From Frankia sp. AiPs1 (GTDB taxonomy: Bacteria; Actinomycetota; Actinomycetes; Frankiales; Frankiaceae): a DNA stretch of 61,231 nucleotides. The stretch is from assembly GCF_023716945.1 (NCBI RefSeq), contig NZ_JAMQQF010000004.1, positions 1 through 61,231 on the forward strand, read 5' to 3'. The position numbers and the translations under genes are program-made. Under the pieces are notes generated by a model. That model made no database searches. It was given only the letters and a program-made list of their open reading frames with translations, and was not told where the DNA came from. This document shows positions 1 to 61,231 of this stretch, in pieces (position 1 is the first letter of the stretch; each line of letters opens with the position of its first letter).

Positions 1-906
1 GAGCAGGACCGCCAGCACGGCCACGGCCGCGAACAGCGCCCCCAGCGTGACCGTGCCGTACCGGCCCAGGTCGTGGAGCACGTGCAGCAGGCCCACGCCG
101 GCCGACTCGTGCGCGCGGGCCAGCGGCGTGCCCAGGTCGAGCTGGTCGCCGGCCAGCCGGCGGCGCAGGTCGGCCAGGGCCGCCTCGTCGCCCTGGAACA
201 GCATGGGCCCGACCACGGCGAGCGCGGCGGGCACCTTCCCCTGCCGCAGCAGCCCGATGACCTGGCCGCCGACCCTGGTCCGCCCGGCGTCGGGGAGCCG
301 GGCCAGCAGCACGGAGCCGATCTGGTCGGCCTGCTCGCCGGTCAGGTCCATCGTCGGGATCCCGGCGGGCCGGCGTCCCTGCGCCATCTGGTCGAGGCCG
401 CCGACCAACACCTGGGTGACGGCGGCGACGTCGTGAGCCTGGAAGGTCGGCGTGCCCGACACCTGCCCGGCCAGGTAGATGGTGGCGAGCTTCGCGATGG
501 CCGCGAACGTCGGGCGCAGGTCGACGCTGAGCGTCAGCGCCGGGCGCTGGCCGGCGAGATAGCCCGACACCTGGGCGCTGAGGTTGTCCACGGCGCCGCG
601 CACCGCCGGGGCCGGCGCGACCAACCGCAGGTTGTCGACGACGACGTCCGGCGGGACGGGCAGCCCGGCGAGCAGGTCCCGGGTGACGCCGGCCAGCGCC
701 GGGTCGGCCAGCACCTCGTCGTAGAGCCGACGGTAGAAGTCGGTCTCGTCGACGGCCTGCCGGTAGTAGCCGGCGCGCTGGACCGTCAGGTTCGTCGTCA
801 GCGCCACGACCGCCACCGGCCAGCACAGCAGCGCGATGCCCAGCGCCAGGGCGATCCACGCCCGCCCACGCCGCACCGCTGCGGCGGAAACGTCGAGGCG
901 GCGCAC
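1..906 (-). CDS. membrane protein, C-terminus beyond window
   Basis: The frame is open from GTG at 906 to the window edge without a stop, giving 302 residues; a stop lies 18 codons upstream of the GTG, so the start is bounded. A hydrophobic segment at about residues 17-40 is followed by a roughly 230-residue polar, alanine-rich part (likely extracytoplasmic). A second hydrophobic stretch begins at about residue 283 and runs off the edge. I do not recognise the family. Third codon positions are almost all G or C, so the frame is convincing. The last gene in this orientation to its right is the SRPBCC gene, about 120 bp away. Confidence 0.75.
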   Translation of the reverse strand, partial: MRRLDVSAAAVRRGRAWIALALGIALLCWPVAVVALTTNLTVQRAGYYRQAVDETDFYRRLYDEVLADPALAGVTRDLLAGLPVPPDVVVDNLRLVAPAPAVRGAVDNLSAQVSGYLAGQRPALTLSVDLRPTFAAIAKLATIYLAGQVSGTPTFQAHDVAAVTQVLVGGLDQMAQGRRPAGIPTMDLTGEQADQIGSVLLARLPDAGRTRVGGQVIGLLRQGKVPAALAVVGPMLFQGDEAALADLRRRLAGDQLDLGTPLARAHESAGVGLLHVLHDLGRYGTVTLGALFAAVAVLAVLL

Positions 907-1029
907 CGTCGGGACATGCCCGGTCGGGATGGCCCCGATGCCGCCACGGCACCGGGGTCACACTTTCACCTCATCGGGCGGGCCCACCGGCGGGTCGGCG
1001 GCGGGCCCACCGGCGGGCTGGCGGCGGGG

Positions 1030-1464
1030 CTACCGCTCGACCTGGGTCTTCAGGTCGTACAGGGCGGACTCGACCAGTTTGTCCTCCGCCTTTCGGCGCA
1101 GCAGGCCGGGGATCGGCACCTTCAGCTCGACCGTCAGGTCGTAGGTCACCTCGGTGCTGCCGTCGCCGAGGTCGGTCAGCGTGTAGCTGCCGTCCAGCGT
1201 GCGCACCCGGTCCGATTCGAGCATCGTCCAGGTGACGGAGGTCGGGCCGGCCCAGTCGTAGACGAGGGCGTAGTCCTCCTTGCCGAAGGTGGTCTTCGCC
1301 TGGAAACGGGCCTTCGCCGGCAGGCCGGCCGGCGTGGTCTCGATGACCTCCGCCGAGGTGAGCGCTTCCGACCAGTCGGGATAACGGCTGATGTCGGCGA
1401 TGACGGCCAGAATCGCCGCAGGCTGCGCCTTGATGACGATCGTGGACGAGACGTGATCGGCCAT
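1030..1464 (-). CDS. SRPBCC (START-like) ligand-binding protein
   Basis: This 144-residue protein has the polyketide cyclase/dehydrase-type helix-grip fold pattern: an N-terminal strand with MADHVSSTIVI, the 'ISRYPDWSEAL' turn typical of the family, alternating strands, and a long C-terminal helix. Such proteins bind hydrophobic ligands in the cytoplasm; the ligand here is unknown. The ATG at 1464 is preceded by GGAGGA at good spacing, so the longer upstream frame is rejected. The gene stands between metH's terminator and the left-edge membrane protein, all on the minus strand. Confidence 0.82.
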   Translation of the reverse strand: MADHVSSTIVIKAQPAAILAVIADISRYPDWSEALTSAEVIETTPAGLPAKARFQAKTTFGKEDYALVYDWAGPTSVTWTMLESDRVRTLDGSYTLTDLGDGSTEVTYDLTVELKVPIPGLLRRKAEDKLVESALYDLKTQVER

Positions 1465-1692
1465 AATGGCAGGTCCTCCACATATTCCGGGTACGTACGG
1501 GATTCGGCAGCGACCAATCGTGGCAGCACGACCGATCTTTCCTGACGCGAAACGGAACGTATAAGAGCCCGGGCGGAACGGTAAACATAAAATACCCGAA
1601 CGTGTGGAATTCTCTTCGATCGCGGGTGCTCGACCGGTCACGCGCGTAAGGGCGGCCTCGGTGCGGCGACCTCGGATTATCCGTCGCGCCTG

Positions 1693-1731
1693 ACCCTCGG
1701 CCCGGCCATGCTTTTGCGTCGGGCCGAGGGT
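1693..1731 (-). terminator. intrinsic terminator hairpin after metH
   Basis: An 11-bp perfect inverted repeat (ACCCTCGGCCC at 1693-1703 and its complement at 1721-1731) encloses a 17-nt loop 20 bp past the metH stop. There is no clear T-run, as is usual in high-GC actinobacteria. Confidence 0.75.
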
Positions 1732-1750
1732 TACGGTTGGGAAAGGTTGT

Positions 1751-5443
<3,693 letters not shown>

Positions 5444-5462
5444 GAGACACCTCCCTGTCGTG

Positions 5463-5531
5463 GGAGGCGCCCTTGGTGACCGGTGCGGGTCGAGCGTGGC
5501 GGACCTCGGTCCGTTGCAGCGCCTCTCGACC
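5463..5531 (-). promoter_or_regulatory. SAH riboswitch in the metH leader
   Basis: Read on the minus strand, the metH 5' leader has the order expected of the S-adenosylhomocysteine riboswitch: GGTCGAG (pseudoknot strand, 5531-5525), GAGGCGC (P1, overlapping slightly), the conserved joining bases TGCAAC, a GGAC-cgag-GTCC hairpin (P2), CTCGACC (second pseudoknot strand, an exact complement of the first), then AAGG and GCGCCTC (P1 3' strand, an exact complement). The P1 3' strand ends about 8 nt before the GGGAGG ribosome-binding site. In the known class, SAH binding switches expression on; a translational effect would fit this spacing. Confidence 0.82.
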
Positions 5532-5733
5532 TGACAACGACGATACCGTGCCCGCGTGATCGCTTGGCGCCAGCTCGGGTAGTAGCAGGTCGGCGCAGGG
5601 ATCCCCGCCTTGCGCGGGGTTCCGGGAGCCGCCCAGCCGGTCCGCGGGGTCCGGGACGTGGCGCGGACCATCGCCGGCCGGGACCGGGCGGCCGACCCGA
5701 CCGCTCGCGTGATCTTGATGTGGTGTTTCTTGG

Positions 5734-5780
5734 TGCGTGACGAGTTCTCGATGCGTGACGAGGTCTCGATGCGTGACGCC
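5734..5780 (+). repeat. 18-bp tandem repeat upstream of DUF3052 gene
   Basis: Two full units TGCGTGACGAGKTCTCGA (5734-5751, 5752-5769) and a third partial unit precede the DUF3052 ribosome-binding site. Each unit contains an ATG in the frame of the downstream gene, so upstream starts are possible but lack ribosome-binding sites. Confidence 0.8.
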
Positions 5781-5798
5781 GACGGGAGGGAGCGCGCG

Positions 5799-6242
5799 AT
5801 GGGGTCAGCCCTCGCCGGGCGAGCGGACTACTCCGGGACACCGCTGGCCCGCAAGCTGGGGGTGAAGTCGGGCCACCGGCTCGTGATCCTCGCCGCGCCG
5901 CCCGGGTGGGCGGTGCCGGGGCTGCCCGAGGGCGTCGAGCCGGTGCTCCTGACCGACCTGCCCCCCGACGGCGGTGGCCCGGCGGCGATCGACATGTGCG
6001 TCGCGTTCTGCCGGCGGGAGGTCGACGTCCACGCGGCCGTGACGGCGTTCGCCGAGGCGATCCGACCCGCGGGCGCGCTGTGGATCGCCTGGCCCCGGCG
6101 GGCCGCCGGTCATCGCAGCGACGTCAGCGAGAACCTCATCCGCGAGGTCGCCCTGCCGCGTGGCCTGGTCGACACCAAGGTCGCCGCGCTGGACGAGAAC
6201 TGGTCCGGGCTCAAGGTCGTCTGGCGCCGCGAGCGCCGCTGA
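5799..6242 (+). CDS. DUF3052-type protein
   Basis: This 147-residue protein matches the actinobacterial DUF3052 pattern: [17 protein letters not shown] at the N-terminus, a central aliphatic strand with a cysteine, '[13 protein letters not shown]', and the C-terminal '[23 protein letters not shown]'. The function of the family is unknown. The ATG at 5799 follows GGGAGGGAG with 7-9 nt spacing. In-frame ATG codons in the 18-bp repeats upstream could add up to 16 residues. It is transcribed away from metH and ends in front of a strong palindromic terminator. Confidence 0.85.
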
Positions 6243-6258
6243 CCAGCTATCCCGGCCA

Positions 6259-6284
6259 CCGTGCGGTTCCGCGGAACCGCACGG
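6259..6284. terminator. 26-bp perfect palindrome, bidirectional terminator
   Basis: A 13-bp arm (CCGTGCGGTTCCG) is followed directly by its exact reverse complement; flanking CGGC/GCCG at 6253-6256 and 6287-6290 can lengthen the stem. It lies between the convergent DUF3052 and histidine-phosphatase genes. Confidence 0.7.
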
Positions 6285-6353
6285 TTGCCGGGGCCGGATC
6301 GGGTGACACCAGAACCCCACACACCAAAGGCCAGCCCCACCCGACCAGGCCGC

Positions 6354-7100
6354 CTAGTCGAGGCGCTCCTGTGCGATCACGCCCGCGAGGTGCGTCGCCG
6401 TGTTGAACTCGGTGAGGGTGAGCTGATCGCCGGTGCGGGTGAAGCGGGTGATGCCGGCGTTGCGGATCCCGCCCTCGGCGGCGATCCGGCCCAGCTCGTC
6501 GTAGGACAGCCCCTCGACGAGCTGGCGCAGCATGACCACGACGGCGTCGTGCGCGACGATGAGGACCCGCCGGTCGGCGTGGTCGCGGTGCAGGTCGGCC
6601 AGCAGCGAGCCGAGCCGGCGGGCGATGTCGGGGAAGTTCTCCCCGCCCGGCGGCCGGTAGTCCCACTGCCCGGCCGTCCGACGGCGCTCGGCCTCGGCGG
6701 GGAAGCGGGCCTCGATCGCGGCCCTGGTCATCAGCTCGAACCGGCCCATCAGCCGGTCCACCAGTCGGTCGTCGATCAACGGCTCGGGCAGCGCCAGGCC
6801 GCCGCGGGCCGCCGCCTCGGCGGCGATCCCGTAGGTGCGGCGGGCGCGTAGATAAGGAGAGCAGACGACGATCTCGGGGGGTTGGATGATCGGCGGGTCG
6901 GCGGCCAGCGCCCGGCCGAGCGCCGCGGCCTGCGCGCACCCCAGCGCCGTCAGCTCGACGTCGGCGTCCCGGCCCGACACGCCCGCGTCGAGCCGTCCCG
7001 CCGCCCGCGCCGCCGGGAAGGCGACATTCGCGACGCTCTGCCCGTGCCGCACCGCCGTCAGCTCGGCGACCAGACCCCCCACGCCCGTCCCCTTGCTCAC
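6354..7100 (-). CDS. histidine phosphatase family protein
   Basis: This 248-residue protein has the phosphoglycerate mutase-like fold. The phosphohistidine motif RHGQS is near residue 18, the second conserved region is CSPYLRARRT, 'GGENFPDIARR' supplies the catalytic acid region, and VAHDAVVVMLRQL carries the second catalytic histidine. The substrate is unknown. The start is GTG 7100, which overlaps the stop of the upstream TetR gene as GTGA, implying translational coupling. The long in-frame extension across the TetR gene is rejected as a shadow. Confidence 0.88.
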   Translation of the reverse strand: MSKGTGVGGLVAELTAVRHGQSVANVAFPAARAAGRLDAGVSGRDADVELTALGCAQAAALGRALAADPPIIQPPEIVVCSPYLRARRTYGIAAEAAARGGLALPEPLIDDRLVDRLMGRFELMTRAAIEARFPAEAERRRTAGQWDYRPPGGENFPDIARRLGSLLADLHRDHADRRVLIVAHDAVVVMLRQLVEGLSYDELGRIAAEGGIRNAGITRFTRTGDQLTLTEFNTATHLAGVIAQERLD

Positions 7101-7708
7101 GCGGCCGGTGCCGCCGGTGCGGCCGGTGTGGCCGATGCGGCCGGAGTGGCTGGCGGACGGAAGGCGTCGAGGATGAGTCGGGTGAACCGCAGCCGGCTGT
7201 CGATGTCCTGCTGGCCGGTCTCGACCAGGCGCTGGGCGCAGCCGCTGATCATCGTGCGCAGGTCGGCGGGGGTGACGTCGAGGCGCACCACGCCGGCCCG
7301 CTGCGCGCGGACGACCACCTGGTCGACGAGGGTGGTGATGTGGTCGATCTGGATCTCCGCGCTGGCCAGGGTCCGCATCCGCATCACGTCCTGGACCAGC
7401 CGGTTCGCGACGATCCGGTCGAACCAGCTCGTGATCAGCATCTCGAAGCCGGTCGCCGCGTCGGGGTCGTGCAGGGCGGTCGCGGCGATCGTGTTGAACC
7501 ACCGGAGCTGGCATTCGACGACGGCGGTCAGCAGCTCGTCACGGCTGGGGAAGTTGCGGTAGACGGTCGCCTTACCGACCCCGGCTCGGGCGGCCACGTC
7601 CGGCACGGTCGCCGACAGCCCGAGCTCCGAGAACACTTCGACCGCGGCCCGGACCACCCGCTCGTGGTTGCGCCGCGCGTCCGACCTGCGCATCTCGGAC
7701 GTCGTCAC
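7097..7708 (-). CDS. TetR family regulator
   Basis: This 203-residue protein has an N-terminal helix-turn-helix, VPDVAARAGVGKATVYRNFPSRDELL, typical of TetR repressors, followed by a variable helical ligand domain. The C-terminus is a low-complexity Pro/Ala tail (repeated TPAA/PAA). I chose GTG 7708; ATG 7693 is an equally possible start and neither has a strong ribosome-binding site. The GTGA overlap with the histidine phosphatase suggests it controls that gene and itself. Confidence 0.85.
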   Translation of the reverse strand: MTTSEMRRSDARRNHERVVRAAVEVFSELGLSATVPDVAARAGVGKATVYRNFPSRDELLTAVVECQLRWFNTIAATALHDPDAATGFEMLITSWFDRIVANRLVQDVMRMRTLASAEIQIDHITTLVDQVVVRAQRAGVVRLDVTPADLRTMISGCAQRLVETGQQDIDSRLRFTRLILDAFRPPATPAASATPAAPAAPAA

Positions 7709-7861
7709 GGGACCATTGGAGCACATCAGGCCGCAGCGGGCCTGGCCCCGGGAAACGGTCGAGCCAGGACGGGCCGCGGTGAAAGACGCGTGCTCGGGCG
7801 CCGCTGGGAGGCGGATCAGTCGCTGGACCGGGGACATAACAGAGCATTGCACGTGGGTGTC

Positions 7862-9481
7862 TCAGCGTGACCAGTCGCTGAGGGCCTCGAGGTGACGCCG
7901 CATCCGGTGCCGGGCGAGCCCGCGGTCGCCGGCGTTGATGGCGTCGATGATCGCCCGATGCGCGGTCCGGGCGTCGCACACGGCCTGACCGCACCCGCCG
8001 GCCGCCGACTCGTCCTTACCGACCGGCGGGGCGGGGCGGGAACCGTCGACGTGGCGCCGCCAGATCGCCGTCAGCACCCGGACGAACGACGCCAGCGCCT
8101 CGTTGCCGGTCAGCCGGGCCAGCTCCATGTGCAGGTGGTGCCCGGCGTCGGCGGGGCCGCCGGGCGCCTCGCCGGCGTCGGCGGCGAGCAGTTCCTCAAG
8201 CCGGGCGGTGAGCTCGGGCCCGCGGCGCTCGATGAGGATGTCGACGCAGCTCAGCTCCAGCGCGTCGCGCACGATCCGCAGATCGTCGACGCCGGCCTGG
8301 CTGTACTCCAGGTACAGCGCGGTTGCCTCGACGGTCGCCGCCGGGTCGGGCTCGGTGACGACCAGGCCGCCGCCGGGGCCGCGACGCATCTGGGCCACCG
8401 AGTGGTATTCGAGCAGCCGGACGGCCTCGCGCAGCACCGCCCGGCTCACCCCGTAGCGGGCCAGCAGTTCGCTCTCCGAACCGATGACCACCCCCACGGC
8501 GACGCCGTCGCGGGCCACGTCGTCGCGGATGCGCCCCGCGACCGTCTCGGCGAGCTTGCCCGCCGGCATCGTCCCGACCGGTCCTGGTCCCGGGACCGGT
8601 CCCAGACCCGATTCGCGGGGCCGGATCCGCCGCCCGCCGGCGCTTCCTGCTGAGTCCGAGTCCGAGTCCGAGTCCGTGCCCGGGGCGGGGGCGGGGGCGT
8701 CGTCGTCGGTCGGCGCGGTCATCCACTCGTACATGGCCTCCAGGTGCACCGCCGCGAGGTGCTGGGCGCGGGCGGCGTCCCCGCCGATCACGGCCTCGGC
8801 GATCGCGGCGTGGTTGCGGTGCACCTCCTCGGTGCCCTGGGTCCGGCGGGCGGGCGAGGCGCTGTTGCGGGTTGTGGCGTACTGGTGGGCGGCGTAACGG
8901 AAGGTCAGGGAGTTGAGGACGTCGACGAACAGCACCAGCACCGGGTTGCCGGTGGCCGCCGCGATCGCGTGGTGAAGCTGGTGGTGGGCGCCGAACTCGG
9001 TCGGGTCCGCCGTCTCCTGCCGGGCGATGATCTTGCGCAGGTCGCGGATGCCGTCCTCGGTGATCCGCGCCGGGGCGAGGGTGGCGGCCAGCGACTCGAT
9101 GATGAACCGCGCCCGCAGGATCGACTCGATGGAGACGCCGACGTACTCCAGATAGACGCCGAGCGCGGTCGTCACCGCCACCTCGTCCGGCGCGCGGACG
9201 ATGAGCCCCCCGGACGGCCCCCGGCGCATCGTCGCCACCTGATGGTGCTCGACGATCCGCACGGCCTCCCGGAACACCGCCCGACTCACCTTGTAGCGCT
9301 CGATCAGTGTCGGCTCGGAGCCGATAACCGCCCCGACCGGCCAGCCCGCGCGGACGATGTCGTCCTCGATCCGCCAGGCAACCTGCGCGGCGAGCTTGCC
9401 ACGGGCGTCGCCTCGCGGGGGATGTCTGACACTGATGGCCGGGCCGCGCGCCGACTCCACGAGCCTGTCCGTGGAGGGCAT
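7862..9481 (-). CDS. double GntR/FadR-type regulator
   Basis: The 539 residues contain two complete GntR regulators in series. The first winged helix (about 29-98, with 'LIERYKVSRAVFREAVRIVEHH' and 'RRGPSGGLIV') is followed by an FCD-type all-helical sensor domain. A Ser/Asp repeat and proline-rich linker (about 270-310) leads to a second winged helix ('LLARYGVSRAVLREAVRLLEYH', 'RRGPGGGLVV') and a second FCD-type domain. The halves are clearly related. Single-module relatives are about 240 residues long, so this is a covalent dimer. Start ATG 9481 follows GGGAGGAGG with 9 nt spacing. No operator or target is evident; the gene is monocistronic. Confidence 0.9.
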   Translation of the reverse strand: MPSTDRLVESARGPAISVRHPPRGDARGKLAAQVAWRIEDDIVRAGWPVGAVIGSEPTLIERYKVSRAVFREAVRIVEHHQVATMRRGPSGGLIVRAPDEVAVTTALGVYLEYVGVSIESILRARFIIESLAATLAPARITEDGIRDLRKIIARQETADPTEFGAHHQLHHAIAAATGNPVLVLFVDVLNSLTFRYAAHQYATTRNSASPARRTQGTEEVHRNHAAIAEAVIGGDAARAQHLAAVHLEAMYEWMTAPTDDDAPAPAPGTDSDSDSDSAGSAGGRRIRPRESGLGPVPGPGPVGTMPAGKLAETVAGRIRDDVARDGVAVGVVIGSESELLARYGVSRAVLREAVRLLEYHSVAQMRRGPGGGLVVTEPDPAATVEATALYLEYSQAGVDDLRIVRDALELSCVDILIERRGPELTARLEELLAADAGEAPGGPADAGHHLHMELARLTGNEALASFVRVLTAIWRRHVDGSRPAPPVGKDESAAGGCGQAVCDARTAHRAIIDAINAGDRGLARHRMRRHLEALSDWSR

Positions 9482-10119
9482 CGCCGTCGGCCTCCTCCCG
9501 GGATGGGGCATGACCCGACGGGAGGGCGCGGTACCGAACCGGGCCGGCCCCGGTTCGGCGGGGCCAGCGAGCGGAACGGGCATCTCGCCCGGGCTGCCGT
9601 CGTACACGCTCGGATGTCCAAGGATATGCGTGCTGGGACACGCCCGGGAGTGCCCTGCGGAACGCGCCGGCCGCGTTGGGTAGTCCGTACGGGGGTGTCC
9701 GCGGCCTCCCGTACGGCCGGGACGCCGGCGCTCCACCTGCGGTTGAAGCCCAGATCCCGGGCACATCGGCCGGCGGTGGGGGAGGACCTGCCGCCCGGCG
9801 GAGATGGCCCTCAATCGCCTCTCTCGGTGGTCCTCCCTGCCCCGGTCATGGCTCGAACGGGTGGCCCGGCGAGCCCGTAGGTGTGCCGCAGCCGAGCGGA
9901 GCACCCGATCGCCCGGCTCTGGCGGCTCCGGCGTGACCGTCCGGCGCGTCGTGCTCAGGTAGCGCCTGGAGAGTTCCTGGATGCTGGGAGCGTTGGGCAA
10001 GAATCCACCGCCCCAGCCGGTTCCGCTCGGCCTGCCGTCGTGTAGCATGACCTCCAGATCCTGACGGACTGCACCTCGCGGCCCGCCGGGACGACAAGTG
10101 AAGATCGTTGCAAGAACAT
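9482..10119. other. non-coding stretch, GntR gene to tRNA-Asp
   Basis: About 640 bp with no convincing gene on either strand. On the minus strand near 9950-10020 a short frame reads PNAPSIQELSRRYLSTTRR, which has a coding look and may be a gene scrap, but I cannot assign it. The promoter of the GntR-type gene must lie in the left part; no clear -10/-35 pair or palindrome was seen. Confidence 0.4.
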
Positions 10120-10194
10120 GGTCCCGTGGTGAAGTCTGGAGTTCACGCCGCCCTGTCAAGGCGGAGGTCGCGGGTTCGAATCCCGTCGGGACCG
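10120..10194 (+). tRNA. tRNA-Asp (GTC)
   Basis: The acceptor stem GGTCCCG/CGGGACC, the anticodon arm CCGCCCTGTCAAGGCGG with anticodon GTC, and a GGTTCGAAT T-loop are all present. CCA is not encoded. The gene is followed 50 bp later by tRNA-Phe. Confidence 0.96.
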
Positions 10195-10244
10195 CGTTCG
10201 TATGGCCGGGAGTCATCTCGGTCCCTACGTTTCTGCACAACCCG

Positions 10245-10321
10245 GGGCAGGTAGCTCAGTCGGTACGAGCGTCCGCCTGAAAAGCGGAAGGTCGGCGGTT
10301 CGACCCCGCCCCTGCCCACCA
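10245..10321 (+). tRNA. tRNA-Phe (GAA)
   Basis: The acceptor stem GGGCAGG/CCTGCCC, the anticodon arm TCCGCCTGAAAAGCGGA with anticodon GAA, and a GGTTCGACC T-loop are present. Discriminator A at 10318 is followed by an encoded CCA. No duplicated 3' tRNA end, as expected for an intact integrated element, was seen elsewhere in the window. Confidence 0.96.
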
Positions 10322-10920
10322 CCTCTGAGCAGGCCTTTTGCCTCTCTTTTGAGATCAATTTTGCTATTTGAAGATCGTCGTGTGGCAGCGGATGTAGCAA
10401 CCCAAGGCGGCTGACGGTCCAGGACATACCCCGCTGACCTGTCTAAATGCCGGACCCGACCCTCCGCCGCAACATATCGGGTCGTTGCTACACCGAGCGG
10501 CCTCGGTGGAACGTGGACTCACGGCGGCGGGGCAGGGCGCGGCCTCTGACCGCTCACCTCGCAGGAAGCGCGGGTTCTCGCCTGGATGCTGCTCCGCGCC
10601 GGCGAGCAGGATCGACGCCGGAACCGGTTCAGCACGCGGACCGGCAGACCAGAGGTGGCTTCGCAGGCGAGTGGGCCTGAAGAGTCGGCTGAAGGAGATC
10701 GTCGCCGAGGCGGAGGGTGGGTCGGCGGCCGGGCTCGGCGCGGACGTCTCGGACTGCTCGCCGCCCGAGTGGCACCGGTGTTGGTGCGGTGGCCTGAGTG
10801 GTGGGCGCCTGCTCCCTGACGGACGCCATGGTTGGGGAGCGTCGACATGCCCGCCGCAGCCGCCCAGTGGAGCACGCGGAGGCCCCGAACCATGCGGGCT
10901 GGCCGCGTACAGTCGGCGGC
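10322..10920. other. eroded stretch between tRNA-Phe and hicB
   Basis: About 600 bp without an intact gene. It opens with an AT-richer stretch (10325-10380) unlike its surroundings. GCAGCGGATGTAGCAAC at 10385 recurs with one change at 11378, just past hicA, and its TGTAGCAAC core occurs inverted at 10484-10493. A short plus-strand frame from about 10671 (GLKSRLKEIVAEAEGG) has coding-like third positions but no intact continuation. It may be the residue of an element once integrated at the tRNA; no integrase is recognisable. Confidence 0.4.
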
Positions 10921-11127
10921 ATGAAGCGGATGGTCCAGATCCCGTACGAGCTGGAGCAGACCGAGGACGGCACCTGGGCGGCCCATGCCTCGTTCCCCAG
11001 CGGTGGCGCGCACGGGCTCGGTGACACTCCCGAGGACGCCGTGGCGGATCTCTACGAGGCCGTCAGTCTGGTCATCGAGGAGCTGGGAGTTCCACCGGTC
11101 CTGACGATCGTGCAGGACGTCGCCTGA
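10921..11127 (+). CDS. hicB: HicB-like antitoxin
   Basis: The 68 residues begin MKRMVQIPYELEQTEDGTW and continue with the partially degraded RNase H-like HicB fold (strand with polar turn, 'GLGDTPEDAVADLYEAVSLVIEEL'). HicB proteins neutralise HicA mRNA-cleaving toxins. There is no C-terminal DNA-binding domain, so it is a short-form HicB. The stop overlaps the hicA start as TGATG. The order hicB-hicA is the less common one. The longer upstream frame is rejected because its codons do not resemble the family. Confidence 0.82.
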   Translation: MKRMVQIPYELEQTEDGTWAAHASFPSGGAHGLGDTPEDAVADLYEAVSLVIEELGVPPVLTIVQDVA

Positions 11128-11351
11128 TGCCACCACTTCCCGTCCTGCCTGGCGGGGAGGTGGTCAAGGTCCTCGAGAAGCTCGGCTTCGAGGTGATCCG
11201 CACCAAAGGCAGTCACCACATGATGAGGAACGCCGAGGGTCGCTTCACAGTCGTACCAGTTCATCCGGGCCGTGACCTCCCGGTCGGGACACTGCGTCGG
11301 ATCATTCGTGACACAGGGCTGTCGATCGAGGAGTTCGTCGCCATGCTTTGA
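11127..11351 (+). CDS. hicA: HicA-like mRNA interferase toxin
   Basis: The 74 residues show the small dsRBD-like HicA fold: GGEVVKVLEKLGFEVIRTKGSHHMM carries the catalytic histidine in the GSHH motif, followed by VVPVHPGRDLPVGTLRRIIRDTGLSIEEF. HicA cleaves mRNA when free of HicB. It is translationally coupled to hicB and followed by a 9-bp hairpin shared with the convergent nitroreductase gene. Confidence 0.88.
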   Translation: MPPLPVLPGGEVVKVLEKLGFEVIRTKGSHHMMRNAEGRFTVVPVHPGRDLPVGTLRRIIRDTGLSIEEFVAML

Positions 11352-11406
11352 TCCGCGGTCCGTTGGCCGGAGGTGTAGCAGCGGGTGTAGCAACACCGTC
11401 GGAGGC

Positions 11407-11430
11407 GCGGACCGACGTCGATCGGTCCGC
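11407..11430. terminator. terminator between hicA and nitroreductase
   Basis: GCGGACCGA (11407-11415) and its perfect complement (11422-11430) enclose a 6-nt loop between two convergent genes. Confidence 0.65.
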
Positions 11431-11442
11431 GGCGGTTCGGTG

Positions 11443-12486
11443 TCAGGCGAGGTTCGACCGGGTCGTGGTCAGTACGGCGGCGACCGGTCGGCGGGGTGTC
11501 CGCGGGGCAGGGTCGACGGCCGGTGGCCAGCCGACCCGCAGGATCATCTGCGGGTGGTCGAGCCAGGTCATGAGCGTCCGGACCCGGGTGCGAACTCCAG
11601 GCAGGTCGAGTGCCTGCGTCATCGCGGAGGTGGCCAGCCCCAACCGCTCGGCGTCCACCGACAGCCGGGCGTAGGCCTCGCCCGCTCTCAGTCGGGCGGC
11701 GTCGTCGTCGTCGAGGCTGAACAGCACCACGTACGCCGGCTGTTCGTCGATCACCTGGCCGCCCCTGATGGCAGTGGACGTCGGGTCGCCGGCCGCGAAG
11801 TCGCGGACCGGCACGTCGGTGTGGCGGGGCTGACCGGGTGAGGTGCGCGGGACGGCGGTCGGTGAGATGCCTTCGCCGGCGGCTGCCGCGTCCGGCCGGA
11901 CCCAGGTGGCCAACTCCGCCCGGTACGCCGGGTCGTTCGTTTCCAGGTCGTCGGCCCAGGACATCGCGACCGCGAGGTTGAGCCGGTCGTCGGCCCGAAG
12001 CACGAGGGACGCGTACAGCGAGGGATCGTCGACACCGGCACGCAGGACGTGTAGCAGGTCGGTCGAGACGACGCCAGGACGAAACGGCCGCCGCTCGGTG
12101 CGGCGCCGTCCGGCCGCCGCGACCGCCTCGTCGACGTTCCCGTCCACCGGCTGCCGTCCGTCGAAATGAAGGCGAGCCAGCAGGTCGGGCCTGGTCGAGT
12201 CGGGTAGCCGTTCGGTCGTGGTCCGCCAGCCCTCGGCCGACAGTCCCAGACCGGCCAGGTACAGCGCGCCGCCGCACGAGATCAGCAACGCCCAGCCGTC
12301 CGGGTCGACCGCGGCGAGCTGGCGCTGGCGGTCGGCCCACAGCTCGAGGGCGTCCGCCGTAAGCACGAACCGCCACGGCTGGGTGTTGTGGATCGACGGG
12401 GCCCTCACCGCGAGCGCGACGGCCCGCTGGATCTCCTCGACCGACGGCTGCGTGGCTTCGCCGACGCCGCTGCGGGTGGAGGTCAT
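11443..12486 (-). CDS. Acg-type nitroreductase-family protein
   Basis: This 347-residue protein resembles the mycobacterial Acg family of flavin-binding nitroreductase-fold proteins. It has 'RAPSIHNTQPWRF' near the N-terminus, two tandem half-domains, 'RRRTERRPF' in the middle, and 'GLATSAMTQALDLPGVR' and 'PQMILRVGWP' toward the C-terminus. Family members are redox or dormancy-associated; the reaction is not established. The ATG at 12486 overlaps the stop of a 35-codon upstream ORF (ATGA), implying coupled translation. A GTG at 12603 in the same frame is an alternative. Expression is probably driven by the conserved promoter-leader at 12591-12735. Confidence 0.85.
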   Translation of the reverse strand: MTSTRSGVGEATQPSVEEIQRAVALAVRAPSIHNTQPWRFVLTADALELWADRQRQLAAVDPDGWALLISCGGALYLAGLGLSAEGWRTTTERLPDSTRPDLLARLHFDGRQPVDGNVDEAVAAAGRRRTERRPFRPGVVSTDLLHVLRAGVDDPSLYASLVLRADDRLNLAVAMSWADDLETNDPAYRAELATWVRPDAAAAGEGISPTAVPRTSPGQPRHTDVPVRDFAAGDPTSTAIRGGQVIDEQPAYVVLFSLDDDDAARLRAGEAYARLSVDAERLGLATSAMTQALDLPGVRTRVRTLMTWLDHPQMILRVGWPPAVDPAPRTPRRPVAAVLTTTRSNLA

Positions 12487-12590
12487 GTCGGCCACCCGTC
12501 GGAGGTCGCCGGGAGCTGGCGTCCACCGTCGCCGGGACCGGGAGAGCCGTCGCGGTGGGCGGATGGAATGTTGACGGACAACCGGAGCAT
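12483..12590 (-). CDS. 35-residue leader peptide ORF before nitroreductase
   Basis: The ATG at 12590 occupies exactly the position that the PP2C start codon occupies in the second copy of the leader, and its stop overlaps the nitroreductase ATG as ATGA. The product begins MLRLSVNIPSAHRDG and is Gly/Pro-rich with no recognisable domain. GTGGGGAC upstream can serve as ribosome-binding site. It could be a coupling peptide or simply the leader's end; if GTG 12603 is the true nitroreductase start, this ORF is spurious. Confidence 0.45.
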   Translation of the reverse strand: MLRLSVNIPSAHRDGSPGPGDGGRQLPATSDGWPT

Positions 12591-12699
12591 GGCGGGTCCC
12601 CACAGGGAGAGATCACCGTGAGGTCCGGCGGCGAGCGAGAACGCTCCCGGGCGCGGCGCAGGCGCGGCGCTTCGGTTCCGAACTGGCTGATAGCCCAGC
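12591..12699 (-). ncRNA. conserved structured 5' leader, copy 1 (nitroreductase)
   Basis: Read on the minus strand, this ~110-nt block from GCTGGGCTATCAGCC to the ATG is about 88% identical to 14605-14712 in front of the PP2C gene. Differences are concentrated in loops: a GAGCG/CGCTC stem is kept while all four loop bases change (TTCT here, GGAC there). TTCGG/CCGAA pairs here become TTCGG/CCGGA there, keeping pairing by a wobble. GGCTG-ggctat-CAGCC can form a hexaloop hairpin. A region of 28 identical bases (CGCTCGCCGCCGGACCTCAC...) precedes the ribosome-binding site. No family was recognised. Confidence 0.6.
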
Positions 12700-12735
12700 C
12701 GCTTGAGATTGCGCGCCCGGCGTCCTTCTTGTCAA
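12700..12735 (-). promoter_or_regulatory. promoter of leader copy 1
   Basis: On the minus strand, GTCGGCCAGTTGACA supplies a perfect -35 (TTGACA at 12735-12730). A weak -10, CAATCT, follows after 18 nt. The distance from TTGACA to the conserved leader is 30 nt, exactly as in the second copy, although the sequence between is not conserved. Confidence 0.55.
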
Positions 12736-12773
12736 CTGGCCGACGATCTCGGCCTCAGGCCGGGTCGGTCGGG

Positions 12774-13331
12774 TCACAGGGATGCCAGTAGCCGCCGGCT
12801 CGCGGTGGCGACGTCGGTGTGGGCGTCGCTGGCCCGCCGCTGCAACTCATCGCGAGCTGCCTCGGGCAGTAGGCCCCGGTCGACGAGCGCCCCAACTGCC
12901 TGGTCGACGACGCGTTGCTCGGCCAGCGAGGTCCAGAAGGACTCGCCGCTCACGGCCGCTGGCCAGATCAGGTGCTGGTCCACCGCGAGCGGCGGGTGGT
13001 TCGGCCCGAGTAGCGTGCCGAGATCCTCGGCCAGCCGCACGAACGCTCCGGGCTTCCCTGCACGCAGGACCAGGACCGCGGCGGGGACGACAGCGGACAG
13101 CGGCACCGCCAGCGAGGCGAGCACCGCGACCGGCGCCGCGACGCTGTCGGCCGCCCTGACGTCGATCGCGCCCCCCAGCGAGGCGAGGGTGATCGTCACA
13201 ACAAAGCAGGACGGCACCGCGAGAACGACGTCCCGGCCGAGCGCACTCAGCTCGGCCGCGAGGCCGTCCCCGCTGAGGTCTTCACCCTGGAGGAGTCGCA
13301 GGTGTTCGGCCACTGCCGCGGTGACCTGCAC
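12774..13331 (-). CDS. ANTAR-like protein with degenerate sensor domain
   Basis: The 185 residues start at GTG 13331 after AGGAGAG; ATG 13355 is an alternative without a ribosome-binding site. The first ~120 residues look like a poorly conserved GAF-like sensor (CFVVTITLASLGGAID, then a second half with FVRLAEDLGTLLG). The last ~55 residues (VVDQAVGALVDRGLLPEAARDELQRRASDAHTDVATASRRLL) follow the ANTAR three-helix pattern, which in characterised proteins binds paired RNA hairpins and prevents termination. It is co-directional with the second ANTAR gene, and both lie between the two copies of the conserved leader. Confidence 0.7.
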   Translation of the reverse strand: MQVTAAVAEHLRLLQGEDLSGDGLAAELSALGRDVVLAVPSCFVVTITLASLGGAIDVRAADSVAAPVAVLASLAVPLSAVVPAAVLVLRAGKPGAFVRLAEDLGTLLGPNHPPLAVDQHLIWPAAVSGESFWTSLAEQRVVDQAVGALVDRGLLPEAARDELQRRASDAHTDVATASRRLLASL

Positions 13332-13591
13332 GGTGCTCTCCTGACAAGCGCACATTGCGCCGGGTCCCGGCCCAGTGACGACGTCTGGCGGCACGGCTAG
13401 CAGGCCGACACCCGCTCGTCGTGATCCGGGACTGAGTGTGCCAGGCGACGTCCGAGGCGGGATGGGTGAAGCTGTCCGGCCCCGCCGCGTCGCGCAGGCT
13501 GCGGATGACTGCCAATCCGCCTCCCCGACCGTAGTCCCCTCCGCGTCCGTCCGCCTCGGCAGTGATGGCTGACCGACGTCCCGCAGTGCGA

Positions 13592-14332
13592 TCAGTACGA
13601 GGCGACGTCTGGCCCGGCAGCGGGTTTTCGGGCGCGGGCACGGCGGACCGCCTCCTCCACCAGCACCCGGGCCACCTCGGCGACCTTGACGTGCTGGGAC
13701 TGGCTCATCGCCCGCAGCCGGTCGAACGCCTCCTCGGGTGTCACTCCCGTCCGACTCATGATCACCCCGAGCGCCTGATCGATGACCGCCCGATTGGTCA
13801 TGGCCGCTTCCAGCTGCGCTGCCAACCGGTGCGACTGAGCCAGGATCTGCGCGTTGTGCACCGACACCGCCGCCGGTCGGGCGAACAGCTCCCCGATCCG
13901 GACTGCCTCCGGACCGAACGCGTTCTTCGCGTGGGCGTAGACGTTCATCGCGCCCACCACCCGGTCGGGAAGCAGCAGCGGCAACGAGAGCACGCTGTGC
14001 ACACCCATCCGCCCGACCCGCGGGCCGAACCGTGGCCAGCGGGCCTCCCCGCCCAGCGAGCCCGACGTCTGCGTCGTTCGCGACGCGACCGCCTGCAGGC
14101 ACGGCCCCTCGCCGAGCCCGTACTGCACGTCGTCCACCACGCGCACGAACTCGGCGCTCGCCACCACCGTCTGCGGCCGGTCGTCCTCGAGCATCGTCAG
14201 GCCCGCACCCTCCGCACCGGGAATCGCCCGCACCCCGAACTCCGCGATATTGACCAGCGTCTCCTGTAACGGCTGGTAGCCCGTCAGCAGCCCCGACAGC
14301 CCGGCCAAGCTTTCATCGAGGTCGTCGTTCAC
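13592..14332 (-). CDS. GAF-ANTAR regulator
   Basis: This 246-residue protein has an N-terminal GAF sensor domain (residues ~15-165, with 'GAEGAGLTMLEDDRPQTVVAS', 'YGLGEGPCLQA' and 'VHSVLSLPLLLPDRVVGAMNVYA') and a C-terminal ANTAR domain (about 180-235, 'AMTNRAVIDQALGVIMSRTGVTPEEAFDRLRAMSQSQHVKVAEVA'). ANTAR proteins act on nascent RNA as antiterminators. GTG 14332 follows GGAGAG. It points away from the PP2C gene, and the ~380 bp between them contains leader copy 2. The short gap to the downstream ANTAR-like gene (260 bp) allows co-transcription. Confidence 0.9.
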   Translation of the reverse strand: MNDDLDESLAGLSGLLTGYQPLQETLVNIAEFGVRAIPGAEGAGLTMLEDDRPQTVVASAEFVRVVDDVQYGLGEGPCLQAVASRTTQTSGSLGGEARWPRFGPRVGRMGVHSVLSLPLLLPDRVVGAMNVYAHAKNAFGPEAVRIGELFARPAAVSVHNAQILAQSHRLAAQLEAAMTNRAVIDQALGVIMSRTGVTPEEAFDRLRAMSQSQHVKVAEVARVLVEEAVRRARARKPAAGPDVASY

Positions 14333-14568
14333 AGACTCTCCGATCCGCTGTGCGACGCATATGCTGCCACCCCTGAAACGGTAGCCCCCTGGGAATCTGC
14401 AGGCAGACGCCAGGATCAAGGCCCCAGAAATGTGATGACGGCCGGGCGCGGCACGACGCCGCTACCGGGTCTGTGGACCCGGACACGTACCGATGTGGCC
14501 GCCGCGAGCCGGCAGCTACTCGCGACGCTGCGCGCACCGGCGCTGGTTGAGATCGAGGATGTCGGCCG

Positions 14569-14604
14569 TTGACAGCCGCTGCCTGAGGCGTGCATGCTTT
14601 ATGA
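14569..14604 (+). promoter_or_regulatory. promoter of leader copy 2
   Basis: GTCGGCCGTTGACA gives a perfect -35 at 14569-14574. A weak CATGCT lies 18 nt downstream. The 30-nt spacing to the conserved leader and the GTCGGCC box match copy 1. Confidence 0.55.
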
Positions 14605-14712
14605 GCTGGGCTATCAGCCAGTTCGGGACCGGAGCGCCGCGCCTACGCCGTGCCTCGGGAGCGGGACCGCTCGCCGCCGGACCTCACGGTGATCTTCCCG
14701 TGGAGACACGCC
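14605..14712 (+). ncRNA. conserved structured 5' leader, copy 2 (PP2C)
   Basis: This is the inverted partner of 12591-12699. It runs from GCTGGGCTATCAGCC to the base before the PP2C ATG and ends with GTGGAGACACGCC, which contains the ribosome-binding site. The hairpin GAGCG-GGAC-CGCTC keeps the stem but not the loop of copy 1. Similarity stops within a few codons of the start, so selection or recent duplication acted on the leader and not on the protein. Confidence 0.6.
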
Positions 14713-16383
14713 ATGTTCCTCCCGCCCAGCGCCATCCTGGGCGCGTCTGTGGTGCTGGTCGCTCTAGCCTTCCTCGCTGTGCGTCGCCAAGTAATCCGAG
14801 GAGGCGCCGCGCCCCCGGCGCTGCGTCAGTGCCTCGCGCCGGCATCCGACCCCGTAGAAGTGCTTGCTTGTTCCCAGCGTCGGACGTCGCCGGAGCACGT
14901 GAAGGACCCCGGCCGTCTCCAGGACAGGCCACACGCGGTGCTGGCGGACGGGTCCCAGGTGGGTTCTGCGCAGCGCTCAATGCCTCACCGACTGAATCGA
15001 GGGCCCATGCGGTCTCGTGCACAGGTCGGGGTAGCCGGGGACGAACCTCGAGGCCTGGTGGCCGTACCAGCGTTCATCAACGAGGCATCCTCGCCCACCA
15101 CGGCGGCCGGTGCGGACGGGCCGTTCTGCCGTCTCACCGCGTTGGCGAGCTCGCTGCTGGACGGGCCGGTCGCGTTCGTCGCCCTGCCCACGGCACCCGG
15201 CTCGGGGCGGCTGTCACCCAGCTCCGGGTCGCCACTTGGCCTGCTCGCGGACGCCTTCTGCCTGGATGTCCTGGACGGCGGAATGCCGCTGGTGGTCGAG
15301 GACGCGCGGACCGACCCGCGGACCCGGGACAACCCGCACGTCGCCACCGCAGGCGTCAGAGCGTGGATCTGCCACCCCATGAAGGACCCGGCGGGCGACA
15401 CCCTCGGCTCGTTCTGCGTCCTGGTCACGCTCGCGCGTGCCTGGTCGGCCAGGGACCGCGAAACGGTCGCCGGCCTCGCGTACGCGGCCGCGGGCGAATT
15501 CCACCTGCGGGGCGACATGGCCCGGGCGGCCTGCGACACCCAGCGGCTGAACGCGCTGACCGCGCAGACCGCGGCCCGCTCCCGCTACCTACAGGACAGT
15601 CTGCTGCCCCCGCACCTGCCCGGCGTCCCCGGGATGCAGGTCGCCGCGCGCTACCTACCCGCCGCGGACGGGCTCGGTGTGCTCGGCGACTTCTACGACC
15701 TGTTCCCCGGGCCGCGGAACATCGGCGGCCCCCGCCCCCTCACGAACAGAGGACCCCGGCCCCTCGCCCGTCAGTGGCCGGGCGGGCGTGGATGGCCCAG
15801 AGGACGATGGGACGCGGTCATCGGTGACGTCTGTGGCCACGGCGTGGAGGCCGCGACGGTCACGGCGCTGGCCAGGTACACCATCCGCGCCGACGCGGTG
15901 CGCGAGATTTCCCCGGCCCGGGTCCTCGCCCGGCTCAACGCCGCGCTGCTGGCCCAGCGACCCGACAGCGAGCGTTATCTCACCGCCGCCTACGTCATGC
16001 TGTTCCCCAGACGGGGACACGTCGACGCCATCCTCGCCTCGGCCGGGCACACCCCCGCCCTGCTGCGGGGCTCCGACGGCACGGTCCGCGCGGTCGGGCA
16101 CCACGGCCTGCCGCTCGGCCTGTTCGACCGAGCCGACCTGCACGACACCCGCCTGTCGCTGAAGCCCGGCGACACCCTGCTGCTCTACACCGACGGCGTC
16201 ACCGAAGCCCGGCGAGGCCGCGAAGAGTACGGCGAGGAACGGCTGCGCGGCCTCCTCGCCGACACCGGACGGCTCGATGCGCACGACCTCGCCCACGCCG
16301 TCGAGGACGACGTGCTTGCGTTCACCGGCGGCCCACACGCCGACGACATCGCCGTCCTCGCCCTGCGCGTCGCCGACGGCTAG
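14713..16383 (+). CDS. GAF-PP2C (SpoIIE/RsbU-type) phosphatase
   Basis: The 556 residues begin with a single hydrophobic segment (about 5-22, [16 protein letters not shown]), so it is probably membrane-anchored. A GAF-type sensor spans about 130-290 (with '[17 protein letters not shown]', '[18 protein letters not shown]'). A PP2C-type serine phosphatase follows from about 310 ('[10 protein letters not shown]', metal-binding 'LGDFYDLF', '[11 protein letters not shown]', '[12 protein letters not shown]', '[11 protein letters not shown]'). Such proteins dephosphorylate anti-sigma-factor antagonists. An Arg/Pro-rich insert (~50 residues) sits between the metal motif and GDVCGHG. ATG 14713 follows GGAG and aligns with the end of the conserved leader. 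Confidence 0.88.
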
Positions 16384-16538
16384 CCGGCTGCCGTGGCCGT
16401 CCGACCGCTGGCCCCGATCAAGATCGGCCCCGCGGATCGTCCACCGTGTGGCCCGCCAACGTGCAGGCAACGCGACAGCGGCCACCGCCACCTGCGCCGC
16501 CCGAGCGGCGCGGGTCAGACTGCGGAAGGAGATGCCCG

Positions 16539-18944
16539 GTGACTCTTCTGGACCCGACCCCGACCCGAACCTACAGCCGCAAGGACCTGAACCTGATCGA
16601 CGCCTACTGGCGGGCGGCGAACTACCTTTCGGTCGGGCAGATCTACCTGCTCGACAACCCGCTGCTGCGCGAACCGCTGCGGGCCGAACACGTGAAGCCA
16701 CGCCTGCTCGGCCACTGGGGTACAACCCCCGGGCTGAACCTGCTGTACGCGCATATGAACCGCGTCATCAAGGAACGCGACCTCAACACGTTGTACGTGA
16801 CCGGTCCGGGTCACGGCGGCCCGGGGCTGGTCGCGAACGCGTACCTGGAGCAGACCTACAGCGAGGTCTACTCGGCTGTCGGCCGTGACGAGGAGGGGAT
16901 GCGGGCACTGTTCCGGCAGTTCTCCTTCCCCGGCGGCATCCCCAGCCACGTCGCACCCGAGACACCGGGTTCTATCCACGAAGGCGGCGAGCTCGGCTAC
17001 GCGCTGGTGCACGCGTATGGCGCCGCGTTCGACAACCCGGACCTGCTGGTGCTGTGCGTAGTAGGTGACGGGGAGGCCGAGACCGGGCCGCTGGCCGCGA
17101 GCTGGCACTCGAACAAGTTCCTCAACCCGGTCACCGACGGCGCCGTGCTGCCGGTGCTGCATCTCAACGGATACAAGATCGCCAACCCGACGGTCCTGGC
17201 CCGCATCCCGGAGGCCGAACTCGCCGAGCTCATGCGTGGCTATGGCTACATGCCGCATTTCGTGACCGGAGACGACCCCGCTGACGTCCACCACCAGCTC
17301 GCGAGGACCCTCGACGTCGTCCTGGACGAGATCGCCTCCCTCCAGCGCGGCGCTCGGGAGGCGGTCGAGGGGCCTGGTCGGACAGCGGCCACGCCGCCGC
17401 CTCGGGCGGCGTGGCCGATGATCGTGCTGCGTACGCCCAAGGGTTGGACCGGCCCGAAGCAGGTCGACGGCGTCCAGGTCGAGGGCACCTGGCGCGCGCA
17501 CCAGGTGCCGCTCACCGAGACCCGAACCGACCCAGGACACCGCGAACAGCTCGAGCGGTGGATGCGCAGCTACCGGCCGGAGGAGCTGTTCGACGCCACC
17601 GGGCGGCTGGTCCCGGAACTACAGGCGCTCGCCCCTGTCGGCAACCGTCGGATGAGCGCGAACCCGCACGCCAACGGCGGCCGGCTGCTGCGCGACCTCG
17701 TGATCCCGGACTTCCGTGACTACGCCGTACCCGTCGACCGTCCTGCCACCGCTTCGAGTTCCGCCACCGGTGTGCTGGGCGCGTTCCTGCGCGACGTCGT
17801 CGCCCGAAACCCGGACCGGTTCCGCATCATGGGCCCGGACGAGACCGCCTCCAATCGGCTGTCCGCCGTGTTCCAGACCACCGACCGGGCCTGGGACGCG
17901 ATCACGGTCCCCGGCGACGACCACCTGGCCCCCGACGGCCGGGTGATGGAGGTGCTGTCCGAGCACCTGTGCCAGGGCTGGTTGGAGGGCTACCTGCTGA
18001 CCGGCCGGCACGGCCTGTTCAACTGCTACGAGGCGTTCGTCCACATCGTCGATTCGATGGTCAACCAACACGCCAAATGGCTGAAGACGACCCGTGCCAT
18101 CCCGTGGCGGGCGCCGATAGCGTCGCTGAACTACCTGCTGTCCTCGCACGTCTGGCGCCAGGACAACAACGGGTTCTCCCACCAGGACCCCGGATTCATC
18201 GACCACGTCATCAACAAGAAGGCCGAAGTCGTCCGCGTCTACCTGCCGCCGGACAGCAACACCCTGCTCTCCGTCGCCGACCACTGCCTGCGTAGCCGCA
18301 ACTACGTCAACGTCATCGTCGCCGGCAAGCAACCTGCGCTGACGTACCTGACCATGGAAGAGGCGGTCGCCCATTGCACCCGCGGGTTGGGCATCTGGCC
18401 CTGGGCAGGCAACACCGACGGCGAACCGGACGTCGTACTCGCCTGCGCCGGCGACGTCCCCACCCTCGAGACCCTGGCCGCCGCCGACCTGCTCCGCACC
18501 CACCTTCCCGACCTCAAGGTGCGGGTCGTCAACGTCGTGGACCTGATGCGGCTGGAGCCGGACACCGAACACCCGCACGGACTGCCCGACCGCGAGTTCG
18601 ACGCGCTGTTCACCTCGGACAAGCCTGTGATCTTCGCGTTCCATGGCTACGCCGCGCTGGTCCACCGGCTCACCTACCGGCGCACCAACCACCGGAACCT
18701 GCACGTGCGCGGCTACAAGGAGGAAGGCACCACCACCACGCCGTTCGACATGGTGATGCTCAACGACCTCGACCGCTTCCATCTGGTCATGGACGTCATC
18801 GACCGCCTCCCGTCGCTCGGCAGCCGCGCCGCCGTCCTGCGGCAGCGGATGGCGGACAGCCGCCTCGCCGCCCGCGCCTACACCCGCCAGCACGGCGAGG
18901 ACGATCCGACCGTCACCAACTGGACCTGGCCCGACCGGGCCTGA
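16539..18944 (+). CDS. xfp: phosphoketolase (xylulose-5-P/fructose-6-P)
   Basis: This 801-residue ThDP enzyme splits xylulose-5-phosphate or fructose-6-phosphate with phosphate to acetyl phosphate plus a smaller sugar phosphate. Family signatures are complete: [20 protein letters not shown], '[29 protein letters not shown]', the ThDP/Mg motif [19 protein letters not shown], and the C-terminal '[15 protein letters not shown]'. Length is typical (about 790-820). GTG 16539 follows GGAAGGAG. No acetate kinase or phosphotransacetylase gene follows, so acetyl phosphate use must depend on genes elsewhere. It is 155 bp downstream of the PP2C gene, and co-transcription is possible. Confidence 0.97.
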
Positions 18945-19037
18945 CCAGTCGCGCGGCCGCACCGGTAGGTCCGTCCGGCGGTGCCACCGGCCCGTCGTCA
19001 GTCACAGTCCGCAGCAACGTCGGCGAGAGGTACGCAC

Positions 19038-19277
19038 GTGACCGAGTCCCTTGTCGTCGACAAACCGAAGGCCGAACGGGTCGCGGTCGCCGGTGCCGAG
19101 TGCAGCACCGACCCCCGCCGCCCGGAGGAACCCTGGCACGCCGTGGACGTGGGCTGCGCGGAGGCGGCTCGATGTCACGGTGGCGCGGGTACCGGCCTAC
19201 AGAGGGAGGGGACGCTGAAGACAGCGGCGAGATCACGGACGAACCGATACCGGGCGGAGGACCACCGATCATCGTGA
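19038..19277 (+). CDS. small ORF, uncertain
   Basis: GTG 19038 follows GAGAGG and opens a 79-codon frame (TESLVVDKPKAERVAVAG...). Its first ~45 codons have the G/C third-position bias of real genes, but the second half overlaps the start of the next gene and loses the bias. No family was recognised. It may be the remnant of a gene formerly next to phosphoketolase. Confidence 0.3.
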   Translation: MTESLVVDKPKAERVAVAGAECSTDPRRPEEPWHAVDVGCAEAARCHGGAGTGLQREGTLKTAARSRTNRYRAEDHRSS

Positions 19278-19618
19278 CGGATCATGCAGACTCCATCCAT
19301 AACGGGAAGTTGCAGCAGGCCGTCGGGCACCTCTCGACCGGCGCCGCGCGGACCGACGCGGTCGAGTTCGAGCGGGGGGTGACTGCGATCATCGCCTTCG
19401 CCGGGCGGCACGGCCACACCCGGCCGTCGGACGGCTACCGCGACGAGTCCGGTTTCCCGCTGGCGGCCTGGGTCGCCAGGCAGCGCGAGGCGTATCTGGA
19501 GAACCGGCTGGCCGACGAGCGGCGGGCGGCGCTGGACTGCGTCGACTGCTGGGACTGGATACCGGCCCCGGCTGCCCACCACCACCGCGGCGGCGAGCAT
19601 CCGGAAGAAGGCCCCTGA
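19172..19618 (+). CDS. helicase-associated-domain protein
   Basis: The 148 residues start at ATG 19172 after GCGGAGG. The C-terminal half (about 70-125) fits the 'helicase associated' repeat: FAGRHGHTRPSDGYRDESGFPLAAWVARQREAYLENRLADERRAALD..WDW, a small three-helix domain usually found in series on large helicases. Here there is one copy and no helicase. The N-terminal 60 residues are acidic and low in structure. Function unknown. Confidence 0.7.
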   Translation: MSRWRGYRPTEGGDAEDSGEITDEPIPGGGPPIIVTDHADSIHNGKLQQAVGHLSTGAARTDAVEFERGVTAIIAFAGRHGHTRPSDGYRDESGFPLAAWVARQREAYLENRLADERRAALDCVDCWDWIPAPAAHHHRGGEHPEEGP

Positions 19619-19673
19619 GCGATCGGGGTGTCGCGACAGCCCGCTCCCGGTGAACTTCGGCCTGATCCGCGGC

Positions 19674-20379
19674 CTAGTACTGCAACGGCACTTGCGTCGT
19701 CTGTGGTAGATGATCTGGGTTGTGGTGGTGGAGGCGTGGGCGGCTGAGCTGGATGGGCTGTGTGAGCGGGTCGGTGGCCGGTTCGGGCGTGCGGAGCCGC
19801 GGCGGCGGGTCCGTGAGTATGTGTCTGGGCTGGTCGCGGGGCTTGATCGGAAGAACGGGTGGACGCTGGCGGAGCGTGCGGGTGAGCGGTCGCCGGACGG
19901 GATGCAGCGGCTGCTGTGCCGCGCGGACTGGGATGTGGACGGGGTCCGTGACGACGTTCGGGACTTCGTGGTCGGCCGTCTTGGGGGATCCGGATGCTGT
20001 GCTGATCGTGGCTGACACGGGGTTCCTGAAGAAGGGCACCCGGTCGGCGGGGGTGCAGCGGCAGTACTCAGGGACGGCGGGTCGGCGGGAGAACTGCCAG
20101 ATCGGGACGTTCCTGGCCTACCGGTCCCGGTGGGGGCATGCGCTAATCGACCGGGAGCTTTACCTGCCGGAGTCCTGGACGGACGACCGGGACCGCTGCC
20201 GGACGGCGGGTGTGCCGGACGACGTGGAGTTCGCGACGAAGCCGCGCCAGGCGATGGCCATGCTGGAACGGGCGATCACGGCCGGAGTGCCGTTCGGCTG
20301 GGTGACCGCGGACGAGGCCTACGGGCAGGTGAAGTACCTGCGGGTCTGGCTGGAAGAACAGAACCCAGTCCTCCCTTGA
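19674..20379 (+). mobile_element. IS701-type insertion sequence remnant
   Basis: A transposase of the IS701 type is broken in two ways. The N-terminal part (ATG 19710, '[27 protein letters not shown]...[27 protein letters not shown]') and the catalytic part ('[19 protein letters not shown]', '[24 protein letters not shown]', 'VTADEAYGQ') are in different frames, with the shift near 19975-19990. The catalytic part ends abruptly at 20379, about half a transposase too early. The left end CTAGTACTGCAACGGCACTT (19674-19693) resembles an IS terminal repeat; no matching right end exists. It cannot move on its own. Confidence 0.8.
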
Positions 20380-20600
20380 GTAGGCCAGCCGCCGGGCCAG
20401 CGTCGACTTCCCGGTGCCGGGCAGGGCGAATTACCACGAACCCGGCCGAACTCGCCGCAGCGGCGGCTTCTTTGGTCTCGCCGCGCTGACAAAACCGGAC
20501 GACTCGGACGACCCGATCTACCTCGACTGATCGCCCGCCGTAGCCGCATGGAGAGCGTAGCTCGGCGAACTCCGGCAGCTCGCGGAGCTGGTCGAGCAGT
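20377..20600 (-). pseudogene. P-loop ATPase/kinase fragment cut by the IS remnant
   Basis: On the minus strand the frame ending against the IS break reads FALPGTGKSTLARRLAYS (20430-20377), a clear Walker A motif of the small-molecule kinase type. The residues that should precede it (SSAGFVV) lie in a neighbouring frame, which continues upstream as ELLDQLRELPEFAEL. The gene is frameshifted just before the P-loop and truncated just after it by the IS remnant. The original product cannot be named. Confidence 0.55.
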
Positions 20601-20636
20601 TCCATGGTCGCGGTGACGTCGATGGTGTGGAACACC

Positions 20637-20681
20637 GTGACCTGCGTGACCTGCGGGACCTGCGTGACCTGCGGGACCTGC
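20637..20681 (+). repeat. 9-bp tandem repeat, five units
   Basis: Five consecutive units of GTGACCTGC or GGGACCTGC lie upstream of the quinone oxidoreductase-like gene. No role is visible. Confidence 0.8.
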
Positions 20682-20790
20682 GCACTGGCCACCATCGTCC
20701 GGGCGGTCGCGGCCCGCACGCCCCGGCCGGCGGTGGGTGAGAGGGACGTGGGCGGTGAGCTCGATCAGGGCGACGTGGATGGTAGATTCT

Positions 20791-20808
20791 AACGAGCGCA
20801 CGATTTAT
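20791..20808. promoter_or_regulatory. operator A of the island (WWCGAGCGNNCGCTCGWW)
   Basis: AACGAGCG-CA-CGATTTAT lies 24 bp before the start of the oxidoreductase gene, in the core promoter region. Left half is a perfect match to the half-site found at four other promoters; right half is weak. Confidence 0.6.
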
Positions 20809-20832
20809 CATGGCGAGCGGAGGGTGATGGAG

Positions 20833-21747
20833 ATGCTCGCGGTCCAGGTGGAGGCGCCGGGTGGGATCACGTCCCTGGTCGTGCGGTCCGTCGAGGATCT
20901 GACGCCGCGGCCGGACGAGGTGAAGATCGAGTTGATCGCGTCGTCCATCAACCCCGCCGACGTCAAGATCCGCACCGGCGCTGTCGTGCCACTGCGGGGG
21001 GCCTATCCCTTCACCCTGGGATACGACCTCGCCGGGACGGTCGTCGAAACGGGTGCGGAGGTGACTGACCTGGCCCCAGGTACACAGGTACTCGCCATGT
21101 CGGCCGTGGCGCTCACGGGGGTAGGCACGTGGTCCGAGCGCGTCTGTCTGCCTCGGACGTCCGTGGCGCGCCTGCCCGCGCACATGGATCCGCTCTCGCT
21201 GGCCCGACTCCCTCTCGCCGGTCTCACCGCCTACCAGGCGGTCCAGCGAGCGAAGCCGGGGCCGGGGACGGCCGTCCTCGTCTGCGGGGCGGCCGGCTCC
21301 GTCGGTCGTCTCGCCGTCGAGCTGCTGCTTGACCGGGGTGCGCGGGTCCACGGACTGGTTCGCCGCCCGGAACAGGCAGATCAGTTGCCGACCCATGAGC
21401 TGTTCACCCCACACGTCGGCCAGCCGCCGACCCGTTCGGTCGACGTGGTCATCGACGCGGCCGGAGCCGACTTCTCCCCGGCGCTCGTCGACGGCGGCCT
21501 CTACATCTGCCTTGTCCCCGACCGTGCGCCCGCGCGTGACGTGCTCGCGCGACGGTTGCAGCGCCGCACCGTCCTCGTCACTGAGGAGTCCGGCGCCGAT
21601 CTTGAGGAGTTGGTCGAGCTCTTGGGCGCGGCCGTCCTCACCCTCGAGACGACGAGCATCTTCCCCATGAAGGACATTCACGCCGCGCACAGGGAGTTCG
21701 AGCAGGATGGTCAACGAAACGTCGTCCTCATCCGTGAGGACTGGTGA
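20833..21747 (+). CDS. zinc-independent MDR/quinone oxidoreductase-like protein
   Basis: This 304-residue medium-chain reductase has the GroES-like N-domain ('SSINPADVKIRTGAVV', 'YPFTLGYDLAGTVVETGAEV') and a Rossmann domain ('AAGSVGRLAVELLLDRGARVHGLVR'). No zinc-ligand cysteines are present, so an NADPH-dependent quinone or enone reductase role is likely. ATG 20833 lies 8 nt after GGAGGG; ATG 20827 is too close to it. Its 3' end is adjacent to the crotonase gene, and operator A lies in its promoter. Confidence 0.86.
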   Translation: MLAVQVEAPGGITSLVVRSVEDLTPRPDEVKIELIASSINPADVKIRTGAVVPLRGAYPFTLGYDLAGTVVETGAEVTDLAPGTQVLAMSAVALTGVGTWSERVCLPRTSVARLPAHMDPLSLARLPLAGLTAYQAVQRAKPGPGTAVLVCGAAGSVGRLAVELLLDRGARVHGLVRRPEQADQLPTHELFTPHVGQPPTRSVDVVIDAAGADFSPALVDGGLYICLVPDRAPARDVLARRLQRRTVLVTEESGADLEELVELLGAAVLTLETTSIFPMKDIHAAHREFEQDGQRNVVLIREDW

Positions 21748-21751
21748 CAGT

Positions 21752-22531
21752 ATGCTTCTCGAGAACGCGTTCGAGCATCTCGAGATTGAAATCAGTGGCG
21801 CCATTACCACCGTCTGGCTCGCGCGTCCACCGGTAAACTCGGTCTCGCAGGCCATGTACCGTGAACTCGAGGTGTTCTTCTCGTCGCACGACGCCTACGC
21901 CCCCAGCACGAAGGCCATCGTGCTTGCCGGCCGGGGTCGTCACTTCTGCGCGGGTAATGATCTGCACGAGTTCGGAACGCTGACCCCGGAGAACTCCGAC
22001 GAAAGAATGGCCGAGGTCCGCGCCGCTTTCTTTGCCATCCAGGACTGCCCGGTCGCCGTGGTCGGCGCGGTACAGGGCGCGGCGGTGGGCACCGGCCTCG
22101 CGATCGCCGCCTCGTGCGACTTCGTGGTTGCCGCCGACAATGCGCGGTTCTGCACCCCGGAGATCGGCGTCGGAATCATGGGGGGCGCCCGTCACCTCGC
22201 CCGCCTGGTGCCCGAGCCGATTCTGCGCTGGATGTATCTGACCGGAGAGCCGATCGATGTGCGCCGGCTCGAGGCGTTGGGTGCCGTCCTCGCGGTGACC
22301 ACACCGGAAGCGGTGGTCGCCCGGGCTCGCGAGCACGCAGGCCGCGTCGTCCGGCACAGCTCGGCCGCGATCCGGATGGCCAAGCGCAGCCTGAACGCCA
22401 TCGAGGTCATGGATCTTCAGCCCGGCTACACGTTTGAACAGGGCCTCACCCGGGAGCTTTCGGGTCATCCTGATTCGGTGGAGGCGCGCCGGGCCACGCT
22501 CGAACAACGGATCCCGAACTACTCCGCGTGA
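21752..22531 (+). CDS. crotonase/enoyl-CoA hydratase family protein
   Basis: This 259-residue protein has the crotonase fold ('GRGRHFCAGNDLHEF' oxyanion-hole region, 'GAAVGTGLAIAASCDFVVAADNARFCTPEIGVGIMGG'). One of the two hydratase glutamates is replaced: the usual GGGxE is GTGLA. The second (TPE) is kept. Simple enoyl-CoA hydration is therefore doubtful, and an isomerase, hydrolase or lyase reaction on an acyl-CoA is more likely. ATG 21752 was chosen; it is 4 bp from the oxidoreductase stop, so the two are co-transcribed. Confidence 0.88.
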   Translation: MLLENAFEHLEIEISGAITTVWLARPPVNSVSQAMYRELEVFFSSHDAYAPSTKAIVLAGRGRHFCAGNDLHEFGTLTPENSDERMAEVRAAFFAIQDCPVAVVGAVQGAAVGTGLAIAASCDFVVAADNARFCTPEIGVGIMGGARHLARLVPEPILRWMYLTGEPIDVRRLEALGAVLAVTTPEAVVARAREHAGRVVRHSSAAIRMAKRSLNAIEVMDLQPGYTFEQGLTRELSGHPDSVEARRATLEQRIPNYSA

Positions 22532-22555
22532 TGTTGTTGCCCCGGTCGGCTGAGA

Positions 22556-23146
22556 TCAGCGCGTACGCGGGGCGATCCACAGGCCTTCTGCCTCGGCGAC
22601 CAGCCTGTCGCCGTGGCACAGTTCGCCGCGGAGGAAGCGCTTGCGGCCATCCACGGCCTCGATCCAGACCCGGCAGTGGAGCTCGACATCCAACGGAGCC
22701 AAGCTCCGGTAGTCGATTCGGAGGAAAGCGGTGCGGGCTACGCCGCCGGTCACGGATCCGTTGGCGACCATTCCGAGCGCGTCGTCGAAGAAGAGGCTGA
22801 GCGCACCGCCGTGAACGGATGCGGTGCCGCCGAACCGAGGGCTGAACTGAACGCGTCCGACCAGCTGCCCAGTATCCCCGGCGTCGATGGCGAATGCCGG
22901 GACGAGACCGCGCTCCGCGGGGTTGAAGCGAGGGTTTCCGGGCGCATGCGCGGGTGCTTCCACGTTCTCAGGCAGAGTTGGCAGCGATCGCAGGGCATCC
23001 TCCACCTGCGTCAGGGCTCGCTCGCATTTTCTCAGCGTGTCGGCGTCGGGCTCGATCACCGCAAGTCGATCGAGTATGCGAACCGCGGCGTCGACGGCGT
23101 TTCGGTAGGTCCTGCGCTCGAGCGCGGTCGGGGCGCTTGCGACCAT
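22556..23146 (-). CDS. hotdog-fold thioesterase (PaaI-like)
   Basis: The 196 residues end in a hotdog domain with 'GTASVHGGALSLFFDDALGMVANG' and 'AFLRIDYRSLAPLDVELHCRVWIEAVDGRKRF', typical of acyl-CoA thioesterases of the PaaI/4HBT group. The first ~70 residues are a helical extension. ATG 23146 follows AAAGGA at 8 nt; ATG 23164 or GTG 23167 would add six or seven residues without a ribosome-binding site. It is divergent from the old yellow enzyme gene and shares operator B. It may release free acid from CoA intermediates or recycle CoA. Confidence 0.85.
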   Translation of the reverse strand: MVASAPTALERRTYRNAVDAAVRILDRLAVIEPDADTLRKCERALTQVEDALRSLPTLPENVEAPAHAPGNPRFNPAERGLVPAFAIDAGDTGQLVGRVQFSPRFGGTASVHGGALSLFFDDALGMVANGSVTGGVARTAFLRIDYRSLAPLDVELHCRVWIEAVDGRKRFLRGELCHGDRLVAEAEGLWIAPRTR

Positions 23147-23240
23147 GGCATGAATCCTTTCCATCACAAAGAACGGTTGGTGGGCTGGTCGACATGTGCT
23201 GATCTATTGACGCGACATCTGGACGTGGCCTACGGTACCT

Positions 23241-23258
23241 AACGAGCGCTCGATCGAA
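23241..23258. promoter_or_regulatory. operator B, divergent promoter
   Basis: AACGAGCG-CT-CGATCGAA lies between the divergent thioesterase and old yellow enzyme genes, 22 bp before the latter. Its centre CGAGCGCTCG is a perfect 10-bp palindrome. Confidence 0.65.
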
Positions 23259-23279
23259 TCTAGCCCGGAGGGATGTCCG

Positions 23280-24428
23280 ATGAGCCATACCGGGGCACGA
23301 CTCTTCGACGAGTTCACCTTGCGCGAGGTCACCCTGCGCAACCGCGCGGTCCTCTCTCCGATGTGTCAGTACTCCGCCACCGACGGGCTCGCGAACGACT
23401 ACCACCTGGTCCACCTGGGGCGGTTCGCGCTGGGTGGATTCGGTCTCGTCATGGCCGAGGCCACCGCAGTAACCGCTGATGGGCGGCTGACCTACGGTGA
23501 CCTCGGGCTATGGAGCGACGACCAGATCGACCCGTTGCGCCGGATCGCCGACTGTGTGCGCGGGGCGGGCGCGTGCTTCGGGATCCAGCTCGCCCACGCC
23601 GGCCCGAAGGCGGCCACGCTCCCGCCCTGGGCGTCCGAGCCGGACCGGCCGGCGTCGGGCCGGTGGGAGATTCGGTCGGTTACGGACGCGCCGTACCTCG
23701 AGGGGTGGCAGCGCCCCGTGGCGCTGCGGTCCGAGGAGCTCGCGGCGCAGCTCGATCTCTGGCGCTCCGCCGCCGAGCGTGCGCACCGGGTCGGTGCGGA
23801 CGCCATCGAGCTGCATATGGCCCACGGGTATCTCCTGCACTCCTTCCTCTCGCCACTGAGCAACACGCGTGAAGACAACTACGGCGGCTCCCTCGAGGGT
23901 CGGATGCGGTTCCCTCTTCAGGTCGTCGACGCCGTGCGGGCCGCCTGGCCGGACGGCAAGCCGTTGCTGGTCCGCGTCGCAGCCGTCGACAACGGCACCG
24001 ACGGCATCGACATCGAGCAGACCGTCGAGTTCGCCCGGCGCCTGAGGGCACTCGGGGTTGACGCGGTCGACTGCTCCTCGGGAGGCTACGGAGGCAGTTA
24101 CACCCACGGGATCCGACCCGGCTACCAGGTCGGTTGGGCCGGCGAGATACGGGCCCGCGCCGGCGTGCCGACGGTCGCGGTGGGTCTGGTGACCGAACCA
24201 GCGCAGGCGGACGCCATCGTGCGGGACGGGCACGCCGACCTCGTCGCACTCGGCCGTGAGGCGCTCGCGAATCCCAGCTGGCCGGTGCACGCGCGCGACC
24301 AGCTCGGCCAGTACGATTTCGCCGATCGCTTCGACCTTCTGCCGATCCAGAGCAGATCCTGGCTGGCCAAGCGGCAACGGCAGTTGGACCGTCTCACGCG
24401 TGGTGAGCGGCCGGCGGGTGGGCGGTGA
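23280..24428 (+). CDS. old yellow enzyme family ene-reductase (YqjM-like)
   Basis: This 382-residue FMN TIM-barrel protein is of the YqjM/thermophilic-like class: SPMCQYSA supplies the redox-tuning cysteine, GIQLAHAGPKA and ELHMAHGYLLHSFLSPLSNTREDNYGGSLEGRMRF form the substrate and flavin sites, and 'LVALGREALANPSWP' binds phosphate. Such enzymes reduce activated C=C bonds with NAD(P)H. ATG 23280 follows GGAGGG. It heads an operon with a SnoaL-like gene (TGATG overlap) and the TetR gene. Confidence 0.93.
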   Translation: MSHTGARLFDEFTLREVTLRNRAVLSPMCQYSATDGLANDYHLVHLGRFALGGFGLVMAEATAVTADGRLTYGDLGLWSDDQIDPLRRIADCVRGAGACFGIQLAHAGPKAATLPPWASEPDRPASGRWEIRSVTDAPYLEGWQRPVALRSEELAAQLDLWRSAAERAHRVGADAIELHMAHGYLLHSFLSPLSNTREDNYGGSLEGRMRFPLQVVDAVRAAWPDGKPLLVRVAAVDNGTDGIDIEQTVEFARRLRALGVDAVDCSSGGYGGSYTHGIRPGYQVGWAGEIRARAGVPTVAVGLVTEPAQADAIVRDGHADLVALGREALANPSWPVHARDQLGQYDFADRFDLLPIQSRSWLAKRQRQLDRLTRGERPAGGR

Positions 24429-24922
24429 TGAGTGGTCCGGAGGAGTTGGTCGACCGGCTGGAGGAGCTCTGGGTGCGGGCGAAGTGCGTCGAACTCGGCG
24501 CCCGTTACTGTCACGGCGTCGACCGGGCTGACCAGGAGACGTTCCTGTCGATTTGGCACAGCCGAGGCGAGTACGTCATCGGCCGGCGATCCGGGCGCTT
24601 CTCCGGTCACACCGAGCTCGCCACCGCTCTGGACTTCGTGCGCGCGGCGTACGCCTCGACGCACCACTGGACCACGAACCAGGTGGTGACCCGGTCGGGC
24701 CCCGACTCGGCGACCGGGGTCAGCGACTCCTTTGCGATCTGCGTCGACCATGACGACCGGCCGAGCCTCGTGGCGGCCACGTACGATGACGAATACCGGC
24801 TCGTCGACGGTGAATGGAAGATTCTTCGTCGTATCGTGCGCAGGTGGCTGGTCACGGATGGAATCGAGGTGGCCGTCCGGCACCTGGCATCGCAAGGGAT
24901 GGGGAGGAAGGCAGACCCGTGA
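24428..24922 (+). CDS. SnoaL-like (NTF2-fold) protein
   Basis: This 164-residue protein has the cone-shaped NTF2/SnoaL pattern: an N-terminal helix (ELWVRAKCVELGARYCHGVDRADQETFLSIW), 'GRFSGHTELATAL', the H-x-W region ASTHHWTTNQVV and a C-terminal 'VDGEWKILRRIVRRW'. Proteins of this group in catabolic clusters act as small hydratases, isomerases or dehydratases. The start overlaps the preceding stop (TGATG) and its stop overlaps the TetR start (GTGA), so all three are translated as a coupled unit. Confidence 0.85.
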   Translation: MSGPEELVDRLEELWVRAKCVELGARYCHGVDRADQETFLSIWHSRGEYVIGRRSGRFSGHTELATALDFVRAAYASTHHWTTNQVVTRSGPDSATGVSDSFAICVDHDDRPSLVAATYDDEYRLVDGEWKILRRIVRRWLVTDGIEVAVRHLASQGMGRKADP

Positions 24923-25509
24923 GAATCGCAGGGTCCAACCGTGACGAGACCTGGAAGCGGGTGCGTGCCGCTGGTGTGAGTCTGCTGTACCGCCACGGCT
25001 TTGAAGCTATGAACACGCGACAGCTCGCTGAGGCGGCCGGTCTCAAGCCGGGGTCGCTGTACTACTACTTCTCCAGCAAGGAAGATTTTCTGCACCGTCT
25101 CCTGGTCGACCTGCTCGACGAGATCCTCCTGGACCTCGAGCAGAACCTCGAAGGCCTGACGGAGCCCGTCTCTCGACTCGAGGCCTACGTTCGCACCCTC
25201 GTCCGGTGGCACGTCGTCCGACGTGAGGAGACATTCATCGCGAGCATCGAGGTCCGGTCGCTCACGCATGATCGACAGGAGTCTTACCTGCAACGGCGGG
25301 ATCGGTTCGATCTGATCCTCGCCGAGATCCTTCAGGACGGCGCTGCTGCCGGGATCTTCGATCTCACCCACCCTCGGATCACGCGGAACGCCATCCTGTC
25401 CTCGCTGACCGCGATTTCCAGCTGGTATGACCCTGCCGGCCCCTTCGGGCTCGAAGTGCTGACCATGGACTTCCTTGAACTGACGCGCCGCATGGTCGGC
25501 CTGAAATGA
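24919..25509 (+). CDS. TetR regulator, likely controller of the island
   Basis: This 196-residue TetR protein has the helix-turn-helix NTRQLAEAAGLKPGSLYYYFSSKEDFL near residues 34-60. GTG 24919 follows GGAGGAAGG and overlaps the SnoaL stop. It is the only TetR gene inside the 20.8-45.6 kb island, and its operon is preceded by operator B, so it is the natural candidate to bind the five 18-bp sites. This is inference from position; the ligand is probably a CoA thioester by analogy with related catabolic repressors. Confidence 0.88.
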   Translation: MRIAGSNRDETWKRVRAAGVSLLYRHGFEAMNTRQLAEAAGLKPGSLYYYFSSKEDFLHRLLVDLLDEILLDLEQNLEGLTEPVSRLEAYVRTLVRWHVVRREETFIASIEVRSLTHDRQESYLQRRDRFDLILAEILQDGAAAGIFDLTHPRITRNAILSSLTAISSWYDPAGPFGLEVLTMDFLELTRRMVGLK

Positions 25510-25845
25510 GCTGGCTGACGCGCCGCCGACGGTGTGCGGCGTAGCCCCGGCGCGCATCTCGAGGTCGAAGCACCGGCGTTACCGACACATTCGTCGTCCT
25601 GACCACCCGGTAGTTGTCCGGGCTGGTCTCTGATCGCGCGCCAGGGCGGTCGCGGAGACGCACCGGCCGCTTCCAACACCAGCCACCTGGTCAGCGCGAT
25701 CACCTTCGGTACCTCAACAGCCGCGGGCGCCGCTCGGGCGCGGGCGGCTGGAGCGCGTCCCCGCGCTGGCCCCAGCGCCGGATCGGCCGCACCGGCGTCC
25801 GCCGTCCCCGTTGACCACGCGTGGCGAGTGACAGTAGTGTAATGA
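25510..25845. other. non-coding stretch before the CoA-ligase operon
   Basis: No gene seen. A CGCCGC-N9-GCGGCG hairpin (about 25520-25545) just past the TetR stop may terminate that operon. The right end carries operator C and the promoter of the CoA-ligase unit. Confidence 0.45.
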
Positions 25846-25863
25846 ATCAAGCGTCCGCTCGAA
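25846..25863. promoter_or_regulatory. operator C, CoA-ligase operon
   Basis: ATCAAGCG-TC-CGCTCGAA lies 43 bp before the CoA ligase start. Both half-sites match the consensus well. Confidence 0.7.
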
Positions 25864-25906
25864 TAGTGAGACCGACCACAGGCGCCGCACGATCAAGGAG
25901 ACGGCG

Positions 25907-27622
25907 ATGGAGCGCAAGCAGCTCAAGGGAACCCGGCTGGCCGCGGGGATGCGTTTGTTCGATCCGGCCGAGGTCCAGCGTTTCCGGGCTGAGGGACAGT
26001 GGCGTCATCGGACCTTCCTGGACGACTTTCTCGATCACGCCGACAGCACTCCGGACAAGGCCGCCGTCGTCTCCTACGCCAAGGGCCGCCTGCTGCCGGA
26101 GACCGTGACCTATGGCCAGCTGCGTGCCTATGTCGACCGGTTCGCCGCGGCGTTACTTGACATCGGCACCGGCCCGGGGAAGGTGGTGTCGATCCAGGTT
26201 GCGAACGGCTGGGAAGGCCCGGCACTGGCGCTCGCCACCATGCGCGTCGGTGCGGTTCCCAACCCGATCCCGATCATCTATCGGGAGCACGAGGTGCGGC
26301 ACATGCTCGAGGAGGCGGGGAGCGCGGTGTATGTCGCGCCCCAGCACTTCCGCGGATACGACTTCGCGGAGATGGGGGCTCGCCTCCACCGCGAGATCGC
26401 GTCGCTGGAGCACGTGTACTTCATCAACGCCGACGATGCCGTCAGCAGCGAACTGCACTTCGCGCGCCAGTTTATTGAGCCTCGGCGGGAGTTAGATCCG
26501 GCTCTCGGCGCGACACTCGATTCGCTGCGTCCGGGAGCCGACGACCTCGCGATGCTGGTATTCACCTCCGGCACGACAGGCAAGCCCAAGGCGGCCCTGC
26601 ACACCTTCAACACCGCATGGTCCGGCTATCGCAACGTCATTGTGAACGCCCTGGATCTGAAGTCCGACGACATTGCGTTCATGGCATCGACCCTGGGGCA
26701 TCTGACCGGATTCATCCACGGCATGCTCGTCCCCCTCTCCCTGGGGCAGAAGGTCGTCTACCAGGACCAGTGGGACGTCGACCAGATGCTGGACCTGCTG
26801 GAGACCGAAGGGCTCACCTGGACGCTCTCGGCCACCACCTTCGCACTCGACATGGTCGACGCGCAGAAGCACCGCCCCCGGCCGCTCGCCAGCAAACTTC
26901 GGGCCTTCGCCTGCGGCGGTGCCTCGATCCCGCCCGGCGTCGCGGTCGACATGGACCAGATCTTCTCGACGAGCCTGGTCCCCCTGTGGGGGTGCTCCGA
27001 GACCGGGATCGCCAGCATCCACCACCTCGGTGCCGCACTGGACGTGCTCGACGCGAGCGACGGCTACCCGGTGCCCTGGCAGGAGACCCGGGTGGTGGAC
27101 GACGACCTGGCGCCGGTTCCCGCGGGGACGATCGGCAATCTGCAGGTACGCGGGCCCGGGGTGTTCGCCGGCTATTTCGGCCGGGAGGATCTCACCCTGG
27201 ATGCGTTCACCGCGGATGGGTGGTACGACACCGGAGACCTCGGCAAGGTCCTTCCGGACGGCGCGATCCGGATCGCGGGGAGAAGCAAGGACATCATCAT
27301 TCGAGGTGGCCAGAACATCTCCGCGGTCGAGATCGAGAGCGCGCTCTACAAGCACCCGGAGGTCCAGGAGGTCGCGGTCGTCGCCTATCCCGACGAGCGG
27401 CTCGGCGAGCGGGTCTGCGCCATGGTCGTTCCGCGCCCGTCCGGCTCCTCGCTCACACTGGAGAACGTCGCCCGCTTCCTCGACGCGGCCGGCATGGCGA
27501 AGCCGTTCTGGCCGCAGCGTCTGGTCCTGGTGGACCAGCTCCCTCGCACGCCCTCAGGAAAGGTCCAGAAGTTCGTGCTGCGCAGGGAACTCGCCGACGT
27601 ACTGCGAGAGGAGCAGGCATGA
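25907..27622 (+). CDS. AMP-forming acyl-CoA ligase
   Basis: This 571-residue ANL-superfamily enzyme activates a carboxylic acid with ATP and CoA. The P-loop FTSGTTGKPKAALHT, 'VPLWGCSETGIASI', 'WYDTGDLGKVLPDGAIRIAGRSKDIIIRGGQNISAVEIE' and the catalytic-lysine motif PRTPSGKVQKFVLR are complete. The sequence resembles the cyclohexanecarboxylate/medium-chain group, but substrate cannot be assigned. ATG 25907 follows AAGGAG. It is first in a unit that continues through thiolase-like, DUF35, SDR, crotonase and SDR genes. Confidence 0.94.
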   Translation: MERKQLKGTRLAAGMRLFDPAEVQRFRAEGQWRHRTFLDDFLDHADSTPDKAAVVSYAKGRLLPETVTYGQLRAYVDRFAAALLDIGTGPGKVVSIQVANGWEGPALALATMRVGAVPNPIPIIYREHEVRHMLEEAGSAVYVAPQHFRGYDFAEMGARLHREIASLEHVYFINADDAVSSELHFARQFIEPRRELDPALGATLDSLRPGADDLAMLVFTSGTTGKPKAALHTFNTAWSGYRNVIVNALDLKSDDIAFMASTLGHLTGFIHGMLVPLSLGQKVVYQDQWDVDQMLDLLETEGLTWTLSATTFALDMVDAQKHRPRPLASKLRAFACGGASIPPGVAVDMDQIFSTSLVPLWGCSETGIASIHHLGAALDVLDASDGYPVPWQETRVVDDDLAPVPAGTIGNLQVRGPGVFAGYFGREDLTLDAFTADGWYDTGDLGKVLPDGAIRIAGRSKDIIIRGGQNISAVEIESALYKHPEVQEVAVVAYPDERLGERVCAMVVPRPSGSSLTLENVARFLDAAGMAKPFWPQRLVLVDQLPRTPSGKVQKFVLRRELADVLREEQA

Positions 27623-27662
27623 CCGCCCGCTCGCTGCCAGGCGCCCGCCGGTGGGCGGACGG

Positions 27663-28826
27663 ATGAGTGCGAACCAGGGCCCGCCGGTCTACATCTCCGG
27701 ATCGGCTCAGGAGATCGTCGGCCGCGGCCGGCCGGCCCCGGCGTACCTGAATCTGCTCGCCGCGGCCGCCGCCGATGCCGTCGCCGACGCGGGCCTCGAC
27801 CGAGCGGCCATCGACGGTCTGGTGCTCTCCTCCTCGATCCCGCAGCCGTTCGAACGTAATCCCGCCGAGGTCGCCGAGTATCTGGGCCTCGGGGCCGCCT
27901 ATACGGCGATGGCCCCCTACGGCGGCCGGCCGGCCACCGACGTCCTGCACCTCGCCCGCTCGGCCGTTCGCGCCGGACTCGCCACCAACGTGCTCGTGCT
28001 GTCGGCCGACACCTTCGCCTCCACGCTCGGCCTCGAGGGGGCGATCGACCTCTATATGAAGAGTTTCGACGCCAGCTACGAGCGACCGTTCGGTCCGCTG
28101 ATCCCGACGGCTTTCGCGCTCATGGCCGCCCGGCACGTCCACGACTACGGCACCAGCATGGAGCAGCTCGCCCGGGTCGCGGTCAGCATCCGCAAGCACG
28201 GCCTGCTCAACCCACACACCGAGGTGTCGGGCGAGCTGACCGTGCGATCCGTCGTCGACGACGTCCTGGTGTCGACGCCGCTGACGCGGTCGATGCTCGC
28301 CCTGATCTCCACCGGTGGGGCGCAGGGCTTCGTCGTGACCCGCGAGCGGGTCGACCGCCGCTCGGTGGCGCTGCTGGGGTACGGCGAGGCGAGTGCGTTC
28401 ATGAGCCTGTCCCAGGCGCCGAGTCTGGTCCACTTCGCGCACATCCGCCGGGCCGCGGACCTCGCTCTGCGACAGGCGGGCGCGGAGCTGACGGACGTCG
28501 ACTTCGTGCAGTTCTACGATCCGGCCACGATCGTGCCCCTGATCCTGCTGGAGTCGATCGGATTCTGCGGTCCGGGCGAGGGCGGCGCCTTCGTCGAGGA
28601 CGGTGCCATCGAGATCGGTGGCCGTCTGCCGATGAACACCCACGGCGGCACGCTGGCCTTCCGCCATCCCGGCATGGGCGCCGCCCTCGACTCGGTCGTC
28701 GAGGCGGTCACCCAGCTTCGCGGTGAGGCGGGGCCGAGGCAGGTGCGGGACGCCGGGCTCGGGCTCGTGCACGGACAGGGGAGCTGGCTGGCGAACAACG
28801 GGTTCCTGATCCTGGGGAGGTCGTGA
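27663..28826 (+). CDS. thiolase-fold protein (Ltp2-like, no active-site Cys)
   Basis: The 387 residues have the thiolase fold of the SCP-x/Ltp group ('VQFYDPATIVPLILLESIGFCGPGEGGAFV', 'MNTHGGTLAFRHPGMGAALDSVVEAVTQLRGE', 'LVHGQGSWLANNGFLIL'). The nucleophilic cysteine of true thiolases is missing (VLSADTFASTLG at the usual site). In actinobacteria such proteins paired with a DUF35 partner form retro-aldolases that cleave a 3-hydroxyacyl-CoA side chain. The downstream DUF35 gene, overlapping by TGATG, supports that role here. An ATG at 27663 with weak ribosome-binding site was chosen. Confidence 0.85.
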   Translation: MSANQGPPVYISGSAQEIVGRGRPAPAYLNLLAAAAADAVADAGLDRAAIDGLVLSSSIPQPFERNPAEVAEYLGLGAAYTAMAPYGGRPATDVLHLARSAVRAGLATNVLVLSADTFASTLGLEGAIDLYMKSFDASYERPFGPLIPTAFALMAARHVHDYGTSMEQLARVAVSIRKHGLLNPHTEVSGELTVRSVVDDVLVSTPLTRSMLALISTGGAQGFVVTRERVDRRSVALLGYGEASAFMSLSQAPSLVHFAHIRRAADLALRQAGAELTDVDFVQFYDPATIVPLILLESIGFCGPGEGGAFVEDGAIEIGGRLPMNTHGGTLAFRHPGMGAALDSVVEAVTQLRGEAGPRQVRDAGLGLVHGQGSWLANNGFLILGRS

Positions 28827-29281
28827 TGAACGACAGCGCCGACGCGGTGAGGGCCGACGCGGTGAGGGCCGACGCGGTGCGGAAGGTCGACCCGTCCGGC
28901 GACGTGGAGGCCACCTTCTGGGACGGCTGCTCGCGCCGGGAGTTCTGGCTCCAGCACTGCACGGCCTGCGACGCCTGGCAGTTCTACCCGCGTAGCCTCT
29001 GCTCGCACTGCTGGGCTCCCACCTCGGAGCTCGAGTGGCGTCGGCCGGCTGGCGGCGCGGTCCTCGAGTCCTTCAGCGTGGTGCACCGCGGCAGCGGCCC
29101 GTTCGCCGGCTACGCACCGTACGTCGTGGCCCTGGTCCGCTTCGACGAGGGGCCGATCATGATGTCCAACGTCGTGGGTGACGTCGAGGGCCTGGCCATC
29201 GGGGACCGCCTGGAGCTGGACTTCGCCGAGCGGGCCGGCCGTGTCGTCCCGGTCTTCACCCGGGCGGGCAAACTGTCATGA
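28826..29281 (+). CDS. DUF35 zinc-ribbon/OB-fold partner protein
   Basis: This 151-residue protein has the DUF35 layout: 'FWDGCSRREFWLQHCTACDAWQFYPRSLCSHCW' gives a C-x2-C...C-x2-C zinc ribbon, followed by an OB-fold ('GAVLESFSVVHRGSGPFAGYAPYVVALVRFDEGP'). DUF35 proteins bind and support thiolase-like enzymes. The start overlaps the thiolase-like stop, which agrees with complex formation. The N-terminus carries a 15-nt tandem repeat giving DAVRADAVRADAVRK, unusual for the family and probably a recent slippage product. Confidence 0.9.
   Translation: MNDSADAVRADAVRADAVRKVDPSGDVEATFWDGCSRREFWLQHCTACDAWQFYPRSLCSHCWAPTSELEWRRPAGGAVLESFSVVHRGSGPFAGYAPYVVALVRFDEGPIMMSNVVGDVEGLAIGDRLELDFAERAGRVVPVFTRAGKLS
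28847..28891 (+). repeat. 15-bp tandem repeat inside DUF35 gene
   Basis: About three copies of a GACGCGGTGAGGGCC unit near the 5' end of the DUF35 gene; unit length keeps the frame and adds five residues per copy. Confidence 0.75.
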
Positions 29282-30033
29282 GTGAGAGCGTGCTCATCAC
29301 CGGGGCCAGCGCTGGCCTGGGCGCCGGCATGGCGCGGATCTTCGCCGCGCGCGGCGCCGACCTTGCGATCACGGCTCGCCGCCTCGACCGGCTGAACGAG
29401 CTCCGTACCGCCGTCGTGACGGAGCACCCGGGCCGGACCGTCGCGACCTACGCCCTGGACGTCAACGACCACGACGCCGTCTTCGAGGCGTTCGAAGCCG
29501 CGGCGCAGCACCTCGGGCACCTGGACCGGATCATCGTCAACGCCGGGCTGGGGAAGGGCTCGGCGGTCGGGGCGGGGCACTTGCGCGGCAACCGCGACAC
29601 CGCTCTGACCAACTTCGTAGGCGGCATCGCCCAGTGCGAGGCCGCCATGCGCATCCTGTACCGGCAGGGCCGCGGCCAGCTCGTGGTGATCTCCTCGGTG
29701 GTGGCCGCCCGAGGCATGCCCGGACCGATGAACGTGTACGCCGCCTCGAAGGTGGCACTCACCCACCTCGCCGAGGGCATCCGCGGGGATGTCCGGGCCA
29801 AGGGGCTTCCCATCACGGTCTCGACGATCCGGCCGGGCTACATCGACTCGGAGATGCAGAGCAGGTCCGGGCGACGCCACCCGCTGCTGATGGACGCGGA
29901 CGTCGGCTGCACGGCGATGGTCGACGCCATCCAGCGAGAGGTCCGTGACGCCTGCGTGCCGCGCTGGCCCTGGACGGCGTTCGCCGCCGGCCTGAAGGTC
30001 CTGCCCATGTCCGTCGTCCGTCGGATGGTCTGA
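29278..30033 (+). CDS. short-chain dehydrogenase/reductase
   Basis: This 251-residue classical SDR has TGASAGLGAGMA for cofactor binding, NAGLGKG, a catalytic serine in VVISSVVAARG and YAASK for Tyr/Lys. Arg residues after the second strand (ITARRLDRL) suggest NADP(H). ATG 29278 overlaps the DUF35 stop as ATGA. The C-terminal extension 'WPWTAFAAGLKVLPMSVVRRMV' is amphipathic to hydrophobic and may contact membrane. Likely substrate: a hydroxy- or ketoacyl-CoA of the pathway, or an aldehyde or ketone released by the retro-aldolase. Confidence 0.9.
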   Translation: MSESVLITGASAGLGAGMARIFAARGADLAITARRLDRLNELRTAVVTEHPGRTVATYALDVNDHDAVFEAFEAAAQHLGHLDRIIVNAGLGKGSAVGAGHLRGNRDTALTNFVGGIAQCEAAMRILYRQGRGQLVVISSVVAARGMPGPMNVYAASKVALTHLAEGIRGDVRAKGLPITVSTIRPGYIDSEMQSRSGRRHPLLMDADVGCTAMVDAIQREVRDACVPRWPWTAFAAGLKVLPMSVVRRMV

Positions 30034-30067
30034 CCCGGCGCCCTCTCTGTGCGGAAAGAGGCTCCTG

Positions 30068-30844
30068 ATGAGCTACCAGCATGTCCGGCTCGAGCGGGTC
30101 GGCGCCACGCGCGTCGTCACCATCGACAACCCGCCGGTGAACGCCCTCCATCCCGACGTCGCGGCGGACATCGAGCGAGCGGCGCGCGAGGTCGAGGAGG
30201 ACACCACGGCCCGGTCGATGATTCTGACCGGGGCGGGACGGTGTTTCGTCGCCGGTGGCGACATCCGGTACTTCACCGAGATCGACCGCCGGGGCGCGGC
30301 CGACATGGCACTGCGGGTGCAGCGCATGCAGAACACCCTGTTCGATCTTCGGGTCCCGGTGATCGCGGCGGTCAACGGGCACGCCCTCGGGGGCGGTCTG
30401 GAGCTCCTGCTGTCCTGTGACTTCGCCATTGCCGACGAGCGGGCGAAGATCGGTGTCACCGAGGTGCAACTCGGCCTGATCCCCGGCGCGGGTGGAACGC
30501 AGATGCTGTTTTCAGCTCTTCCCGTCGGCACGGCGAAGCGGCTGTTGTTCACCGGCGACCGGTTGACGGCCACCGAGGCTGCGCGGATCGGCCTCGTCGA
30601 CCAGGTGTGCGACGAAGGGAAGGCCGTCGAGGCCGCGCTCGACGTCGCCGCCCGGATCAACTCCGCGGGGCCGTTGGCCGTCGAAGCGGCGAAGCGGTCG
30701 GCCAACTACCGCCTGCGGCATTCGCTCGACGAGGGACATCGACGCGAGGTCGAGATCTTTGCCGCTCTGTTCGAGACCGCGGACCACCGTGAGGGCATCG
30801 CCGCCTTCCTCGAGCGCCGCGCTCCCGCGTACGAGCGACGGTGA
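30068..30844 (+). CDS. enoyl-CoA hydratase
   Basis: This 258-residue crotonase keeps both catalytic glutamates (GGGLELLLSCD and GVTEVQLGLIPGAGGTQ) and the CoA/oxyanion region 'AGRCFVAGGDIRYF'. It is a good candidate for the hydration step following the acyl-CoA dehydrogenases. ATG 30068 is preceded by GGAAAGAGG. It ends in a GTGA overlap with the following SDR gene. Compare the crotonase at 21752, which has lost one glutamate. Confidence 0.93.
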   Translation: MSYQHVRLERVGATRVVTIDNPPVNALHPDVAADIERAAREVEEDTTARSMILTGAGRCFVAGGDIRYFTEIDRRGAADMALRVQRMQNTLFDLRVPVIAAVNGHALGGGLELLLSCDFAIADERAKIGVTEVQLGLIPGAGGTQMLFSALPVGTAKRLLFTGDRLTATEAARIGLVDQVCDEGKAVEAALDVAARINSAGPLAVEAAKRSANYRLRHSLDEGHRREVEIFAALFETADHREGIAAFLERRAPAYERR

Positions 30845-31596
30845 GGACTGTGGACGGGGACGTCGCCGTCGTCACGGGGGGCGGTGGAGGTCTCGGCGCT
30901 GCGGTGTCCCGGCGCCTGGCCGACGACGGCTGGAGCGTGGTGGTCGTCGACATCGTCCCGGAGGGCGCACGGGCGGTGGCGGAGTCCATCACCTCGGCCG
31001 GCGGCCGGGCCGTCGTGGCGGTCGCTGACATCAGCGACCCGGCGCGGGTCGATGAGCTCAGGGACGAGGCTGCGGCGGCGTTCGGCCGACCGGTGGCCGC
31101 GCTCGTGAACCTGGCCGGTGCGGTGCGTAACTCGGTCCTGTCCAAGCTGTCCGACGCAGACTTCGAGCTCGTGCTGCGGACGCACCTGTTCGCGACGATG
31201 CACACGGTGCGTGCCTTCGGGCCCGGGATGAAGGCCGCGGGCTTCGGCCGGATCGTGAACACGAGCTCGGTGGCGGCGCGTGGGGTCGTCGCCGGGATCA
31301 GCTACAGCTCGGCCAAGGGCGGGATCGAAGGCCTGACCCGGTCGGCCGCGGTCGAGCTGGCCCGCCACGGGGTCACGGTCAACTGCATCGAGCCCGGCGT
31401 GATCGCCACCGGAATGTTCCTCGGCACGCCGGCGGAGTTCCAGGCGGCCCAGGTGGCCCAGATCCCGGTGGGCCGGGCGGGCCACCCCGAGGAGATCGCG
31501 GCGGCCGTCTCCTTCCTGGTCTCGCCCGAGTCGGCCTACATCACGGGGCAGACCCTGACGGTCTGCGGCGGGCTTTCGGTCGGCGCCCTGCGCTGA
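30841..31596 (+). CDS. SDR, FabG-like 3-hydroxyacyl dehydrogenase
   Basis: This 251-residue SDR shows TGGGGGLGAAVSRRL (cofactor), NLAGAVRNSVL, the catalytic serine in INTSSVAARG-like 'VNTSSVAARG', YSSAKGG, and the FabG-type C-terminus 'SAYITGQTLTVCGG'. An acidic residue after the second strand (VVVDIVPEG) suggests NAD+. GTG 30841 overlaps the crotonase stop. Placement after the hydratase suggests it oxidises the resulting 3-hydroxyacyl-CoA. Confidence 0.93.
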   Translation: MRTVDGDVAVVTGGGGGLGAAVSRRLADDGWSVVVVDIVPEGARAVAESITSAGGRAVVAVADISDPARVDELRDEAAAAFGRPVAALVNLAGAVRNSVLSKLSDADFELVLRTHLFATMHTVRAFGPGMKAAGFGRIVNTSSVAARGVVAGISYSSAKGGIEGLTRSAAVELARHGVTVNCIEPGVIATGMFLGTPAEFQAAQVAQIPVGRAGHPEEIAAAVSFLVSPESAYITGQTLTVCGGLSVGALR

Positions 31597-31640
31597 GCTG
31601 GTGCACGGCTCTTGACCCCGGGACCTGTGTTCCCCACAAT

Positions 31641-31658
31641 ATCGAACGGGCGCTTGAT
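31641..31658. promoter_or_regulatory. operator D, racemase/ACAD operon
   Basis: ATCGAACG-GG-CGCTTGAT lies 21 bp before the racemase-family start. The outer ATC...GAT is perfectly symmetrical. Confidence 0.7.
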
Positions 31659-31679
31659 TTTATTTCAGGGAGATGCGAG

Positions 31680-32459
31680 ATGCGACTTGCCGTCGTACAC
31701 ATCAACGCCGAGCGTGGATCCGAGCCGTACACCGAGATGGTCACCGAGGTCTTCAACCGCGTGAAGCGTCCGGAGACCGAGATCGTTCACCGCTGGGCCA
31801 GGCTCAGGCGCGCCTCCGACACCGTCTTCGGCTACCCGTACCTGCTGAACGCCGTCGACGTGATCCACAACATCCTGGATGCCGGTCGCAGCGGGGTCGA
31901 CGGCGCGATGGTCGCGTGCAGCGGGGACCCGGGCATCACCGAGGCGCGCACCCTGGTCGACATCCCGGTCGTCGGCCCCTGGGAGGCGACGCTCCATCTC
32001 GCGAGCTCCTACGCCTACCGGTTCGGCGTGGTGACGGTCGAGGACCGCGCCTGGGCGGAGACCTGTCACAGCCTGATCGCCCGCAACGGTCTGCTGGACC
32101 GGTGCGTCGGCGTCGAACGGATCGAGACGCCGTCGGCGAAGGCGTTCACCGAAGGCTTCGGCAATCCGGACTTCGTGGTGGAGGACATTCGCCGCCAGGC
32201 CGGGAAGCTCGTCGACCGGGGCGCCGGTGCCATCGTCATCGGCTCGGCCGGTCTGAGCACGATGGCGGCGGCCGCGGGTCTGCACAGCATCGACGGCGGA
32301 ATCCCGGTCTTCGAGACCCTCAGCGTCGGGCTCAAGACACTCGAGCTGCGCGTCGAGCTGACCCAGAAGGGCGGCCTTCCCCCGACCAGTCGCACGGGCT
32401 ACACCCAGCGGCTCGCCGAGGCCGACACCGATCGCGTCCGGGCCCTGTTCGGGCTCTGA
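31680..32459 (+). CDS. Asp/Glu racemase superfamily protein
   Basis: This 259-residue protein has the two-domain Asp/Glu/hydantoin racemase fold. The N-domain cysteine is present in ACSGDPG (about residue 81). At the equivalent C-domain site the usual GCAG is GSAG, so the second cysteine is serine. A two-base racemase is therefore unlikely, and a one-base isomerase or decarboxylase-like reaction is possible. ATG 31680 is 7 nt after GGGAG. It leads the unit containing the two acyl-CoA dehydrogenases and lies directly downstream of operator D. Confidence 0.85.
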   Translation: MRLAVVHINAERGSEPYTEMVTEVFNRVKRPETEIVHRWARLRRASDTVFGYPYLLNAVDVIHNILDAGRSGVDGAMVACSGDPGITEARTLVDIPVVGPWEATLHLASSYAYRFGVVTVEDRAWAETCHSLIARNGLLDRCVGVERIETPSAKAFTEGFGNPDFVVEDIRRQAGKLVDRGAGAIVIGSAGLSTMAAAAGLHSIDGGIPVFETLSVGLKTLELRVELTQKGGLPPTSRTGYTQRLAEADTDRVRALFGL

Positions 32460-32486
32460 GCGCGGGTTCAACCAGAGGAGAAGAAG

Positions 32487-33665
32487 ATGGTGAACGCTTC
32501 CGTTGCCCACTCGCTGCTGACCGAGGAGGAGCGCGAGTTCCAGACGGTGGTGCGCCGATTCATGGACACGCACGTCCGGCCGATCGTGCCCGACATGGAA
32601 CGCGCGGGACGGCCGCCGGCCGAGCTGCTCAAGCTGATGGGGGACCAGGGGCTGCTCGGCTGCTTTGCTCCGGAGGAGTACGGCGGTGGCGGCGGAAGCC
32701 TGATGACCCGGGCCATCGTGGCCGAGGAGACGGCGCGGGTGGATGCCGGCCTCGATGCCACGCTCTTCGTGAACATGAGCCTGATCGCGCGCCACCTGAT
32801 CAAACGAGGCACCGAGGGACAGAAGCGCAAGTACCTCGTGCCGCTCATCGCGGGAACATCGTCGGCGTCCATCTGCCTGACCGAGCCGCACGGCGGTTCG
32901 GACGCGCTCAGTCCCAGGACGACAGCCCGGCTCGACGGGGACGAGTGGGTCATCGACGGCTCCAAGACCTTCATCACCAACGCTCCGATCGCGGACGTCT
33001 TCCTGGTGTTCGCCCGGACCAGCGGCGAGAACCGCCGAGCCCGGGGTGGCACCGCGTTCTTTGTCGAGAAGGACACCCCTGGCCTGTCGGTGGGCCAGCC
33101 CTTCGACAAGCTTTCGCTGCGGAGTTCGCCGACCGCCGAGGTCTTTCTGGACAATGTGCGGGTCTCGCGGGACCAGGTACTCGGCGAGGTCGACATGGGC
33201 TTCTACTACATGCTCGAGGGCCTCGACCTGGAGCGGGTGTTCGAGGGGGCGTCCAACACCGGCATAGCCCAGGCCTGCCTGGAGCTGGCGGTGGAGTACT
33301 CCGGCCAGCGGACGGTATTCGGCGAACAGCTCTCGTCCTACCAGCTGACCCAGGACAAGATCGCCCGAATCGCGACCGGTGTGGAGATGTCCCGCGTGAT
33401 GTTCTATCACCTCATCCGCGAGCTGGAGCGGGGCGAGGAGCTCACCAGATCCTCGGCGATCCTCAAGCTCTACAGCTCGCAGGTGGCGGTCGAGGCTTCG
33501 CGGGAGGTGGTCCAGATCCTCGGCGGCTACGGCCTGATGGAGGAGTACCCCGCCGCGCGGCTCTACCGCGACGCCAAGCACCACGAGATCGGCGCGGGCA
33601 CCAGCGAGATCATGAAGGTGATCATCGCCCGCGAGACCTACAAGGCCGCTGGTGCGGGACGATGA
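32487..33665 (+). CDS. acyl-CoA dehydrogenase, IVD type
   Basis: This 392-residue flavoprotein introduces an alpha-beta double bond in an acyl-CoA. It shows CLTEPHGGSD and 'WVIDGSKTFITN' around the flavin and 'GGYGLMEEYPAARLYRDAKHHEIGAGTSEI'. The usual C-terminal catalytic glutamate (YEGTSEI) is alanine, but GLDLERVFEGAS has a glutamate at the place used by isovaleryl-CoA dehydrogenase. This suggests a branched or cyclic substrate. ATG 32487 follows AGGAG. The stop overlaps the second dehydrogenase gene as ATGA. Confidence 0.93.
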   Translation: MVNASVAHSLLTEEEREFQTVVRRFMDTHVRPIVPDMERAGRPPAELLKLMGDQGLLGCFAPEEYGGGGGSLMTRAIVAEETARVDAGLDATLFVNMSLIARHLIKRGTEGQKRKYLVPLIAGTSSASICLTEPHGGSDALSPRTTARLDGDEWVIDGSKTFITNAPIADVFLVFARTSGENRRARGGTAFFVEKDTPGLSVGQPFDKLSLRSSPTAEVFLDNVRVSRDQVLGEVDMGFYYMLEGLDLERVFEGASNTGIAQACLELAVEYSGQRTVFGEQLSSYQLTQDKIARIATGVEMSRVMFYHLIRELERGEELTRSSAILKLYSSQVAVEASREVVQILGGYGLMEEYPAARLYRDAKHHEIGAGTSEIMKVIIARETYKAAGAGR

Positions 33666-34831
33666 GCATCGAAACCAACCGCTACCTCACCGAGGACGCG
33701 CTCGAGCTCCGTTCCGTCGTGCGCCGGTTCGTGTCCGAGAAGATGTCGCGTTCCGACGCCGCGGGGTGGGACAAGGCGGCGCATTTCCCGCGCCCCGTCC
33801 TCGACGAGTTGGCCGAGCTGGGCGTGATGGGCCTGGCCATCCCGGAGGAGCACGGCGGTGTCGGTCGCGACATCCACGCGACGCTGATGGTGATCGAGGA
33901 GCTGTCGAAGCGGAGCATGGCCGTGGCCATCCCGTACATCATGGCCGCCTGCTACGCCGGGATGACGGTCGTCGACTGCGCCTCGAAGGAACAGAAGGCG
34001 CAGTGGCTGCCGGAGATCGCGGCCGGGCGCATGCTGTTCGCCTACGGCTGGACGGAGCCGGATGTCGGGGCCGACCTGGCGAGTGTGAGAACCACGGTGC
34101 GGCGCGACGGTGACGAGCTGGTCATCAACGGTGCCAAACGCTTCTGCACCGGCGCCGGCCTCAGCGACTACATCTACACGCTGGCGAACTCCGACCCCGG
34201 CGGAGCGAGGTACCGCAACCTGAGCCTGGTCCTCGTCCCGCCCGACGCCGAGGGCGTGACCATCACGCCGATCGACGCGATGGGCATCAAGGGCAGCCAG
34301 ACGACCGATGTCGTCTTCGACGACGTGCGAGTGCCGGCCGACCTGCTGATGGGGGGTGAGGACGGGTGGAACCGCGGTTGGTCGATGATCACTGGGACCG
34401 GTCTCGACGTCGAGAAGCTCGAGGTCGCGGCCATGGCGCTGGGCCTGGGGATCGCCGCGTACGAGGACGCGCTGGCCTACGCCGAGCAACGCGAGCAGTT
34501 CGGTGTGCCGATCCTGAAGCACCAGTCGGTCGCGCACACCTTGGCGGACATGCGGGTCCAGCTCTACGCGTCGCGCCTGGTTCTCGACGATGCCGCCGAG
34601 TTGGCCGACCGGAACGACGTCTGTGGCGTGCAGACGTCCATGGCGAAGCTCTTCGTCACCGAGACCTGCCGGCAGGTCGTGCTCGACGCCCAGACGATCC
34701 TCGGCGCGTACGGGTATGTCGCCGACTTCGATGTGGAGCGCTACGTCCGCGATGCCCTCCTGATGCCGATCATCGGTGGCTCGTCGGCGATCCAGCGCAA
34801 CAACATCCACAACTGGTCGCGTCGGCGCTGA
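33662..34831 (+). CDS. second acyl-CoA dehydrogenase subunit
   Basis: This 389-residue acyl-CoA dehydrogenase is translationally coupled to the previous one. It has 'YGWTEPDVGADL', 'LVINGAKRFCTGAG', 'REQFGVPILKHQSVAHTLADM' and 'LGAYGYVADFDVERYVRDALLMPIIGGSSAIQ'. The usual C-terminal glutamate is glycine; GLDVEKLEVAAM supplies a candidate glutamate at the IVD position. Coupled paralogues of this size in actinobacteria often form alpha2beta2 enzymes, which is the likely arrangement. The start ATG 33662 sits inside the upstream stop region. Confidence 0.92.
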   Translation: MSIETNRYLTEDALELRSVVRRFVSEKMSRSDAAGWDKAAHFPRPVLDELAELGVMGLAIPEEHGGVGRDIHATLMVIEELSKRSMAVAIPYIMAACYAGMTVVDCASKEQKAQWLPEIAAGRMLFAYGWTEPDVGADLASVRTTVRRDGDELVINGAKRFCTGAGLSDYIYTLANSDPGGARYRNLSLVLVPPDAEGVTITPIDAMGIKGSQTTDVVFDDVRVPADLLMGGEDGWNRGWSMITGTGLDVEKLEVAAMALGLGIAAYEDALAYAEQREQFGVPILKHQSVAHTLADMRVQLYASRLVLDDAAELADRNDVCGVQTSMAKLFVTETCRQVVLDAQTILGAYGYVADFDVERYVRDALLMPIIGGSSAIQRNNIHNWSRRR

Positions 34832-34914
34832 TGGCCGTCCGTCCGTGACCGGACCCTGGAGGAACATCGTGCGTAGGGCGGGTGCGGCTGACCTGGCACC
34901 TCGAATACCGATCT

Positions 34915-34932
34915 ACCGGTCGCACGCTCGAA
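34915..34932. promoter_or_regulatory. operator E (half-conserved), LuxR-ATPase gene
   Basis: ACCGGTCG-CA-CGCTCGAA lies 78 bp before the regulator start. The right half matches the consensus; the left is weak. Another half-site, CTCGAGCG, is at 34966-34973. Confidence 0.45.
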
Positions 34933-35010
34933 TCCTTGTTGACCAACTTCCCGCATCGCTCTAGTCTCGAGCGCTCTCACCAGATTCAGCGGCGTCAGGT
35001 CGGAGCTGTC

Positions 35011-37320
35011 ATGACATGTTCTCCCGTTCCTGCCGACCTCACCCGCTTCGTGGGCCGGGAGCAGGAGTGCGTCCAGATCGCGGAGCTCCTGTCCTGCTCG
35101 CGGCTGATGACCCTGACCGGACCCGGCGGGGTGGGAAAGACCCGATTAGCCAAAGAGGTGCTGCGCCGGCAGGCGGGCGACCTGGTGGACTCCGTCGTCT
35201 TCGTCGAGCTTGCCGAGGTCGCCCACGGCGACCAGGTCACGGCGGCGATCGCCGCGGCGCTGGGCCTGGCGCTGGACAGCGGCGGCGAATCGCTGCCGAG
35301 CCTGGGCCGGGCCCTCCAGGAGCGCGACATCCTGCTGGTACTCGACAACTGCGAGCACCTCCTCGCCGCGTGCGGGCGGCTGATGGGCGCCCTGCTGCCC
35401 ACAGCGCCCGGGGTCAGGGTTCTCGCGACGAGTCGTGAGCCACTCGGCATCTTCGGCGAGCGCACCTGGCGGGTTCCCCCGCTGAGCCTGCCGGCGCCGT
35501 CGTCGAACTCCGCTGCCGACAGCGATGCCGTGAAGCTCTTCCTGGACCGGGCGCTGTCGGTCGCACCGGACTTCGTGGTCACCGCCGACCGGCTCCGGAT
35601 GGTGGGTGAGCTCTGCCGCCGCCTCGACGGCATCCCTCTCGCCATCGAGCTGGCCGCGGTCCGCACGCGCTCCTTCGATCTTCCGCAGATGCTGTCGGAT
35701 GACGTGCCGATCTTCCGCGTGCTCGACCGGGGGAACGAGGCTGGCCCACGCCGCCACCACACCCTGCGCAAGGCGATCGAGTGGAGCCACGATCTCTGCA
35801 CGCCCCAGGAGCAGGCCTTGTGGAGCCGGCTGGCGATCTTCAGTGGGTCCTTCAGCCTCGCCGCCGCCCGGGAGGTGTGTGCCGGTGACGGCCTGACCGG
35901 GGACGAGATTGTTCCACTGATCGGGAATCTGGTGGAGAAGTCGGTCGTAACCTGCAACGTGATCGAGGCCGCCCCACGCTACCGGCTTCTGGAAAGCCTG
36001 CGCGTTTTCGGGCTCGAGCGTTGTGAACAGGTGGAGACGTGGCGTCGTCGGCACCGCGACCACTACCTCGGTCTGGCGCTGGAAAGTACGCACACCTCGA
36101 CCGGGGACGAGCAGCTCGTCACGGTCCGGCGGCTTCAGGGTGAGCTTCCCAACATCCGCTCCGCCGTCGGCTACTCCCTCTCGCGGAGCTCGGAGCGGCT
36201 GATCGGCCTCGAGATGACGGGTGCGCTCTGGTTTTACTGGAATGCCTGTGGCCACCTGCGTGACGGCTGTCGTTGGTTACAACGCGCGCTCGCGGAGAAT
36301 CCCGAGTCGACGCCGGCGCGCGCAAAGGCCCTGTGGGTGCTCGGGTGGTACGAGATGGTCCAGGGAGACAAGGCCAACGCTCGGTTTCACCTGGAGGCGG
36401 CCCGGGACATGGGTCGGGCGATCGGTGACGCCTCGGCGGCCGCGACCGCCATGCAGTTCCTCGGCACGCTCGAAGAGCTGGACGGGAACTCCGAGGGCGC
36501 CCTGCTGCTGCTCGAGGACGCCCAGCGCCGCCACCGGAAGGCCGGAGAGGACGGGGCGCTGAGTATCCTCTGCGGCGCCCAGCTCGCAATGCTCCACACT
36601 CTCGCCGGCCGGATCGATGAAGGGCGGCGACAGTGCGACGTGGCGGTGGCCCAGGCGGAAGCCCACGACGAGCGGTGGGCGGCCTCCTGGGCGCACTGGA
36701 ACCGCGGACTGGTCCACCACTTCGCCGGAGAGCCGGCACGTTCCGTCGAGTCACTGCGTATTGCCCTCACCGCCAAGGCATCCCTGCGTGACTGGCTGGG
36801 CGCTTCAGCCTGCGTCGAGGTCATGGTGTGGGACGCGGTAGACCTGGGACGGCTGGAGTACGCCGCCCGGCTGCTCGGGATTGGTCGCATGCTGTGCCGG
36901 GCCATGGGCGGGCGGCAGCCCCTGTTCGGATCGGCGTTCTTGACGGCGCGACGGGCGGAGTACGTGGAAGGCATCCGTCATGCGACGGGAATCGAGAACT
37001 TTGAGCGTGAGTTCGCCGCGGGGCTCGCCCTGGACGTCGAGGATGCCATCGACTTCGTCCTGGACATGTCGTCGGTCCGGGCCAGCCTCACCGTCCCGCC
37101 GGACCGCTCGCACGGCGACGCGCTGACCGCTCGCGAGCGGGAGATCAGCCGCTTGATTTACCAGGGGCTGAGCAACGCCGACATCGCCGGGTCGCTCACC
37201 ATTTCGCGACGCACCGTCGAGGGCCACGTGAACCGAATCCTGGCCAAGCTGAACTTCCGCTCCCGCTCCCAGGTCGCCGTGTGGATGGCACGCCGAGAGC
37301 CGGTCGAGTCCGGGCGTTAG
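35011..37320 (+). CDS. ATPase-LuxR regulator
   Basis: The 769 residues comprise an NB-ARC-like ATPase (Walker A TGPGGVGKTRLAKEV near residue 35, Walker B region DILLVLDNCEHLL), a winged-helix part, a long TPR-like alpha-helical stretch (about 370-690), and a C-terminal LuxR helix-turn-helix (LTAREREISRLIYQGLSNADIAGSLTISRRTVEGHVNRILAKLNF). Such proteins are activators that sense a ligand or partner via the helical repeats. It is smaller than typical MalT/LAL proteins. ATG 35011 follows GGAG at 6 nt. Operator E in front suggests it is itself part of the island's regulon. Confidence 0.9.
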   Translation: MTCSPVPADLTRFVGREQECVQIAELLSCSRLMTLTGPGGVGKTRLAKEVLRRQAGDLVDSVVFVELAEVAHGDQVTAAIAAALGLALDSGGESLPSLGRALQERDILLVLDNCEHLLAACGRLMGALLPTAPGVRVLATSREPLGIFGERTWRVPPLSLPAPSSNSAADSDAVKLFLDRALSVAPDFVVTADRLRMVGELCRRLDGIPLAIELAAVRTRSFDLPQMLSDDVPIFRVLDRGNEAGPRRHHTLRKAIEWSHDLCTPQEQALWSRLAIFSGSFSLAAAREVCAGDGLTGDEIVPLIGNLVEKSVVTCNVIEAAPRYRLLESLRVFGLERCEQVETWRRRHRDHYLGLALESTHTSTGDEQLVTVRRLQGELPNIRSAVGYSLSRSSERLIGLEMTGALWFYWNACGHLRDGCRWLQRALAENPESTPARAKALWVLGWYEMVQGDKANARFHLEAARDMGRAIGDASAAATAMQFLGTLEELDGNSEGALLLLEDAQRRHRKAGEDGALSILCGAQLAMLHTLAGRIDEGRRQCDVAVAQAEAHDERWAASWAHWNRGLVHHFAGEPARSVESLRIALTAKASLRDWLGASACVEVMVWDAVDLGRLEYAARLLGIGRMLCRAMGGRQPLFGSAFLTARRAEYVEGIRHATGIENFEREFAAGLALDVEDAIDFVLDMSSVRASLTVPPDRSHGDALTAREREISRLIYQGLSNADIAGSLTISRRTVEGHVNRILAKLNFRSRSQVAVWMARREPVESGR

Positions 37321-37384
37321 AAGCCTGCGACCGTTCACCACCTCGAGTTGACGGGATTGCGGCGGAATACCCGACGAGGAACAG

Positions 37385-37410
37385 GATCCCGCGCGTCACC
37401 GCGCGGGATC
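37385..37410. terminator. terminator between convergent transcripts
   Basis: An 11-bp perfect stem (GATCCCGCGCG and complement) with loop TCAC separates the LuxR-ATPase gene from the convergent alcohol dehydrogenase operon. Confidence 0.85.
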
Positions 37411-37453
37411 TCGTCGATCCCCGCCTCACCCCGGCGAGATGTCCACCGGCGGT

Positions 37454-38566
37454 CTAGTGCTCGTGCGCGATGATGCCGCGGATGTTCTTGTGCGCCATCA
37501 GGTCGTCGTAGCCCTCGTTGACCTGCTCCAAGGTGTAGATGCTCGTGATGAGCTCGTCCAGCTTGACGTGGCCGGTGCGGTAGAGGGAAAGCAGCTTCGG
37601 AATGTCGTACAGAGGGTTGCACCCGCCGTAGAGGGAGCCCTGTATCCGCTTGCCCCAGAGTGCCAGCTGAACCCCGGAGAGCTTGATCGTCTCGTCCTCG
37701 TACTGACCCATCGACGTGATGACGATGGTTCCGCCCTTGGAAGTCGCCTCGTTGGCCTGCGATACGACCTCGGCGGTCAGCTCGTCGACCGTGATGATGG
37801 TGCTGTCGGCGCCGACCCCGCGCGTGAGCTGCGTGACCAGCTCGAGTGCCTCATCCGCCGTGGCGGCGGTGTGCGTCGCCCCGAAGCGCTTCGCGCTCTC
37901 CCGTCTGTCCGGCGCGGGATCGACGGCGATCAGGTGCTGCGCGCCGGCGTAGGCCGCACCCTGGACCGCGTTGGTGCCGATGCCGCCGATGCCGTAGATG
38001 ACCACGGTGTCACCGGGCCGGACCTCGGCCGAGTTGACCGCGGAACCCCAGCCGGTGGGTACCCCGCAGCCGACGAGGGCCGCCTTGTCCAGTGGGAGGT
38101 CGTCGTCGATCTTGACGATCGAGTTCTGGTGCACGGTCGCGTACTGACTGAAGGTGCCCAGCGTCATCATCGAGCCGTACTCGCCGCTCTTGCCCCTGAA
38201 GGGGAAGCGGCCACCCGGGAGAAAGCCTTCCAGGCCGTTCGCGCCGAGGTCGCACAGTCGGGAGTTGCCGGTCGCACACCAGCGGCACCGGCCGCACACA
38301 GGGTAGAAAGAAGCGACGAAGTGGTCGCCGGGATGGAAACCGGTGACGTTGGACCCGGCCTCGAGGATCTCGCCGGCTCCCTCATGGCCGAAGACCATCG
38401 GGGCTCGGAAGGGGAGGTGGCCCTTCACCATGTGGAGATCGGAATGGCAGAGGCCGGAGTAGTCGTAGCGGACGAGCACCTCCTCGGCCCCCGGCTTGAC
38501 GATCTCGAGCTCCTCGATCTCGAACGGCTTGCCCGCCTCGTAGAGGACTGCGGCCTTGGTCTTCAC
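37454..38566 (-). CDS. NDMA-dependent-type zinc alcohol dehydrogenase
   Basis: The 370 residues open MKTKAAVLYEAGKPFEIEELE, characteristic of the NDMA-dependent (mycofactocin-linked) alcohol dehydrogenases. Catalytic zinc ligands lie in GLCHSD and GHEGAG, structural zinc cysteines in PVCGRCRWCATGNSRLC, and the NAD motif is GIGGIG. These enzymes hold NAD tightly and pass electrons to an external acceptor. No mycofactocin biosynthesis genes are in the window. It is the last gene of the P450-ALDH-ADH operon and probably oxidises the alcohol formed by the P450. Confidence 0.92.
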   Translation of the reverse strand: MKTKAAVLYEAGKPFEIEELEIVKPGAEEVLVRYDYSGLCHSDLHMVKGHLPFRAPMVFGHEGAGEILEAGSNVTGFHPGDHFVASFYPVCGRCRWCATGNSRLCDLGANGLEGFLPGGRFPFRGKSGEYGSMMTLGTFSQYATVHQNSIVKIDDDLPLDKAALVGCGVPTGWGSAVNSAEVRPGDTVVIYGIGGIGTNAVQGAAYAGAQHLIAVDPAPDRRESAKRFGATHTAATADEALELVTQLTRGVGADSTIITVDELTAEVVSQANEATSKGGTIVITSMGQYEDETIKLSGVQLALWGKRIQGSLYGGCNPLYDIPKLLSLYRTGHVKLDELITSIYTLEQVNEGYDDLMAHKNIRGIIAHEH

Positions 38567-38616
38567 GGCAGTGGTCCCTTTCCTGCTTCAGGTGGATGGC
38601 TACGCGTGTTGACGCA

Positions 38617-40176
38617 TCAGTCGCCCCACGCGGGGGCGGGGGTGGACAGTGCGAGGCCGTAGGCCCGCTTCTGGATGTCCGGTTCCATGCTGATCTGGAT
38701 GGACTTGGCCTCCGTGTAGGCGTCGAGGGCGTTCACGCCGAGTTCGCGACCCACCCCGCTCTGCTTGAACCCACCGAACGGGTAGTTCTCGTTGGCCATG
38801 TGGAAATCGTTGATCCAGACTGACCCGGCCTCCAGCCGTCGGGCCACGTCCAGTGCGGCGTCCACGTTGCTGCTCCAGACGCCGGCGGCCAGGCCGAAGT
38901 CGCTGTCGTTGGCGATCTCGATGGCCTCGTCCACCGTGTCGTAACGCAGGACGCACAGGACGGGGCCGAAGATTTCCTCCCGAGCGACCCTCATGTCGTT
39001 CGTGACGTCGGTGAGGACGGTCGGCTCGACCCAGTACCCCTTGTCGGTGCCCGCGGGCACGCGCCCGCCGCACGCGACGGTGGCCCCCTCCACTCGGGCC
39101 AGCTCGACGTACTTGAGGACCCGGTCCCGCTGCGCCGCGCTGATCAGCGGGCCGAGGTTGGAGGTGGGGTCCAGCGGGTCGCCGATCCTGACTGTGGCCA
39201 GCCGCTCGACCAGCCGAGCGACGAACCGGTCGTGGACCGCACTCGGCAGCAGCAGGCGGGTCCCGGACTCGCAGGCCTGTCCGGCGTGCATGAGGAAGCC
39301 CCAGATCGCGCCGTCGACCGCCATCTGCATGTCGGCGTCCGCCAGCACGATGTTCGGGCCCTTGCCGCCCAGCTCGAGCGTGACTCGCTTGAGGTTGCTC
39401 CGGCCCGCGGCCTCGGCCACCTTCCGGCCGACCTCGGACGAGCCGGTGAAGCCGATCTTGTTGACATCGGGATGGGCGGCGAGGTGGGCGCCGACGACCT
39501 CGCCGTCCCCGGTGACGACGTTGAACACGCCGTCCGGCAGACCGGCGGCCTGCAGCTCCCGCGCCAGTTCGAGGGCGCCGATCGGGGTCTTCTCGTCGGT
39601 CTTGAGGACCACGGAGTTGCCCGCCGCGAGGGCGGGGCCGATCTTCCAGACCGCGAGGGCCAGCGGGAAGTTCCAGGGCACGATCGCCGCGCAGACGCCG
39701 ATCGGCTCCCTGCGGATGACGCCCCCGTGCGCGATGCCGCCGACGACCGGCCCGGGAGCCTCGAACTGGTACCGGCGGGCCAGCTCGGCGAAGTACCGGA
39801 GATTGGACACCGGCGTGATCGCATTCAGGCCCATGGAGAGGTACAGCGGCGCGCCGCCCTCGCGCGTCGCCGTCGCCGCCAGCTCCTCGGAACGAGCCTC
39901 GAGAGCGTCGGCCACGGCTTCCAGCACCGCCGCGCGGCGCACCGGCGGAAGACTGCGCCAGACGCCTTGGTCGAACGCACGGCGGGCCGCCGCGACGGCG
40001 GCGTCCGCCTGGTCAATGCCGCCTTTGGCCGCCGTGGCGATCGTCTCCTCCGTTGCGGGATTGACGATGACGTACTGTTCCGAGGTGTCGACCCACTGTC
40101 CGTCGATGAACAGCCGATAATGTGGGACCGAGACCTCGCTGGACGCGAGAGCGGGGCTTTCGATGGTGAAAGTCAT
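38617..40176 (-). CDS. aldehyde dehydrogenase
   Basis: This 519-residue NAD(P)-dependent enzyme has PWNFPLALAVWKIGPALAAGNSVVLK, FTGSSEVGRKV, the general-base glutamate in VTLELGGKGPN and the nucleophile in GQACESGTR. It would oxidise the aldehyde delivered by the neighbouring alcohol dehydrogenase to an acid, the substrate type of the CoA ligase at 25907. It is 50 bp upstream of the alcohol dehydrogenase and 62 bp downstream of the P450 gene on the same strand. Confidence 0.95.
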   Translation of the reverse strand: MTFTIESPALASSEVSVPHYRLFIDGQWVDTSEQYVIVNPATEETIATAAKGGIDQADAAVAAARRAFDQGVWRSLPPVRRAAVLEAVADALEARSEELAATATREGGAPLYLSMGLNAITPVSNLRYFAELARRYQFEAPGPVVGGIAHGGVIRREPIGVCAAIVPWNFPLALAVWKIGPALAAGNSVVLKTDEKTPIGALELARELQAAGLPDGVFNVVTGDGEVVGAHLAAHPDVNKIGFTGSSEVGRKVAEAAGRSNLKRVTLELGGKGPNIVLADADMQMAVDGAIWGFLMHAGQACESGTRLLLPSAVHDRFVARLVERLATVRIGDPLDPTSNLGPLISAAQRDRVLKYVELARVEGATVACGGRVPAGTDKGYWVEPTVLTDVTNDMRVAREEIFGPVLCVLRYDTVDEAIEIANDSDFGLAAGVWSSNVDAALDVARRLEAGSVWINDFHMANENYPFGGFKQSGVGRELGVNALDAYTEAKSIQISMEPDIQKRAYGLALSTPAPAWGD

Positions 40177-40238
40177 AGCCTGTCCTTGCCGAGAGGGGCC
40201 CTTGCCGAGAGGAAGGACGGTTGCTCGCGAGGGAGCCG

Positions 40239-41468
40239 TCAGCTGGCGGGAGTGAACTCCACGATCAGAGATTCGGGACCGCGGGTGAACAGGCCCGCGT
40301 CGGTGGGTTCGATGCCGTCCGCGAAGCGGATGTCCGGCATCGCGGCGAGGATCTGGTTGATGGCCGTTTCGGCCTCGCGCTTGGCCAGCAGGGAGCCGAC
40401 GCAGAAGTGGCGGCCGAGTGCGAAGGCGATGTGGTCGGCCGAACCGGCGAAGGCCTGCCTGATGTTGATGTCCGCGCGGAAGATGTTGTATGTGTCAGGG
40501 TCATCGAACCGACGCTCGTCCCGGTTGGCCGCGCCGTTGACACAGCCGACGACGCTCCCCACCGGGATCACGGTTCCCGCCACCTCGACGTCGTCGGTCG
40601 TCGTGCGGAGGATGATCTGCACGGGTGGGTGGTAGCGAAGCGTCTCCACCAGCGCGCGGGTCGCGAGGGAGGGGTCCTGGCGGACGGCCTCAAGCTGCTC
40701 AGGGTGCATGATCAGATATTTGAGCGTGCTCGCGATCGACTTGTCGGTGGTCTCGCCACCCGCGATCAGCAGCAGGCCGATCAGGGCCTTGATCTGCTCG
40801 TCGGAGAACTGCTCGTCGTTGATTTCGGCCTGGGTGAGGCGCGAGATCAGGTCGGTACCGGGATTCCGCCGACGCTCGGCGATGATCGGCAGAATGTAGG
40901 CCGGATACTCCTGCTGGGTGCGCATTCCCCAGGCGTGGATCTCCGGGTCGTTCGTGAGATTCGCGAGGAACGCCATCAGCGAGGAGTACCACTCGTGAAA
41001 CTTCGGCAGATCTTCACGGGGCAGGTCTAGCATCTTGACGATCACGTTGATCGGGAACCATTTGGTGAAATCCTCCGCCAGGTCGACGCGACCGGCGGTC
41101 CGGAACTTGTCGATCATCTCGGTCGCCAGTTCGTCGACCTGGGGGAGCAGCTCCTCAAGGTAGTTGCCGCGCAGGGCCGGCGTGATGAGCTGCCGGTTGA
41201 TGGCGTGTTCGCGTCCACCCATCTGGATGACGGTCTTGCCGATGACGGGCTCCATCTGGAACGCGTAGTTCTCGTTCGAGAAGCCGACCGAGTCCTTGTA
41301 GATCCGGGCCACGTCCTCGTACCGACTGACGAAGTAGTAGCCGCTGACCTCGTGGTGCAGCACCGGATAGAAGTCACGCATGATCTTGTAATAGGTGTGC
41401 GGGTCGCGAGCGAACTCCGCGGAGAGGACGTCGGGCTTCTCCGGGACGGTGGTGGGGGTGGTGGTCAC
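40239..41468 (-). CDS. cytochrome P450
   Basis: This 409-residue P450 has the I-helix LLLIAGGETTDKS (oxygen activation), ETLR (ExxR), and the heme loop FALGRHFCVGSLLAKREA with the ligand cysteine. GTG 41468 follows GGGAG and gives a normal length; the 38-residue upstream extension has no support. It is first in the operon with aldehyde and alcohol dehydrogenases, which suggests hydroxylation as the entry step. No ferredoxin or ferredoxin reductase is adjacent. Confidence 0.93.
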   Translation of the reverse strand: MTTTPTTVPEKPDVLSAEFARDPHTYYKIMRDFYPVLHHEVSGYYFVSRYEDVARIYKDSVGFSNENYAFQMEPVIGKTVIQMGGREHAINRQLITPALRGNYLEELLPQVDELATEMIDKFRTAGRVDLAEDFTKWFPINVIVKMLDLPREDLPKFHEWYSSLMAFLANLTNDPEIHAWGMRTQQEYPAYILPIIAERRRNPGTDLISRLTQAEINDEQFSDEQIKALIGLLLIAGGETTDKSIASTLKYLIMHPEQLEAVRQDPSLATRALVETLRYHPPVQIILRTTTDDVEVAGTVIPVGSVVGCVNGAANRDERRFDDPDTYNIFRADINIRQAFAGSADHIAFALGRHFCVGSLLAKREAETAINQILAAMPDIRFADGIEPTDAGLFTRGPESLIVEFTPAS

Positions 41469-41609
41469 CGTTCTCCCAACTCTGGGTGGTCGGCTGGCGG
41501 GGCCGGTCGATGTGACGAGCGTCTCCCTCTGGACGCCCGTCGTCTTGCGCGAAAACACCTGATCTGACACCTGACCCGGCACCTACCCGTCGACGGGCGT
41601 GCGTGAAGA

Positions 41610-41624
41610 GTCACAGCGTGTGAC
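41610..41624. promoter_or_regulatory. palindrome upstream of P450 gene
   Basis: GTCACA-GCG-TGTGAC, perfect 6-bp arms, lies in the 446-bp divergent region between the P450 operon and the ABC importer. It is unlike the island's 18-bp operators, suggesting a second regulator. Confidence 0.45.
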
Positions 41625-41790
41625 GAGGTGCGACTGCGCATATCGGTGCAAAGCCGGCTGGAGGTAAGCGCTGGTCAGGCGGGCGGTGTGACAGCGGCTC
41701 GCCCCCGAACACGTGAGCAACTGGGTGTTTTCACCTGAGACACACGTCACCAGGCGATGGGACAGTCCTCGACGTCACGAGGGTGCCTCG

Positions 41791-41838
41791 CACCGGCCTG
41801 ACCGCCCTCACCGGCCTGACCGCCCTCACCGTTCTGAC
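41791..41838 (+). repeat. 18-bp tandem repeat upstream of ABC importer
   Basis: Two and a half copies of CACCGGCCTGACCGCCCT precede the binding-protein gene. The rest of 41625-41914 holds no gene; the importer promoter must lie here. Confidence 0.75.
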
Positions 41839-41914
41839 TCCAGACACCAGACACCAGCGCCGCTGAAGCGGCCGGCGGCTGCCCACATTCACTTTGGGCT
41901 ATCGGAGGACAGCA

Positions 41915-43069
41915 GTGCGTACGAGAAAGAGGATCGGCCTTAGCCTGGCGGCGGCGGCCGCAGTGCTTGTGGGCGTCGCCGCGTGTGGCTCGAGCGGTTC
42001 GTCGGACACCGCCGGCGCGTCTGGCGCCGCCGAGCCGCAGAGCACGGCCAGCTCGTCGTCGGAGGCGGCAGAGTACCTGGCCAAGGTCGTCGCTGCCCCG
42101 TCGGGGATCGGCTACTCGACGCCGATCACCAAGAAGGCTCCTCCCGGGCTGAGAGTGGTCGTCCTGGAGGCCAACGTGCCCATCGCTCGCCGTATCGACG
42201 AGGAACGAGCGGCCGCCGCGGAGGCGTTGGGCTGGAAGTATTCAAAGATCGTCATTGGTACTGGCGCGGAGGACGCCGTCAAGGCGATGTCGCAGGCTCT
42301 CGATCAGAAGCCGGACTTCATCTTCGAGGCCGGCTACAACATGTCGGCGTTCGGCGACCAGGTGTCCCGCGCGCAGAGCCAGGGCGTGAAGATCATCGCA
42401 CAGTGCATCACCGACAAGCCGTCCGGCCCGCTCATCGCCGTCGACTGCGACCTGCACTCGACCGACCTGATGGCGAAGGCCACAGCCGCCTATATCGCGG
42501 CTCACGGCAACGGCGAGGACGTCATCCAGCTTCTTTCGTCGACGGCGTTCCCCATCGACGACTACTACGGGAAGTCGCTGGCCAACCAGCTCAAGCCGTG
42601 GTGCCCCAAGTGCGAGGTCAAGACGGTGTCGTTCCAGCTTTCCGACCTCGGGACGAAGCTGCCCGGCATGGTCGTCAGCGCGCTGCAGCGCGCTCCCGAC
42701 ACCACCTACATCGTCTCGTCCTTCGGTGACGCCCTGACCGGGGTCGAGCCGGCGCTGGCGGCGGCTGGGCTGACCGGCAAGGTCAAGATCGGCGGCTACC
42801 TGCCCGGCGTCGACCAGTACCAGGGACTGCGCGACAAGAAGCAGGTCTTCTGGGCCCAGGATCAGGCGCCGATCGCTGGCTGGCGGGAGATGGACATCGC
42901 GGTCCGGGCCGCTGTCGGCGATCCCATCAGCACGGTGACGAACACCGCCCCGGTGTCCCAGGTGCTCACGTCGGACAACATCGGCAGCGCGTCCTTCGAC
43001 ACCTCGGGTTTCTGGCTCGGCGTGCGCGACTTCGCCGACACCTACAAGAAGCTCTGGCTGCTGTCCTAG
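41915..43069 (+). CDS. lipoprotein substrate-binding protein, CUT2 importer
   Basis: This 384-residue protein starts at GTG 41915 after GGAGGAC. It has an Arg/Lys N-terminus, hydrophobic core and lipobox VAAC near residue 24, so it is anchored outside the membrane. A Ser/Gly/Ala linker precedes a two-lobed periplasmic-binding fold of the ribose type ('VVVLEANVPIARRIDEERAAAAEALGWKYSKIVIGTGAEDAV'). The gene is first in an operon with the ATPase and permease. In the setting of a catabolic island the ligand need not be a sugar; CUT2 systems in actinobacterial degradation clusters may import other polyols or hydroxylated compounds. Confidence 0.9.
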   Translation: MRTRKRIGLSLAAAAAVLVGVAACGSSGSSDTAGASGAAEPQSTASSSSEAAEYLAKVVAAPSGIGYSTPITKKAPPGLRVVVLEANVPIARRIDEERAAAAEALGWKYSKIVIGTGAEDAVKAMSQALDQKPDFIFEAGYNMSAFGDQVSRAQSQGVKIIAQCITDKPSGPLIAVDCDLHSTDLMAKATAAYIAAHGNGEDVIQLLSSTAFPIDDYYGKSLANQLKPWCPKCEVKTVSFQLSDLGTKLPGMVVSALQRAPDTTYIVSSFGDALTGVEPALAAAGLTGKVKIGGYLPGVDQYQGLRDKKQVFWAQDQAPIAGWREMDIAVRAAVGDPISTVTNTAPVSQVLTSDNIGSASFDTSGFWLGVRDFADTYKKLWLLS

Positions 43070-43109
43070 CAGCCTCGCCCACTGGGTCGCTTACGATTGA
43101 GGATTCTGG

Positions 43110-44627
43110 ATGAGTAACTCGTCGTCACCAGCCCTGCGGGTGGTGAACCTTGCGAAGACCTTCGGCGGGGCCCGGGCGTTGAAGGCCATCAGCCTGGAGA
43201 TCGCACCAGGCGAGATCCACGGACTCGTCGGCGAGAACGGGTCAGGGAAATCCACCTTTGTGAAGATCCTTTCGGGCTACCACAGCCCGGAGCCGGGCGG
43301 TGTGATCGAAGTCGGTGGGAACGAGCTTTCCTTCGGTAAACCCGCCGATTCGCACGCCGCCGGGCTCCGGTTCGTGCACCAGGATCTTGGGCTTATCGAC
43401 GACCTCAACTGCGCCGAGAATCTGGCCCTCGGTCGAGGATTTGACACCGCGTTCGGTCGACGTATCCGGTGGCGCTCCGAGCACGAGGCGGCGCGCAGGG
43501 CGCTGGCCGCGCTCGGTTACGAGATCGACGTCCGCCGGCCGATCGGCCGCCTGTCGGTCAGCGAGCGAACCGCCATCGCTGTCGCGCGGGCGGTGTCCGA
43601 CCACGGCGGGCGGACACACGTCATCGTCCTGGACGAGCCGACCGTCAATCTGCCCAAAGCGGAGATCCAGCGGCTCTTTCGGCTGCTCCGACTCATCCGC
43701 GACCGGGGCGTAGCGCTGATATTCATCTCCCATCATCTCGAGGAGATCTTCGAGCTCGCCGACCGCGTGACCGTCCTACGCGACGGCGAGGTAGTCGTGA
43801 GCCGTTCGGTGACCGAACTCAACCATGACTCCCTCATCGAGCTGATGCTCGGCCGTGCGCTACGCGCCGTGCGGAGTGACGCGCGGGCTGCCGCCGGCGC
43901 ACCGGTGCTGACCGCGAGTGGCGTGTGCGGTCAGGTCGTTCAGGACGTCGACCTGACTGTCCACGCCGGCGAGGTGGTCGGCGTGGCGGGCATCACCGGG
44001 TCGGGCCGCGACGAGCTGGCTCGGCTCATCGCTGGCAGCGCGCCTTTCGCTGGACGCGTCGCCATTGACGGTGAGCCGCTGCGGTCCAATCGCCCGGATC
44101 TGTTCATCAGAGCCGGCGTGGTGGGCGTCCCGGCGGAACGTACGGTGAATGCCGCGCTCCCCGACCATTCAGTCCGTGAGAATCTGACGATTTCCCACCT
44201 TGCGCCGTACTCCAGTTTTGGATTGCTGCGGCGTTCCGCCGAGCGCACCGACGTGCGCACCCTGCTGGAGAAGTTCGACATCCGCCCCGCGCGTCCGGAG
44301 CAGCCGATCGACTCGCTGTCCGGCGGTAACCAGCAAAAGGTCATGATCGCCCGAGCAATGCGGCTGGGACCGAAAGTGCTCGTCCTCGACGAACCGATGC
44401 AGGGCGTCGATGTCGGAGCGCAGGCAGAACTGCACAGACTCGTCCGCGCGTCCGTCGAGAACGGTCTGGGTGTGCTCGCCTGCAGCTCCAGCAGCGAAGA
44501 ACTCTCAGAGATCGCCGACCGGGTGCTGATAATGCGCAGCGGCCGCGTCGTCGATGAGCTCACGGCGCCGCTTGCCGCCGACGATATCAGCGCCGCGACT
44601 CTCGCTAAGCAGAAGGAGACAACGTGA
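43110..44627 (+). CDS. CUT2-type ABC ATPase, two NBDs
   Basis: The 505 residues hold two nucleotide-binding domains. NBD1 has Walker A GENGSGKST, signature LSVSERTAIAVARAV and Walker B HVIVLDEPT. NBD2 has the degenerate Walker A GITGSGRDE usual in RbsA-type proteins, signature LSGGNQQKVMIARAM and VLVLDEPMQGVDVG. It powers the permease at 44624, with which it overlaps as GTGA. The NBD1 signature departs from LSGGQ more than usual. Confidence 0.94.
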   Translation: MSNSSSPALRVVNLAKTFGGARALKAISLEIAPGEIHGLVGENGSGKSTFVKILSGYHSPEPGGVIEVGGNELSFGKPADSHAAGLRFVHQDLGLIDDLNCAENLALGRGFDTAFGRRIRWRSEHEAARRALAALGYEIDVRRPIGRLSVSERTAIAVARAVSDHGGRTHVIVLDEPTVNLPKAEIQRLFRLLRLIRDRGVALIFISHHLEEIFELADRVTVLRDGEVVVSRSVTELNHDSLIELMLGRALRAVRSDARAAAGAPVLTASGVCGQVVQDVDLTVHAGEVVGVAGITGSGRDELARLIAGSAPFAGRVAIDGEPLRSNRPDLFIRAGVVGVPAERTVNAALPDHSVRENLTISHLAPYSSFGLLRRSAERTDVRTLLEKFDIRPARPEQPIDSLSGGNQQKVMIARAMRLGPKVLVLDEPMQGVDVGAQAELHRLVRASVENGLGVLACSSSSEELSEIADRVLIMRSGRVVDELTAPLAADDISAATLAKQKETT

Positions 44628-45646
44628 GCACCACCGACACCGCGGCAACTTCGGAAGCGACGCGAGTAACCGGCCGCGACTCGGCTGGCCCCACGAAGCG
44701 CTCAGGCCGGATCATTCCGCGGCTGGGCCTCGATCGGTTCAGCGGCCTGTACGTGCTGGCCGCATTGATCATCGCCTACGGCATCTGGCTGCCCGACACG
44801 TTCCTGACGAGCCAGACGGCACGCAGCGTCGCGGACGGCCAGGCGATAGCCGCCATCGTCGCCCTCGCGTTGGTGGTGCCGCTCGCCGCCGGAGTCTTCG
44901 ATCTTTCCGTCGCTGCGACTCTAGGGTTCAGCGTCTGCCTGGTGGCGTGGCTGCAGGGTCATCATGTCAATGCCATTCTTAGCGTGCTGACTGCTGTTGC
45001 TGCCGGCATCGTCATTGGTGCTGTCAATAGCCTAGTCATCATTGTACTCCGGGTTAATTCTTTCATCGGGACCCTGGGGATGGGCAGCCTGCTGGCTGCC
45101 GGCTCCTACTGGATCACGGATGGCCAGACGCTGATCAAGGGTTTCTCGCCCGATCTACTCAAGGCCGGGCGCGCGCAACCAGCGGGCATTCCGGTGACGG
45201 TGTGGTACCTGGTTGGTATCGCCCTGGTCCTGTGGTTTGTCCTCGAGTACACGCCGGTGGGCCGGTACTTCTACGCGGTGGGCGCGAACCCGCAGGCCTC
45301 TCGGCTGGCCGGCCTCCGAGTGGACCGCCTGGTGGCCCGCTCGCTGATCCTCGCGGGGTTCTTGTCCGCCCTGGGAGGCGCGATTCTCGCCGCCAAACTG
45401 GGACTCGGCAGTCCCGACGTGGGGCCGCCCTACCTGCTGCCCGCCTTCTCGGCCGCGTTCCTCGGCGCGACGCAGATCAAGTCAGGACGGGTCAATGTTC
45501 TCGGCACTCTTGTCGCCGTCTACCTGCTGGGTGTGGGCGTGAAAGGCCTCCAGCTCGCCGGCGCACCGTCGTACGTCGGTGACCTGTTCAACGGGGCTGC
45601 GCTCATCATCGCCGTCGCGCTCGCCGCCCGGACGAGCCGGAAGTGA
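44624..45646 (+). CDS. CUT2-type ABC permease
   Basis: This 340-residue protein has about eight to ten hydrophobic segments in the RbsC pattern, with 'VPLAAGVFDLSVAATLGF', 'VNSFIGTLGMGSLLAAGSYWITDG', 'YFYAVGANPQASRLAGLRVDRL' (coupling loop for the ATPase) and 'PPYLLPAFSAAFLGATQIKSGR'. The first ~35 residues are a hydrophilic Thr/Ser-rich tail. GTG 44624 overlaps the ATPase stop. One permease gene is present, so a homodimer is expected. Confidence 0.93.
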   Translation: MSTTDTAATSEATRVTGRDSAGPTKRSGRIIPRLGLDRFSGLYVLAALIIAYGIWLPDTFLTSQTARSVADGQAIAAIVALALVVPLAAGVFDLSVAATLGFSVCLVAWLQGHHVNAILSVLTAVAAGIVIGAVNSLVIIVLRVNSFIGTLGMGSLLAAGSYWITDGQTLIKGFSPDLLKAGRAQPAGIPVTVWYLVGIALVLWFVLEYTPVGRYFYAVGANPQASRLAGLRVDRLVARSLILAGFLSALGGAILAAKLGLGSPDVGPPYLLPAFSAAFLGATQIKSGRVNVLGTLVAVYLLGVGVKGLQLAGAPSYVGDLFNGAALIIAVALAARTSRK

Positions 45647-45752
45647 TTCGGCCGCTGGACCGACCGCAGCCAGGGAAGGCGCTGCTTGGCCTTATCTCCA
45701 GTACCCGGTGTTCGGTATCGTGTAGTGCCTTCACCGGTTGACGCAGAGCCCC

Positions 45753-45900
45753 TCAGAGACTCGAGGTGAGGATGAGGGTTCCGCCGTGTGCTTGGGCGCT
45801 TCTTTTGACGATTGCCAGGCCGAAGGCCGACACCTGCGTGGTCGGTGCGTATGCGTTCGGTGCCGCGACGAAATGGCTCCCCAAGTATAAAAACTAACTG
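45753..45900 (-). pseudogene. histidine kinase C-terminal remnant
   Basis: On the minus strand one frame reads GEPFRRGTERIRTDHAGVG and, after an extra base, the next frame reads GLAIVKRSAQAHGGTLILTSSL then stop. Joined, these are the last ~45 residues of a sensor histidine kinase ATPase domain (F and G2 boxes). Nothing upstream continues it, so it is a truncated and frameshifted fragment. Confidence 0.65.
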
Positions 45901-45939
45901 CGGGGCGAGGCGGCAGGCGATCTTTCGGCCGGCACGGCT

Positions 45940-46134
45940 TCATCCGACCAGAATCAGCTTGACTCCGACCGCTTCATAGGTTCCACGCGCGCGTGCATCC
46001 CTTGTCGCGAGGGCCAGGCCATGCGCTTTGGCGGCGAGCGCCACCAGCCCGTCATACACGGCGCCCCCGGCGATGCCGAGTTGACTCAGGGTTGTGTGGA
46101 TCTTCTGGGAGAAGTGCGTTCGTGTACGGGTCAT
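45940..46134 (-). pseudogene. PIN-domain (VapC-like) toxin fragment
   Basis: The frame ends with GGAVYDGLVALAAKAHGLALATRDARARGTYEAVGVKLILVG, the C-terminal third of a VapC-type PIN ribonuclease including the TRD motif. The N-terminal part with the first catalytic aspartate is absent: upstream residues MTRTRTHFSQK do not fit the family. No intact antitoxin gene precedes it; a short frame ending SYDKNRAVSLLTKAG overlaps its start (ATGA). Confidence 0.6.
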
Positions 46135-46235
46135 CCCGCCTTCGTCAGCAGGCTCACCGCGCGGTTCTTGTCGTAGCTCCAGCTGGTGCGAACGCAGACA
46201 CGAACCAATCGTGCCAGACCGACGGCGCCTTGCCG

Positions 46236-46745
46236 CTACGACCGGTGTTGGGATCGAGCATCGAGGGTGGGTGCCTCGGTGAGTACGTGGTCCACGCCCG
46301 ATGAGCGCAGGACGTTGAACTCGTAGACGATCCGCCCGTCGTCGATCATGGCTGCGCGGAACGCCTCCTCGTCATATTCGGTTCCGAAGAAGTCGATCGG
46401 TCCCGCCGGCCGCCCTCGGATCTTGCGGAACAGGCGGACGTTCGCGTCTATCCCCGCCGGTCCGTCGATGATCGTCACCGTCGTCTCGAACGAACGGTAG
46501 CCGTGGCCCTGTTCGAACACGAACAGGGTCGATCGGGGATCGCGCAGCAGCCGACGGGTGCGGGCCCGGTCGACGGTACCGGTACTCCACAACCTCCCGT
46601 CCACGATCGCCACGATCACCCGCGCCGCCTTCGCCGTTCCGTCCGCGGCCAGGGTGATCATCGCGGCCGAGGGATTTTTCTCGATGAAGGCGATGTCCAC
46701 GGCGGAGAGCGTCATCTCCGGGACGGCCACAGGAACATCGGTCAT
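46236..46745 (-). CDS. PPOX/FMN-binding split-barrel protein
   Basis: This 169-residue protein has the pyridoxamine-phosphate-oxidase-like split barrel of the FMN/F420 group: 'AFIEKNPSAAMITLAADGTAKAARVIVAIVDGRLWSTG', 'RTRRLLRDPRSTLFVF' and 'YRSFETTVTIIDGPAG'. The cofactor (FMN, F420 or heme) cannot be told. ATG 46745 follows AAGGAG at 8 nt. It is divergent from a TetR gene with two palindromes between, so is its probable target. Confidence 0.88.
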   Translation of the reverse strand: MTDVPVAVPEMTLSAVDIAFIEKNPSAAMITLAADGTAKAARVIVAIVDGRLWSTGTVDRARTRRLLRDPRSTLFVFEQGHGYRSFETTVTIIDGPAGIDANVRLFRKIRGRPAGPIDFFGTEYDEEAFRAAMIDDGRIVYEFNVLRSSGVDHVLTEAPTLDARSQHRS

Positions 46746-46775
46746 CTCAGGCTCCTTTTTGTTTGTGGGAGCGCT

Positions 46776-46787
46776 GCCGTAAACGGC
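46776..46787. promoter_or_regulatory. palindrome near PPOX promoter
   Basis: GCCGT-AA-ACGGC, 31 bp before the PPOX start codon; possible regulator site. Confidence 0.35.
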
Positions 46788-46891
46788 ATACACAGCGTGC
46801 GCGGCCAGCGCTCTTCGCCTGGGGCGCCCGCTGCGGAGGTGGGCCGCCGGCCAGCAGGCAGGGACTCGGCGAGGGGCGCCCACGGCCCTAC

Positions 46892-46910
46892 ACTGGTATT
46901 TCCTATCAGT
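46892..46910. promoter_or_regulatory. TetR-type operator in the divergent region
   Basis: ACTGGTA-TTTCC-TATCAGT, 7-bp arms with one mismatch, lies 48 bp before the TetR start in the divergent region. Confidence 0.55.
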
Positions 46911-46958
46911 CCGATGAGGACGAGTCACCAGCGTGAGCCGGAAGTGAGAGAGAGGTCG

Positions 46959-47585
46959 ATGGTATCCACTCGCTTGCGCTCGGATGCCGCCGCAAACCGT
47001 GCGAGGATCCTCGAGGTGGCGCGGGAGGCCTTCGCGGCCGAGGGGCTGGAAATCTCGATGGAAGAGATCTCGCGTCGCGCCGGACTGGCAACGGCCACCC
47101 TGTACCGGCGCTTCCCCACCAAGGAAGCCCTTGCCGCGGCGGCCTTCGCGGAGCAGTTGGCGGCCTGCGGGCACATCCTCGACCTGGCGTTGGCCGACCC
47201 CGACCCCTGGCGGGGATTCTGCCGTTTCGTCCTCAGGCTGTGCACCCAGCAGCAACGCGACCGACGATTTCTGACCGCATTCGCCGCGGCGTTCCCGCAC
47301 AGGACAGAGTTCGAGGTCTTCCGCCGGCGGGCCGACGAGCGGTTCGCGCAGTTGGTGTGCCGCGCGCAGGAGACCGGCTCGTTGCGGCCTGACTTCGTAC
47401 CCGCCGACCTTTCGCTGATCCTGCTCGCCAGTGGCGGCATCGATGCCGGCGGGCGGGAGCTGACGACCGCGGCATCGCGGCGGCTCGCCTCGTATCTGGT
47501 GCAGGCGTTTCGCGCCGACCGGGCCACCCCGCTGGCCCCACCCCTGCGAACAGCTCTCGACCTGCCCGGCTCTCGCCAGCCCTGA
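46959..47585 (+). CDS. TetR family regulator
   Basis: This 208-residue protein has helix-turn-helix residues ISMEEISRRAGLATATLYRRFPTKEALAAAAF and a helical ligand domain. ATG 46959 follows GAGAGAGG; the longer frame that starts inside the divergent PPOX gene is rejected. Its likely targets are its own promoter and the divergent PPOX-fold gene via the palindrome at 46892-46910. Confidence 0.9.
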   Translation: MVSTRLRSDAAANRARILEVAREAFAAEGLEISMEEISRRAGLATATLYRRFPTKEALAAAAFAEQLAACGHILDLALADPDPWRGFCRFVLRLCTQQQRDRRFLTAFAAAFPHRTEFEVFRRRADERFAQLVCRAQETGSLRPDFVPADLSLILLASGGIDAGGRELTTAASRRLASYLVQAFRADRATPLAPPLRTALDLPGSRQP

Positions 47586-47890
47586 TCGTGTCCCGCGGCC
47601 GTCCCGAGACCGTGAGAAGTCGGCTGGTTGGGTGACCGTGGCCGTCTCGTCCGCCGGCTGACGGCCAAGCGGGGCGGGCCAGGCGGAATGCCCTGATGGG
47701 CCGTTCGCTGTCGTCATCCGGGTCTCGCCGGATTCCGGGTGGCGATTTTGTCGGCCGTTGGGCGGGGACGGAGAATTCTGGTGGTCCGAGCGGCGCCGCC
47801 GGATCCCGTGACGCCGGAACTGAAAGAATCGGGTGAACTCGGCGGAGGTGACATCCGCCCCCCATGCTCGGGCCCGATGAGGTGGAACCG
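47586..47890. other. non-coding stretch before kinase gene
   Basis: About 305 bp. No gene, clear promoter or long hairpin seen. Confidence 0.4.
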
Positions 47891-49624
47891 ATGACTCGCA
47901 GCATCGCGGCCGCCGGCGTCCCGGTGGAGGCCGCCGCGGTCGACCAGCCCGGCTCGCCGCTGCGTGCGGCGGACCCGACGGTGATCGGCGATTTCCGGGT
48001 CCTGCGCCTGCTCGGTGAGGGCGGCATGGGGACGGTCTATCTGGGTGAGTCGTCAACGGGCCGGCCGGTCGCCATCAAGGTGATCCGGCCGGAATATGCG
48101 AACGTGACGGAGTTCCGGGAACGTTTTCGCCGGGAGACCACCCATGCCCGCCAGGTCGCCGGATTCTGCACTGCCGAGGTGCTGGACGCGTGTCCGGACG
48201 CCGAGTTTCCGTATCTGGTCACCGAGTTCGTTCCCGGACCGACCCTCGGCGCGGCGGTGACGGCCGGTGGCCCGCTGTCACCCGCCGATCTGGAACGCCT
48301 CGGTATCGGGATGGCGTCGGCACTGACGGCCATCCACGCGGCCGGGATCGCGCACTTCGACCTCACCCCGTCGAATGTCCTGTTGCATCCCGCGGGGCCA
48401 CGGGTGATCGATTTTGGCATCGCGAACGCCCTCGGGGCCGCCCTGCCGGTCGACGATGACGCCACGTGGATCGGCACGCCCGGGTACATGGCGCCGGAGC
48501 AGGCCCACAGCGATCGGGTCGGCGCGGCGGCGGACGTGTTCGCCTGGGCGGGGGTGCTGGTCTTCGCGGCGACCGGTCGGCCACCCTTCGGCGACGGTGC
48601 GCCCGACGTGGTCGTGCACCGGACGCTGCACGAGGAACCCGACCTGTCCGGGCTGTCCGGCCTGCCGGCCGGGATGATCGGGCTGGTCCGACGCGCGTTG
48701 CGGAAGGACCCGGACGCCCGGCCGACCGCGGGCGAGGTGCTGTTGGGCCTGCTCGGCGGCACGGAGGCCGACGCGGCGCCGGCCGTCGCCCGGGCCCTCG
48801 ACGGCTGGCGTGCGCCGACCCTGCGGTTGGTCGGCGGCGAGGACCCGGCGGCTCAGGTGCTCCACGGCTCGACCGCCGTCATCGACCCGCCGACGCTCCC
48901 ACAAGTCCAGGAAGCGGCACAAGTCCAGGCAGCCCCACGAGTCCAGGCAGCCCCACTAGTCCGGGAAGCGGCACGAGTCCAGGAAATCCCACAAGCCCGG
49001 GCCGAGTCGACGGCCGGCCAGCGTGGTGGTCGCCGCAGGCGGGCCGCCGTGCTGGCGGTCGCCGCCGTCCTGCTGGCCCTGATCGCCACGGCGGTGCCGG
49101 TCGCGATGGGGGCCGATCGGGAGCAGATGTCCCCTCCGACGTCCGTCGGCGCGGAAGCCGGCTGGCTGCCCGTCGTCTCGCCGCCACCGCCGAACCAACC
49201 GGGTGGGGGCGGCACCGCGGCGGCGACGGACGCGCGACCCGAAGCCGCCCGCACGGTTCTCACCACGCCGGATGACCGGCCGCCGGGCGGAACGGCAGCG
49301 AAGGCCGCGGGGCCCGCGGGGCGGACCTTCCCCGCCCCGAAGACGACGCCGACATCCCGGCCACCAGCAACCACGCCGCTTTCCGCGGCGGGAGTCCCGG
49401 TGCTGCGGGAAGCCGTCCCGTCGACATCGGGAGCTGTTCCGCAACCACCGGAAACCCAGCCGGGGGACGTCCGGTCGACGGCCAGTGCGATCACGCCCGA
49501 TCCGGCGTCCTCAGGCGCGGCGACGGCCGGCCTCGACCGATCCCGGACGTTCTCGCGGCCGGGCCGCGCCGGAACTCCGCTCAGCCGGGATGGTGACTGG
49601 TTCAGGCACCGCCGGCACAGATGA
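47891..49624 (+). CDS. transmembrane Ser/Thr protein kinase
   Basis: The 577 residues begin with a Hanks-type kinase domain (about 40-305): GEGGMGTVY, VAIKVI with the catalytic lysine, the catalytic loop HFDLTPSN, DFGIA, GTPGYMAPEQ. In the loop HRD is HFD and the usual DLKP is DLTP, so regulation through an activation-loop arginine contact is unlikely. A low-complexity Val-Gln/Ala-Pro repeat (about 330-375) precedes a transmembrane helix after RRRR. The outer part is Pro/Thr/Ala-rich with no PASTA or other known sensor. ATG 47891 follows GAGGTGG. Confidence 0.92.
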   Translation: MTRSIAAAGVPVEAAAVDQPGSPLRAADPTVIGDFRVLRLLGEGGMGTVYLGESSTGRPVAIKVIRPEYANVTEFRERFRRETTHARQVAGFCTAEVLDACPDAEFPYLVTEFVPGPTLGAAVTAGGPLSPADLERLGIGMASALTAIHAAGIAHFDLTPSNVLLHPAGPRVIDFGIANALGAALPVDDDATWIGTPGYMAPEQAHSDRVGAAADVFAWAGVLVFAATGRPPFGDGAPDVVVHRTLHEEPDLSGLSGLPAGMIGLVRRALRKDPDARPTAGEVLLGLLGGTEADAAPAVARALDGWRAPTLRLVGGEDPAAQVLHGSTAVIDPPTLPQVQEAAQVQAAPRVQAAPLVREAARVQEIPQARAESTAGQRGGRRRRAAVLAVAAVLLALIATAVPVAMGADREQMSPPTSVGAEAGWLPVVSPPPPNQPGGGGTAAATDARPEAARTVLTTPDDRPPGGTAAKAAGPAGRTFPAPKTTPTSRPPATTPLSAAGVPVLREAVPSTSGAVPQPPETQPGDVRSTASAITPDPASSGAATAGLDRSRTFSRPGRAGTPLSRDGDWFRHRRHR

Positions 49625-49681
49625 TCAATAACCTGGGTCGCACCCGGAGAACATCAATGACCTGGGTCGCACCCGGTGAAG
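49624..49681 (+). repeat. 29-bp tandem duplication after kinase gene
   Basis: Two copies of a unit containing ACCTGGGTCGCACCCGG lie directly after the kinase stop. A further 17-bp duplication (GGCAGCCCCTACTTCGA) is at about 49750-49785. Confidence 0.75.
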
Positions 49682-49699
49682 AAGCCGTGGGCACGATGA

Positions 49700-49734
49700 G
49701 CCCCGGCCGCCGCGGTGACCACGGCGGCCGGGGC
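49700..49734. terminator. strong bidirectional terminator
   Basis: A 13-bp perfect stem (GCCCCGGCCGCCG and complement) with a 9-nt loop separates the convergent kinase and secreted-protein genes. Confidence 0.85.
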
Positions 49735-49807
49735 CGGTGCTGGCGGGCAGGCAGCCCCTACTTCGAGGCAGCCCCTACTTCGAGGCAGCCCTGCTACGCA
49801 GCAGACC

Positions 49808-51730
49808 TCATCGGCACTGGCCGAGTCGCAGGCCGGTCACGGTGTTGCCGGTCTGGCGCAGGGTGGGGCTGTTTCCGGCGCAGACGAGCGCGCCGGTGAC
49901 GCGGTTGGCGGTGAAGGCGGGGACGGCGTCGTCCGGGCTCAGGCCGCTGCCGCTGTTGTTGTTGATCGCGACTGCTCCACCGATCGTGTTGCCGGTGATC
50001 TGCACGCCTCCGGTGCCGCGACTCACGTCCAGGGCACCGTTGACGGTGTTGGCCGCGCAGGGCAGGTGGTCTGAGCCGATCAGGACGTAGCCGGTGGTGG
50101 CGAGGACCGCGACGGGCCCGTTCACCGACGCCTGGCACAGGGTGACGGCGGCGGCCTGGCTGCTGGCGACCGCCCCGGTGATCTGGCCGCCGGTCACGGA
50201 CAGCGCTCCGCCGGGCCGCACGGCCACCGCTCCCAGCTGCCGGCCGCCGGGGCCGATGCAGAGGGACTGACCGGCGGAGACGATCAGCGGCCCGAGGTGG
50301 GCCGTGGTCAGGCAGGGCTGGCTGAAGCCGACCGTGATCGTGGTCGGCGCGGCGCTGGTGCTGGGCCGGAAGGTCGGGCCGCCGCTGTAGCTGGCGGTGA
50401 TGGGGTGGGCGCCGGGCTGCAGCTGGGTGGTGCTGAAGGTGGCCTTCCCGGCGTTGAGGGGGACGGTCGCCAGGGGGGTCGTGCCGTCGGCGAACGTCAC
50501 GCTGCCGCTCGGGGTGCCGACGTCTGCCACGCCCGGTGCGACCGAGGCGGTCAGTTCGGTGGAGTGCCCGAACAGCGGGCCGGTGGTGTTCGCGGTCAGC
50601 GTGGTCGACGTGTCGTGGTCGAAGTCGGCGCACAGCGCGTAGGCGCTCGCGACCTGGTCACCCGTCCCGCCGGACCCGCCCGCCGCGAAGATCGCGCTCC
50701 AGGACGTGGGGTTGCTGGCGCCGTTGACGTCGGGATCACCTGCCGTGTCACTGGGGTAGCTGCCCCGCAGATGGGTGCCGCCGGCCGGGTTCCCCGAGGT
50801 CACTCCCTTCTGCATGCTCTGGCCACCGCCGAGCAGGCTCAGATCCGTCGGGCAGCTCGCGGTGGCGATCGCGTAGGTGCTGCCCTCCTGCGGGCCGAAC
50901 CGGTCCGTCCGGACGACCTTGATGTCGGTGTCGCCCGGCTCGGCGCACACGGCGTAGGAGAAGGTCTGCGACGTCCCGTCCCCGTGGCCGTTGATGAGAC
51001 CCATGGCGGTCCAGTACCGGGGGTTGGTCGCGCCGTCCGGGAGTGGGTTCCCCTGGGCGTCGCTGGGAAAACTGCCCAGCGACTTCAGGCTGGGAGCCTG
51101 CGGGGGCAGGGTGTGCCCGCCTCCGCCCACCACGACGGTCCCGTCCGGGCACGCGGTCGTGACGTAGGCGAGGCTGGGCTGGTTCGGGCCGGGGACGGAG
51201 GAGACCGAGACCACCCGATGGTCGAGCTTCGTCCCCTCCGCGCACATCGCGAAGCTGGTGATCTTGTCTCCGTCTTCGGCCTGCCCGCCGAAGTTGCCCA
51301 GGGCCGCCCAGAACTCGGGGTTCTGCGCACCGTTCGCGAGCATGGTCCCGCTCGCGTCGCTGGGGAAGTTCCCCTTCGCGCGCAACCCGTTGATCGGGGG
51401 CGCGGGGTCGGTGGCGTCGATCTTGCTGCCCCACATGCCGCCGCTGACCAGCACACTGCCCGCGGGGCACGAGGTCACCGCGGTCGCGTAGGCCCCGGAC
51501 GCACCCGGGACGGGCAGGTTGGTGGTGGTCACGTGGATCACCGGCTTCTGCGGCGCGGCTACCGCAGGCTGACCCGGTGTCGGCGCCGCGACGGCCGGTG
51601 CCGCGCCGGCCGGTGCCGCCGCGGCGAAGACCAGCGCGAGCGCGGACGCCGCGACCACCACGCCACCCGGCGACGACCTGAACACCCGTTTCGGCCAAGC
51701 CAGGCCCTCGGCCCGGCCCCTGCAAAGCAT
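49808..51730 (-). CDS. large secreted repeat protein with Ig-like domain
   Basis: The 640 residues start with a signal peptide (hydrophobic segment ~22-42, AGAAPA cleavage region). Three related ~100-residue repeats follow, each with 'CP.G...GGG', a 'GS/NFPSDA.G....GA.NP..W.A' segment and a closing 'CAE/CAD', which suggests one disulfide per repeat. Then comes a bacterial Ig-like domain (TTLTANTTGPLFGHSTELTASV ... SGSVTFADGTTPLATVPLNAG). The C-terminal ~170 residues are short Val/Gly/Asn repeats (ITGNTIGGAVAINNNSG) like a beta-helix. Function unknown; surface or matrix role is inferred. Confidence 0.85.
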   Translation of the reverse strand: MLCRGRAEGLAWPKRVFRSSPGGVVVAASALALVFAAAAPAGAAPAVAAPTPGQPAVAAPQKPVIHVTTTNLPVPGASGAYATAVTSCPAGSVLVSGGMWGSKIDATDPAPPINGLRAKGNFPSDASGTMLANGAQNPEFWAALGNFGGQAEDGDKITSFAMCAEGTKLDHRVVSVSSVPGPNQPSLAYVTTACPDGTVVVGGGGHTLPPQAPSLKSLGSFPSDAQGNPLPDGATNPRYWTAMGLINGHGDGTSQTFSYAVCAEPGDTDIKVVRTDRFGPQEGSTYAIATASCPTDLSLLGGGQSMQKGVTSGNPAGGTHLRGSYPSDTAGDPDVNGASNPTSWSAIFAAGGSGGTGDQVASAYALCADFDHDTSTTLTANTTGPLFGHSTELTASVAPGVADVGTPSGSVTFADGTTPLATVPLNAGKATFSTTQLQPGAHPITASYSGGPTFRPSTSAAPTTITVGFSQPCLTTAHLGPLIVSAGQSLCIGPGGRQLGAVAVRPGGALSVTGGQITGAVASSQAAAVTLCQASVNGPVAVLATTGYVLIGSDHLPCAANTVNGALDVSRGTGGVQITGNTIGGAVAINNNSGSGLSPDDAVPAFTANRVTGALVCAGNSPTLRQTGNTVTGLRLGQCR

Positions 51731-51921
51731 GTCGCTGTTCCCCCGGAGTCATCTGGTTGGTTTCAGGCGGGGCAGCGGCCTGCGCCCGCGGCCCCGCCAG
51801 GAGATGACGCGCGACTGGACCTGCTGGAGTTCCCGCAGTTGCGGATCGGATCGTCACCTGGCAGAGCGACAGGACTGTACTGCACACTGAGCCGCAAATG
51901 CGCAGATTTCCCCCGAGATAT

Positions 51922-51933
51922 TCCGTATCTACG
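51922..51933. promoter_or_regulatory. palindrome upstream of secreted protein gene
   Basis: CCGTA-TC-TACGG, about 190 bp before the secreted-protein start in the 51731-51987 gap. The gap holds no gene. Confidence 0.3.
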
Positions 51934-51987
51934 GTAAGAGGGCGGGCTGAAAACCACTATCCGCGGAGGATCTCAGGTGGCCGGTAG

Positions 51988-52031
51988 TTCCGTGGGTGGG
52001 TACGCGTCGGGCGCCACGCCCACCCACGGAA
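51988..52031 (-). terminator. terminator after second secreted protein gene
   Basis: A 13-bp perfect stem (TTCCGTGGGTGGG and complement) with an 18-nt loop lies 43 bp beyond the stop at 52075. Confidence 0.8.
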
Positions 52032-52074
52032 TCGCGCTACTACTCCGTGTTGTGGCTATCCGCGCCGGGGATCG

Positions 52075-53190
52075 TCAGTTGCCGGCCAGGCACAACGCCC
52101 AGACATGGGATCTGGTGTCACTCGTCGAACCGCTTCCGCCGGTGTGCGTGGTGGACGTCCAGCTCGCCGGCGAGGTGGTGAGCGGGTTGCCGCTCCCGTC
52201 GCTGGGGTAGCTGCCGTTGAGGTGGTCACCCTGTGACCCGGGGGCGGTGAAGTCGGACGTCGTGATGTCGTTCCCGGTGATGCCGGCGCCTCCGCTGATC
52301 AGCGTCCCGTTGCCTTCGCCGCACCCGGTGGTGGTCTTCTGGGGCGCGGCGACGCTGGTCGGGCCGCTCGTCTCGTTGTACCGCACGGTGACGGTGACGC
52401 CGCTGACGTTGATGCCGCTCCCGCTGCAGATCGCGTAGGCATAGGTGGTGTTGGTGCTGCCCGTGCTGGTGCCGCCGTACGAGCTGCCCGCGGCCCAGGA
52501 GGTCGGGTTGGTCGCCCCGTCGGCGGCGGCGATCTTGCCGTTGTCGTGCGTGCCCGCGCCGGTGCCGTCCACGTAGGTGGGGTAGCTGGCGATGGGCTTG
52601 AGCGCCCCCACGGTGCCCGGGACGGTTCGTGCCCCGCCGCCCAGCAGGCGCGTGCCCTCGGGGCAGGTCGCCACCGTCAGGTCGGTCGTTCCGGCGGCGG
52701 TCGGCCCCGCGACGGTGCTCATCACGATCTGGGTACCGGTGATCGTGCCGCCCGGGTCGAGGCACATGGCATAGGGGGTCGAGCCGAAGGCGGAATCAAG
52801 CCCGCCGCCCGACCCGCCCGTGCCGCCGATGGCCCGTGCCTGGGTCGTGTTGGTGCCGACGACCCCGGCCGAGTAGCCGTTGGCGACGGTGTACTCGGCG
52901 GTTCCGTCGAAGGGGACGATCCCCTTGACGTGAAGATTGCTCTGCGCTGTTCCGGTACCGACGGTCTGCAGAATCCCGACCCCGGAGACAACGTCGTTGG
53001 CGTCGCCACCGGTCCGACAGTTCGCGCTGCTCGCACTCTCCGAATTGGCCGACGTCGGCCCGGCCGTGGCGCCGGGGCTACGGACCGTGAGGGTGGTCGA
53101 CGCGTAGGCGGTTCCCGGCAGTGCGACGGCGAGGGTGGCACCCAGAACAAGCGTGGTGAACAGGGGAGCCCGTAGGGACTTCTTCGTCAT
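52075..53190 (-). CDS. secreted repeat protein, paralogue
   Basis: This 371-residue protein has a signal peptide (MTKKSLRAPLFTTLVLGATLAVALPGTAYA) and repeats related to those of the neighbour at 49808: 'CPEGTRLLGGGARTV', 'LNGSYPSDGSGNPL', 'WAAGSSYGG...YAYAICSGS' and a final 'SHVWALCLAGN'. It lacks the Ig-like and beta-helix parts. ATG 53190 follows AAGGAAG; the in-frame extension upstream is rejected. Both genes are separate units, since a strong terminator lies between them. Function unknown. Confidence 0.82.
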   Translation of the reverse strand: MTKKSLRAPLFTTLVLGATLAVALPGTAYASTTLTVRSPGATAGPTSANSESASSANCRTGGDANDVVSGVGILQTVGTGTAQSNLHVKGIVPFDGTAEYTVANGYSAGVVGTNTTQARAIGGTGGSGGGLDSAFGSTPYAMCLDPGGTITGTQIVMSTVAGPTAAGTTDLTVATCPEGTRLLGGGARTVPGTVGALKPIASYPTYVDGTGAGTHDNGKIAAADGATNPTSWAAGSSYGGTSTGSTNTTYAYAICSGSGINVSGVTVTVRYNETSGPTSVAAPQKTTTGCGEGNGTLISGGAGITGNDITTSDFTAPGSQGDHLNGSYPSDGSGNPLTTSPASWTSTTHTGGSGSTSDTRSHVWALCLAGN

Positions 53191-53349
53191 CAACTTCTTC
53201 CTTGATGGGCGGATGGGTGACCTGCCGACCGAGGCAGGCGGGGCGGTACTGAGGTCCGGAGACGTGGCGACGGGTTCATGGACCGCCCGCATGTCACTCT
53301 CCGAAGCAAGATGGATGCTCGGGAATGGGAGCATAGAACAACCGATGTT

Positions 53350-53388
53350 GCAGATGCGTGGTTATTTGGATGATCGGTCCGCATCTGC
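53350..53388. promoter_or_regulatory. inverted repeat upstream of secreted protein gene
   Basis: GCAGATGCG and its exact complement CGCATCTGC are separated by 21 AT-richer bases, about 160 bp before the secreted-protein start. Half-sites are two helical turns plus apart, as for a cooperative regulator. The surrounding 53191-53521 has no gene. Confidence 0.4.
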
Positions 53389-53521
53389 GTTTTGTGATCA
53401 TCGCCTGGTGGTGTCGACGGCAGCCCGCCAGCACCCTGGCGCGGGGGTCCGTCAGGACGGCGCGGGCGCACCGCACTGCCTGGGCACCGCCGGGCGTCCA
53501 GGTGCTTCGGTGGTCGGCTGC

Positions 53522-53593
53522 GCTCAGGCGCTCAGGCGCTCAGGCGCTCAGGCGCTCAGGCGCTCAGGCGCTCAGGCGCTCAGGCGCTCAGGC
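53522..53593 (+). repeat. 8-bp microsatellite, nine perfect copies
   Basis: Nine perfect copies of GCTCAGGC are followed by four degenerate copies (53594-53625) that enter the 3' end of the CobW-type gene and contain its stop region. Unit length is not a multiple of three, so copy-number change near the stop could alter the protein's C-terminus. Confidence 0.95.
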
Positions 53594-53611
53594 GTGCAGG
53601 TGCTTAACCGC

Positions 53612-54640
53612 TCAGGTACTCAGACGCCGGTATCGGGCGAGGCGACGCAGTCCGTCCGCGGCGGGACGGCCGGGGCGGGGCTGGAGGGCCGCCTCGAGCC
53701 GGGTGCGCACGGTGGGCTCGTCGAGATGCATGCCGATCGCGACCAGCCCGTCGGAAGCTTGCGTCGCGGGCCTGACCGCGACGTGGATCTGGCGTCCGAC
53801 GACATTGACGACGTGGCCGCGCATGCTCCGCCCGGTGTCCACGGTGACAGTGCCCTTGAGCCGGTACAGGTCCGCGGGCAGGTCCTCAAGCAGGTCGACC
53901 AGCCGGCCGGGATCGACCGGGCCGGTGGCGGGGACGGTCACCGCGCTGACCCGCGGGTGCGGCTCGCCGTCATGGTCGCCGTCGTGATCGTGCCGGGCCA
54001 GGGCCGCGAGCGGGAGTTCGTCGACCGGGTCGTGCGGGCTCGCGGCGTCGAACACGAGAACCGGGTCGATGCGGCCGTGGGTGATCTCGACGACGTGGGC
54101 GTGGGGATTGCTCGCGCGAACGCGGCCGGCGATCCGCGCCACCGTCTCGGCGCGGTCTGCCGGCGCAATCCGGTCGGTCTTGTTGATCAGGACGAGTGAG
54201 GCGGAGGCGAACCGGGCCGGCGGTAGGCCGCCCGTGTCGACGGTGTCGAAGTAGGCGGCGGCGTCGACCACGTCGACCAGACCACCGGGACGCACCCGGT
54301 CCACGCCGCTGAACCGGATGAGCCTGGCCAGATGCGGGGGGTCGGCCACGCCGCTGGCTTCCACGATCACCGCGTCCAGCCGCAACCGCGGATGGGTCAG
54401 CTTCGCCAGCGCCTGGTCCAGACCGTCGGTGTCCGGCAGGCAGCACAGGCAGCCGCCCGCGATCGAGGCCGGCTCGTCCACCTGGCCGGTGACCAGCGCG
54501 GCATCGACGTTGATCGCGCCAAAGTCGTTGACCACCACCCCGAGGCGCGCCCCAGGCGCCTGGAGCAGGTGGTTGAGCACCGTCGTCTTGCCCGCGCCCA
54601 GGTATCCGGTGAGCGCGATCACGGGTACTCGCACGCCCAT
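53612..54640 (-). CDS. CobW/COG0523-type GTPase
   Basis: This 342-residue metallochaperone-type GTPase has Walker A GYLGAGKTTVLN, the metal-binding GGCLCCL (CxCC), 'VIVEASGVADP', NKTD and a histidine-rich loop (HDHDGDHDGEPH) before the CobW C-terminal domain. Such proteins deliver zinc or related metals. ATG 54640 was chosen; GTG 54634 is an alternative. No Zur-type palindrome was seen upstream. The stop codon lies in the degenerate edge of the 8-bp microsatellite, so the final residues (RRLARYRRLST) may have been altered by repeat growth. Confidence 0.9.
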   Translation of the reverse strand: MGVRVPVIALTGYLGAGKTTVLNHLLQAPGARLGVVVNDFGAINVDAALVTGQVDEPASIAGGCLCCLPDTDGLDQALAKLTHPRLRLDAVIVEASGVADPPHLARLIRFSGVDRVRPGGLVDVVDAAAYFDTVDTGGLPPARFASASLVLINKTDRIAPADRAETVARIAGRVRASNPHAHVVEITHGRIDPVLVFDAASPHDPVDELPLAALARHDHDGDHDGEPHPRVSAVTVPATGPVDPGRLVDLLEDLPADLYRLKGTVTVDTGRSMRGHVVNVVGRQIHVAVRPATQASDGLVAIGMHLDEPTVRTRLEAALQPRPGRPAADGLRRLARYRRLST

Positions 54641-55007
54641 CCCCGCCCGTCTCCTGTCATGCCGCGATCCGCCCGTGCCGCGATCCGCCCGTGCTGAGCT
54701 GCGCCGGTGGCGCGAACCGCGTTGGCTGGTGTGCAGATCCCGGGCTCGGCCCACGAAGACTATCCACCCAGGCTGCCCGCCGACCCGGCGGCCACGAGAC
54801 GAGCCACCCCGCCGCGGGTGCTTCCCGGAATGGGCACCTGACGGGGAGCCATAAGGCCCCGCCACCAGAGTGGAAAAGCATTGCCGAGCCCGAAGGTTGT
54901 CGTCGGATTGCTTGCTAGGATCGGCGCGCGGGCGACAGCGCCGGGGCCCGGCGGTCGAGAAGTCTGGTCGTGCCCGGCGTCCGCGGATACTCCGGAAGGA
55001 CATTCTC
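54641..55007. other. divergent non-coding stretch
   Basis: About 367 bp between the CobW-type gene and the small protein gene. A 16-bp direct duplication (GCCGCGATCCGCCCGT) lies at about 54660-54692. No other structure was recognised. Confidence 0.4.
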
Positions 55008-55292
55008 GTGAGCAGCAGGATAAACTGGCTCGTCTGCAAGGTCGGCTGCATCGAGTGCGGCATGATAGAGGACCCGGCGCTGAGAATCATCGGAGTTTAT
55101 GCGGACGAGCAGGAGGCCATCGCCGCCGCGCGCAGTACTGCCCAGACGATCGCGCAACGGTGGGGAATGACCAATCCCGACGAGCCGTATCCGGTGAACG
55201 CGAGCGAGACGCTGGGTTCGCGAACGGGCGCCGGCTGGATGTGGACACCCGCAGACCACGAGCAGGTCTTCGCGGTCCAGGTCCCGTCCTGA
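55008..55292 (+). CDS. small conserved-looking protein, unknown
   Basis: The 94 residues start at GTG 55008, 7 nt after GGAAGGA. The N-terminus has three cysteines in CKVGCIECGM, then a helix 'DEQEAIAAARSTAQTIAQRWGM' and a C-terminal 'WMWTPADHEQVFAVQVPS'. The sequence could be a small alpha/beta domain; no family was recognised. It is surrounded by intergenic DNA and faces the decayed sigma/anti-sigma pair. Confidence 0.65.
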   Translation: MSSRINWLVCKVGCIECGMIEDPALRIIGVYADEQEAIAAARSTAQTIAQRWGMTNPDEPYPVNASETLGSRTGAGWMWTPADHEQVFAVQVPS

Positions 55293-55354
55293 CAGCTCCG
55301 TTGCCTGTCGGTGGCGGACTTGGATCGATCCGCTTCCGAACCCGACCGAGGCGG

Positions 55355-56202
55355 TTATCCTGCGGTGGCGGTTTTGAGTAGCCGGCCGCTGCCGTCGTAA
55401 AACCGTAGAACGGACGCCTTGGACCGCGTCCAGTCCGAGATCATGTTCTTGCCGGTCGGTTCCGGTCCATCCACCTGAACGGACCGGGTGATGAAGAAGC
55501 CGTCCTGGATCGGGACCTGATTCGTCTGCCCGTCGGGTGTGGTCGCTGTGATCCGCGCGACCTCGGCGCTCACCCGCCCGCCGACGGTGTGCACCGTTCT
55601 GGTTCATCGGGCCGCTCCGACCACCCGAATCCGTGGCGGCCGGAAATGTCGATGGACACGGGGTCGGGGACGGAGCGAGTGGGCGCCGTCATGCTCATGA
55701 ACCCGTAGGCCAATGAGATGTCCGGCCGTCCGGCGGCGTCGAGCGGGATCTCGCACTCGGTCGTCGTAGCGCCAATGGCCAGCAGCACACTCATACTGAT
55801 CCCCATACCGTCGCGGACCGCCGCTCGCGGGACCAGACCGAAGGTGGGGGACCGGGCCGGATCAGCCTGACCGGGACCCGACTGCGCGCACTCCAGGGGA
55901 ATCGCCGCCTTCTCGGCCGCGGACAGGTGAACGGCCGTCATCGTGTGGCTGGAGGGTGGCGCGACCGGTACCAGCCACACGTGATCGTCGCTGCCCGTCC
56001 TCGTGCCGCCGACCGCGACGGCGACGATGGTCACGGCGGCCGCGAATGCCGTGACCAGCGGGATCGTCCGCCTCGCCGCCCGTCGTCGACGTTCCCCGGA
56101 GACCCGCGCCTCGACGCTGGTCCAGATGCGCTCCGAGGGATGTGCACGCAGATCCCCCGCCGCCGCGCGCAGCCACGCGACGGTGGCCTCGTCGGTTGTC
56201 AT
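55355..56202 (-). pseudogene. membrane anti-sigma-like protein, frameshifted
   Basis: The frame from ATG 56202 (ATGA overlap with the sigma gene upstream) encodes a short cytoplasmic helical part, a transmembrane helix (~48-66, IPLVTAFAAAVTIVAVAVGG) and an extracellular beta-rich domain, ending prematurely at 55570. The missing end continues in the next frame: VHTVGGRVSAEVARITATTPDGQTNQVPIQDGFFITR...VLRFYDGSGRLL, stop at 55355. A single-base shift near 55590-55600 joins the two into a ~280-residue protein. Position after a sigma gene suggests an anti-sigma or sigma-linked membrane protein. Confidence 0.65.
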
Positions 56203-56455
56203 GCGGAACCTCCCGTCATCGATTCGATGCCACCGGAATGCAGCGCGGGGTGTAGCCGCAGCTTCGCCAGTCCTCGGGACGCCTGGCTCTTCACCGTCCC
56301 GACCGACCGGCCGAGCACCTTGGCCACCTGATCCTCGGAAAGATCGTCTGGGTCAGGTCCTCCGCCTCCGTGGCGTCCCCGCAGAGCAGGTAGGCCAGTC
56401 CCAGCAGCCGCGGCAGCCGCGGCTCGAAGAACTCCCGGTGTCTGTCCTCATCCAT
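56199..56455 (-). pseudogene. SigE-type ECF sigma factor with internal deletion
   Basis: ATG 56455 (after GGAGGGG) opens with sigma region 2 residues EFFEPRLPRLLGLAYLLCGDATEAEDLTQT. The sequence then jumps, in another frame, to region 4: LSEDQVAKVLGRSVGTVKSQASRGLAKLRLHPAL, ending at 56199. About 90-100 residues, including most of region 2 and the linker, are missing at the junction near 56345. The gene cannot make a working sigma factor. Confidence 0.75.
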
Positions 56456-56601
56456 CCGCCCCTCCACAGCCATCCAGATCCCGCCGAGCGGCCCGCGGGT
56501 TGCTCCATCCGCACACCTCGTCTCACCCGCAGGCGGTGCAGCCGGAAGCGCAACGAGAATTCGCTGGTCAGAGCGGCGGCGGCTGTTGCCGGGAGCGCGG
56601 C

Positions 56602-56649
56602 GGTGACGGTGTACTGCGGTGACGGTGTACTGCGATGACGGTGTACTGC
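56602..56649 (+). repeat. 16-bp tandem repeat before UvrA-like gene
   Basis: Three copies of GRTGACGGTGTACTGC. The last creates an ATG in the UvrA-like frame (56635), but no ribosome-binding site supports starting there. Confidence 0.85.
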
Positions 56650-56727
56650 ACGGGGCTGGGCAGGTCGGGCCCGGATGACGCAGACGGAGAGCACGAGGGC
56701 GGCGCCGCCCGACGGATGGAGACGCGG

Positions 56728-59202
<2,475 letters not shown>

Positions 59203-59234
59203 CCGGCGCCTGACCGGCCCCTGACTGATGCCTG

Positions 59235-59255
59235 ACTGGGGGCAGCCGTCCCAGT
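59235..59255 (+). terminator. possible terminator after UvrA-like gene
   Basis: ACTGGG and CCCAGT enclose a 9-nt loop, 32 bp after the stop. Short stem; weak call. Confidence 0.4.
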
Positions 59256-59396
59256 TAAGCGTAAATCTCTGTTTTCGCAGATGAAGGTGCAATCCGCCTG
59301 CGCGTGAACAGCTGATCTGACCTGCGTGCGTCATATGACCGGTATGTCTGCGAGAATCGCGCCGCCGGGATCTTGGCGCAGGGAGGGCAGCGGGCG

Positions 59397-61043
59397 TTGG
59401 CGACAAAGCTGGGAAGTTCCTACACTCTGGAGACCATGATCGGCCGGGGTGCGATGGGTGAGGTGTGGCGCGGCCGGGATGAGGACGGCGAGCCGCTCGC
59501 CTTCAAACTCCTGTTGCCGGAGCTCATGATGGACCCGGAGATCGTCGCCCGGTTCATGCGGGAACGTTCGGTGCTCCTCCGGGTCGACTCGCCCTTTGTC
59601 GTGCGGGTCCGGGATCTCGTTGCCGAGCGCGGGCACCTGGCCATCGTCATGGACTTCGTCAGGGGTTCCGACCTGCGTCGTGAGCTGAGACGGCGCCGGA
59701 CGGTACCACCGGCGGAAGCGGTGGCGACGACCATCGACATTCTGACCGGGCTCGGGGCCGCGCATGAGCTCGGCATCATTCACCGCGACCTCAAACCCGA
59801 GAACGTGCTGCTCGACCGGCATGACGGCGGGTATCACCCGAAGATCTCCGACTTCGGGATCGCCGGGCTGATGGACGCGTCGACGCGGCTGACCCCGCGG
59901 CAGGGCATTCTCGGTACTCCGCTCTACATGGCGCCCGAGATGATCGAGGAGGGTGTCGCCGGCCCGCCTGCGGACGTCTATGCCGCGGGGCTCGTGCTGT
60001 ACGAGCTGCTGTGCGGGGTCACGCCGTTCACCGGGCGAGCGCCGCTGGCCATCCTGCGGGCGCACGTCGACCTGCTGCCCGGCCGGCCGCCGGACCTCAC
60101 CGACGAGCTGTGGTCCGTTCTCGCCGCCATGCTCGCCAAGGACCCGACCGCGCGGGCCGGGGCCGACCAGCTCCGGGCCGTGTTACCGAACCTCCACGGG
60201 TTGCCCGCGATTCGACCGCTGGCCACCCCGCCGCCGGCCATCCCGCTGTTCCCGACCGGCCGGACGATCCCGCCGGGCGAACCGCCCGAGCGGAAATCGA
60301 TCCTGCCGACCGAGCCGCCCGCGGGGCAGGTCTTGCCGGATGAGCCGCCCGCGGGATCTGTTCTGCCGGGTGTGTTGCCCGCGGGGCAGGTCTTGCCGGT
60401 TGAGTCGTCGGCGGGGTCGGTCTTGCCGGGCGAGTCGTCTGTGGGATCTGTTCTGCCGGGTGAGCCGCCCGCGGGATCTGTTCTGCCGGGTGTGTTGCCT
60501 GCGGGATTGGTCCTGCCGGGTGAGCCGCCTGCGGGATTGGTCTTGCCGGGTGAGTCGTCGGCGGGGCAGGTCTCGCCGGGTGGGCCGTCTGCGGGTTCAG
60601 TCCCGCCGGGCGGCGCTGTTCCGGGGGGTGCTGTTCCAGCCGGTGCTGTTCCAGTCGGCTCCAACCTCGACCGGCCAGGGGATCCCTCCGCCGGCTCGGG
60701 CGGACGTCGCCGACGTCGCCTTCTCACCGGCGCTCTCGTCGTCGCCGTCGTTATGGCCGTGGCCACGGCCACGGCGATCGAGTCGACCAACGGCTCGCCG
60801 TCCGACCCGTCGGCGCAGCTGCTGATCCAGGCACAAGCCAAAAACCAGCAGGCGATGGCGGGGCATCTCGCCCCCACGGCCAGCCCAGGTCCCGGTGCTT
60901 CCACCAGTGCCACCGGCGCCGGGCCACCGACGCCGGCATCCGCATCCGCACCGGCACCCGGATCCGCCTCGGCGGCGACGAGCCGAGCCCGCACGCGGCC
61001 GAGGTGCTCGCCGCCGTCGCCCGGATCCCGACCGGCAAGGTGA
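59397..61043 (+). CDS. Ser/Thr protein kinase with 10-residue repeats
   Basis: The 548 residues contain a complete Hanks-type kinase (about 8-270): IGRGAMGEVW, AFKLLLPE, HRDLKPEN, SDFGIAG, GTPLYMAPE. A juxtamembrane stretch follows with ten 10-residue repeats ([PSL][PS]AGxVLPG[EV]). Then RRRRR, a transmembrane helix (LLTGALVVAVVMAVATATAI) and a Ala/Pro/Ser-rich outer tail. TTG 59397 lies 9 nt after GGGAGGG; TTG 59373 is possible. The last ~20 codons are read out of frame over the 5' part of the alkyltransferase-like gene, so the native stop may have been lost. Confidence 0.88.
   Translation: MATKLGSSYTLETMIGRGAMGEVWRGRDEDGEPLAFKLLLPELMMDPEIVARFMRERSVLLRVDSPFVVRVRDLVAERGHLAIVMDFVRGSDLRRELRRRRTVPPAEAVATTIDILTGLGAAHELGIIHRDLKPENVLLDRHDGGYHPKISDFGIAGLMDASTRLTPRQGILGTPLYMAPEMIEEGVAGPPADVYAAGLVLYELLCGVTPFTGRAPLAILRAHVDLLPGRPPDLTDELWSVLAAMLAKDPTARAGADQLRAVLPNLHGLPAIRPLATPPPAIPLFPTGRTIPPGEPPERKSILPTEPPAGQVLPDEPPAGSVLPGVLPAGQVLPVESSAGSVLPGESSVGSVLPGEPPAGSVLPGVLPAGLVLPGEPPAGLVLPGESSAGQVSPGGPSAGSVPPGGAVPGGAVPAGAVPVGSNLDRPGDPSAGSGGRRRRRLLTGALVVAVVMAVATATAIESTNGSPSDPSAQLLIQAQAKNQQAMAGHLAPTASPGPGASTSATGAGPPTPASASAPAPGSASAATSRARTRPRCSPPSPGSRPAR
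60315..60614 (+). repeat. ten 30-bp repeats in the kinase gene
   Basis: Ten in-frame units of 30 bp encode [PSL][PS]AG[SQL]VLPG[EV]. DNA identity between units is high (for example GCGGGATCTGTTCTGCCGGG recurs), pointing to recent expansion. By topology the repeats lie on the cytoplasmic side, between kinase and membrane helix. Confidence 0.92.
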
Positions 61044-61231
61044 TGACCTACGGTGACGTCGCCGAGTACGTCGGCGCGGGCACCGGCCGGACCGTCGGCG
61101 CGGCGCTGTCCCGCTACGCGGACGACGACCTGCCGTGGCACCGGGTCATCCGGTCGACCGGCGAGCCGAACCCGGCCGCGCCGGCCGAGGCGCTGCGCCG
61201 GCTCGCCGCCGAGCGCACCCCGCTGTCGGCG
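61004..61231 (+). CDS. alkyltransferase-like (ATL) DNA-repair protein, partial
   Basis: The frame to the window edge reads VLAAVARIPTGKVMTYGDVAEYVGAGTGRTVGAALSRYADDDLPWHRVIRSTGEPNP. This is the O6-alkylguanine transferase fold with PWHR in place of the reactive PCHR, so it is an ATL protein that flags O6-alkylguanine for nucleotide excision repair and does not remove the alkyl group. The start is unclear: GTG 61004 is the only normal start codon near the expected N-terminus, ATG 61043 overlaps the kinase stop (TGATG) but would lose conserved residues, and homologous residues (DEPSPHAAE) extend upstream without a start. C-terminus beyond window. Confidence 0.8.
   Translation, partial: MLAAVARIPTGKVMTYGDVAEYVGAGTGRTVGAALSRYADDDLPWHRVIRSTGEPNPAAPAEALRRLAAERTPLSA

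Follow-up and report, generated by a model that had tools for sequence, protein, structure and literature searches.

Why should two closely similar leader sequences, in inverted orientation, bracket a pair of ANTAR genes in Frankia sp. AiPs1? The window, which is the whole stretch of 61,231 nt that was analysed from this genome (7.35 Mb in 1203 contigs), carries in order a nitroreductase-family gene, leader copy B and two ANTAR genes, all on the reverse strand, followed on the forward strand by leader copy A and a GAF + SpoIIE/PP2C phosphatase gene (Table 1). The first-pass annotation had described two inverted copies of a block ending at an ATG. This description holds: in a search of the window's own genome, the copy A block (14603-14715, forward) matched the copy B block (12701-12588, reverse) at 88% identity over 112 nt (E 1.9e-32), and an ATG terminates each block. 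Copies A and B are the only two in the whole Frankia genome.

Table 1. Coordinates of the leader copies, their parts and the neighbouring genes in the window (R1 and R3, covariance models)
Feature	Position	Strand	Basis or score
Leader RNA copy A	14603..14712	+	R1 109.7 bits, R3 83.9 bits
Leader RNA copy B	12591..12701	-	R1 105 bits, R3 74 bits
Copy A promoter, -35-like TTGACA	14569..14574	+	sequence
Copy A -10 position, CATGCT	14593..14598	+	aligned with family TANNNT box
Copy B promoter, -35-like TTGACA	12730..12735	-	sequence
Copy B -10 position, CAATCT	12706..12711	-	aligned with family TANNNT box
Copy A hairpin P0, GCUG-hexaloop-CAGC, RNA 5' end	14605..14618	+	covariation
Copy A P1 5' strand, GUUCGG (partner 14677-14682)	14621..14626	+	covariation
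Copy A stem P2 core, GCGC-C-GCG/CGC-C-GUGC	14634..14653	+	structure alignment
Copy A stem P3, GAGCG/CGCUC	14659..14672	+	structure alignment
Copy A P1 3' strand, CCGGAC	14677..14682	+	covariation
Copy A P4, GGUG..CUUC/GGAG..CGCC; Shine-Dalgarno region paired, start codon adjacent	14688..14712	+	structure alignment
GAF + SpoIIE/PP2C phosphatase gene, translation from copy A	14713..16383	+	
35-aa ORF opened by copy B	12483..12590	-	
Nitroreductase-family gene	11443..12486	-	
ANTAR2, weak ANTAR domain protein	12774..13355	-	
ANTAR1, GAF-ANTAR protein	13592..14332	-	
Remnant of ANTAR2 3' end, upstream of copy A	14489..14530	+	

That the leader was duplicated within the window is certain from its sequence, and the repeat is longer than first noted. 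A remnant upstream of copy A is an 81% match to the 3' end of the ANTAR2 gene (12777-12818), which lies ~75 nt upstream of copy B. The duplicated unit thus comprised an ANTAR 3' end, a promoter and a leader, and copy A formerly followed the end of ANTAR2, as copy B does now. The ancestral unit would have consisted of one or more ANTAR genes and then the leader, and its inverted duplication would have left one ANTAR pair serving two outward genes. In a genome of another genus of the same family (G022, locus L025), both leader copies stand around the same genes as in the window.

The leader belongs to a larger family. A first structure was drawn by hand from the copies in two genomes, G015 and G016, and made into the covariance model R1. 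With R1, 21 of 35 Frankiaceae genomes gave a leader match at E <= 0.1, the weakest of these (e.g., that in G011) being doubtful; the refined models R2 and R3 added Mycobacterium and isolated genomes from other families (G053, G043, G039). In addition, 84,980 species genomes were scanned with a degenerate pattern, with R3 as filter. The carriers that passed were Frankia, Mycobacterium/Mycolicibacterium (sphagni, hodleri, scrofulaceum, deserti, pinniadriaticum and others), two Rhodococcus and one uncultured actinobacterium; among the 60 pattern hits in named genomes R3 kept only actinobacterial ones. The total alignment holds 81 copies, of which the weakest two or three (L155:15627, L070:7997, L025:5285) are uncertain. 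Many short blastn matches to the block (25-57 nt) look like chance. The first-pass annotation had asked for a covariance-model search; in related genomes this has now turned up many copies, which lie upstream of stress genes and whose stems show compensatory changes. Rfam scans of the copies in the window, L027, L166 and L070, at gathering and permissive thresholds, gave only noise at the leader, and literature searches found no description of it. The leader is a real RNA family, absent from Rfam and not catalogued so far.

The position of the leader in the transcript can be predicted from its flanks. In both window copies the sequence GTCGGCC precedes a TTGACA, as had been reported; TTGACA begins 34 nt before the block by the present boundaries. 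A spacer of 18 nt separates TTGACA from a CANNNT hexamer. TTGACA is specific to the window loci; the promoter feature of the whole family is the -10 box. A TANNNT box lies near -10/-11 from the first base of the RNA in 76 of the 81 copies (73 exactly at -10/-11; background 0.0009 per position), and the five copies without it, i.e., the window pair, the L025 pair and L027:4678, have CANNNT at that place. From a box at this distance, transcription is predicted to start at the first base of the leader, which would then be the exact 5' end of the mRNA. The earlier proposal that two starts feed the same leader RNA is supported. At the other end, ATG, GTG or TTG follows P4 after 0-2 nt in nearly all copies.

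The predicted RNA folds into a 5' hairpin, P0 (GCUG/CAGC, with a loop of usually 5-6 nt); a long-range stem of six pairs, P1, which closes a three-way junction with P2, where a C-C mismatch is conserved, and P3; and then P4 (GGUG..CUCC/GGAG..CACC), in which the ribosome-binding region is paired. In an alignment of 47 sequences, 89.7% of the cells are paired and both-sided changes occur at 23 of 31 pairs, compared to 34-43% and 7-11 pairs in slid controls. Conservation is highest in P0 (97% paired) and P1 (98%). As this alignment had been fitted to the structure, the analysis was repeated with a sequence-only alignment of 79 copies. Here 70.7% of the cells are paired vs. 35-44% in the slides, and 150 cells show both-sided changes vs. 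58-89; the number of pairs with such changes (21 vs. 15-22) is not above control. In this alignment P1 is 96% paired, with exchange of CG, UA and UG. P1 is fully paired in 60 of 79 copies, a number that falls to 39 when its strands are exchanged among the sequences. Single-sequence folding energies are unremarkable (z -1.9 to +0.9), as expected for GC-rich DNA, and the case rests on covariation. The leader thus has the conserved secondary structure and the compensatory changes expected of a structured cis-regulatory RNA.

Two of the pairings first read from the window fared differently. The constant GAGCG/CGCTC stem in which all four loop bases have changed is P3 and was confirmed. The local hairpin of TTCGG with CCGAA in one copy and CCGGA in the other is no better family-wide than swapped controls; its 5' strand covaries instead with the distant 3' strand of P1. 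An alternative switch helix between the P1 3' strand and the P4 5' strand was likewise equal to swapped controls.

These data bear on two simpler explanations. The block might act as DNA only, as a promoter/operator segment that was duplicated or as a mobile or recombination repeat, and have no function in RNA; the certain duplication and the fixed distance of the promoter would be accounted for. Five helices show compensatory changes, far in excess of slid controls, which makes this scarcely credible, as does the divergence of the -35 to -10 spacer in both window copies, noted already in the first pass, while the transcribed block was kept. The leader might also be an RNA thermometer or a structural insulator, in which P4 melts or sets a low translation rate with no regulator. 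In nearly every copy the ribosome-binding region is paired within P4, as it would be in such an element, yet P0 to P3 would be unneeded and P0 and P1 are the very parts that are best conserved; the ANTAR clade linked to the leader (see below) would be unneeded as well. This explanation is very improbable.

The genes behind the leader are diverse and many are stress-related. In the window, copy A directly precedes the PP2C gene. Copy B had been placed before the nitroreductase unit, which is correct, but its ATG opens a 35-aa ORF and not the nitroreductase gene itself. The stop of this ORF overlaps the nitroreductase ATG (ATGA), and a 35-aa ORF occurs at the equivalent place in L025; the nitroreductase is probably translationally coupled to it. 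Elsewhere the leader precedes genes for a universal stress protein, an ABC ATPase, STAS proteins, a PAS protein and an alpha/beta hydrolase, in Frankia also a 75-90 aa protein without a Pfam match, and in Mycobacterium a glycosyltransferase. Genes for a GlsB-like membrane protein, P-type ATPases and an alcohol dehydrogenase are found slightly further downstream. Control of phosphoketolase, which had been considered for the window, was not borne out, there being no leader at the phosphoketolase gene; in L070 one weak leader copy does precede a phosphoketolase gene.

The two proteins encoded between the window copies differ in the strength of their ANTAR domains. ANTAR1 scores 67.9 bits against PF03861 (cut-off 27.3) and has an ANTAR domain, and ANTAR2, with 24.5 bits, is just below the cut-off. 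In a moderate-confidence model, the C-terminal helices of ANTAR2 superpose on Rv1626 and EutV at ~1.2-1.3 A; Foldseek with this model gave no E below 0.001, just short ANTAR-domain superpositions. ANTAR2 is a probable heteropartner of ANTAR1.

ANTAR genes were found to be constant neighbours of the leader across Frankiaceae, Mycobacterium and Rhodococcus, as the window had suggested. Genomes have 3-15 ANTAR genes, and a leader lies <=3 kb from one in 13 of 16 genomes tested, where 0.12 would be expected (P ~4e-26, relatedness not corrected for). In Mycobacterium, Rhodococcus and G039 (L158) the ANTAR gene is on the strand of the leader and mostly 12-150 nt upstream; in Frankia it is divergent from the leader and mostly 130-560 nt away. 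The bracket leader-ANTAR2-ANTAR1-leader recurs with other target genes in M. scrofulaceum (L148) and in G427 (L164). Of the 14 rows of one clade (support 99/93), 12 are leader-adjacent GAF-ANTARs, with ANTAR1 among them, and these stand separate from the remaining ANTARs of their genomes; the 12 include G022_A1b, which is ~2.2 kb from a weak leader copy, and no leader was detected beside the remaining two members (G427 C4 and G408 C30). Furthermore, an ANTAR1 orthologue is present in 14 of 19 leader-bearing vs. 0 of 16 leader-less Frankiaceae genomes (Fisher 1e-5, relatedness not corrected for; G009 is counted among the 14 from partial matches at contig ends). In the five leader genomes without ANTAR1, P0 is broken in two (G004, G008), the P1 pairing is lost in two (G030, G033), and the leader is intact in one (G001). 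This decay in four of five genomes, about two independent events, is suggestive of a link. The genomic adjacency and co-occurrence are as expected of an ANTAR-regulated leader in the functional sense, and four genomic lines, namely adjacency, the shared bracket, co-occurrence and the clade, suggest a specific ANTAR protein as its partner.

The main rival is a small-molecule riboswitch, in which the junction binds a metabolite or second messenger, P4 is the expression platform, and the ANTAR genes merely share the stress regulon and the neighbourhood. The compact, conserved junction and the Shine-Dalgarno stem resemble those of a riboswitch, the targets (glycosyltransferase, USP, STAS, PP2C, P-type ATPase, nitroreductase) are diverse, like those of signalling riboswitches, and some leader copies have no nearby ANTAR gene (L161, L075, L160, L162, the L026 contig, G001). 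However, a riboswitch would have no need of a protein neighbour, yet one ANTAR clade adjoins the leader and co-occurs with it across genera; the leader has no Rfam riboswitch match, and no strikingly conserved unpaired run was seen in it. We therefore consider a riboswitch unlikely, though a serious competitor to ANTAR control.

The leader might instead be an ordinary ANTAR target whose dual hexaloop is concealed in alternative pairings. ANTAR-target RNAs are defined by two stem-loops with hexanucleotide loops, A at position 1 and G at position 4, and a linker of 2-25 nt (PMC8164766, PMC8934654), and the actinobacterial targets are described as loosely conserved (PMC8164766). The adjacency of ANTAR genes and the six-base P0 loop of 39 of the 79 copies would fit such a target. 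The dual AxxGxx motif was found in 0 of 81 copies, with 0.85 expected by shuffling, and single AxxGxx hexaloops are in weak excess; the failure of the published consensus to fit, remarked on in the first pass, is thereby confirmed, and an ordinary target is improbable. Since the canonical dual hexaloop is absent, the leader is not classed as a canonical ANTAR-target RNA; its control by ANTAR proteins is nevertheless probable.

The reading we favour, with a probability of roughly 0.6, is an ANTAR-linked translational leader of a new kind. P4, closed over the ribosome-binding region, would keep translation low until it opens. The adjacent GAF-ANTAR protein, probably with ANTAR2, would bind both leaders, P0, the junction hairpins or both being the likeliest sites; its GAF domain would sense a stress signal, and binding would shift P4 and so switch translation of the nitroreductase and the PP2C phosphatase jointly. 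That the ANTAR proteins act on both leaders, as first proposed, is well supported by the genomics, from which we infer the binding itself. We lean towards binding that opens P4, i.e., an ON switch. There are precedents: in mycobacteria, ANTAR proteins are reported to repress translation at targets overlapping the ribosome-binding site (PMC8164766), and the ANTAR photoreceptor NmPAL, by binding one hairpin, closes or opens an engineered Shine-Dalgarno stem (PMC11381354, PMC10966536). A single hexaloop is enough for EutV binding (PMC8934654). The wider claim, for which the odds seem about even, is that ANTAR proteins here recognise RNA of a new class, a leader with a three-way junction and no hexaloop pairs, which a GAF-ANTAR/degenerate-ANTAR pair reads and which underlies a post-transcriptional stress regulon common to Frankia, Mycobacterium and Rhodococcus.

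GAF-ANTAR proteins are numerous in actinobacteria and their natural RNA partners are largely unknown. In the leader family the structure is clear, a protein clade is linked to it, the candidate RNAs are short and the targets are defined, which makes binding and control directly testable. If an ANTAR protein binds the leader, the accepted rule that ANTAR proteins recognise hexaloops is too narrow, and a stress circuit at the RNA level is common to Frankia and mycobacteria; if not, the leader is still a new riboswitch candidate.

Among known systems, the ANTAR-target RNAs (the EutV/eutP dual hexaloop; the actinobacterial set surveyed by Mehta and Ramesh 2021, PMC8164766) are likewise ANTAR-linked cis elements in the 5' leaders of several operons, and some of them extend over the ribosome-binding site and influence translation. 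Unlike them, the present leader is ~110 nt long, runs from the transcription start as a hairpin, a three-way junction and a Shine-Dalgarno stem, lacks tandem AxxGxx hexaloops, and has genes of a single GAF-ANTAR clade as neighbours; Frankia, USP, GAF and glycosyltransferase are all absent from the main text of the survey (PMC8164766). NmPAL (PAS-ANTAR-LOV) and the engineered riboptoregulators (PMC10966536, PMC11381354) share an ANTAR protein acting on a hairpin that masks or frees a Shine-Dalgarno sequence, but there the RNA is artificial, the natural target is unknown and the sensor is LOV, whereas the sensor here is GAF. Translational three-way-junction riboswitches have in common with the leader an aptamer-like junction core and a Shine-Dalgarno expression platform; unlike them, the leader matches no riboswitch in Rfam and has a constant protein neighbour. 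In protein-autoregulated leaders, such as those of ribosomal proteins and PyrR, the regulator gene adjoins its own RNA target, as the ANTAR gene adjoins the leader here. The present leader differs from these in that it follows or faces the gene of its putative regulator and would control other genes.

Several loci carry copies of a second subgroup of the leader RNA (subgroup 2, GCTAGGACATAGCC...), namely L067, L068, L069, L070 and L076, where the copies lie near GTGACA starts and the -10 boxes read TATGCT. The subgroup 2 leaders usually open a short ORF of ~32-49 codons, which precedes STAS or GlsB-like genes. Four leader copies, arranged as two divergent pairs, are packed into 5.8 kb of locus L026 (contig C540 of genome G015), with universal stress and ABC genes downstream of them.

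One copy in locus L027 lacks both a proper P4, the helix that pairs the Shine-Dalgarno region, and a start codon; it is located 129 nt past an ANTAR gene and ~114 nt upstream of a complete leader copy, and on its 3' side come a strong GC hairpin and a T run. This copy may represent a terminated RNA. In a leader-like copy of locus L025, helix P2 is larger by ~45 nt.

Other ANTAR genes, where the leader was not detected, likewise occur in tandem, one with a strong ANTAR domain and the other with a weak one (examples in the table). The paired architecture may be general.

Coordinates of leader copies, ANTAR pairs with no leader detected, and window features
Feature	Sequence	Position	Strand
Copy lacking a proper P4	L027	4678-4778	+
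Leader-like copy with larger P2	L025	5285-5440	-
Tandem ANTAR pair, no leader detected	G000 C1036		
Tandem ANTAR pair, no leader detected	G232 C2	822041-822931	
Tandem ANTAR pair, no leader detected	G021 C1	2884014-2884919	
SAH riboswitch match	window	5458-5533	-
tRNA gene pair	window	10120-10318	+
8-bp repeat array	window	53496-53635	
30-nt-period repeats	window	60266-60655	

The window itself contains an array of ~12 copies of the 8-bp unit GCGCTCAG, 30-nt-period repeats that are possibly a coding repeat, and two tRNA genes spaced ~50 nt apart. Its SAH riboswitch match, at 38.2 bits, barely exceeds the Rfam gathering score of 37.
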